Shown: positions 1-35,768 of the stretch, piece by piece
Numbering within the stretch: position 1 is the first letter of the stretch
Layout: each line of letters opens with the position of its first letter
Assembly (NCBI GenBank): GCA_905612355.1
Contig: CAJQRU010000062.1
Span: 1 to 35,768, forward strand
DNA from: an uncultured Gammaproteobacteria bacterium
Lineage (GTDB): Bacteria > Pseudomonadota > Gammaproteobacteria > Arenicellales > UBA868
Direction of reading: 5' to 3'
DNA length: 35,768 bases
Translations under genes and position numbers: made by a program
Notes under the pieces: model-generated
Databases searched by the model: none
What the model was told of the DNA's origin: nothing
The model's input: the letters and a program-made list of their open reading frames with translations, nothing else

Positions 1-1
1 G

Positions 2-595
2 CCACCACAGGTAAAAATGCGGCTAACGGGGACCGCCGACAAACTCATTGAAACAAGAGACGCGCTGGGACTCAATATGCTGCTGGCGCTAGCTATCGTT
101 TACCTGGTAATGGCCGTGTTGTTCGAGAGTTTTATCTACCCCTTGATCATCATGCTGTCAGTTCCCGTTGCCGCTGTCGGCGGCATCGGCGGCCTGGCAG
201 CACTCAACCTGGTGACATACCAGGCACTGGATATGCTGACCATGCTCGGCTTCGTGATCCTGATAGGCATTGTGGTAAACAACGCCATTTTATTGGTCCA
301 CCAGACTTTGTTTCACTTTCGCACAGAAAACACCACTGCCAGTGAAGCGATTGTCCGCGCCACACAAAACCGGATTCGGCCAATCTTCATGTCGACCTTA
401 ACAAGCGTCTTCGGAATGCTTCCTCTGGCGTTATTCCCGGGGGCCGGATCAGAACTTTACAGAGGTCTTGGCTCGGTTATCATCGGTGGGTTAATGTTGT
501 CTGCCATCATCACACTGCTAATCATTCCACCAATGATGGCCATGATCGTGGCACCGCTGGAAGCTCGCCGTGCCACGCGTTCCAGCAGTCAGTAA
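2..595 (+). CDS. RND multidrug efflux permease, C-terminal fragment
   Basis: The reading frame is open from the left edge, so only about the last 200 residues are present. They hold the final membrane bundle of an AcrB/HAE1-type inner-membrane RND pump: helix 'LLALAIVYLVMAVLFES', a second helix after 'YPLIIMLSVP', and the 'GIVVNNAILLVHQ' segment typical of the TM10-TM11 region. The conserved 'RPIFMSTLTSVFGMLPLALFPGAGSE' stretch precedes the last two helices. RND permeases use the proton gradient to export drugs or metabolites through a periplasmic adaptor and an outer-membrane channel. The adaptor is not in the window and may lie upstream. The substrate cannot be told from this fragment. Confidence 0.93.
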   Translation, partial: PPQVKMRLTGTADKLIETRDALGLNMLLALAIVYLVMAVLFESFIYPLIIMLSVPVAAVGGIGGLAALNLVTYQALDMLTMLGFVILIGIVVNNAILLVHQTLFHFRTENTTASEAIVRATQNRIRPIFMSTLTSVFGMLPLALFPGAGSELYRGLGSVIIGGLMLSAIITLLIIPPMMAMIVAPLEARRATRSSSQ

Positions 596-610
596 CCTTA
601 CCTACAATAG

Positions 611-1186
611 TTAGTCGTTGGATGGGTCCTTAGGCTCAGACGCGTCAAGCGGTATCTTCACCGTCATTGAGGCCGAATCGTGTTGCGGATTCTTCATCTC
701 GCTGAATAATGCTTCGAATGCTGACGGCCGCAACCCTGCTACCCACCAAGCAATAAGAACCGCTATGACAATGCAGACGCCGATAAGTACTGAGCGTCTA
801 CGGTACGCTCGATCACGCATTTTGGCATCACTCGGAATGCGCTTTCGTCGACTTGTTAATACCGATCCATCCATCACCGGAACAACCGATCCAAGATCTC
901 CAGGAGTGGGGTGAGGATCCCCGGTATTAGCGACGACAGTATCTTCTGCGACTCCAAGTAGCCGCGCATACGCGGTGAGATAACCCCGAACAAATGTCCA
1001 TTCCGGCAAAGACGAATAATCACCGGCCTCGAGTGCCTCAATAATTTCACTCGAAAGATTGAGATTAGCCGCAATATCCTCGATGGACCACTGTTGCTCA
1101 AGACGCGACTTCTGTAACGTTGCACCCGCGTCAACAGGCCCACCAAGGTTAATCTGATCTGTTTGCCGAGCGCTACTCACCGTCAC
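611..1186 (-). CDS. RodZ-like membrane-anchored HTH protein
   Basis: This is a 191-residue protein. Residues about 20-85 form a helix-turn-helix of the RodZ/HTH_25 type ('QQWSIEDIAANLNLSSEIIEALEAGDYSSLPEWTF' region, then 'VRGYLTAYARLLGV'). A basic stretch ('RAYRRRS') and one transmembrane helix ('VLIGVCIVIAVLIAWWVAGL') follow near residues 130-150. RodZ links MreB to the envelope in rod-shaped bacteria. The large periplasmic beta domain of full RodZ is missing and only about 40 residues follow the helix, so this is a short RodZ-like protein and may not be the cell-shape gene. The start is a GTG without a clear ribosome-binding site, so a start a few codons downstream is possible. It is convergent with the RND gene. 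Confidence 0.8.
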   Translation of the reverse strand: MTVSSARQTDQINLGGPVDAGATLQKSRLEQQWSIEDIAANLNLSSEIIEALEAGDYSSLPEWTFVRGYLTAYARLLGVAEDTVVANTGDPHPTPGDLGSVVPVMDGSVLTSRRKRIPSDAKMRDRAYRRRSVLIGVCIVIAVLIAWWVAGLRPSAFEALFSEMKNPQHDSASMTVKIPLDASEPKDPSND

Positions 1187-1252
1187 AATTTAACCAGGAA
1201 TCTAAGACGGAACCACTATATCACTCAGTCGAAACGACTGCTTTAAACGTCA

Positions 1253-1738
1253 TCAGCCTACCGTGTAGGCGCCCGTGCTATAGGCTCCAGTCGCGACCGC
1301 GATCAGACTGCCTTCGTCGTTGTGTAACTCCATTCGCGTGACCGCTACCTTGCGACCAACTCGCAACACCGCTCCAGTTGCCACAAACTCCTCACCCAGA
1401 CCAGGGCGCAGAAAATCGACGCGCATGTCGATCGTGCCAAGTCTAGAAAAAAGCGCGATCTCCTCGTCGGTCAAGCGTGATTTCCTGCGCGGGCACAAAT
1501 TGACAAACGCCACCAATCCCCCAACGACGTCAAGAGCGCTAAAAATTACTCCCCCGTGCAAAGTACCGCGAATAAAGTTACCAACCAGTTTGTCTTTCAT
1601 TCGAAATGACACTTTGACCTGCGCTTCATCATCAATATCGACTCGAAGATCGAGCACTCGATTAAAGGGCACCTGCTTCTCAAAAACTTCGGCGACGAAG
1701 GCAAGCGTCTCATCTGATTCATTCTTCTTCTTGGTCAT
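1253..1738 (-). CDS. Hotdog-fold acyl-CoA thioesterase, PaaI/YigI-like
   Basis: This 161-residue protein has hotdog thioesterase signatures: 'GTLHGGVIFSALDVVGGLVAF', where the His-Gly-Gly and the following helix form the catalytic face, and the beta-strand motif 'GTIDMRVDFLRPGLGEEFVATGAVLRVGRKVAV' typical of PaaI-type enzymes. Such proteins hydrolyse acyl-CoA thioesters in the cytosol. The actual acyl group is unknown. Length is normal for the family and the ATG start is clear. It stands alone between the RodZ-like gene and tRNA-Ala. Confidence 0.85.
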   Translation of the reverse strand: MTKKKNESDETLAFVAEVFEKQVPFNRVLDLRVDIDDEAQVKVSFRMKDKLVGNFIRGTLHGGVIFSALDVVGGLVAFVNLCPRRKSRLTDEEIALFSRLGTIDMRVDFLRPGLGEEFVATGAVLRVGRKVAVTRMELHNDEGSLIAVATGAYSTGAYTVG

Positions 1739-1901
1739 CTATAATCACAGCACACAGTGTCAGACGCGTGAAGATAACACGGCTTCAGCGCTGGCGTTGG
1801 TTAACCGAATGGCAAGGCGAAGTATAAAAACTGGCAAGCAACCTGCAGGCGGGATAAACTTGTCCGCCGCAGATCAAGCCTGAACAGCTGGTTATGTTTT
1901 G

Positions 1902-1993
<92 letters not shown>

Positions 1994-2199
1994 TCAAAGA
2001 CCTACAGCGGTCAGTCCAGGTTGATCTGACAGGCGCTCCTCATTGGCACACTTATGGCACAGCCAGAACCAAAAAATAGCACCCATAAGAAGCCGAGAGA
2101 ATCAATGCCCTGCCTGCATCCGAAAACCCGGAGATCAACCAATAACCGTCAAACAAATGGGTGATGCTGCTCGAACATGGGTTACCGCCGCGTTGAACG

Positions 2200-2817
2200 T
2201 CAGTTCATCTGTGAAAGAGCACACTGCGTAGCGGTTCTGGCCATCATGCAGCGGCGATGCTCGAGGATGCGTGGTAGCTTACCGGTATCAACACCATCAT
2301 CTTCCAGCCAGCGACTGATCGTGAAGAGATAAGGATCGCAGATGGTATAAGTCTCCCCCATCACCCAAGGACCCTGCAGCCATTCATCCTCGACAAGTGT
2401 TACCGCCTGAGTCATGACCTCGGGCACCTTTTCCTGCATAGCCTCCAGGGAAGCTATGTCACTTACCCAACGCGTACCTCGTAGTCGATGGGCGTGGGCT
2501 ACATGCACGGTTGAGGCCAAATAACTGTTGAACTCCTGAATACGACCGAACAGAAAAGGATCGCCCATACTCGCCAAGTACTCGGGACCAAAACGTTGTG
2601 CGATGTAGACCAGAATGGCACAAGTTTCCGTCAGTACTCCCTCTTCAGTCACCAGCGAGGGAACGCGGCCTTTGGGGTTTATCTCGAGGTAAGCATTTTG
2701 TCGCTGTTCATCGCGTGAAAAATCGATAAGCATCGCTTCATATTGTGCACCCACTTCTTCAAGCAGAATGAGGGAAGCGAGTGAGATGCTGCCATTAGCA
2801 ATGAATATTTTTAGCAT
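2200..2817 (-). CDS. Glutathione S-transferase family protein
   Basis: About 205 residues. The N-terminal thioredoxin-like domain ('MLKIFIANGSISLASLILLEEVG') has the family cis-proline motif 'PKGRVPSLVTEEGVLTETCAILVYIAQRFG', where the Pro and the T-E-T glutathione-binding segment are clear. The all-helical C-terminal domain follows. The ATG at 2817 is preferred over an upstream in-frame start because GGAG lies 8 nt before it. It is the last gene of the island's minus-strand catabolic block, so conjugation or isomerisation of an aromatic intermediate is plausible but inferred. Several dioxygenase operons carry a GST. Confidence 0.87.
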   Translation of the reverse strand: MLKIFIANGSISLASLILLEEVGAQYEAMLIDFSRDEQRQNAYLEINPKGRVPSLVTEEGVLTETCAILVYIAQRFGPEYLASMGDPFLFGRIQEFNSYLASTVHVAHAHRLRGTRWVSDIASLEAMQEKVPEVMTQAVTLVEDEWLQGPWVMGETYTICDPYLFTISRWLEDDGVDTGKLPRILEHRRCMMARTATQCALSQMN

Positions 2818-3262
2818 ATGAGGAACTCCATTGATCGCCATCTACCCATTGAAATACGTTAAATCACCATATATACCCGTCTATCTTATGCCCAAGCATC
2901 GCAAGCAGTTCAACCATCGGCAAGAAAAAGATAAAACCGTAGCCTTGAATATTCGGTTATGACGAGTCAATTTCAGGCATTCAACTTGCGTGTGACTAAA
3001 CCCAGTCCGGGAAAATCCACAAAGGGATATGGGTCATTCGAGACGTTATTGGCAGTTAACGTGCGAGGGCTCTGCCTTCCTTACCCATGCCCCCAGGTGT
3101 GACGGTATCGCTTTCCAGGTTGTCTTCAATGGGAATGGCAAGAATCGTAATATCTCTCCTGACAGGTCCACCTGTGTCACAGACAACTGAAAAATGGCAG
3201 TGGATTAAACCCTTTCCAAGGGCTTAAAAAGAAGGAAAGAACCAGTCTATATCTAACTTTTT
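2818..3262. other. Intergenic region between GST and oxygenase reductase
   Basis: No convincing gene is seen in these 445 nt. The minus strand has an open stretch of about 53 codons without a usable start (roughly 3058-3219), possibly a decayed remnant. A weak hairpin lies just past the reductase stop. The gap suggests that GST could have its own promoter. An AT-rich TATATA stretch sits upstream of its start on the minus strand near 2866-2871. Confidence 0.5.
3207..3225 (-). terminator. Weak hairpin after the oxygenase reductase gene
   Basis: AAACCCTT and AAGGGCTT form an 8-bp stem with one G-U pair around a 3-nt loop, 38 nt past the reductase stop on the minus strand. There is no clean U-tract, so terminator function is uncertain. 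Confidence 0.3.
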
Positions 3263-4303
3263 CTACCCAAACTTGTCGTAACGAATATCGTCGACCGGTA
3301 CACCTGCGCCCAGCAACAACCGCAATGCGCCAGTTAACATGGCAGGTGGCCCTCCCAGGAATCCAAGACGGCCAAGCAAGTCTTGACCCATGACCCGCTC
3401 AGCCACCTCATGAACAAACCCACTCCATACAGGCAGGCCACCTAATGCCACTGGCATTTTATTCGAATCAGACAACTCTGAAACAGCAAGGTGGATATCA
3501 ATATTGGCGGGCGCACTTTCTTGAATCTCTTTAAGTTCATTCAGAAAGAAGAAATCCTCAGGATTACGCACCCCAAAAACCATAGTCACATTATGATCAG
3601 AAAAATAACCGATATCTCTCGCTTGACGAAGGACTGACATGATGCCTGCAATACCCGAACCGCCTACCATACAAGCGAGGTCCCGCCCTTCAGTCGGATC
3701 AAAAATTGCCTTGCCCATTGGACCAAACACATCGACCCGAACCGTTTTGAAGCTGCCGTTGAATAATACCTCTGAGAAGCTCCCGACCGGGACACACTTG
3801 ATCACGAAAGTGGGTTTCTGAGAGTGGATAGAGAAACTAGTCATCGAATAGGGCCGATATCCTTCCATCGCGGGCAAACGCAACAAAAGGTACTGACCTG
3901 CGAGAAAACTGATGGGCTGATCTAGCTCCAGCTCAAATGTGGCAACACCAGGAGCTACTTCCACTAGATTTCCCAGTTGACCGGACTGGTGCTGTGGTGA
4001 TTCGCCTGAGTCCCCAGTGAGGGCCGCTTTCCCTGGCACTAGAATCTCACAATCTGCAACGGGTACACACTGACAGAGGAGGCATTCCCCTTTAACGGTA
4101 TTGAGGTTCTGCGCACCTGGCGCCTGCAACCAATTGTTATTCACCGTACCTGGCTTTGCTCGGGCAACGCAGGTCGAACAGACTCCCGCACCACACGCGT
4201 AGGGCAAAGGAACGCCCTGCCTTAGACCTGCTTGCAAAAGGGTTTCCCCTTCTCGGCACTCTACTGTTACTCGCCCTTGCTTATTAAGAAAAGTAACGTT
4301 CAT
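3263..4303 (-). CDS. Rieske oxygenase reductase: 2Fe-2S ferredoxin + FAD + NAD(P) domains
   Basis: This 346-residue electron-transfer flavoprotein passes electrons from NAD(P)H to the Rieske ferredoxin encoded just upstream. A plant-type [2Fe-2S] domain occupies residues 1-90, with Cys37-x4-Cys42-x2-Cys45 and a fourth Cys at 77. The FAD-binding domain carries the 'RPYS' motif. The NAD-binding domain has 'VGGSGIAGIMSVLRQ', and the C-terminus ends in 'YDKFG', typical of this reductase class. I chose the ATG at 4303 because longer readings would run deep into the Rieske ferredoxin gene and the ferredoxin fold begins exactly here; no strong ribosome-binding site is visible. Having both a ferredoxin-type reductase and a separate Rieske ferredoxin is the class III (naphthalene dioxygenase-like) arrangement. 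Confidence 0.9.
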   Translation of the reverse strand: MNVTFLNKQGRVTVECREGETLLQAGLRQGVPLPYACGAGVCSTCVARAKPGTVNNNWLQAPGAQNLNTVKGECLLCQCVPVADCEILVPGKAALTGDSGESPQHQSGQLGNLVEVAPGVATFELELDQPISFLAGQYLLLRLPAMEGYRPYSMTSFSIHSQKPTFVIKCVPVGSFSEVLFNGSFKTVRVDVFGPMGKAIFDPTEGRDLACMVGGSGIAGIMSVLRQARDIGYFSDHNVTMVFGVRNPEDFFFLNELKEIQESAPANIDIHLAVSELSDSNKMPVALGGLPVWSGFVHEVAERVMGQDLLGRLGFLGGPPAMLTGALRLLLGAGVPVDDIRYDKFG

Positions 4304-4349
4304 CAAAAGATTTTGTGTGCTAGCAGAAAAAGTCTGCAGCTTGCTTTCA

Positions 4350-4730
4350 CTACCACTCGAAGTCGTCTTCCTCGTCTTCGACTTGGTACTCATAGGCCAA
4401 TTCTTTTTCAATGCGGACCCAGACCTGTCCCTCCCGCACCGCTGTGTCATACATTAGTAGTGGCTTTTCCGCAGGCCCTTGCTGTGCGCCAGTGAGTAAA
4501 TTCCACTGCCAAAGATGTTTACTGCAGGTAAGTACCCCACCCGCACAGATTCCTGATTCATGCAAAGGTTCAGACATATGGGGGCAAAACGGTGGAAATG
4601 CCCGGTACTCATTCCCCACCCTAGCCGCAACCAGCGCGATTTCATTCGCCTGAAACCTTTCCAAGGCACCGTCAGCAAGCGCATCAACTGCGCACAATGG
4701 ATACCAGTCATCGATTTCAGATTCTGCCAT
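4350..4730 (-). CDS. Rieske-type [2Fe-2S] ferredoxin of the oxygenase
   Basis: This 126-residue soluble Rieske protein has Cys49-Pro-His51 and Cys69-x2-His72 as cluster ligands. The surrounding pattern (G-G-V-x-T-C-x-x-H-L-W, then N-x-x-T-G) closely resembles the TmoC-type ferredoxins of aromatic oxygenases. It carries electrons between the reductase (47 nt downstream) and the terminal oxygenase (100 nt upstream). The C-terminus is unusually acidic ('EDEEDDFEW'), which could help docking, but that is a guess. Confidence 0.93.
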   Translation of the reverse strand: MAESEIDDWYPLCAVDALADGALERFQANEIALVAARVGNEYRAFPPFCPHMSEPLHESGICAGGVLTCSKHLWQWNLLTGAQQGPAEKPLLMYDTAVREGQVWVRIEKELAYEYQVEDEEDDFEW

Positions 4731-4830
4731 CTTGAATTTTCCGGTAGATCACCTTGGGCGTAGGCTACGCCATGTTAGCGTAAGCGCCTCACAAACGCGT
4801 CGCCGTTAACTCTGCAGCTAACGACATGAC

Positions 4831-5322
4831 TTAGATAGGCCAGTGAGTTCCCTTGTCCAGTCGTCGAGTATCTAGTTGGACAACTCGCTGCAAGAAAAGG
4901 GGTTGCCCTGTCCCGATTCGGAAAATGTCTCGGTATTTACCGACCAGGAAAATATTCGATTCTCCGGCCAGCACATGAGAGTTAATTCCATCTAGCTGGG
5001 TCTGGTACACCGCGAAAGACGAGACGCATGACGCAGTCCCCTGCGTGTCATTCACATCAACAGTGTAAACCACTGTATGACGGGCAAGCGGCGAGTGATC
5101 CGAATTATGCTTAGGCAACATCTCAGTCATACTCACCAAATCAGCGCGATGGCCATCTAGATAGGTCATGTCATAATTAATTTCCGGGCTGAAGGCCCGA
5201 ATTGCATAATAGAAATCCTCATGACACAGGGCCAACCAATCTGCCCAACGGCACTCGTCAAGGTAGAGACTCGCCCGGTAAATGGTGTTCTTAATATCCT
5301 CAATAACTAATTGATCACTCAT
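4831..5322 (-). CDS. Ring-hydroxylating oxygenase, small (beta) subunit
   Basis: This 163-residue NTF2/SnoaL-fold protein shows the hallmarks of aromatic dioxygenase beta subunits. The N-terminal helix reads 'YRASLYLDECRWADWLALCHEDFYYAI'. A central 'ARHTVVYTVDV' strand is followed by a C-terminal 'VGKYRDIFRIGTGQPLFLQRVVQLDTR'. Beta subunits are structural partners in alpha3beta3 oxygenases. Its presence separates this system from alpha-only oxygenases such as carnitine or glycine-betaine oxygenases. It follows the alpha gene with a 132-nt gap that holds no obvious feature. Confidence 0.9.
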   Translation of the reverse strand: MSDQLVIEDIKNTIYRASLYLDECRWADWLALCHEDFYYAIRAFSPEINYDMTYLDGHRADLVSMTEMLPKHNSDHSPLARHTVVYTVDVNDTQGTASCVSSFAVYQTQLDGINSHVLAGESNIFLVGKYRDIFRIGTGQPLFLQRVVQLDTRRLDKGTHWPI

Positions 5323-5454
5323 AAGATTCTCAATCGAATACAGCTTTTAGTTCTTACTAACCACGCCGACATAACAATGATTTAATCGCAGCACGCAAGC
5401 GTGTATTTTTAGCCTTCACAAGCCACGGCACCGCGTTACTACGGTCTTAATACC

Positions 5455-6720
5455 TCAGGCCGCCTTTTCCTGTCCCTTTTGATAAGACATCTCCGGATTG
5501 CCGGGCCACCGGTCCATTCGTCTGCCCCATTCCTTATAAAAATGACGCATACCCTCTTCATCATGAATCGTAGGGTCGCCATCTGCGTCCGTTTCATGAC
5601 GCCCATGAAGTATTCTCCGTTTTTCAGCCCACTCACTCATTGTTGCCTGCTGGGTTGAAACTGCTAGCAAATCTTCATGCAGGTTACGCCCAAATGGGCC
5701 CCAAATCGAGTTGTGATGCCTCTGTCGCGTCAAGCGTTCTTCAGGCGTATCACTCTTTAGTCCTAAGCCGCGGAACTCGATCATTACTTTGTCTGGCCCG
5801 AGCGGCGTCATGATATCGCAGCGCAATGCAGAACCTCTCAAGTTAAAATTTACGCCAGGGAAAAAGTCGATCATCTCCCAGTGATTTGTCGGAAGATAAG
5901 GAAATGACAACTCTTCACGCGACTCGAAACCCTCGTACTGATCATATTGAACTTCGAAAGAACCTACATTGATATGGCCGTTACCAAAACCGATATTCTT
6001 ACGAGCAAAATACGAGTCGTTAAAGCCGGTAATACGGTTATGGTAGTGCAAATAATCGTGATAGAACTCCGAATTGGTGTCATGCCACAGCTTGTAGTTA
6101 CAGGGAATGATAGCTTTATGATAATGAAATACTTCAAGCGGCTCTGCATCTAACGACTTTTGCATACAGTCAAAAGCGCCGTGCGCCCACTCTTCGACTG
6201 ACTGATCGATGCCATCATCAAGCGTCACCCAGACAAAACCTCCGTACTTAACCTCGCATCGCAACCGTCGCAAACCTACATCACTGCATGCCAATCGATC
6301 CTGGTAACCCTCTGTCGCACGGGATATATGAACGCAGTTACCTTTCATATCAAATTGCCAAGCGTGAAACATACAGGTCATATGCTTGGGAGCGCCTGAA
6401 GGAGCACCTTCTTCGAAAGATCCCGACGGCCTGTTCTCAATCATGTTACCCCGATGCGGACAGACATTGAGGAAAGCTCTGACAACGTTATCACCACCAC
6501 GCACAACCATGATGGGCTCACGAGCTAGCGTGGTCGTCCTGAAACAAAACGGATCAGGCAATTCAGACTCATGGCAGACCGGCATCCAGACTTTGCGGAA
6601 GATTTTGCTTATCTCCTCTTCGAAGATGGCATGATCAGAATAGATACGACTGTCAACGTACTCTCCCGAGCCAAGTTTTCCCGGTACGTTCGCCCACTGC
6701 TTTCCATTTCTAGCTGGCAT
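5455..6720 (-). CDS. Rieske ring-hydroxylating oxygenase, large (alpha) subunit
   Basis: This 421-residue catalytic subunit has an N-terminal Rieske domain with Cys87-Pro-His89 and Cys116-x2-His119. The mononuclear iron site lies in 'NYKLWHDTNSEFYHDYLHYHNR' (about 208-229), with His221 and His225 (H-x3-H spacing) or His227 as ligands. Asp350 in 'EDLLAVSTQQ' is the likely carboxylate ligand. The position that normally holds the bridging Asp between the Rieske and iron centres is Glu218. An AAGGA site precedes the ATG. Family members insert O2 into aromatic rings as cis-diols or act as monooxygenases or demethylases. The substrate is not deducible here. The motif is far from the common E-N-x2-D-x-Y-H form, so this is a divergent subgroup. 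Confidence 0.93.
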   Translation of the reverse strand: MPARNGKQWANVPGKLGSGEYVDSRIYSDHAIFEEEISKIFRKVWMPVCHESELPDPFCFRTTTLAREPIMVVRGGDNVVRAFLNVCPHRGNMIENRPSGSFEEGAPSGAPKHMTCMFHAWQFDMKGNCVHISRATEGYQDRLACSDVGLRRLRCEVKYGGFVWVTLDDGIDQSVEEWAHGAFDCMQKSLDAEPLEVFHYHKAIIPCNYKLWHDTNSEFYHDYLHYHNRITGFNDSYFARKNIGFGNGHINVGSFEVQYDQYEGFESREELSFPYLPTNHWEMIDFFPGVNFNLRGSALRCDIMTPLGPDKVMIEFRGLGLKSDTPEERLTRQRHHNSIWGPFGRNLHEDLLAVSTQQATMSEWAEKRRILHGRHETDADGDPTIHDEEGMRHFYKEWGRRMDRWPGNPEMSYQKGQEKAA

Positions 6721-7058
6721 AGCGTCTCATTCCTTTGTTATTAGCGGGAGCACCGTCCGCTGTCATGTTTGAAAACGATCCGTCTTATACCCCCATTAAA
6801 GAGAGGGAGGTCCCATTTGTAAAATCATTCAAACCAATAGTTTGATAGGTATTGACAATTACCATGCATCGGCTCGGCAGAGACACCGCTAAAGGCCGCA
6901 TTTACGGCGCAGAATAAGGCCCCCGCTCATTAACAATGCACCAAAAGGAAAATTCCCGTCTGGATCACTCGCTCAGAGGCTCCCCACTAAGGCCAAGCTC
7001 GTCAGAATACGGTGCCCGCATATACGCGGGCACGAAGGCCCTGCCAAGCGCTGTGGGA
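6721..7058. other. Intergenic region upstream of the oxygenase operon
   Basis: These 338 nt separate the PanB-like gene from the oxygenase alpha gene. No gene is supported. The region holds a hairpin at 7012-7033 and probably the oxygenase promoter. A TTGTCA hexamer and two spaced ATAG half-sites sit near 6837-6857, roughly 120 nt before the ATG. No -10 element is convincing. Confidence 0.4.
7012..7033 (-). terminator. GC-rich hairpin past the PanB-like gene
   Basis: GTGCCCGC and GCGGGCAC form a perfect 8-bp stem with a 6-nt loop, 25 nt after the PanB-like stop on the minus strand. No U-tract follows, so it may slow polymerase or protect the mRNA 3' end and need not terminate fully. Confidence 0.45.
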
Positions 7059-8066
7059 TTATTTCTTCTTTGTCTTTTTCTTTGCAGGCTTTTTCTTTGC
7101 AGGCTTTTTAGCAGCAGGCTTTTTCGCGGGCAACGACGTCTTCTTACGCGTCTTCTTTTTCCCCGCCGCACTGGCCTTGGCATCGAGCTGGGCAAGCTTG
7201 TAATCCCACTTCATGGCTTTGGCAAACTTCAACGCCTCTTCATCACTCATGAACACCGTATGTTCTGGGCCAGGATAGATCTGCGCTTTAACCTCATCGC
7301 GATAACGAATGAATACGTCTTCTATGATTGGGATCAGATCGGTATAGACCTTGGAGTGCCTTGGCGTATGCTCTTCATACAAATGCATAAGATCGGACGT
7401 AATGATGTGCACTCCATGTGCGCCAAGACCCGCGCCAAGACTGATCACCGGTACCGGAAGAACCTGCGCCAGATATTCATTCACCTCCTGACTGGTCACC
7501 TCGCACATGATTGAGAAGCATCCGGCGTCAACCATGGCCTGAGCATCATCCACTAATTCTTTAGCCCGCACCGCAGTCTTCCCTTGCGCGAAAAACCCAC
7601 CCAACTGGGGCATACGCATGGGAGTGATTCCGATATGCCCTTGAACAGGTATGCCTGCTCGATTGATGGCCTCAATGTTCTTGGCATGGTATTGGTTTCC
7701 CTCACATTTCATCACCTCAGCATTCGCTTCGTGCACAAATCGACCGGCATTTTCCACTGCCTGTTCTGGTGAGATGTGGAAACTCCAGTACGGCATGTCG
7801 ACCATACGTAAACCATATTGACTACCTCGATCAATTCCTTTGGCCATCATCATGACCTCATCGAACGTGACCGTTACGGTACTTTTGTGCCCAAAAAGAA
7901 TCATACCGCCTGTGTCAGACACACAGAGAATATCAATGCCGAGTCGATCTGCAATCACTGCACTGCGATAGTCATAGATGGCCATCTGGACGATCTGCTC
8001 GCCCTCTCTCATTTTGCGTCTCAGTTGGTTTATCGTGACCTTTCGTCTGGGTTTGTCGTCAGACAT
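7059..8066 (-). CDS. PanB-like hydroxymethyltransferase with Lys-rich C-terminal tail
   Basis: A 335-residue member of the ketopantoate hydroxymethyltransferase (PanB) TIM-barrel family, which transfers a one-carbon unit from methylene-THF to a 2-oxo acid, or the reverse. The PanB active-site residues are all present: Asp51 ('SDTGGM'), Asp90 ('VDMPY'), Lys120 and Glu122 ('MKCEG') and Glu189 ('MCEV'). The core ends near residue 290. Residues 303-335 are a tail with 18 Lys and 1 Arg built on P-A-K-K repeats, like histone H1 or bacterial nucleoid-protein tails and absent from normal PanB. A GGAG site precedes the ATG. With a GcvT-like THF enzyme next door and an oxygenase below, a catabolic paralogue is more likely than the pantothenate gene; panC is not nearby. 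Confidence 0.88.
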   Translation of the reverse strand: MSDDKPRRKVTINQLRRKMREGEQIVQMAIYDYRSAVIADRLGIDILCVSDTGGMILFGHKSTVTVTFDEVMMMAKGIDRGSQYGLRMVDMPYWSFHISPEQAVENAGRFVHEANAEVMKCEGNQYHAKNIEAINRAGIPVQGHIGITPMRMPQLGGFFAQGKTAVRAKELVDDAQAMVDAGCFSIMCEVTSQEVNEYLAQVLPVPVISLGAGLGAHGVHIITSDLMHLYEEHTPRHSKVYTDLIPIIEDVFIRYRDEVKAQIYPGPEHTVFMSDEEALKFAKAMKWDYKLAQLDAKASAAGKKKTRKKTSLPAKKPAAKKPAKKKPAKKKTKKK

Positions 8067-8266
8067 TGTTATCTCCTTTGGTTTTGGTATCTAGCAGCTG
8101 CCGAACGTACCCTGACAACATAGAATACAACTGTAAATTCATAGTAGACAGACTGCAAAATCGGGTCAAAAGTATTCGTTTATCAAGCGATAGAGAATGG
8201 CTTCCGGCGGCCGACATTCTGGCACACCCTATGCCCTCTTGCGTTTATTGTTTTCTTTATTCCGCA

Positions 8267-9297
8267 TCAGTAAAGCGACCGACATTCGCTAGTCCAGTGA
8301 CCACGAGCCCTCCGTTTGGCTGGATCAAAAAATGATCGTTCGCAAAGTGCAATCTGGTCGAATTCTCCCAAAGGGTCGATTAAAGACGCCCCAGCGGTGA
8401 CATCTTCTGTGTGGATATAACCCAAGCCGAGAATCGTTTGGGACAACGACTGAAACAGGCCGAAATCACCACAATCTCTCCGCGAGTAGGGTGAGGGGGA
8501 TTCGATTTCGAATGTTGCCATAACACGGGACACTCATGATGTCGCGCGGTAAAACAAGCCAGCTTAAATTCCGAGCTTAAATTCTGGTCTGTTTCTTCGC
8601 CCGCAAACTGTGCAAGCTCCATCTCAATGGGTGTCGCACCTATCGAGTATTCATTACAGTAAAGAATAAATCCTGCCTCGATGCGAAGAATATCCATAGC
8701 GGCATAGCTAGCCACAGGAAATTCTTGAGTCAGCAAGCACCACAAAGCTCGCGCAACGGCGCGCCTGACCAGCAACTCAAAATCATGTTCTCCGGTATAA
8801 CCCGAACGAGCCACGCGGACCGGAAAATCTGCAATATCAAGATCACAAAATTCAAAATATTCAAGACGAAAGAGGCGTTCGAGATTACCCAATCTTGCAA
8901 GACGCAATAATGATTCGGGACCCTGGACGGCAAAGACACTGTGCGAATCGGACAAATCCTCAATGCTGCAATTCGGACTCTGCTGTGACATTAATGCCGC
9001 TATATCATCATCGTTACCGCCCATTACCTCGTAGCCATGACCCTCGCGTTTCCACACGGTCAAATCACTTGTGACACAACCTTGGTGATTTAGCCGTAGG
9101 CAATCAGTCACGCGGTTTTCCGGCATACCACTGACATCCCGGGAAACAAAGTCATTCACCAACTGCCGGGCACCGACACCGCTCACTCGAGCCCTTGACA
9201 TGAAAGAAAAATCAAACAGTGCCGCCTGTTGCCGGCACTGGGCGACCTCAGTGATTGGATTGCCGGGATGCTCGCGCCACTTATCTAATGACCACAT
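8267..9297 (-). pseudogene. GcvT/DmdA-family THF-dependent enzyme, frameshifted
   Basis: The aminomethyltransferase-type fold is split over two frames. Frame 1 (9297 to about 8440) carries the N-terminal and middle parts ('FDFSFM', 'GYTGEHDFELLV', 'GEIVVISACFS'). The family's C-terminal motif 'ILGLGYIHTEDVTAGASLIDPLGEFDQI' continues in the next frame and stops at 8267. The switch falls near 8437-8442, at a TTTGGG run, and fits loss of one base. Rejoined, the protein is about 343 residues, close to DmdA and GcvT. Such enzymes move a methyl or methylene group from glycine, DMSP or methoxy-arenes to THF. It starts 17 nt after TauE. Either a genuine pseudogene or a single-base sequence error. Confidence 0.8.
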
Positions 9298-9314
9298 GAG
9301 ATCGATAGCTCTAG

Positions 9315-10073
9315 TCAGATAAAGCTAGCAGCCATGCGCGCCAACATAGCTGCACCTACCAACAACAGAGCGAAGGCGATAAATCGCTTTAACGCAACAC
9401 GAGATATCCGATGGGCAATACGAGCGCCCACCACGACACCCAACACGAGTAATGTGGCGATGCCCATGCCGATAAGCCACTCAATGCGACCAAACATCAG
9501 GTTGCCAGTCGTCGCTAACAATGCAATCGGAATCTGGATAACCTGACTTAAGCCAACTGCCGTGAGGATGGGGACTTGCATCCAGATCAGTATCGGAATC
9601 AGGACAAGGGGTCCACCCGTACCCGTGATAGAGGAGCCAAAACCTGTGACTAACCCAATGACCATCAACGACATCGGCTTTAGATTGACTACTGACTCGG
9701 CGGTATCCGATGGCCCACGTAGCGCTTGTACACCGGATAACAGGACCAGAAAACCGATGACACCTTCCAGTATCACACCGGGTGTCACCCAGGTCGTAGC
9801 TGCCCCCAGATAGGCCCCTGGCATACCACCCAGGCAAAGCCACAATGCCATTGACCAACGGATGGAATTCTGGCGAGCATACTCAAGAGCACCGACGACA
9901 CCACTAAATAAATAGGTAAACATTGCTGTAGCAATCGCCACATGAATTCCTAAACCCAGCAGGTAGGTGAGCGTTGGTACCAACAAAACGCCACCGATAC
10001 CAATAGCCCCAATCAAGATGCCGACCATTGCCGCAACTAGCGTTGTGAGCATCAATGTGAAGGTCGTCAACAC
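9315..10073 (-). CDS. TauE/SafE-family anion exporter
   Basis: This 252-residue protein has about seven or eight hydrophobic helices and the two-fold TauE repeat. The glycine-rich motif 'GILIGAIGIGGVLLVPTL' near the N-terminus is echoed by 'GLVTGFGSSITGTGGPLVLIPIL' in the second half. Known members export sulfite, sulfoacetate or related anions from C2/C3-sulfonate degraders, but the family is broad. It heads the minus-strand catabolic block, divergent from the LysR gene. The start is uncertain: the GTG at 10073 and the ATG at 10052 both fit and neither has a clear ribosome-binding site. Sulfite export would suit desulfonation by the oxygenase, which is an inference. Confidence 0.85.
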   Translation of the reverse strand: MLTTFTLMLTTLVAAMVGILIGAIGIGGVLLVPTLTYLLGLGIHVAIATAMFTYLFSGVVGALEYARQNSIRWSMALWLCLGGMPGAYLGAATTWVTPGVILEGVIGFLVLLSGVQALRGPSDTAESVVNLKPMSLMVIGLVTGFGSSITGTGGPLVLIPILIWMQVPILTAVGLSQVIQIPIALLATTGNLMFGRIEWLIGMGIATLLVLGVVVGARIAHRISRVALKRFIAFALLLVGAAMLARMAASFI

Positions 10074-10483
10074 CAGTTAGTTCCAGTCTCGAAATCGGTA
10101 TACATGAAAAGGCGTTGACACTTTAGCTCCAACCCGCCTGGGAAACCCACCTAACAACTCCCCGCGGCAGATCATAGCGACCTATATCCAGGCTCACCCC
10201 ACGGGTTCGGTCGCCCTGTCGTGTGGGCGGCCCAGGCTAACCAAGATGAATCGATCAATCAGGAAGAACTGCGATGTTTACCTGCTTTAGTTAAAAATAG
10301 AGCCTGACGGGCCTGCGCGATGATGGCTAATGTTTTGCCTGATTGCTTTTGATAAGAGGAAATAACGACGTCGTATTGGACCGCAAAGATAGATACATTT
10401 ATAGAAACGTGTAAAATAATAGATTAGGTCTATCACTGCTTTTTCCAATCGGGCCACGCCTTGTCCGGGCCATAGGGAATAAC
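10074..10483. other. Divergent control region between tauE-like and lysR-like genes
   Basis: These 410 nt hold no supported gene. They separate the leftward catabolic block from the rightward LysR-family gene, the usual place for a LysR operator. A clear T-N11-A palindrome lies at 10419-10433. Weak ORFs across the region lack coding character. Confidence 0.6.
10419..10433. promoter_or_regulatory. LysR-type operator box ATAG-N7-CTAT
   Basis: The palindrome ATAG-ATTAGGT-CTAT contains the T-N11-A core of LysR-type binding sites. It lies 51 nt before the LysR ATG, where autoregulation and control of a divergent operon are usual. The half-sites match the OxyR motif, although the regulator itself does not look like OxyR. 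No similar full palindrome was noticed elsewhere in the island. Confidence 0.5.
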
Positions 10484-11428
10484 ATGTTTCTTCGACAATT
10501 TGAGTATCTGATCGCACTTGAAAAAGAGCGTCACTTCGGGCGCGCCGCAGACTACTGCCATGTGTCGCAACCGAGCCTTTCCAGCGCATTGCAGCAACTA
10601 GAGCGAGAACTCGACGTGCCTATTATTTTACGTCACCAACGTTATCAGGGCTTCACTCCCGAGGGCGAGCGCGTGGTGGGTTGGGCCAAACGCTTGCTCG
10701 CAGATAAGAAAAGCATGCTGGAAGATTTAGCCATTATGCGTCGCGATCTACGAGGGAAAATTCGTATCGGAGCCATGCCTATGAGTTCACCAGTGCTGCC
10801 CTTGGTCAACCAATTATTCTCCGAGAAGTACCCTTCTGTACAAGTAGATATACAGTTTGTTGGCTCAGATAAATTAATCAATGAATTACACAACTTCGAG
10901 CTTGATGTAGGTATCACCTACATGGAAGATCAAGCACTCAATAAGATGAACGCTGTAACCCTCTATGAGGAACAGCTGAGTCTCATGGTGCCTGAATCAA
11001 TGCTGTCGGCGCGAAAGAAAACCATCACCTGGAAAGAGGTTGCACAACTTCCCCTGTGCCTTTTATCTCCGTATATGAAAGAACGCCAGGTAATGGACGA
11101 GGCTTTTTCCCTTGTTGACTGTGATCCATCGCCCAAGCTTGAATGCAATTCAATTTTTCAGCTGGCATTTCATGTCATGCAGGGCTCTCTCGCTACCATC
11201 GTACCTAGCGGCTTCAGTCGTGCAAATGATGCCTTCCCTGGCACACGGGAAATTCACCTGACTGATCCAGTAATCAGTAAACCCGTTGGATTAGTCTGGG
11301 AGCCCGTTAACCCACCATTGCCTATGGCGCAGGCATTCGCGGATTTACTCATCGCATCATGTGACGAAATTTCTGACAGCCTTCAAAAACCAATCAATCA
11401 GCCAGCTAGCAGAAAAGCCGTGGCCTGA
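10484..11428 (+). CDS. LysR-family transcriptional regulator
   Basis: The 314-residue protein has the N-terminal winged HTH ('FGRAADYCHVSQPSLSSALQQLERELDVPIILR', residues about 18-50), a linker helix, and a two-lobed effector domain starting near residue 85 ('GKIRIGAMPMSSPVLPLV'). The effector domain includes 'LPLCLLSPYMKERQVMDEAF', which from memory resembles the formate-dehydrogenase regulator FdsR; this is not tested. AGGGA lies just before the ATG. It diverges from the TauE/GcvT/PanB/oxygenase block and most likely controls it, responding to a substrate or intermediate. Confidence 0.92.
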   Translation: MFLRQFEYLIALEKERHFGRAADYCHVSQPSLSSALQQLERELDVPIILRHQRYQGFTPEGERVVGWAKRLLADKKSMLEDLAIMRRDLRGKIRIGAMPMSSPVLPLVNQLFSEKYPSVQVDIQFVGSDKLINELHNFELDVGITYMEDQALNKMNAVTLYEEQLSLMVPESMLSARKKTITWKEVAQLPLCLLSPYMKERQVMDEAFSLVDCDPSPKLECNSIFQLAFHVMQGSLATIVPSGFSRANDAFPGTREIHLTDPVISKPVGLVWEPVNPPLPMAQAFADLLIASCDEISDSLQKPINQPASRKAVA

Positions 11429-11489
11429 GAAATCTTCTGACTACCTATCATTTCCGTACGGGACCCTGACGCCGTCAGATTTGGGGACT

Positions 11490-14072
11490 CTAAATGAGTG
11501 CTTGAAAACGCTGTGATTTCTCCCTGCGCCTGCGAAAAACGACCCATGCGAGGACAAGCACAATCAATGGACCGCACAACAGGTTGAACAGCGTAAGACG
11601 TCGGGTAAGACTATCCACTTCTGCCCGAATACCAGCTCGCATCTCTCGCAAATGGCGCCTTGCGGCTAGCAGTTTGGGTTCAAACTCGCGCAACTGATTT
11701 TTTATATTCTCTGGAAGCTGTCCAAACTCAATATCTCCCAATCCTTGGGATACTGCACCAATCTTGGTCTCAAGCTCAGCAACGTCGCGGGTGAGATCTG
11801 CCTCCTCATTGTGCAGTCGTGCTTGTGCATTCCGAAAAAGTGCAGCAATGCGAGTAAATGGCCTTTGTAATTGACCACGGGAACGAATTTCCATCAGCGC
11901 TTGATCGCCAGTGGCGTACTCCACCATATTGAGTAGAAAGGCAAGATTGTCGTTTAAGGGTCTGACGAGGGTCTCTCCTGCCAGATTGGTTTGTTGCAGT
12001 GAAAACGGATCAAATAACCAATCCACATCGGCAACAACAAAAACCGCTGGGGCACCATTCGATACCTCCTGGTGAAAACTGCCGCTTAATCCTTTCGGTG
12101 CCTGCCCAAACGCGCTTTTTAATGGGCCCTTGATGGCAGCGGCCAGAACTCTCTCACCTCCCTCGGCAACAAAATCTAGGGCAAGTTGTCGAGGCGTTTT
12201 ACCGGCAAACTCTACTCGTGAATAACTACCCGCCTTAGCGGTGGTAACAATTAAAGGGGTATTCCCCGCGCCAGCTGCCAGCTGCAGTGCGCCTGGCTCC
12301 ACCATTAAGACTTCGTTCAGGTTGGCAGTTGCCGGGTGCGTAGATGACAGCCCAGATGCTCGAATGCGAAGCCAGAACGGATAGCTCAAACGAGCCTGCT
12401 GATCATCAGACACGACGGAAGCGAGATTCACATCACCAATGACCGACTCACCCTGATAGGTCACGCCATACCTTTGAAGAAGATCCGAAATGTCGTTGAT
12501 ATCGGCCGACGGCTGGGCGTTGGTTACGTTATTTGCTGGCTTGACCCGTGTGTAGGGGTCAATCATCACAATCAAGCTCCCCCCTGACATGACGTACTGA
12601 TCTATTCGATAGAGCATGTCTGCATGCAGAATGTCGGTACCGATCAGTAATAAGGCATCGAGATCATCAGGGAGGCGAGGCTTGAAGAATGGCACCACTG
12701 CAACATCATAAGCGCGCTTAAGCTCGGCCATGAAGGAGAGACCTTCTCGCCCAGACAGTGCCGATGTTGACGGCAGAAGCGGACTGATTACTCCAATTTT
12801 CGGTGTTGTCACGCGGGTCAGGCCATTCAGGGCTAATGCGATGTCATACTCCAACAGGCTATCCCGGCGGATATCCAGATAGGCAATGCGCCCTGCGCGA
12901 TCTTCATGCTCGACCGCCATTCCAAGGAAAAAGTGATCTCCAGAAGACATTGGCACACGACGAATACCTTGCGAAAGCGCCTGCAACTCCTCCTGAGTAT
13001 CGGGTCGAGGGTCCACCTGCGCTAATTTCAGATTCGAAAATGCTGCCATCGTCGACAGCAATCGTTCAATACGTCGGGCATGTGACTTTATTAAGACCGG
13101 CACCGTATCTTCACTCTCACTCCAATAAAGAGTCACACGCACTCCCTGTGGCAGCCTTTCCAGCACTTTTTTGGTTCCTGCGTGCAGGCTAAATTCATTC
13201 TGTGCTGTCAGGTCAACCTGGCCTGGCAGATAAGATGAGAGCGGCACCCCAACCAGCCATAAAACACCAAGCGCTAGCACCGTTACACTTTGCCTTCGCG
13301 TAACCTGGCAAAGGATGCCACCGGCCCGACGCGTCCGCACGACCCAAAGCGTAGCGATCAGTGCAATTGATATGGTCGCAAGAAAGTAGAACAAGCCCTG
13401 GAAATAGAGAACACCTGCCCCAAGACTACTCAACCAAGTAACGGGGCTATAGGCAGCCAACGATTCCCACGCCCACTGCGGCAGCGTTGTACGTAACAGA
13501 CGACCAAAAACATCCCAGCCGCACAGCATGAGGAGAAACAACAGGGCGACTCCAGTGACAAAACCACCAACCGGCTCGCGCACTAACGCCGCAGAGAATA
13601 ACGCTAGAGAAAAGCACACACCCAAGAGCAACGCACACGCGAGGTAACCTGAAGCTATGACGCCTGGATCTGGATCACCTAGATAGCCAAGCGTTACAAC
13701 AAAAGGAAACGTCAACCCAAGTGTCAGTAACAATAGAACATAACCTGCAGAAAATTTTCCCAACACAATAGCGGCCAGACCAACGGGCAATGTAAATGTC
13801 AATTCAAGTCCGCGATCTGCCTGGCTATCTGCCCAAGCAGACATAGCAAGGGCAGGAATCAAAATCAAAGAAACCCAGGGAATAAAAACCAACAACAAGC
13901 GCATCGTCGCCTCATCAGAGGCATAGAAATCCGTCACCAGAAAAACACAGGTAGACAACCCCAACAAAAACGCGATCTGGAAAAGATAGCTCAACGGGGC
14001 GAAGAACAACATCCGTAACTCGTGACGAAATACCGCACGAAACCCTGACAAGCTTTGAGTGAGATTCCCCAT
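11490..14072 (-). CDS. Gld-type ABC-2 permease fused to GldG-like auxiliary domain
   Basis: An 860-residue fusion. Residues 1 to about 250 are an ABC-2 permease with six helices, including 'MSAWADSQADRGLELTFTLPV', the usual GldF signature. Another helix near 265-280 leads to a large extracytoplasmic GldG/IflA-like domain (about 290-760, with 'LLLIGTDILHADMLYRIDQYVMSGGSLIVMIDP'). A coiled coil (about 770-825) and a final helix with a basic end ('FRRRREKSQR') close it. In Bacteroidetes GldF and GldG are separate gliding proteins. In proteobacteria the fused or adjacent pair is common, with an unclear role, perhaps envelope or polysaccharide export. Its ATPase lies 4 nt upstream. No functional tie to the oxygenase block is visible. 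Confidence 0.88.
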   Translation of the reverse strand: MGNLTQSLSGFRAVFRHELRMLFFAPLSYLFQIAFLLGLSTCVFLVTDFYASDEATMRLLLVFIPWVSLILIPALAMSAWADSQADRGLELTFTLPVGLAAIVLGKFSAGYVLLLLTLGLTFPFVVTLGYLGDPDPGVIASGYLACALLLGVCFSLALFSAALVREPVGGFVTGVALLFLLMLCGWDVFGRLLRTTLPQWAWESLAAYSPVTWLSSLGAGVLYFQGLFYFLATISIALIATLWVVRTRRAGGILCQVTRRQSVTVLALGVLWLVGVPLSSYLPGQVDLTAQNEFSLHAGTKKVLERLPQGVRVTLYWSESEDTVPVLIKSHARRIERLLSTMAAFSNLKLAQVDPRPDTQEELQALSQGIRRVPMSSGDHFFLGMAVEHEDRAGRIAYLDIRRDSLLEYDIALALNGLTRVTTPKIGVISPLLPSTSALSGREGLSFMAELKRAYDVAVVPFFKPRLPDDLDALLLIGTDILHADMLYRIDQYVMSGGSLIVMIDPYTRVKPANNVTNAQPSADINDISDLLQRYGVTYQGESVIGDVNLASVVSDDQQARLSYPFWLRIRASGLSSTHPATANLNEVLMVEPGALQLAAGAGNTPLIVTTAKAGSYSRVEFAGKTPRQLALDFVAEGGERVLAAAIKGPLKSAFGQAPKGLSGSFHQEVSNGAPAVFVVADVDWLFDPFSLQQTNLAGETLVRPLNDNLAFLLNMVEYATGDQALMEIRSRGQLQRPFTRIAALFRNAQARLHNEEADLTRDVAELETKIGAVSQGLGDIEFGQLPENIKNQLREFEPKLLAARRHLREMRAGIRAEVDSLTRRLTLFNLLCGPLIVLVLAWVVFRRRREKSQRFQALI

Positions 14073-14076
14073 GGGC

Positions 14077-14826
14077 TTAGCTCCGCGAGCCTTGATCAGG
14101 GCCCTCTACAACAGACCGATCATTCGTCGTCAGGCGCGCGAATGCCGCTCCCAGACGGCCCGAGGCATCTAGGAGCGTGGTTACCGGATCATCAGCAACC
14201 AAACAGCCATTGGCCATGATGACTACACGGTCACATAATTCCTCTGCCTCTTCCAGGATATGTGTTGACAGAACAATAGTCCTATCAACCGCCATTTCAC
14301 GGACCAAACGGCGCACTACTTCTTTCTGATTAGGATCCAAACCATCAGTTGGCTCATCCAGCACAAGCACTTGGGGCTCATGCAAAATGGCCTGGGCCAA
14401 CCAGGCGCGTTGGCGCCAACCTTTCGAAAGTTCCGCTAAAGGACGCTGCAATGCGGGACCAAGATCTATCCGTTGGCAGGCCTGATCAATCGCCAAGCCC
14501 AAACTTTTCCTATAAAGACCTCGCGCTTGTCCACAAAAAGACAGAAACTCACGCACGGTCAATCGAGAAAATCCGTTTGGCGCCTCAGGCAGATAACCTA
14601 GGCAAGCCTGGGCATTTTGCCGGTCCCGAACAATATCCCAACCACAGATCTTGACCATACCGCTGTCGGGAAAGAGATACCCTGACACCATCCGCATGGT
14701 GGTCGTCTTGCCGGCACCATTGGGCCCAAGAAATCCGACGACTGAGCCTTGAGGAAAATTTAGAGAAACCTGATCAACGGCCTGCACATCGCCAAATCGT
14801 TTCGAGAGCTTCTCAATCTGGAGCAC
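14077..14826 (-). CDS. ABC-2-type exporter ATPase, GldA-like
   Basis: A 249-residue nucleotide-binding subunit with Walker A 'GPNGAGKTTT' (about residues 34-43), Q-loop 'LGYLPEAPNGF', signature 'LSKGWRQR', Walker B 'VLVLDEPTDGLDP' and H-loop 'STHILEEAEELCD'. All ATPase motifs are present; the signature LSKGW is a normal variant in this exporter group. It energises the GldFG fusion encoded directly downstream (4-nt gap, same operon). The substrate is unknown. Confidence 0.92.
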   Translation of the reverse strand: MLQIEKLSKRFGDVQAVDQVSLNFPQGSVVGFLGPNGAGKTTTMRMVSGYLFPDSGMVKICGWDIVRDRQNAQACLGYLPEAPNGFSRLTVREFLSFCGQARGLYRKSLGLAIDQACQRIDLGPALQRPLAELSKGWRQRAWLAQAILHEPQVLVLDEPTDGLDPNQKEVVRRLVREMAVDRTIVLSTHILEEAEELCDRVVIMANGCLVADDPVTTLLDASGRLGAAFARLTTNDRSVVEGPDQGSRS

Positions 14827-14891
14827 AGTACTACTTACCTCTTAAATGCCTTTCGCGCTCAATTCTACCTCTGTGTGAGGTGCCTATCGTT

Positions 14892-15101
14892 TCAACGGTT
14901 GCCAATAAATCCTGCCGCAATGAAAAACCCCACACTGACCCACGACAATGCATAACCGATACGTGTTATGAGTCGTGCGAGTCTAGGAGAAGAAAACCCG
15001 ACTTTCTTAAGAAAATAAGGACCGAGACTTGCAATCAACGCGCCGCTAACTGCGAGAGACACGATCGCGGGTCTGTATAGGAGAAATGCCCAGTCACCCA
15101 C
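14892..15101 (-). CDS. Small two-helix membrane protein, hypothetical
   Basis: A 69-residue ORF with a GTG start and a weak GGA site upstream. It encodes two hydrophobic segments ('PAIVSLAVSGALIASLGPYFL' region and 'IGYALSWVSVGFFIAAGFIG') joined by a short basic loop ('KKVGFSSPRLARLITR'). It lies between the NitT/TauT importer ATPase and the Gld ATPase, on the same strand. I do not recognise a family. Residue composition looks like a real membrane protein, but no homology can be checked here. Confidence 0.5.
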   Translation of the reverse strand: MGDWAFLLYRPAIVSLAVSGALIASLGPYFLKKVGFSSPRLARLITRIGYALSWVSVGFFIAAGFIGNR

Positions 15102-15150
15102 AACTTATTCCACAATGATGCACTGTAGGTCAACGCTACTAGCACGATGA

Positions 15151-15987
15151 TTAAGGCTGCTGTGCGTAGCTTTTGAGAAAATCTGATCCAGATTCCGTTC
15201 CACTGAAACTCTTAAGTGCCTCTTCGTGAAGCATTTCCATCGCATGACGTTTGTAATCGTATGCCTCTGGCGAACTCAGCATATTCAGGTTTCGAGGTCG
15301 CGGCAAATCGATTTGAATAACCTCCCGCACCGTAGTCGGTCGGTTGGACAACACCACCAAACTGTCTGCCAGAATAATCGCCTCTTCGAGTTCTGAAGTG
15401 ACAAATACATTGGTCCGCGCTTCCTCTTCACATAAGCGCAGATAAAATTCCTGCATCAACTGACGAGTCATTGCATCTAATCCGCGAAACGGTTCATCCA
15501 TGATCATTACCAGTGGTTGATTGATGAGCGCCCGGGCCAATTCCGCGCGACGCTGCATACCGCCAGACAACTGCAGTGGATATTTGTCCTTGAACTCGCG
15601 CAGACCCACTGTATCAATGATTCGATCAGCAGCCTCTTTTAATGACCTTGCCGGCATATCGCCGCGCAACTTCGGGCCGAATGTAACGTTCTGGTAAGTG
15701 GTTAACCACGGCATCAGCGCCGTTTCCTGAAACACGACCAGTCTATCCTTACTCGGCCCCGACACTGCCCCACCTTCCATCATGATCTGCCCGCTATCGG
15801 GAGACTCGAACCCTGCCAACAGATTGACCACTGTTGATTTTCCGCAACCCGAGGGCCCAACAATCGCAGTCAGTTGGTTACGCTTTATATCCAGGTTGAG
15901 ATTTTCGACGACTTTCTCGCGCTCCCAGTCTTCACCGAAAGCTTTGAATACATTCTTCACTTCCATCAATATAGATGTTTCTGTCAT
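15151..15987 (-). CDS. NitT/TauT-type ABC importer ATPase 1 (H-loop His replaced)
   Basis: A 278-residue ATPase with Walker A 'GPSGCGKST', Q-loop 'VVFQETALMPW', canonical signature 'LSGGMQRRAELARAL' and Walker B 'MIMDEPFRGLD' with the catalytic Glu. The H-loop reads 'FVTSELEEAI' where the family has T-H-D, so the gamma-phosphate-sensing His is a Ser. A C-terminal extension of about 70 residues follows, as in nitrate/taurine/sulfonate ATPases. It is the last gene of the importer operon, 80 nt after its partner permease. The loss of His should impair the ATP site built on its own Walker motifs, while its signature can still serve the partner ATPase (16949-17821). Confidence 0.9.
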   Translation of the reverse strand: MTETSILMEVKNVFKAFGEDWEREKVVENLNLDIKRNQLTAIVGPSGCGKSTVVNLLAGFESPDSGQIMMEGGAVSGPSKDRLVVFQETALMPWLTTYQNVTFGPKLRGDMPARSLKEAADRIIDTVGLREFKDKYPLQLSGGMQRRAELARALINQPLVMIMDEPFRGLDAMTRQLMQEFYLRLCEEEARTNVFVTSELEEAIILADSLVVLSNRPTTVREVIQIDLPRPRNLNMLSSPEAYDYKRHAMEMLHEEALKSFSGTESGSDFLKSYAQQP

Positions 15988-16067
15988 TGTTCGCCCGTCG
16001 CATACTGCGTTCTATATTGGCCTGAAGAATACTTCCTGTTTTGATTCATTGACGTCACCAGTTTTTG

Positions 16068-16910
16068 CTAGAACATTCGGCGCCAAGGCATGCAAACATG
16101 ACCAAGGTATCGAATAAGACTACTCGAAATGTATCCAGCCACGCCGATGCTGATCATACCCACTATGACCTGGTCCATCACTCCACCCATATATGACCCC
16201 CAGATAAAGAAACCCAGCCCACCACCACCCTGCTGGCCACCACCTGACATCATCTCTCCTGCCAGCACCACCTCCCAGGTAATACCCATTCCCACCGCAG
16301 CACCCACAAATATCGACGGCAATGTACCAGGCAAAATTATCTTATAGAAAAGATCCCACTGGGATGCCCCCATAGATTGTGCTGCCCGCAGATATTGGAC
16401 ATCAATTGAGCGCGCACCACCAAGCACATTGATGACTATGGTGTAGAAGGCGCCAAGGAACGTGATAAACATAATAGACATTTCCGTGGTTGGCCAGAAA
16501 ATGATCGATGCCGGCACCCACGCGAGCGGCGGTATCGGACGCAAAATCTCAAACGGCGGAAAAAAAATACCGCGAAAATACTTGTTGACAGCCATCGCCA
16601 GACCGAACGGTATTCCAATGATCATCGCAGCCAGAAAGCCCACAAATACTCGCACCGAACTCAGCCACCAACTCAGCCAATATCCTGGCTGCTGGCCGAC
16701 TTCCATCCAGATTGCGATGACATCGGTTGGCGGCGCTACCTTGCCGACAAACGGCATCATATATCCGAACCAGCCTTTCCACTGAGCACCGATCTCCCAG
16801 AGTGCTAGAAAAACCAAAATGGCAACCACGCCCCGCCAGAATGTCACATTGGACACGAGCTTACCTATTCTAGACTTTGACTTTTGTGTATTTGGTGTTG
16901 CTTGTGCCAT
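16068..16910 (-). CDS. NitT/TauT-type ABC importer permease 1
   Basis: A 280-residue membrane protein of the SsuC/TauC/NrtB family with about six helices. The cytoplasmic coupling motif is 'YLRAAQSMGASQWDLFYKIILPGTLPSIFVG', equivalent to the EAA loop that docks on the ATPase. A glycine-rich loop ('MMSGGGQQGGGGLGFFIWG') precedes the last helices and is longer in glycine than usual. It lies between the two ATPase genes. It probably pairs with the second permease (17822-18691) to form the channel. Confidence 0.9.
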   Translation of the reverse strand: MAQATPNTQKSKSRIGKLVSNVTFWRGVVAILVFLALWEIGAQWKGWFGYMMPFVGKVAPPTDVIAIWMEVGQQPGYWLSWWLSSVRVFVGFLAAMIIGIPFGLAMAVNKYFRGIFFPPFEILRPIPPLAWVPASIIFWPTTEMSIMFITFLGAFYTIVINVLGGARSIDVQYLRAAQSMGASQWDLFYKIILPGTLPSIFVGAAVGMGITWEVVLAGEMMSGGGQQGGGGLGFFIWGSYMGGVMDQVIVGMISIGVAGYISSSLIRYLGHVCMPWRRMF

Positions 16911-16948
16911 CGCCTATTTCCTAATCGTACATTTTTTGAAGTTCGCTT

Positions 16949-17821
16949 TTATGCAAGCTCTCTTTCGCCCGCTTCAAAAGCCTTAACAGCCTCTTCGTGC
17001 ACTGCCCCTTTGGTTTCCTCTACCAACACGCGAAACTCTTCGGAAGACAACAAACGATAGTCCCTTGGGCGCTCAATCTTCACGTCGACTATTTTTTTCG
17101 TTCGCGCCGGACGTGTAGTCATCACGATCACACGGTCACCAAGAAAGATGGCCTCCTCCAGATCATGAGTAATGAAAAAGATAGTGACCTTCGTTCGGTC
17201 ATACACCTCAAGCAGTGATTCGTGCATGATGGACTTAGTCAACGCGTCCATTGCCCGGTAGGGCTCGTCGAGCAGCAGCACTTTGGGGTCATTAATCAGC
17301 GCACGAACGATTTCTGCCCGTCGAGCCATGCCAGACGACACCTCGCCAGGATATTTACCCGCAACGCCCGATAGCCCTGCCTCGGCCAACATGTCGACCG
17401 CTTTCCCGTATGCCTCGGCTTTTGTCATCGTGCCCTGCACAATCGGCCCATAAGCAACGTTATCGGCGAGCGTTTTCCAGGGGAATAGGGCCCCATTCTG
17501 AAACACGACAACACGGTCAGCGCCCTGATCAGCAAGCGGCTTGCCGGGTCCACAAAGCATTTCCCCGTCGAGATCTATCTGACCAGACGTGATCGAATGA
17601 AATCCGGCAATGGCATTTAAAAGTGTGGTCTTTCCACACCCCGACGGCCCCACGATCATGCACACCTCACCCGGAGCAATCTCTATAGAGCAGTCCTCTA
17701 CAGCCAGTACATTTACGCCATCTGGATCATAAATCTTCGTTACGTTCCGTATGCTGATGGCTCCCTTGGTCGCAGCGTCAGCTGAAGAAGTAGAATTGGC
17801 CTGTGCGGATGCTGTATTCAT
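16949..17821 (-). CDS. NitT/TauT-type ABC importer ATPase 2 (degenerate signature)
   Basis: A 290-residue ATPase with Walker A 'GPSGCGKTT', Q-loop 'VVFQNGALFPW', Walker B 'VLLLDEPYRAMD' and an intact H-loop 'FITHDLEEAI'. The ABC signature reads 'VSSGMARRAEIVRAL', so the first Gly of LSGG is Ser and Leu is Val. This is complementary to ATPase 1, whose signature is intact but whose H-loop is not. The ATG directly follows the TAA stop of the upstream permease, which suggests translational coupling. An N-terminal Ala/Ser-rich extension of about 20 residues precedes the domain. Confidence 0.9.
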   Translation of the reverse strand: MNTASAQANSTSSADAATKGAISIRNVTKIYDPDGVNVLAVEDCSIEIAPGEVCMIVGPSGCGKTTLLNAIAGFHSITSGQIDLDGEMLCGPGKPLADQGADRVVVFQNGALFPWKTLADNVAYGPIVQGTMTKAEAYGKAVDMLAEAGLSGVAGKYPGEVSSGMARRAEIVRALINDPKVLLLDEPYRAMDALTKSIMHESLLEVYDRTKVTIFFITHDLEEAIFLGDRVIVMTTRPARTKKIVDVKIERPRDYRLLSSEEFRVLVEETKGAVHEEAVKAFEAGERELA

Positions 17822-18691
17822 TTATGCACCGCCCTGGCCCAATGCTTTTTCGCGCCACTGCATCATTTGACTGCCCGCAGCACGCACCATGGCCGAGGTA
17901 ATCCAGCCAACAAACCCCAGCGTCAGCATCGCCATCACCATCGTGACGTATTTATTCACCATATACGAAGCGTTAATCATGTAACCCAGGCCAAATTCGC
18001 CCGAAATCATCTCAGCGGCAACCAGTGAAAACCAGGCCACGCCGATACTGATCTGCAACCCGGTAAAAACAAAAGGCAGTGATCCGGGCAAGACTACATG
18101 TATAAAAACATGCCGTCGTTTCGAACCCAGACATCCCGCAGCCCGAAAGTAAGACTCATCTATCGATTGAACACCCAGCATCGTGTTAAGTGTAGTCACA
18201 AAAAATGAAGCCAGTGTTGCGAGAAAAAGAATCGGCGCCTCAAAACTTTGAAACATCACGATGGAAAGGGGCACCCAAGCGAGAATAGGAATCGGTCGGA
18301 GAAGTTCAAGCACCGGAAAGGTGTAGTCCTTAAATTTCTTAGACCAGCCCATGAAAAGCCCCAGTGGGACACCCAGTCCTGTTGCCAAAGAGAAGGCAAT
18401 AAGAATTCGCAGGCAACTGGCTTTAATGTTTTGCCAGTAATCTTCAGTGAAAAGAGAAGTGCCCCATATCGGGTCCTGGCTAAACCACTCGGTGAGAACC
18501 TCGGCAGGGCCAGGAATTTTATTGAACGGGGATATCTTCAGTTGCTCGTTCAAAAGCCAGTAAGTGAACAGCCACAAACCAATGCCTACGAACGCCAGGT
18601 ACGGCATAGGCGTCCCAAAGGACTTTTTCGTTTTGTACAAAAAGAGAGAAAGACCAGATGGCCCCTGCGTGGCAACATCTCGATCACTCAT
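17822..18691 (-). CDS. NitT/TauT-type ABC importer permease 2
   Basis: A 289-residue permease of the SsuC/TauC family, with a first helix 'YLAFVGIGLWLFTYWLL' and coupling loop 'YFRAAGCLGSKRRHVFIHVVLPGSLPFVFTG'. It diverges clearly from permease 1 in sequence and loop charge. A GGAGAG site precedes the ATG. It is the first membrane gene after the binding protein, separated from it by a 206-nt spacer containing a strong terminator-like hairpin, so readthrough or an internal promoter is needed for expression. Confidence 0.92.
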   Translation of the reverse strand: MSDRDVATQGPSGLSLFLYKTKKSFGTPMPYLAFVGIGLWLFTYWLLNEQLKISPFNKIPGPAEVLTEWFSQDPIWGTSLFTEDYWQNIKASCLRILIAFSLATGLGVPLGLFMGWSKKFKDYTFPVLELLRPIPILAWVPLSIVMFQSFEAPILFLATLASFFVTTLNTMLGVQSIDESYFRAAGCLGSKRRHVFIHVVLPGSLPFVFTGLQISIGVAWFSLVAAEMISGEFGLGYMINASYMVNKYVTMVMAMLTLGFVGWITSAMVRAAGSQMMQWREKALGQGGA

Positions 18692-18832
18692 CTACCACTC
18701 TCCTCGCAACGTATATACATGACACGACTACCGAAAGCCGTTAACACATCATTACTGTGATGTGTTCTCAAGACAGCCATCGAAAGTTTTATAACTGGAC
18801 CAATAACTCTAACTTGTTTAGCAGCTAACAAT

Positions 18833-18863
18833 CAAAAACGGGTCCCAGAAAAATGGGACCCGT
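18833..18863 (-). terminator. Strong intrinsic terminator/attenuator after the binding-protein gene
   Basis: ACGGGTCCCA and TGGGACCCGT form a perfect 10-bp stem with a 6-nt loop, followed on the minus strand by a run of five U. It lies 35 nt past the binding-protein stop and inside the importer operon. Partial termination here would give more binding protein than membrane subunits, a common arrangement in importers. Confidence 0.85.
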
Positions 18864-18897
18864 CAATTGATTATTTTATTACAACACTCTTACGTTT

Positions 18898-20031
18898 TTA
18901 TTTGTATGCAGAGTCAGGTTGCTCGCCCACAAATCCGATAGGCGCCGTCAAACCTCGTGCTTTCAGCACTTCATTGGCCACTCCATCCATGATGGCTTCT
19001 GAACGCAACACGGCGTTCGGTACCACTTTGCGGCCATGGAGAAACTTTGTGGCTGCAGAAACCAACTGCTTCGCGGTATCGTCAAATACAAAACGCAGCG
19101 TCAGTTTCTCTTTACCACCGCCGATTGCTACCGGATTCTGCCCGTAGAGCGAAGCCCAGAGCACTCTGCGATCCATCCCTTCAGTCTGTGCATCCGCCAT
19201 CTTGGATACGGCCGTAGCATTCCCTAAGTCTTTGAGAAACAACTGCGCATCGAGCTCCGCCTCCAGCCAACCGCGCTGGACATCGGGACGATCGCGGATG
19301 ATTTCATAGAGCATCGCGAGAAAACCCGCATCGCCACCCTCTACACCATCAAAACTCTCGCCTGAAGCTGCACGACGAGCAAGTCCCTGCAACTGAATCT
19401 TGGAGGCTGTAGGCTCCCAGATAACTGCTGCGTCAAGCTTGTTGTTTTTAAAACTTGAAGTGATGACCTCAATATTCATGTTGAGGTATTTCTTGGGTTT
19501 GATACCGGCTTGATCAAAAGCCCAACGTGCAAATCGGTCAGTACACGCACCATGGGGTGCTGCAACCAACTTTCCGTCCATCCACTTGACTGCCTCCAAA
19601 CCATTTTTAAATTGGGGCGCATCGTTTTTGACTAGAAAGACGTTGCATTGTTGGCGGGAGGTGCCCAATACCGCAATCATGCGAATGTCGACTTTATCCT
19701 GCTTGGTCGTTGACACGATTGCTGGCATATCGCCCATATAACCCAAGTGATTTTTTTCACCAAGCATCTTGCCTACGATGACCGAACCCTGAAGCCCAAT
19801 TTCAAATTTGACGTCAGAACCAGCTGGCAGGTATTTCTTCCATGACTGCTGACCATTAATGACGACGCCCGACCATGACTCTGTATAGTACGGTTGGTAA
19901 CCTACTACCAGATTGACAGCCTCGCCCGGCTTGCCAAACCCTACTTCGGCAACAGCTGGCTGCATAGCACCCGCGCACAGCATTGCGGCGCCAGCGCCAA
20001 CAGCTAAAAACGATTTCCTGGGGTTATTCAT
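18898..20031 (-). CDS. NitT/TauT-type ABC importer substrate-binding protein
   Basis: A 377-residue periplasmic protein with a signal peptide (basic 'NNPRK', hydrophobic core, 'AVA-EV' cleavage site near residue 28). The mature protein is an NMT1/NrtA/SsuA-like two-lobed binding fold: 'VNLVVGYQPYYTESWSGVVI' as first strand, 'LGYMGDMPAIVS', and 'KLDAAVIWEPTASKI', the typical hinge motif. The start at 20031 is favoured over the longer reading by a GGAGG site 5 nt upstream and by the signal peptide. Ligands in this family include nitrate, sulfonates, pyrimidine precursors and aromatic acids such as phthalate. The ligand here is unknown, but the oxygenase substrate is the natural guess. Confidence 0.9.
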   Translation of the reverse strand: MNNPRKSFLAVGAGAAMLCAGAMQPAVAEVGFGKPGEAVNLVVGYQPYYTESWSGVVINGQQSWKKYLPAGSDVKFEIGLQGSVIVGKMLGEKNHLGYMGDMPAIVSTTKQDKVDIRMIAVLGTSRQQCNVFLVKNDAPQFKNGLEAVKWMDGKLVAAPHGACTDRFARWAFDQAGIKPKKYLNMNIEVITSSFKNNKLDAAVIWEPTASKIQLQGLARRAASGESFDGVEGGDAGFLAMLYEIIRDRPDVQRGWLEAELDAQLFLKDLGNATAVSKMADAQTEGMDRRVLWASLYGQNPVAIGGGKEKLTLRFVFDDTAKQLVSAATKFLHGRKVVPNAVLRSEAIMDGVANEVLKARGLTAPIGFVGEQPDSAYK

Positions 20032-20347
20032 ATTCCCTCCGGTTGATAAATCAAAAACAGGTTTTGCGAAAAAACAATTTTTCCCGATCTTTCGAGACAG
20101 CATCGCTTTCTTGCTGGGCGCACTATCACCCTAGCATTGGCAGTTTGTATAATGCTTTAACTTGATCGATTGATTGCTCCGATCTATCACTACAAAAACT
20201 GTGGTATATCTTAATCTGCAGTTTACCCTGCAAATGGTGCCGACGCGGCGCTATTTACAGGATATTTCAGACACCAACGTAGTGGGTCGATGCGAGTTAA
20301 GGACTCGGTTTGACGTAACGGCTATTTCCGTCTTGGGTTTTACGATA
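20032..20347. other. Importer promoter region next to the right island end
   Basis: These 316 nt hold no supported gene. The promoter of the leftward importer operon must lie here. A 'TCTATCACT' stretch near 20184-20192 also occurs next to the LysR box (10429-10437), hinting at shared control, but it is short. No integrase remnant is seen next to the right-hand repeat. Confidence 0.4.
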
Positions 20348-20399
20348 CGAAGGTCAGGAGTTCGATCCTCCTCCGCTCCACCACATTACTGCATCAACG
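20348..20399 (+). repeat. attR-like direct repeat (displaced tRNA-Ala 3' fragment)
   Basis: A copy of 1942-1993: the 3' 36 nt of tRNA-Ala with its CCA, plus 16 flanking nt, one mismatch. Upstream of it there is no tRNA 5' half, so it is not a gene. It abuts the stop codon of the isomerase gene (20401), suggesting that this gene was the original neighbour of tRNA-Ala. Confidence 0.85.
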
Positions 20400-20400
20400 A

Positions 20401-21228
20401 TTACATCGAGTGACGGTATCGCGCCTTAATGATCTCCAGCACTTCATCAGGGTCGCGCCGCCACCAGTTGTCCCGAGAGAAGATTTCAACCTCTCGGGGA
20501 CCGCCATAACCGGCATCCTCCACAAGGGCGCGAATCCTGGGAATATCGATTACGCCGTCCCCTGGCATACCCCGGTCAAGGCGCAGATCACTAGTATCTA
20601 CTAACCAGTCCGCCACATGGAAAGCGCAGATGGCTTGACCAGCCCGGGCAATTTCTTGGGAAAGATCCGGGTCCCACCACACATTGTAGGTATCGACTAC
20701 GATGCCAACGACATCGGGCGCCTCAAGCTGATCACGCCAATCATTGGCCGCTTTCATCGTACTCAACACAGAACGACTGGCACAGACCATCGGATGAAGC
20801 GGCTCAAGCCCTAACACCACACCGGCCGCACGAGCCTCCGGTATCAATAGCGACAATCCTTCAAGCGCACGTTCACGAGCGGCGTCAATATCCTTAACAC
20901 CCGCTACAAGGCCACCTGCTAGGAACACAACGCATTGCGCATTGATCTCCGCTGCCTCTTCGATGATACGGCGATTGTCCTCTAGCGACTGCTCAAAAAC
21001 CGTAGGATCAGGGTCTGAGAGCAAGCCACCAACGCAGTAACCGGTGACTGTCATATTGTGATCGCGCAATAGCTGCGCACCTTGCTTGACACCACATTCG
21101 TGCAGCTTATCCCGCCAAACCGCCACACCATGGATAGCGTGGCGTGCCAGAAGTGGCACTATCTCAGCCAGCGAGCATTGCTCCCGGAGCGTGGCCTGGT
21201 TGACCGATAGTTGTGGGTAATCGGACAT
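20401..21228 (-). CDS. TIM-barrel sugar isomerase/epimerase-family protein
   Basis: A 275-residue member of the AP-endonuclease-2/xylose-isomerase-like barrel family. Metal-site residues are visible in the usual order: 'LGLEPLHP' (Glu), 'VVDTYNVWWD' (Asp), 'CAFHVADW' (His), 'GMPGDGVIDI' and 'REVEIFS' (Glu). Such proteins isomerise or epimerise sugars, hydroxypyruvate or inositol derivatives. The substrate is open. It is the last gene of the operon with the HisD-like, SDR and HIBADH-family dehydrogenases, so it likely handles a hydroxy-keto product of those enzymes. Confidence 0.85.
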   Translation of the reverse strand: MSDYPQLSVNQATLREQCSLAEIVPLLARHAIHGVAVWRDKLHECGVKQGAQLLRDHNMTVTGYCVGGLLSDPDPTVFEQSLEDNRRIIEEAAEINAQCVVFLAGGLVAGVKDIDAARERALEGLSLLIPEARAAGVVLGLEPLHPMVCASRSVLSTMKAANDWRDQLEAPDVVGIVVDTYNVWWDPDLSQEIARAGQAICAFHVADWLVDTSDLRLDRGMPGDGVIDIPRIRALVEDAGYGGPREVEIFSRDNWWRRDPDEVLEIIKARYRHSM

Positions 21229-21250
21229 TCTATGTGGACTGAATTAAGTC

Positions 21251-22165
21251 TTACGATGCTCCATCATCGATACCGGTCGATTGATGTAATCCAGCGGCCT
21301 TCGCCATTTCTTCCCACATGACGGAAAAATCCTTTCGACCCAAACCCGCCGCTCGCCCGCTTTGGTAAACCTGTCGGACCAATCCGCCGACAGGCACCGG
21401 CACACCCACATCATTAGCAAGACCCAGTGCCAGACCCATATCTTTATACATAAGATCCAACATAAAACCAGGTTCATACTGATTCTTCAATACGGTATTA
21501 GGGAAATGATTCAGCAATGGCCAGGTAGCACCACTACTGACGCTAACAACGTTGACCATTGTTTCCATCGACAAACCTGCTTTAAGTCCCGTCAGAAAAG
21601 CTTCTGAGGTGGCAATCATCGAAATACCAGTAATCATGTTGTTAACCAGCTTTACCTTGCCCCCCATACCCACCTCATCGCCCGCATGAATCAAATTACC
21701 CCCCATCACAGCCAACACGTCTCGGCAACGATCGAGTGTCGCTTTGGGACCACCGATCATAATAGTCAACGTCCCGTTCATCGCGCCCACTTCTCCTCCA
21801 CTGACCGGCGCATCGATCATCTGACCACCGCCGGAAGCGACCTCACGCGCCAAGCGATTCGACACGAGCGGATCAATAGTGCTCATATCAACAATAAGAT
21901 GGTCGGCGTTAAGCGCAGACAACAGCCCACCTTCTCCGCAAACAACGTGTTCAACCTCAGCAGAGCCGGGCAACATGGTAATCACAGTGTCGCAACGACC
22001 CGCCACCTCCGCTGCACTCTCCGCTCTCACAGCACCATGGCGAACCAGTTCATCCACAGCTGCTGAATTCAAGTCCAATACGGTGAGTTGATATCCCGCC
22101 TTCAGCAGATTTTTTGCCATCGGCTTACCCATCATGCCAACACCAATAAATCCAAGTTTTTCCAT
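21251..22165 (-). CDS. 3-hydroxyisobutyrate dehydrogenase-family reductase
   Basis: A 304-residue beta-hydroxyacid dehydrogenase with an N-terminal Rossmann motif 'LGFIGVGMMGKPMAKNL', substrate-binding 'DAPVSGGEVGAMNGTLTIMIGG', and the catalytic Lys in 'GKVKLVNNMITG'. It oxidises or reduces beta-hydroxy acids such as 3-hydroxyisobutyrate, tartronate semialdehyde or related compounds using NAD(P). The ATG at 22165 has GGAGAG 6 nt upstream and begins directly at the Rossmann strand; the longer in-frame start adds 13 residues with no family match. It lies 22 nt before the isomerase gene. Confidence 0.9.
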   Translation of the reverse strand: MEKLGFIGVGMMGKPMAKNLLKAGYQLTVLDLNSAAVDELVRHGAVRAESAAEVAGRCDTVITMLPGSAEVEHVVCGEGGLLSALNADHLIVDMSTIDPLVSNRLAREVASGGGQMIDAPVSGGEVGAMNGTLTIMIGGPKATLDRCRDVLAVMGGNLIHAGDEVGMGGKVKLVNNMITGISMIATSEAFLTGLKAGLSMETMVNVVSVSSGATWPLLNHFPNTVLKNQYEPGFMLDLMYKDMGLALGLANDVGVPVPVGGLVRQVYQSGRAAGLGRKDFSVMWEEMAKAAGLHQSTGIDDGAS

Positions 22166-22290
22166 TGCCGCTCTCCTATCCTTTGTCCTTGGTTCAAGAA
22201 CCACACCAACCCGTTAATCTGCGGGTGCGGGTGCGGGTGTGACGCTGCCCCATTCACTGTTACCCGTCGCTAACCCCTACGCGTGTTATG

Positions 22291-23058
22291 TCATGCTGCC
22301 GTCCAACCGCCGTCAACCATCAACGCCGAACCGGTGACCAGGCGCGAGGCATCAGAGGCAAGGTAAACCACTGCGCCCATCAGATCTTCGACCTGGCCGA
22401 TTCGGCCCAGCGCAATTTTTGACAGTACCCAAGCCTTGAAGTCCTTATCTTCGAGCATTGGCCGCGCCAGTGGCGTTTCGATAAAGGTTGGGCATAGCGT
22501 ATTGACTCGTATGCCGGATTCACCCAATTCCCAAGCCAGCGCCCGGCTGAAACCTTCCAATGCGTGCTTACTTGCGCAGTAAACAGTACGCGTTGGCGCA
22601 CCCACATGGCCCATCTGCGACGACATGTTGATAATAGACCCTTCTTCCTTCGCGCTGACTAATGCGCTGGCAACCGCACTGGCAACAAAATACGCTGCAC
22701 GAACGTTGAGATTCATGATCGCGTCAAAGTCGGCTTCGTCATAACCGATACAGGGTGCGGGCCGATTGGTTCCGGCATTATTAACAAGCACATGAAACGG
22801 ACCCGACTCACGCACCAGTGATTCAACCGCCTGGCGATCTGTGACATCCATCGGCGCCGCATGAGCCTGGCCACCCTGTTCAATCATGGCAGCAGCGGCA
22901 GCGGCAATTTCCGTCTCGGTTCGTGCCACTAAAAACACCTCAGCGCCCGCATCAGCCAATGCCGCTGCGGCCGCCAAACCAATGCCGCGCCCAGCACCTG
23001 TCACCAAGGCCCGTTTGCCATCTAGTCGAAACGACGGTGTGCGTGGTAGTTCCACCAT
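22291..23058 (-). CDS. Short-chain dehydrogenase/reductase (SDR)
   Basis: A 255-residue classical SDR with 'TGAGRGIG' cofactor motif at 20-27, 'NNAG', catalytic Ser in 'INMSSQMGHVG' and Tyr-x3-Lys in 'YCASKHAL', and the C-terminal 'VTGSALMVDGGWTA'. Likely NAD(P)-dependent oxidation of a polyol or hydroxy acid. An AGGAG site precedes the ATG. It lies between the HisD-like gene (9 nt) and the HIBADH-family gene (125 nt, with three tandem GCGGGT hexamers at 22221-22238). A HisD-like/SDR pair is typical of dihydroxypropanesulfonate (DHPS) degradation clusters, where it would be HpsO/HpsP-like. Confidence 0.92.
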   Translation of the reverse strand: MVELPRTPSFRLDGKRALVTGAGRGIGLAAAAALADAGAEVFLVARTETEIAAAAAAMIEQGGQAHAAPMDVTDRQAVESLVRESGPFHVLVNNAGTNRPAPCIGYDEADFDAIMNLNVRAAYFVASAVASALVSAKEEGSIINMSSQMGHVGAPTRTVYCASKHALEGFSRALAWELGESGIRVNTLCPTFIETPLARPMLEDKDFKAWVLSKIALGRIGQVEDLMGAVVYLASDASRLVTGSALMVDGGWTAA

Positions 23059-23067
23059 TTTCTCCTT

Positions 23068-24375
23068 TTAACGATCAATCGCCGCGTAGGGCGGTACATT
23101 GCGACCTCCATAGCGTCGCACTCGAATATTCGCCTGTTCACCATGCCCGGCGAAACCCTCGATCGCGCACAGGCGCGAACACACCTCACCGATCCGAGTC
23201 GAGGCCTCATCAGTCAGCACCCGTTGGTAAGTACAAGTCTTCATGAATTTTCCAACCCATAGACCACCGGTATAACGCGCAGCCCGTTTGGTCGGCAAGG
23301 TATGGTTGGTACCGATCACTTTATCGCCGTATGACACATTGGTCCGTGCCCCTAGGAATAAAGCGCCGTAGTTCGTCAAGTGTTCGAGGAAGTAATCCGG
23401 ATCACGCGTCATCACCTGCACATGCTCAAACGCCATGCGGTTGGCCTGTTCCAGCATCTCATCGCGGCCCTCACACAGAATCACCTGGCCATAGTTTTCC
23501 CATGATTCTCTCGCAATCTCTGCCGTTGGCAAGGTTTCCAGCTGTCGATCGATTTCTGCCAACGTGTCTCTTGCCAGCGACTCCGAATCAGTGATCAACA
23601 CGGCCGGCGACGTGGGACCATGCTCAGCTTGTCCCAGTAAATCGACTGCACAGAGTTCCCCATCGACTGAACTATCTGCCACCACCAGCGTCTCGGTAGG
23701 GCCAGCAAAAAGATCGATCCCTACTCGTCCAAACAATTGGCGTTTCGCCTCCGCCACAAACATGTTGCCCGGTCCGACCAGCATATCCACCGGGTCGATG
23801 GTCTCGGTACCCAACGCCATTGCAGCCACTGCCTGTATACCACCTAGCACCAGGATTTCGTCTGCACCACCAAAATGCATTGCCGCGACGATCGCCGGAT
23901 GCGGCCCACCATCATACGGTGGCGCCGTGGCGACAATACGTTTCACACCAGCCACTTTTGCAGTGACCACGCTCATATGCGCTGAAGCCACCATGGGATA
24001 TTTTCCACCGGGAACATAACAGCCAACAGCGCTCACTGGAATATTGCGATGACCTAACACCACGCCAGGCAACGTCTCTACTTCAAGATCTTTCAGACAA
24101 TCCTTTTGCTTTTCGGCAAAATTGCGCACCTGAGCTTGAGCGAAATGGATATCGCGCAGATCGTTTTCGGTCACGCGCTCAATTGCCGCAGCAATCTCAC
24201 CGTCGCTCAAGCGAAAAGAAGCAGGTGACCACTGATCAAATCGTTCGGAAAGCGCTTTCACGGCTTGATCGCCATGTTGCTCGATATCTGCCAAGATCTT
24301 CTCTACCGTTGACCGAACTTTAGCATCAGCTTCCGCTACTTCGTCGGCTGCTTTTCCCTGTTTCAAATAACGCAC
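23068..24375 (-). CDS. hpsN: HisD-like dehydrogenase, probably sulfopropanediol dehydrogenase HpsN type
   Basis: A 435-residue histidinol dehydrogenase-family enzyme. Zinc ligand positions are kept: Gln and His in 'GQAEHGP', Asp in '[10 protein letters not shown]', His in 'FAGHGEQAN'; the catalytic 'FEH' is also present. Features such as '[17 protein letters not shown]', '[18 protein letters not shown]' and the 'KTCTYQR' segment match my memory of HpsN, which oxidises (R)-2,3-dihydroxypropanesulfonate to (R)-sulfolactate using NAD+, rather than true HisD of histidine synthesis. No his genes are nearby. The GTG start at 24375 is chosen for a strong GGAGG site 6 nt upstream. First gene of the operon. 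Sulfolactate lyase genes are not in the window, so the exact substrate stays open. Confidence 0.8.
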
Positions 24376-24469
24376 TGTTTTTCCTCCGTTGATCAGAATC
24401 TCTACACTACACGGCACGAGTGTACCGCGCCCCGGTCACTGATCAACCCACTACCACGCCGCCATAAGG

Positions 24470-24492
24470 GGCTGCATAACGACTATGCAGCC
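24470..24492. repeat. Inverted repeat 1 (9-bp arms)
   Basis: GGCTGCATA and TATGCAGCC are perfect arms around a 5-nt spacer. It lies 95 nt upstream of the hpsN-like GTG and may be a dimeric-regulator operator (GntR or LacI type) or a hairpin. Confidence 0.6.
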
Positions 24493-24515
24493 GGACATTA
24501 CACTCCGTTGCAACG

Positions 24516-24532
24516 AGTCGAAAACTTCGACT
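24516..24532. repeat. Inverted repeat 2 (7-bp arms)
   Basis: AGTCGAA and TTCGACT flank a 3-nt spacer perfectly. It is the middle one of three inverted repeats in this region. Its arms differ in sequence from the other two, which argues against three copies of one operator. Confidence 0.55.
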
Positions 24533-24550
24533 ACGGGAGACAAGAAGTCA

Positions 24551-24570
24551 CCATTGTCCAAGTACAATGG
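24551..24570. repeat. Inverted repeat 3 (7-bp arms)
   Basis: CCATTGT and ACAATGG are perfect arms around a 6-nt spacer. It lies 22 nt before the TTGACA hexamer of the possible tRNA-Arg promoter. Confidence 0.55.
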
Positions 24571-24643
24571 CCCTTACCCTCACCACACCGGTTGACATCA
24601 GAAGGCTTGATATACTGAGGCGGTGTCGTAATATTCATTGCAG

Positions 24644-24943
24644 GCCCCCGTAGCTCAGTTAGGATAGAGCAATCGCCTCCTTTGTCAGGAAACAAGGGCA
24701 CGAGAGTTGGAAACGCTCTGCGTGAATCTGCTCAAACTCGGTGAAGCCTCAGCACCGTTGGTGGTGGTAATACCGAGCCAAGCCCGTGGCAACGGGAAGG
24801 TGTAGAGACTTGACGGGCAGCACCTAAAAGCCTCACAGCTCATGGTGAAGATAAAGTCCAGACCACAAACAGCACGACTGGCAGTGAAAACTGTAGTGGT
24901 ACGAAGCGATAGGTCGCAAGTTCGAATCTTGCCGGGGGCGCCA
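24644..24943 (+). tRNA. tRNA-Arg (anticodon CCU) interrupted by a group I intron
   Basis: Exon 1 is 24644-24681 and exon 2 is 24904-24943. Joined they give a perfect cloverleaf: acceptor GCCCCCG/CGGGGGC, D stem GCTC/GAGC, anticodon stem ATCGC/GCGAT around loop CTCCTAA, T stem GCAAG/CTTGC, discriminator G and encoded CCA. The anticodon CCT (24679-24681) reads AGG. The interruption lies right after the anticodon's last base, the insertion point known for group I introns in bacterial tRNA-Arg(CCU). Confidence 0.95.
24682..24903 (+). ncRNA. Group I intron (IC3 type) in tRNA-Arg
   Basis: A 222-nt intron without an ORF. P1 is a hairpin of the exon end CCT plus intron TTGT with ACAAGGG (24692-24698), giving the required U-G pair at the 5' splice site. 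Core segments closely resemble the Azoarcus tRNA-Ile intron: 'TCAAACTCGGTGAAGCCT' (24732-24749), the CCCGT-GGCA-ACGGG hairpin (24783-24796), 'AGGTGTAGAGACT' (from 24798) and 'GAAGATAAAGTCC' (24847-24859). The last base is G (24903), as group I introns require. Self-splicing is likely; no endonuclease is encoded, so it cannot home by itself. Confidence 0.93.
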
Positions 24944-24944
24944 G

Positions 24945-25469
24945 ATGACACTCACCACTAAGACTAAAATGGATCTCCAAACTGCTGGATTGGCCCGCCG
25001 ACTGGCGGCGATCACCTATGACATGCTGCTGTTAACGGGTGTGCTTTTTGTCCTGGCCGTACCCATGCCGTTGATTGACGAGGCAACCCGCGCAATCTGG
25101 TGGGTGCAATTAAGCATTCAATTCACAGTGCTGGGATTCAGCTTTTTTTTCTTCGGTTGGTTCTGGACACAGAATGGTCAAACGCTCGGCATGCGTGCGT
25201 GGCGTATGACCATCCAATGCAACGACGGTAAGCCTGTGATGTGGCGTGAAGCCTTTATCCGGTATTTTGTAGCGCTGTTATCGTGGCTACCTGTCGGACT
25301 GATTGCGTGTTGGGTTCTGATCGAGATTGGTCACATTGACAACAACAACTATGCATTGCTGTTACTGGTTTTTATAGTACCGGTACCGGTAGCCATTGCA
25401 TTGCGCTGGCACGATCGATTGTCTCAAACCCGCATGATCGTAGTGCCAAAGCCGGCCCGCCACAATTAG
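24945..25469 (+). CDS. RDD-family membrane protein
   Basis: A 174-residue integral membrane protein with the RDD domain: 'LARRLAAITYDMLLL' near the N-terminus (RR and D of the RDD signature), 'FWTQNGQTLGMRAWRMTI' after the second helix and two more helices. Function is unknown; some members are proposed ion exchangers. The ATG at 24945 is 2 nt after tRNA-Arg, so its G-rich ribosome-binding site would lie in the tRNA acceptor stem. The ATG at 24969 fits the family's usual N-terminus but has no clear site. Confidence 0.88.
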   Translation: MTLTTKTKMDLQTAGLARRLAAITYDMLLLTGVLFVLAVPMPLIDEATRAIWWVQLSIQFTVLGFSFFFFGWFWTQNGQTLGMRAWRMTIQCNDGKPVMWREAFIRYFVALLSWLPVGLIACWVLIEIGHIDNNNYALLLLVFIVPVPVAIALRWHDRLSQTRMIVVPKPARHN

Positions 25470-25496
25470 CACGCCCTCTCGCTACGCTTAGCCCTA

Positions 25497-27281
25497 ATGA
25501 TTCGCCGCTACACAGTGACCCGCCGCGGGTATCGCCACTTCGATTACCGCCACGCCATAGCAATCATTCTCACATTGGCGATCGCAACGCATTCCAACAG
25601 CATCTTGGCAACTCAACCGTCCATTGACGCCTGGGAGCGCGGGGTTCCTGTCACGGCATCCCAGTTTATGGCGGTAATTGCACACCCAAAGGCAGCACAA
25701 GTAGCCAGACACATCTTGGCTCAGGGAGGCAGCGCCATGGACGCTGCAGTGGCGGCACAATTGGTCCTAAATCTCGTCGAACCACAGTCCTCCGGCATCG
25801 GTGGCGGGGCCTTCCTTCTGTACTGGAATGCAGCTGAAAACCACCTGTATGCATTCGACGGACGAGAAACCGCTCCGGCCACCGCCACACCGAACCATTT
25901 TCTACAAAAGGATGGAACGCCGCTTGGCTGGTGGGAAGCGGTCATCGGCGGTCATTCGGTTGGTGTGCCGGGCACTTTGCACCTATTACACACAGCACAT
26001 CGTCGATTCGGCCGCATACCATGGGCCGATTTATTTCCCCCTGCCGTGCAACTGGCGGAAAATGGGTTTCGCATCTCACCGCGTCTGGAAAAATCAATTG
26101 AGCGTGCCAAAGCGCGTGGGCTCACCGCCTTTGATGCTTCTCGACGGTACTTCTTCACTTCTGCAGGCACCCCTCGACCCGCGGGTAGCCTGCTGCGTAA
26201 CCCTGACTTTGCTCGGACTCTGCGTCAACTCGCCAAACAAGGCATTGACGCCTTCTATCACGGTGACATTGGTCGTGCGGTGGTAGACGCGGTGCGCAAT
26301 TCCTCACGCAATCCAGGATCTCTGACACGTGCCGACCTCGCCCGTTACCGTACCATTGAAAGGACGCCGGTTTGTATCGATTACCGCCAACACCGTGTGT
26401 GTGGTATGGGTCCCCCCAGTTCGGGCGGTCTCACGGTTGGACAAATTCTTGGAATCCTGTCCCGATTCGATCTGGCACATCTTGGCTATGGGGAGAAAAG
26501 TCTCCACTTGTTTGCTGAGGCTGCGAAACTCGCTTATGCAGACCGCGACCTCTATATGGCGGACCACGACTTCTCCCCCGTTCCCGTCACTGGTCTCCTA
26601 AACTCCAAGTACTTGGATCAACGTGCTGACCTGATAAAAGCCAACGCCGTTCTCAAAAAAGCCTCGGCTGGGCACCCGCCTGGCGCTGTGCTGGGTCACC
26701 TCATCCCTGGCCAGCAGTTGGATCGGACGGGGACAAGTCACCTGAGTATTATCGATACGTATGGCAATGTGCTATCGATGACAACCACGATCGAGACTGG
26801 ATTTGGCAGTCGACTCATGGTCGGAGGGTTTCTCCTCAACAATGAACTGACGGATTTCTCGTTTCAACCGCAGCGAAACGGTCGCCTCGTCGCTAACCGT
26901 GTCCAGGGGGGCAAACGTCCACGCAGTTCAATGGCACCAACCATTGTGTTTGATCCAATGGGACAACCCGTTATATCGATCGGCTCACCAGGCGGCAGTC
27001 GCATCATTAATTATGTTGCACAGGCGGTCATCGGACTGATTGACTGGGAACTTAATCCACAACAAGCCGCCAGCCAGCCCCATGTTGTCAATCGTAACGG
27101 AACGACAGAAATCGAATCCAGCGAAACTGCCGCTGCCCTTTCAGGCGTATTACGTGCCCTCGGTCACAACACTAAAATTCGAACACTGGAAAGTGGACTC
27201 AACATCATCAAGCGGCGCAAGAACGGCATGCTGGAAGGCGGAACCGACCCACGACGCGAAGGTCAAACCGTGGGGGGATAA
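25497..27281 (+). CDS. ggt: Gamma-glutamyltranspeptidase, periplasmic
   Basis: A 594-residue Ntn-hydrolase precursor that self-cleaves into two chains. A basic, then hydrophobic N-terminus with 'SILATQ' fits a signal peptide, so the enzyme is periplasmic. The large chain has 'GGSAMDAAVAAQLVLNLVEPQSSGIGGGAFLLYW' and 'DGRETAPA'. The catalytic nucleophile is Thr413 in 'GTSHLSIID', start of the small chain; 'GSPGGSRIINYVAQ' provides the oxyanion-side loop. It hydrolyses or transfers the gamma-glutamyl group of glutathione. It is convergent with gshB 39 nt away, placing glutathione synthesis and breakdown side by side. Confidence 0.95.
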   Translation: MIRRYTVTRRGYRHFDYRHAIAIILTLAIATHSNSILATQPSIDAWERGVPVTASQFMAVIAHPKAAQVARHILAQGGSAMDAAVAAQLVLNLVEPQSSGIGGGAFLLYWNAAENHLYAFDGRETAPATATPNHFLQKDGTPLGWWEAVIGGHSVGVPGTLHLLHTAHRRFGRIPWADLFPPAVQLAENGFRISPRLEKSIERAKARGLTAFDASRRYFFTSAGTPRPAGSLLRNPDFARTLRQLAKQGIDAFYHGDIGRAVVDAVRNSSRNPGSLTRADLARYRTIERTPVCIDYRQHRVCGMGPPSSGGLTVGQILGILSRFDLAHLGYGEKSLHLFAEAAKLAYADRDLYMADHDFSPVPVTGLLNSKYLDQRADLIKANAVLKKASAGHPPGAVLGHLIPGQQLDRTGTSHLSIIDTYGNVLSMTTTIETGFGSRLMVGGFLLNNELTDFSFQPQRNGRLVANRVQGGKRPRSSMAPTIVFDPMGQPVISIGSPGGSRIINYVAQAVIGLIDWELNPQQAASQPHVVNRNGTTEIESSETAAALSGVLRALGHNTKIRTLESGLNIIKRRKNGMLEGGTDPRREGQTVGG

Positions 27282-27320
27282 ATCCATTCGAAGATACACG
27301 GCTCCCGCGCCAGAAACGTC

Positions 27321-28265
27321 TTAGTTCAGGCTGTCAACAATCTCTTCGTGATAAGCACAGTCATCAAAGCGACACATTTCCTGCAGCCCTGTGGGACTGG
27401 TGATATTGATTTCCATCAACATGCCACCAATGATATCAATACCAGCGAAAACAACGCCCGCGTTAAAAAGATCATCTTTCAGTGCGGAACAAATCTCCCG
27501 GTCACGATCGGTGATTTCTGACGCCAGTGCAGTGCCGCCCTGATCAAGGTTATTGAGTTCCTCACCCTCTGCATGCAAACGCAAGACGGCTCCCAGTGGT
27601 TGTCCATTTAACAAAAGAATCCGCTTGTCACCCTCGGTCGCCGCGCCGAGATATTCCTGAGCAATCACCCAGTGACTACCGCTAACCGTGATCGACTGAA
27701 TGATGTCCATCAATCCGGTCTCCCCGGGTTCAACAAAAATAATACCTTTGCCGCCGTGGCCATCGATCGGTTTCAAAACCGTTCGCGCGTTTTTTTCAAC
27801 AAATTCTCTGATGATCTCATGGTCGCGACTCACCACTGTGGTGGGCGTTAGTGTCGGATAAGCAAGCGCCGCCAGTTTCTCATTCCAATCACGAATAGAC
27901 GAAGGTCGGTTAACCACCTTGACGCTAGCGTGCAATAAATCGAGCAACAAGGTGGTATAGATATACGTTCTGTCCACCGGCGGATCCGTTCTGATCCAAA
28001 TGACATCTAAATCATCAAGGGCAGTATCAACCTTTGATTTGATTGTAAAAGGTTCTTTTACATCGGGGTGGACACGCACCTCCTGCAACGGTGCCCGCAC
28101 CTGTCTTCCTACGGTGTAAAGATCGGACTGATCGAGATAGTAGACCGTATGCCCACGACTCTCGGCTGCGAGCATCAGGAAATAAGTGGTGTCCTTATAC
28201 GCCTTAACTCCGCCCAGCGGATCCATGATGAAACCATGCTTCACAACCCCAGCATACCTTCCCAA
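27321..28265 (-). CDS. gshB: Glutathione synthetase
   Basis: A 314-residue ATP-grasp enzyme that joins gamma-glutamylcysteine and glycine. Family motifs: 'IMDPLGGVKAYKDTTYFLMLAAESRGH' at the N-terminus, 'WIRTDPPVDRTYIY', 'VLKPIDGHGGKGIIFVEPGE' (ATP-grasp loop), and 'FAGIDIIGGMLMEINITSPTGLQEM' at the C-terminus with metal-binding Glu and Asn. The start is uncertain: a TTG at 28265 and a GTG at 28244 are both possible, and GshB normally starts a few residues before the 'MDP' motif. It lies 11 nt after the methyltransferase gene. Confidence 0.95.
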   Translation of the reverse strand: MGRYAGVVKHGFIMDPLGGVKAYKDTTYFLMLAAESRGHTVYYLDQSDLYTVGRQVRAPLQEVRVHPDVKEPFTIKSKVDTALDDLDVIWIRTDPPVDRTYIYTTLLLDLLHASVKVVNRPSSIRDWNEKLAALAYPTLTPTTVVSRDHEIIREFVEKNARTVLKPIDGHGGKGIIFVEPGETGLMDIIQSITVSGSHWVIAQEYLGAATEGDKRILLLNGQPLGAVLRLHAEGEELNNLDQGGTALASEITDRDREICSALKDDLFNAGVVFAGIDIIGGMLMEINITSPTGLQEMCRFDDCAYHEEIVDSLN

Positions 28266-28276
28266 GCGACTCAGAA

Positions 28277-29308
28277 CTAGTGGGTTTTACGGCGCCGACG
28301 GCGAAAACGACTCACAGCGACAGGCGCGACCCCTTCACAGTAGGCTCGCGTCCCAAGGGTCACGGGACCCAAACGTTCGATCACATCATCAATCTCCGGG
28401 GGAGTCCTTGGTACATGATCTATCAGCGCCTCGTTCATTGCCGCCAAGTGCTCGGGCGTGGTGCCACAACACCCACCGATGATTCGCACGCCAATGTCCC
28501 TTGATAGGCGGGCATACTCCGACATCAGTTGCGGTGTGCCGCTGTAATGAATGTCACCGTCAACGAACTGCGGAATGCCACAGTTCCCTTTCGCCACCAG
28601 AATCTCGCTCTGCGTTACCTGATCACGCATCGCCATCAACGCACCCACAAGATCGGCTGCGCCGATACCGCAATTAGCACCAAACGCCACCAGACCTGGA
28701 ACTAACTCACGATAGAGTTCCACCAACTGTTGCGGGGAAACCCCCATCATGGTGCTGCCATTGGTATCAAAAGTCATCGTCGCCACGACCGGCAAGCCGG
28801 TGTGGGCCGCAGCTAGCGCTGCCGCGCGCATCTCCTCAGTCGAGGACATGGTTTCCAGCCACAGAACATCTGCACCACCGGCTGCGAGCGCTATTGCCTG
28901 CTCTTTGAACGCAAGTTCTGCGTCACTGACATCGAGTAGGCCAACGGGTTTCAGTATTTCCCCGGTCGGCCCGATTGAACCGGCCACCACAACAGGTCGA
29001 CCAGCACGCTCCGCCACGCCCTTGGCAATAGCCGCTGCCGCACGGTTTAACTCGGCCACACGATCATCAGCCTGGTGCAACTTGAGACGATAACTCGAGC
29101 CACCGAAACTATTGGTCAATATGATGTCAGCACCCGCATCAACAAAGGCCTCGTGCAGTCCGGATACCCGCGATGGGTGCGTGACATTCCATAACTCGGG
29201 CGCTTCGCCCGACTGTAATCCCAGCGAAAAATAATTGGTTCCCGTCGCCCCATCACAAAGCAGCCACGCCCGATCCAACAACAGTTTAGTCAATGAATTG
29301 AGCGCCAT
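28277..29308 (-). CDS. Homocysteine S-methyltransferase-family protein
   Basis: A 343-residue methyltransferase that transfers a methyl group from betaine, S-methylmethionine or a related donor to homocysteine. The zinc-binding cysteines are visible in 'FGANCGIG' and 'IGGCCGTTPEH'; 'LLCDGATGTNYF' and 'ILTNSFGGSSYRL' are the barrel's substrate-side motifs. The ATG at 29308 is preceded by AGGGGG; a longer reading is not supported. The C-terminus is strongly basic ('RFRRRRRKTH'). It resembles the betaine-homocysteine methyltransferases of marine bacteria, which would fit methionine synthesis next to metA. Confidence 0.9.
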   Translation of the reverse strand: MALNSLTKLLLDRAWLLCDGATGTNYFSLGLQSGEAPELWNVTHPSRVSGLHEAFVDAGADIILTNSFGGSSYRLKLHQADDRVAELNRAAAAIAKGVAERAGRPVVVAGSIGPTGEILKPVGLLDVSDAELAFKEQAIALAAGGADVLWLETMSSTEEMRAAALAAAHTGLPVVATMTFDTNGSTMMGVSPQQLVELYRELVPGLVAFGANCGIGAADLVGALMAMRDQVTQSEILVAKGNCGIPQFVDGDIHYSGTPQLMSEYARLSRDIGVRIIGGCCGTTPEHLAAMNEALIDHVPRTPPEIDDVIERLGPVTLGTRAYCEGVAPVAVSRFRRRRRKTH

Positions 29309-29538
29309 CAGTTCCCCCTGTCGGCGGGGTAGTGGTAGCCACACATTCTTGATATGCCCTTTAGGCACTACGACCCCGAGTTAGCGAACGCTAGAGCGAG
29401 GATAAAACACGGCCGCGCTTTAGCGAATTTTTTAAGCGCCCGCAAGCTGAGAATCAAATCGGCGCTACACCACCTACCCTATGACGAATGCCTGTGGCTG
29501 TCAAATACGTTGTCGGGAAACAACAAAGCGGCAGCTCA

Positions 29539-30609
29539 TTACAAAAGGTGCGCTAATGGGCTTGAAGGGTCCACTCCCTTCATAAACGGAACTCGGCGAT
29601 CACGGTCAGTAATCTGGTAAACGGTACCGAGCCAGTTATTGAACACTGCCTTCCCCGTATCGCGCCAGGTGTTGTCGACCAGTGTTGAGAGAATCTTTTC
29701 GGGAAATTCTTCGATCAATGTTTGCGACGCTTCCGGTGCCATCGCCCGCAGCCGGTACGCTTCGAGAAGTTCGCTCGCCTCATTCGAGAAATAACCTTCA
29801 GGAAACAGAGGGTACTCGGTAATGTCGCTCGTCAAAAACCGAACCACTTCTCGTTTGTACTCCTTTAAAAGACTCACCGCATCGTATTCAGGATGCCCCT
29901 GAAAATAAACAAATCGAAATCCATCAGCACTCGTTGCAAGATGCACTCCAGCCCGCTCACTTTCGATCAAAACTCGCAGACCCGCTGCCCTCATTTCACT
30001 CGAGTAAATTTCGTTGAATCGCGAATGAGGAACATCAAATCGAGTGTTGACATCGCGAACCAACGGATGAGTACGATCCACCGGTCGATGGGCGAAAACC
30101 CCCCAACGCTTAAACCCCAGTGGCTTACGATCAATGCCATGAAAAATCTTGAGTGCCGCATGGGTTGCAAGACAGGCGCACAATGTTGAGGTGACGTGCT
30201 CACTCGCCCAATCCAAAACCTGGCCCAGCGGCTCCCAGAATGATTCATTCTCCAGTCGCAAAGAAATCGGATTCGCACCGGAGATGATCAATGCATCTAG
30301 TCCTTTCTCTTGCACCGCATCAAATTCAAAATAGTATTGATCAATATGCCTGCGTGCCGCATCACCCCGAGGGATCACGGCCGGAGAGAACGGGTAGACA
30401 TAGAACTGCACGATACGATTACAACTATCGATAAGCCGTAGAAATTGTCGTTCGGTCGGCTCTAGCGCAGCGTCTGGCATCATGTTAAGCAACCCGATAT
30501 GCAACTCACGGATGTCCTGTTCCTGCGCTCGATTTGTGTCCAGCACCTCCATCCCCTCTTCTCGCAGGCGGCGGTAACTTGGAAGACCCGTGTTATCAAC
30601 CAGCGGCAT
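29539..30609 (-). CDS. metA: Homoserine O-acyltransferase, MetA family
   Basis: A 356-residue enzyme that activates homoserine by acyl transfer from succinyl- or acetyl-CoA, the first committed step of methionine synthesis. It has 'IRELHIGLLNMMPD' and 'TERQFLRLI' near the N-terminus. The nucleophilic Cys lies in 'HVTSTLCACLATHAALKIF', and His and Glu in 'FVYFQGHPEYD'. The ATG at 30609 follows a GGGG stretch; a longer TTG start is unlikely. MetA can be specific for acetyl-CoA or succinyl-CoA, and this cannot be decided here. It lies 20 nt after the P-loop gene. The 230 nt before the next gene (29309-29538) hold no recognised feature. Confidence 0.9.
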   Translation of the reverse strand: MPLVDNTGLPSYRRLREEGMEVLDTNRAQEQDIRELHIGLLNMMPDAALEPTERQFLRLIDSCNRIVQFYVYPFSPAVIPRGDAARRHIDQYYFEFDAVQEKGLDALIISGANPISLRLENESFWEPLGQVLDWASEHVTSTLCACLATHAALKIFHGIDRKPLGFKRWGVFAHRPVDRTHPLVRDVNTRFDVPHSRFNEIYSSEMRAAGLRVLIESERAGVHLATSADGFRFVYFQGHPEYDAVSLLKEYKREVVRFLTSDITEYPLFPEGYFSNEASELLEAYRLRAMAPEASQTLIEEFPEKILSTLVDNTWRDTGKAVFNNWLGTVYQITDRDRRVPFMKGVDPSSPLAHLL

Positions 30610-30629
30610 ATTGATGCCCCACAATTAGC

Positions 30630-31484
30630 TCAGCGACGATCGAGTGCAGCCGCTACGATTTCCAAGAACTCGTCTTCGCCTCGTATGGCCATGATCTCAT
30701 CGGCATCGACGGTGACACCGTACTCATCGGCAATGCGCCGATAGAGCGGTTCCCGGTGCGCGATAAGCCTGGGAATAATCCAACAGAAAAAATCATCCGG
30801 ATTAATAACATCAATCGATGGAGTACTGGTATCCGACAAGTATTGTGGCAATTGTCGGTCAAAGAAATCATCCCGATAGTACATTGGTTTGGGTCTATCC
30901 AGCGATCGTTCGATAATTTTCTGACGCAACTGGGTTGATGGCTGCAGATAAATAATCAGCGTATCTTCCGCCAATTTTTTCATCAAGCCATCTTCATTGA
31001 GTTCACAAAGACTACCACCTGCGTCGTTAATAAAGTTTGGGTAACCGTAAGTCTCTCGCGCCCGCTCGATAAAGTCGGGCACATCAAACATGGCGGATAT
31101 TTCCGCCCGGCGATGCAATTCCTGGCGGCGTTTGAATTCGTCAAGCCGAAGACCTCCATTCTCTCCGGCCCCTATCATTCCGAGAAACTTTGACACCAGA
31201 TCAAGATTATCAACAGTAATGTTGTGTGCGATAGAAATCTCGTCGGCACGCAGAAGATCCTGCAGCATCGGATCCTTCATCGCCTGACGCTTGACAACGT
31301 CTAGGATCGGCTCCCCAAGATAACGGGTTCCAATACGATAATCACCCGAATAATGAAACCAGGCAGCCTTCGGTAATCGATTAGCGAGAGTGGTTTTACC
31401 CACGCCTGACATACCCAACAAGGTAATCGCCTTATTGGTTTGGGTAGCAAATGCCTGACCAGTCATGTCTCGCTGGTAGTTCAT
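30630..31484 (-). CDS. P-loop nucleotide-binding protein of unknown function
   Basis: About 284 residues with a clear Walker A, 'GMSGVGKTTLANRL' (residues 24-37), and an Asp-rich middle part with 'FINDAGGSLCEL'. A basic segment ('RQKIIERSLDRPKPMYYRDDFF') might form a lid. Overall it looks like a kinase or small ATPase; I do not recognise a named family. The ATG at 31484 is chosen because 'TAGGGAC' lies upstream; a GTG 36 nt earlier is possible. It sits tightly before metA, which suggests a role linked to methionine or acyl metabolism, but this is guilt by association only. Confidence 0.82.
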   Translation of the reverse strand: MNYQRDMTGQAFATQTNKAITLLGMSGVGKTTLANRLPKAAWFHYSGDYRIGTRYLGEPILDVVKRQAMKDPMLQDLLRADEISIAHNITVDNLDLVSKFLGMIGAGENGGLRLDEFKRRQELHRRAEISAMFDVPDFIERARETYGYPNFINDAGGSLCELNEDGLMKKLAEDTLIIYLQPSTQLRQKIIERSLDRPKPMYYRDDFFDRQLPQYLSDTSTPSIDVINPDDFFCWIIPRLIAHREPLYRRIADEYGVTVDADEIMAIRGEDEFLEIVAAALDRR

Positions 31485-31523
31485 AACGATCGTGTCCCTA
31501 TACGGGAGTAACAATGGCACACT

Positions 31524-32279
31524 TTAGCGACGCGTCTCTTCGATGACGCTGGCGGTTGCCGTGGCTAAGATTCTAATATCATTACCCAAAGTTACCAGAT
31601 CAAACCCTAGAGCCATCATTTTTTTAGCATACGACGGTGCTAGACAATGAATTCCCGCGCGTAATCCTGCGTCCTTTGCAGTCGTCAAGATACGTTCAAT
31701 CGCTGCAACAACCGCTGGCTCGTCTTGGTCAAGTTTGGGCGTATAACCCATCGACAAGCTCAAGTCGCTGGGCCCGATATAGACCCCGGTCAATCCAGGA
31801 GTCGAAACGATCGCATTCAAATTCTCCAGAGCTCGAGTGGTCTCAATCATGGCCAAGGTGACGATCTGTCGATTGGCGTCGTTGGCATAAGCCGCCCCGT
31901 GTTCGAAGACCGCACGCGTTGGTCCAAAACTGCGCTCGCCATCTGGTGCATAACGTGCATACCGAACGAATGCCTCTGCTTCTTCCGGCGTATTGATCAT
32001 AGGGCAAATCAGACCAACCGCACCGGCATCGAGCAACTTGCCGACAATGCCAGGCTCCAGCCACGGCACGCGCGCGAGCGGAGTCGAATCACCGATCGAA
32101 ATGGCCTGCAGCAGGCTAAGCGCAGACTGGTAGTCATTCAAGCCATGCTGTAAGTCCACTGTCAAAGAATCGAATCCAGCGCGGGCATTAATCTCGGCGG
32201 TAACGGTACTCGGGATAGAAAGCCAACCGTTGACGACGGCCTTATCTTCTGCCCATAGTTCCCTGACTTTATTTTTCAA
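31524..32279 (-). CDS. HpcH/HpaI-family class II aldolase
   Basis: A 251-residue barrel that cleaves or forms 2-oxo acid aldols such as 4-hydroxy-2-oxoheptanedioate or 2-keto-3-deoxy-sugar acids. It has the His base in 'TVDLQHG' (residue about 45), Arg in 'LARVPW', metal ligand Glu in 'LAMIETTRALENL' and Asp in 'YIGPSDLSLSMG'. A TTG start at 32279 is preferred, since GGGAGG lies at the right distance for it but touches the GTG at 32285. First gene of a leftward run, divergent from the AroE-like operon. Confidence 0.88.
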   Translation of the reverse strand: MKNKVRELWAEDKAVVNGWLSIPSTVTAEINARAGFDSLTVDLQHGLNDYQSALSLLQAISIGDSTPLARVPWLEPGIVGKLLDAGAVGLICPMINTPEEAEAFVRYARYAPDGERSFGPTRAVFEHGAAYANDANRQIVTLAMIETTRALENLNAIVSTPGLTGVYIGPSDLSLSMGYTPKLDQDEPAVVAAIERILTTAKDAGLRAGIHCLAPSYAKKMMALGFDLVTLGNDIRILATATASVIEETRR

Positions 32280-32367
32280 CCTCACACCTCCCTACAATAT
32301 TGACGCGATCGATCTCGGTTTCTGATGAACGAAATGGATTATTTTCGCTTAACTCATAGTTGATTCA

Positions 32368-33189
32368 ATGGATACCAATGACCCAACGCCTCTGACGATC
32401 AATGGTGATACGCATCTGTTCTTCATTATCGGAGATCCAATTTCACAAGTCGGATCGCCTCTGCTATTTAACTCACTGTTCCAACAGCATCAAATCGCGG
32501 CGGCGATGTTACCATGCCACGTGTTACCAACCGACCTGGGCGTGGTTATTAAAGGTCTTCGCCGGCAACAGAACCTAGGAGGCATTATTGTGACGGTGCC
32601 ACATAAAACCCGGGTTCTGCGTCTGATCGATTCGCTAACACCTGAGGCCCTGGCGACCGGTGCGGTTAACGCCATTCGACGAAATCCGGATGGCTCATTG
32701 TACGGCGCCAACTTTGACGGCCAGGCTTGTGTACGAACTTTTCAACAACTCGGCACTGATCTTCGCAACCAATCAGTACTCATCATTGGCGCAGGCGGAG
32801 CCGGCAGAGCTGTGGCAGATGCCTGTCTTCGTGAAGGAGCCAGCTACTTACGACTAGTGGAAAAAAGACCGTCGCGGGCTATCCGCCTAGTGCGGGAGCT
32901 TAAAGCACGCTTTCCCCACGCTATCATCGATGTGGGTGACCACAGCCCTGGAGGATTTACTCGAGTAGTTAATTGTTCTCCGAGCGGCATGACGACGGCG
33001 GATGCAATGCCAATCGATATAGATCAACTGGACCCTGGCACTGCGGTTGTAGACCTCGTTTTAAAACCAGTGAACCCACCTTTGTTAAAGGCTGCACAGG
33101 AAATGGGTTGCCAAACAGCTAACGGAAACACTGTTCTCGCTGCACAGGTAGATTTAATTGCAGATTTCTTCCTTATTGCGCGTGGGTAA
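32368..33189 (+). CDS. Shikimate/quinate dehydrogenase-like protein, atypical active site
   Basis: A 273-residue AroE-family enzyme. The N-terminal domain has 'IGDPISQVGSPLLFN' and the catalytic Lys80 in 'VTVPHKT', with Asp117 in 'ANFDGQ'. The NAD(P) domain carries 'LIIGAGGAGRAVADA'. Two usual shikimate contacts are changed: the S-x-S pair is reduced to one Ser (Ser30), and the common N-T-D-G reads N-F-D-G. This suggests a non-shikimate substrate. It heads a plus-strand operon with a DapA-family enzyme and a TauD-type dioxygenase. The ATG lacks a strong ribosome-binding site. Confidence 0.88.
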   Translation: MDTNDPTPLTINGDTHLFFIIGDPISQVGSPLLFNSLFQQHQIAAAMLPCHVLPTDLGVVIKGLRRQQNLGGIIVTVPHKTRVLRLIDSLTPEALATGAVNAIRRNPDGSLYGANFDGQACVRTFQQLGTDLRNQSVLIIGAGGAGRAVADACLREGASYLRLVEKRPSRAIRLVRELKARFPHAIIDVGDHSPGGFTRVVNCSPSGMTTADAMPIDIDQLDPGTAVVDLVLKPVNPPLLKAAQEMGCQTANGNTVLAAQVDLIADFFLIARG

Positions 33190-33297
33190 ATAACCAACGC
33201 CATCTGATAACAACCAGTTGCTACGCACTCGACAAACCTCTATAACGCTGTTGACAGTGCATGGCATCGATAGACTGCAACCTCATAGGAAACGATC

Positions 33298-34197
33298 ATG
33301 AAAAAACTACACGGCGTTTGCGTCCCGGTATCTACCGTTTTTGATGGGACGGGGGAAACGATTGACCCCGGGCACATGAAAGCCCATGTGGATCGCATGC
33401 TCGACGCGGGAGTACATATCGTTCTGGCCAACGGAGGCACAGGAGAATTTCCCTATCTGCGCTGGAATGAGAGAAAAGAACTCGCCGAACTGATAGGTAA
33501 TCATGTGGCAGGTCGCGCCGCTTATATGGTTCAGACATCAGCCGTTAGTACCAGCGAAACCATCGAAATGACTCAACATGCAAAAGACATCGGCGCCGAC
33601 GCTGCCATGGTGCTTCCCCCTTATTTTGAGGGTCCGAACATGGATGGGGTCTATGATCATTTTGAAAAGGTGGCAAGCGCGGTCGATATTCCGATCATGG
33701 TCTACAACATTCCCCAATGCTCAAATATCGATATCACACCTGATTTTTTTAAGCGACTCCTCGAAATTGACAATATCGAATACATCAAGGACAGCACCGG
33801 CGACATTGTCCGTATTCAGGAACTGTTGAGGACTGGCGGTACCGTCTTCAATGGCGGCGACCCCATTACGTTCCAGTCACTACTCGCGGGCTGTCCAGGT
33901 TGCGTGTGGGGTGCGGTTAACGCAATACCCCACGAAGCCGTAGAACTTTTTAATTTAGTCACTGCCGGAAAATTGGCCGAAGCCAATGCGCTATGGCAGC
34001 GAATTCTTCCGTCACAGCTCTTCCTGTGGAGTCATCCTTACAATCCGGCGGTGAAAGCGGCTACCCAGATGATGGGACACGATATCGGACAATGCCGACT
34101 GCCACAGCAACCATTAACTGATAGCGAAGCATCAGCACTTGTCTCGTCGCTAGCACCGCTACTCAATGTCGACGCTAACCAGAAAAACGTCGCCTAG
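33298..34197 (+). CDS. DapA-family pyruvate-dependent lyase/synthase
   Basis: A 299-residue barrel of the dihydrodipicolinate synthase/N-acetylneuraminate lyase family. The Schiff-base Lys164 is in 'EYIKDSTGD', Tyr136 in 'IMVYNIPQ', and the pyruvate carboxylate loop 'GGTGEF' at 46-51. These enzymes add or release pyruvate on an aldehyde. Context (AroE-like enzyme, dioxygenase) speaks for a catabolic aldolase or dehydratase rather than lysine synthesis. An AGGA site precedes the ATG. The gap to the dioxygenase gene is 46 nt. Confidence 0.9.
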   Translation: MKKLHGVCVPVSTVFDGTGETIDPGHMKAHVDRMLDAGVHIVLANGGTGEFPYLRWNERKELAELIGNHVAGRAAYMVQTSAVSTSETIEMTQHAKDIGADAAMVLPPYFEGPNMDGVYDHFEKVASAVDIPIMVYNIPQCSNIDITPDFFKRLLEIDNIEYIKDSTGDIVRIQELLRTGGTVFNGGDPITFQSLLAGCPGCVWGAVNAIPHEAVELFNLVTAGKLAEANALWQRILPSQLFLWSHPYNPAVKAATQMMGHDIGQCRLPQQPLTDSEASALVSSLAPLLNVDANQKNVA

Positions 34198-34243
34198 TGA
34201 GTCCGCCAGATTCGACTGTGCATCAGAAAAGCGAACAAACCTG

Positions 34244-35104
34244 ATGAATATCAAACCTCTAGATGCCCACTTCGGCGCAGAAGTTCTAGGTGTTGATCTC
34301 GGCAAGGATCTCGATCACGCGATGATGCAACAATTGACAAAGGCACTGTATAGCCACCGGGTCATTGTAATCCGCGATCAGGATCTGAACGAACATGACT
34401 ATCTGAAATTCGGATGGGCCTGGGGCCAACCGATCCCCCATGTGTTAGATCATCTGCGTATGCCAGGATTTCCGGAGATGATGACGGTTGGGAACATCGA
34501 CAAAAAAGACCAGCACGAAGCGGTAAGAAACGGCACCGTCCTTTGGCATACAGACCAGTCTTACGAGGCAGTTCCTGCAAGCGTCACTATGCTGTACTCG
34601 ATTAAAACTCCAGAGACCGGCGGGGAGACCCAAATCTGTAACATGGTGGCCGCCTATCAGGGTCTTGACGCAAGAATGAAGGAGAAACTAGACGCCTTAC
34701 TAGTGGCGCATCAGTACGGTCGAGGGAAGTTAAGACCATCCGAGTATGCCGCCAGCCCGATCACCACCACGAATCAACATGACCAGCTACCGACATTCTT
34801 CCACCCGCTGGTGATGAAACATCACGTGACTGGAGAAAAAGGGTTATACGCTGTTGGACAAAGTTCGTATGCAATAAAGGGGATGGGCGACAGTGACGCA
34901 GTCACGCTACTTGAGCAACTAAAAGATCACGTCCTGCAGGAAAAATACATTTACCGGCACAAGTACCGTGTTGGAGATGTGGCCATATGGGACACATTCC
35001 AGACTCTTCATTCTGGAACCAAAATCAACGTCGCGACAGGCGAACCCGATTCCAGACTACTCTGGCGTATCAGTGTCAGAGGGAAACCACCGATCCACCA
35101 TTAA
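34244..35104 (+). CDS. TauD/TfdA-family 2-oxoglutarate-dependent dioxygenase
   Basis: A 286-residue Fe(II)/2-oxoglutarate oxygenase. The iron triad is His102-x-Asp104 ('WHTDQSY') and His256 ('TLHSG'); Arg271 or Arg275 in 'SRLLWRISVRG' would bind 2-oxoglutarate. Known relatives hydroxylate taurine, sulfate esters, 2,4-D or carnitine precursors. The ATG at 34244 starts exactly at the family's 'IKPLDAHFGAEVLGVDL' strand; the longer reading overlaps the upstream gene. Substrate unknown. The 240 nt after it hold no recognised feature before the convergent reductase gene. Confidence 0.92.
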   Translation: MNIKPLDAHFGAEVLGVDLGKDLDHAMMQQLTKALYSHRVIVIRDQDLNEHDYLKFGWAWGQPIPHVLDHLRMPGFPEMMTVGNIDKKDQHEAVRNGTVLWHTDQSYEAVPASVTMLYSIKTPETGGETQICNMVAAYQGLDARMKEKLDALLVAHQYGRGKLRPSEYAASPITTTNQHDQLPTFFHPLVMKHHVTGEKGLYAVGQSSYAIKGMGDSDAVTLLEQLKDHVLQEKYIYRHKYRVGDVAIWDTFQTLHSGTKINVATGEPDSRLLWRISVRGKPPIHH

Positions 35105-35344
35105 CGCTTGGGTCCATTGACACGGCCCGGTCTTGCGTTCTGGACGTCCGTATCTGACGCGATGTGCTCCAGTTCGTAAAAGTTGGTTGGCTACCCGGCA
35201 GCGCCCCCAACCTTTCAAGGCGCTCAGCTGCTGACTCCTCAGTCAGCAAGTGTGTCGGGTAGTGCGCAAACTGTGCTTGTTTCAGAGTCGACCAAATTAG
35301 CTAAATGCTGCTGGTTTTTCCCAGGAGATGGCCGCAACCCCATG

Positions 35345-35768
35345 TCAACTGCTGCTGATCTCGACAACGACACGGCCGGTAACGTTACCCTCGATGAAAT
35401 CTTCAAAAGCACTGGGCAAATGATCAAAAGCAATCGTCCGACTCGCGATTGATGTGATGTGGCGAGGCTTGAGATCAGTGGCAAGCCGATTCCATGCCTG
35501 ATCCCGCATGCTCAGTGGCATTTCCACTGAATTGATCCCAAGCAGTGACACCCCCCTTAAGATGAATGGCATCACCGTGCTCTCGAACTTGACACCACCG
35601 ACAAGCCCAATCGACGCGATATTACCCATTGGCCGAATAACCCGAGTCAACCAGCCCAGCGTATCCCCACCCACATTGTCCACTGCGCCACCGTATTGTG
35701 CACGCTCCAGGGGTCGAGTACCCATCTCAATAACATGGCGATCAATAAAATCGCTTGCACCCAGATTA
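35345..35768 (-). CDS. YhdH/AcuI-type zinc-free MDR reductase, C-terminal part
   Basis: The frame is open to the window edge, so the N-terminus lies outside. The visible part matches the C-terminal half of the YhdH/AcuI family: 'GGAVDNVGGDTL', 'SIGLVGG', 'TVMPFILRGVSLLGINSVEMP' and 'EGNVTGRVVVEI'. AcuI reduces acryloyl-CoA with NADPH, protecting cells that break down DMSP or acrylate. Whether this copy does so cannot be decided from the fragment. Confidence 0.88.
   Translation of the reverse strand, partial: NLGASDFIDRHVIEMGTRPLERAQYGGAVDNVGGDTLGWLTRVIRPMGNIASIGLVGGVKFESTVMPFILRGVSLLGINSVEMPLSMRDQAWNRLATDLKPRHITSIASRTIAFDHLPSAFEDFIEGNVTGRVVVEISSS

Follow-up and report, generated by a model that had tools for sequence, protein, structure and literature searches.

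Reinhold-Hurek and Shub (cited in PMC4033280) reportedly described, in 1992, a group I intron in the tRNA-Arg(CCU) gene of alphaproteobacteria (Agrobacterium type), i.e. in the same host tRNA as the intron studied here. Two alphaproteobacterial-looking loci (L190 and L253) likewise carry an insert after anticodon base 36 with the same core, and they score 119.6 and 117.7 bits with R1, a model of the intron core. The alphaproteobacterial tRNA-Arg(CCU) introns differ from ours in the class of the host and in their exons, and common descent is neither shown nor rejected by the short intron tree. The Azoarcus tRNA-Ile(CAU) intron (IC3) is a compact, ORF-less tRNA intron like ours, albeit in another tRNA and at another split position; the compactness and the host of our intron are consistent with subgroup IC3. 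A tRNA(CAU) intron from a member of the class (L165) scores 135 bits with our own intron model. The introns of tRNA-Leu(UAA) are also ORF-less group I elements of the anticodon loop, and many members of the class have a related intron after base 34 of this gene, whereas the intron described here lies after base 36 of tRNA-Arg(CCU).

A review table of 2014 lists tRNA group I introns in cyanobacteria, alphaproteobacteria and betaproteobacteria only (PMC4033280). Group I introns have been reported from the gammaproteobacterial Beggiatoaceae, where they reside in other tRNA genes (PMC4853749), and tRNAscan-SE 2.0 is not designed for the detection of such introns (PMC8450103). On gammaproteobacterial tRNA-Arg(CCU) introns, we found no paper in the open-access literature, most subscription journals lying outside this search. 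A preliminary description of the present locus, made from its sequence, had proposed a gammaproteobacterial case worth recording. The case is real, but a tRNA intron in Gammaproteobacteria is not new in itself, as the earlier Beggiatoaceae introns show (PMC4853749). While tRNA-Arg(CCU) introns are known from alphaproteobacteria, what this locus adds is a conserved gammaproteobacterial one, together with a distribution wider than in the cited sources.

Results and discussion

A tRNA-Arg(CCU) gene split after anticodon base 36

Positions 24644-24943 of the window, by which we mean the whole 35,768-nt stretch of DNA analysed, constitute a tRNA-Arg(CCU) gene that is split by a 222-nt group I intron 3' of anticodon base 36. 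The gene reads GCCCCCGUAGCUCAGUUAGGAUAGAGCAAUCGC-CUCCU, then 222 nt, then AA-GCGAUAGGUCGCAAGUUCGAAUCUUGCCGGGGGC-GCCA, and the layout of the locus is as follows.

24644..24681, plus strand: 5' exon of tRNA-Arg(CCU), ending at anticodon base U36 (ARAGORN on the joined exons; same exon in relatives)
24682..24903, plus strand: group I intron, 222 nt, too small for a homing endonuclease gene (RF00028; covariation; translated frames)
24904..24943, plus strand: 3' exon of tRNA-Arg(CCU), CCA encoded (ARAGORN on the joined exons; same exon in relatives)
24945..25469, plus strand: gene for an RDD-family membrane protein, directly 3' of the tRNA gene, a neighbour kept across the family (PF06271; adjacency in all parsed family loci)

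When positions 24682-24903 are removed, ARAGORN recognises the joined exons as tRNA-Arg(cct), a cloverleaf with anticodon CCU in which all four stems are paired. The boundaries given in the preliminary description, and its statement that a perfect tRNA results only after removal of 222 nt, are thus confirmed by the very scan of the joined exons that it had proposed. As it had also anticipated, the gene escapes standard scans: default ARAGORN and an Rfam gathering-threshold scan both missed it, and the sole tRNA call in the whole window is a tRNA-Ala at 1902. A promoter scan returned weak matches only. None of the translated frames of the 222-nt intron has room for a homing endonuclease, in keeping with the earlier designation of the intron as ORF-less.

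ARAGORN does detect the gene once introns are allowed, but with a slid junction, so that the tRNA is named Arg(acg). Taken at face value, this would mean that the junction lies elsewhere and that the tRNA is an Arg(ACG), with the insert length unchanged. However, such a junction would have neither a 5'-exon U paired to the guide G nor a G at the end of the intron, and the sequence CUCCUAA is found in all relatives as well as in the intronless orthologues. The Arg(ACG) assignment thus has next to no chance of being correct, and we retain the CCU anticodon.

Match to the group I covariance model

The Rfam group I model RF00028 matches the intron with 37.7 bits (E 3.5e-8 over 461 bases) along the full model length (1-253), and the same match has an E value of 3.8e-8 in a search of the whole genome. 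This check, suggested beforehand, accordingly gave a significant match, albeit one below the curated gathering score of 50, which is a detection threshold and not a structural feature. Among the 44 genomes of the order with a match, just 6 reach this value. Since the other 38 fall short of it, the family cut-off is too strict for introns of this kind. Because of the low score the structure was tested independently.

Fold and covariation

A fold comprising P1, P2, P3, P4, P5, P6, P7, P8, P9.0, P9 and a terminal hairpin was drawn from the window sequence. Pairing was counted in two alignments: A2, which contains 27 gammaproteobacterial Arg(CCU) introns and was used for the main claim, and A1, which contains 49 introns from four host tRNAs. 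The elements, all on the plus strand, are:

24679..24698, plus strand: P1, exon CCU (24679-24681) with guide GGG (24696-24698), U-1 at 24681 opposite G 24696 (U-G in 27/27 Arg(CCU) rows; guide swaps with the host tRNA)
24702..24720, plus strand: P2 hairpin with GAAA loop (fold and A2 counts)
24728..24733, plus strand: P3 5' strand CTGCTC, partner GGGCAG at 24815-24820 (paired in 100% of A2 and 98% of A1, with both-side changes)
24737..24777, plus strand: P4 (24737-24742 with 24772-24777), P5 inside (fold and A1/A2 counts)
24778..24800, plus strand: P6/P6a (fold and A1/A2 counts)
24807..24811, plus strand: P7 5' strand GACTT, partner at 24854-24858, guanosine-binding helix by homology (100% paired; last pair varies between U-A, A-U and G-C)
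24815..24820, plus strand: P3 3' strand GGGCAG (A1/A2 counts)
24821..24847, plus strand: P8 hairpin CACC/GGTG (100% paired; both-side changes in 3/4 pairs)
24854..24858, plus strand: P7 3' strand AAGTC (A1/A2 counts)
24863..24899, plus strand: P9.0 (24863-24866 with 24896-24899), enclosing P9 and a GAAA-capped hairpin (fold and A1/A2 counts)
24903..24903, plus strand: omega G, the terminal G of the intron (invariant column in A1 and A2)

In A2, 97.6% of the cells hold standard pairs, both-side changes occur at 31 of the 59 pairs, and none of 500 shuffles reached any of five measures. The corresponding values for A1 are 94.5% of cells paired and both-side changes at 48 of 59 pairs (0/500 shuffles as high), counts that are lowered by a register shift of one column in the Thr(UGU) rows in P3 and the Thr(GGU) rows in P1. 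When the partners were slid by 1-3 columns, pairing fell to 26-44% in A2 and to 25-44% over both alignments; it is important to note that a structure drawn from one of the counted sequences favours the percentage paired over such slid controls, a bias of which the both-side changes are free. The pseudoknotted P3/P7 core is present together with P4-P6 and P8, with 98-100% of cells paired in P3, 97-100% in P4 and 100% in P7 and P8, all accompanied by both-side changes, so that pairing reaches 98-100% in the helices of the catalytic centre (P3, P7 and P8). In the wider set, support is weak or lacking for P5b, P8b and the upper part of P2. Dozens of relatives share this architecture and covary strongly in it, so it is not a product of chance.

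The preliminary description noted a textbook P1, with U-G where the 5' exon ends, and a terminal G; both are present. Moreover, the P1 guide tracks the host tRNA (CCU/GGG, GGU/GCC, UGU/GCA and UCU/GGA), and in every case checked a G lies opposite the splice-site U. Judged from the aligned sequences, this matching of guide and exon, together with the invariant terminal G, is what one expects of a group I intron that itself recognises the 5' splice site. For this locus, the analysis directly shows the sequence, the fold with its covariation, the match between guide and exon, the conservation and the position in the genome.

Established group I biochemistry suggests how the gene would be expressed. 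In the precursor tRNA the 222-nt insert would fold into a compact group I ribozyme. Free guanosine, bound in P7, would attack 3' of U36, the base that P1 holds in a U-G pair with the guide; in the second transesterification, the freed exon end would attack after the terminal G, so that the two halves of the anticodon loop CUCCUAA are ligated and the intron is set free. AGG would then be read by the spliced tRNA-Arg(CCU). We regard it as close to certain that the insert is a group I intron giving rise to a compact ribozyme of this kind, with guanosine attack in P7 and exon ligation to an AGG-reading tRNA-Arg(CCU), and on the biochemical precedent the intron almost certainly cuts itself out. The same precedent would cover the two transesterifications, splicing inside the cell and the use made of the tRNA. 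The earlier assignment of a group I intron to the anticodon loop of tRNA-Arg(CCU) therefore holds, with a significant RF00028 match, even if below the cut-off of 50, and a covarying fold.

Conservation in the family

A whole-gene search retrieved the gene from relatives at 79-100% identity. By exon parsing, 23 of the 33 family genomes have the same tRNA with the same split position and intact exons, the tRNA halves being intact in every parsed relative; two more have RF00028 matches that were left unparsed. A pattern search of the 33 genomes detected no intronless tRNA-Arg(CCU), only intact tRNA-Arg(UCU), while in most other families of the order it did find an intronless tRNA-Arg(CCU). A second, intact tRNA-Arg(CCU) beside a decaying copy, which according to the preliminary description would speak against an active intron, was found neither in the family genomes nor in the genome of the window, whose assembly (61.7% complete, 143 contigs) leaves room for another such gene; the copy in the window shows no decay. 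AGG makes up 37 of the 618 Arg codons in the window. As the family yielded no other tRNA-Arg(CCU), this gene has to be spliced if it is to serve; with the codon also in use, efficient splicing is the simplest explanation for the conserved gene. The tRNA-Arg(UCU) that is present might read AGG by wobble, so the tRNA-Arg(CCU) gene need not be essential.

In all parsed family loci the RDD-family gene lies 3' of the intron-bearing tRNA, although the protein is only about 30-42% identical between genera. A search with a seven-row protein alignment found this gene in three control genomes used as positives but not in the eight family genomes that lack the tRNA; the whole region is thus absent from those eight assemblies. 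Among the family genomes, we found none in which the locus is present but the intron is missing. Given 23 of 33 genomes with the intron at one site, no intronless copy found and the same downstream neighbour, the intron is very probably old and vertically inherited in this family. In another family, L147 has an intronless tRNA-Arg(CCU) with an RDD gene likewise downstream, and from its sequence it is a candidate for the empty ancestral site. The assembly SP340 contains the intron-bearing tRNA-RDD locus twice (L118, PBDS01000080.1, and L072, PBDS01000072.1), one copy being cut by a contig end, which reflects either mixed strains or a duplication.

Distribution across the class

R1 gives one match in the genome of the window. 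Across the class it matches 73 of 370 sampled genomes (68 of the 339 better ones), part of which are betaproteobacterial, as the GTDB class Gammaproteobacteria takes in the former Betaproteobacteria. The majority of the loci newly retrieved are tRNA genes that an intron interrupts and whose cloverleaf is complete. Their hosts are mainly Leu(UAA), split after base 34, besides Arg(UCU), Ser(UGA), Arg(CCU) split after base 36, and a tRNA with anticodon CAU. A scan of named genomes revealed same-site Arg(CCU) introns in the betaproteobacterial Herbaspirillum and Duganella and in gammaproteobacterial genomes, among them Methylococcaceae, Chromatiales, Contendobacter and Endonucleobacter. The same scan showed Thr(GGU) introns in alphaproteobacteria, including Acuticoccus. 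In intron trees of only 145-147 columns, the Arg(CCU) introns of Gammaproteobacteria form one group (87/91), and Herbaspirillum is placed with the Leu(UAA) introns; the best tree sets the Herbaspirillum group apart, but a single alpha/beta/gamma Arg(CCU) clade is not rejected (p-AU 0.119).

Several further loci deserve mention. In the order and the class, tRNA-Arg(UCU) genes (L021, L022, L024, L027 and L181) carry a related intron after base 34 and form one tight group (100/100). A tRNA-Thr(UGU) gene split after base 36 occurs in two families of the window's order (L023 and L030); Tritonibacter mobilis has another (L311), located on a replicon of 1.26 Mb. Two intron-bearing tRNA-Arg(CCU) genes, L039 (genome G072, family f2) and L040 (G100, f8), have identical exons across two families and differ in this respect from the intronless genes of the order, which hints at transfer of the whole tRNA gene.

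Related introns on plasmids and phages

Related intron-split tRNA-Leu(UAA) genes are found in phages and in about 1,280 plasmids. On pCTX-M3 (NC_004464.2, about 61830-62122; L310:1892-2184), a group I intron of 213 nt (RF00028 36.8 bits) interrupts an unannotated tRNA-Leu(UAA) gene after base 34; once joined, the exons read as Leu(taa), and the gene adjoins aac(3)-IId and IS26. Matches were obtained in 1,280 plasmid records, 935 of them conjugative, and in 1,273 of these records the DNA recurs at >=99%; matches to it are also present in 635 of 5,426 complete E. coli genomes. According to a review, the phage introns known by 2014 were all located in protein genes (PMC3984707). Among 120 IMG/VR viral contigs matching the intron pattern (L186-L305), at least 70 carry a tRNA-Leu(UAA) split after base 34, and those checked encode the phage proteins RIIA, clamp loader and DNA ligase. 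In seven viral contigs (L188, L193, L199, L202, L223, L251 and L252) an intron of the same type lies 5' of a conserved non-tRNA stretch resembling AAAGGCGCTTGTACA, which probably represents one protein-coding site. Phages and plasmids offer vehicles that need no intron-encoded endonuclease.

Relic, recent arrival or resident intron

One could imagine that the insert is the remnant of a group I intron that has decayed or no longer splices, in which case the tRNA gene would be dead and AGG would be read by another tRNA. The existence of tRNA-Arg(UCU), the RF00028 score under the Rfam cut-off and the incomplete genome would all be compatible with this. Against it, the 23 parsed family genomes conserve, at about 80-100% identity and with compensatory changes, an intact core and guide, the U-G of the splice site, omega G and both exons, and no intronless copy was found in the 33 family genomes; we consider a relic extremely unlikely. 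Alternatively, the intron could be a mobile element that reached the window's genome recently, either by homing or within a transferred tRNA gene. Its patchy occurrence in the other families of the order, where intronless genes are common, the identical exons of L039 and L040 and the related split tRNA genes on plasmids and phages point in this direction. Within the family, however, every genome found with the locus has the intron, in one conserved place beside the RDD gene, and for this reason recent homing was dropped for the window's family. As the intron also lacks an endonuclease gene, a recent arrival is very improbable. Vertical descent fits the window's family; elsewhere, its presence is patchy.

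For the class as a whole, we tentatively suggest a broader scenario, which stands at slightly less than an even chance: compact group I introns of the tRNA anticodon loop may be common and largely unannotated in Gammaproteobacteria (about one fifth of the genomes sampled, at least seven tRNA species and three split positions), be retargeted between tRNAs by changes of the short P1 guide, and reach new hosts inside entire tRNA genes that phages and conjugative plasmids carry, instead of moving by means of an endonuclease of their own.

Implications

The locus adds a well-supported, conserved tRNA-Arg(CCU) intron from a marine member of the Gammaproteobacteria. Because the tRNA and Rfam scans used here skip such genes, genomes are wrongly recorded as lacking a tRNA. 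Standard annotation greatly understates how common related introns are in these bacteria and in their plasmids and phages. With dozens of same-site introns that display guide-exon covariation, intronless neighbours in sister families, and related split tRNA genes on plasmids and phages, the set makes the spread and persistence of ORF-less tRNA introns, a long-standing question, directly testable.
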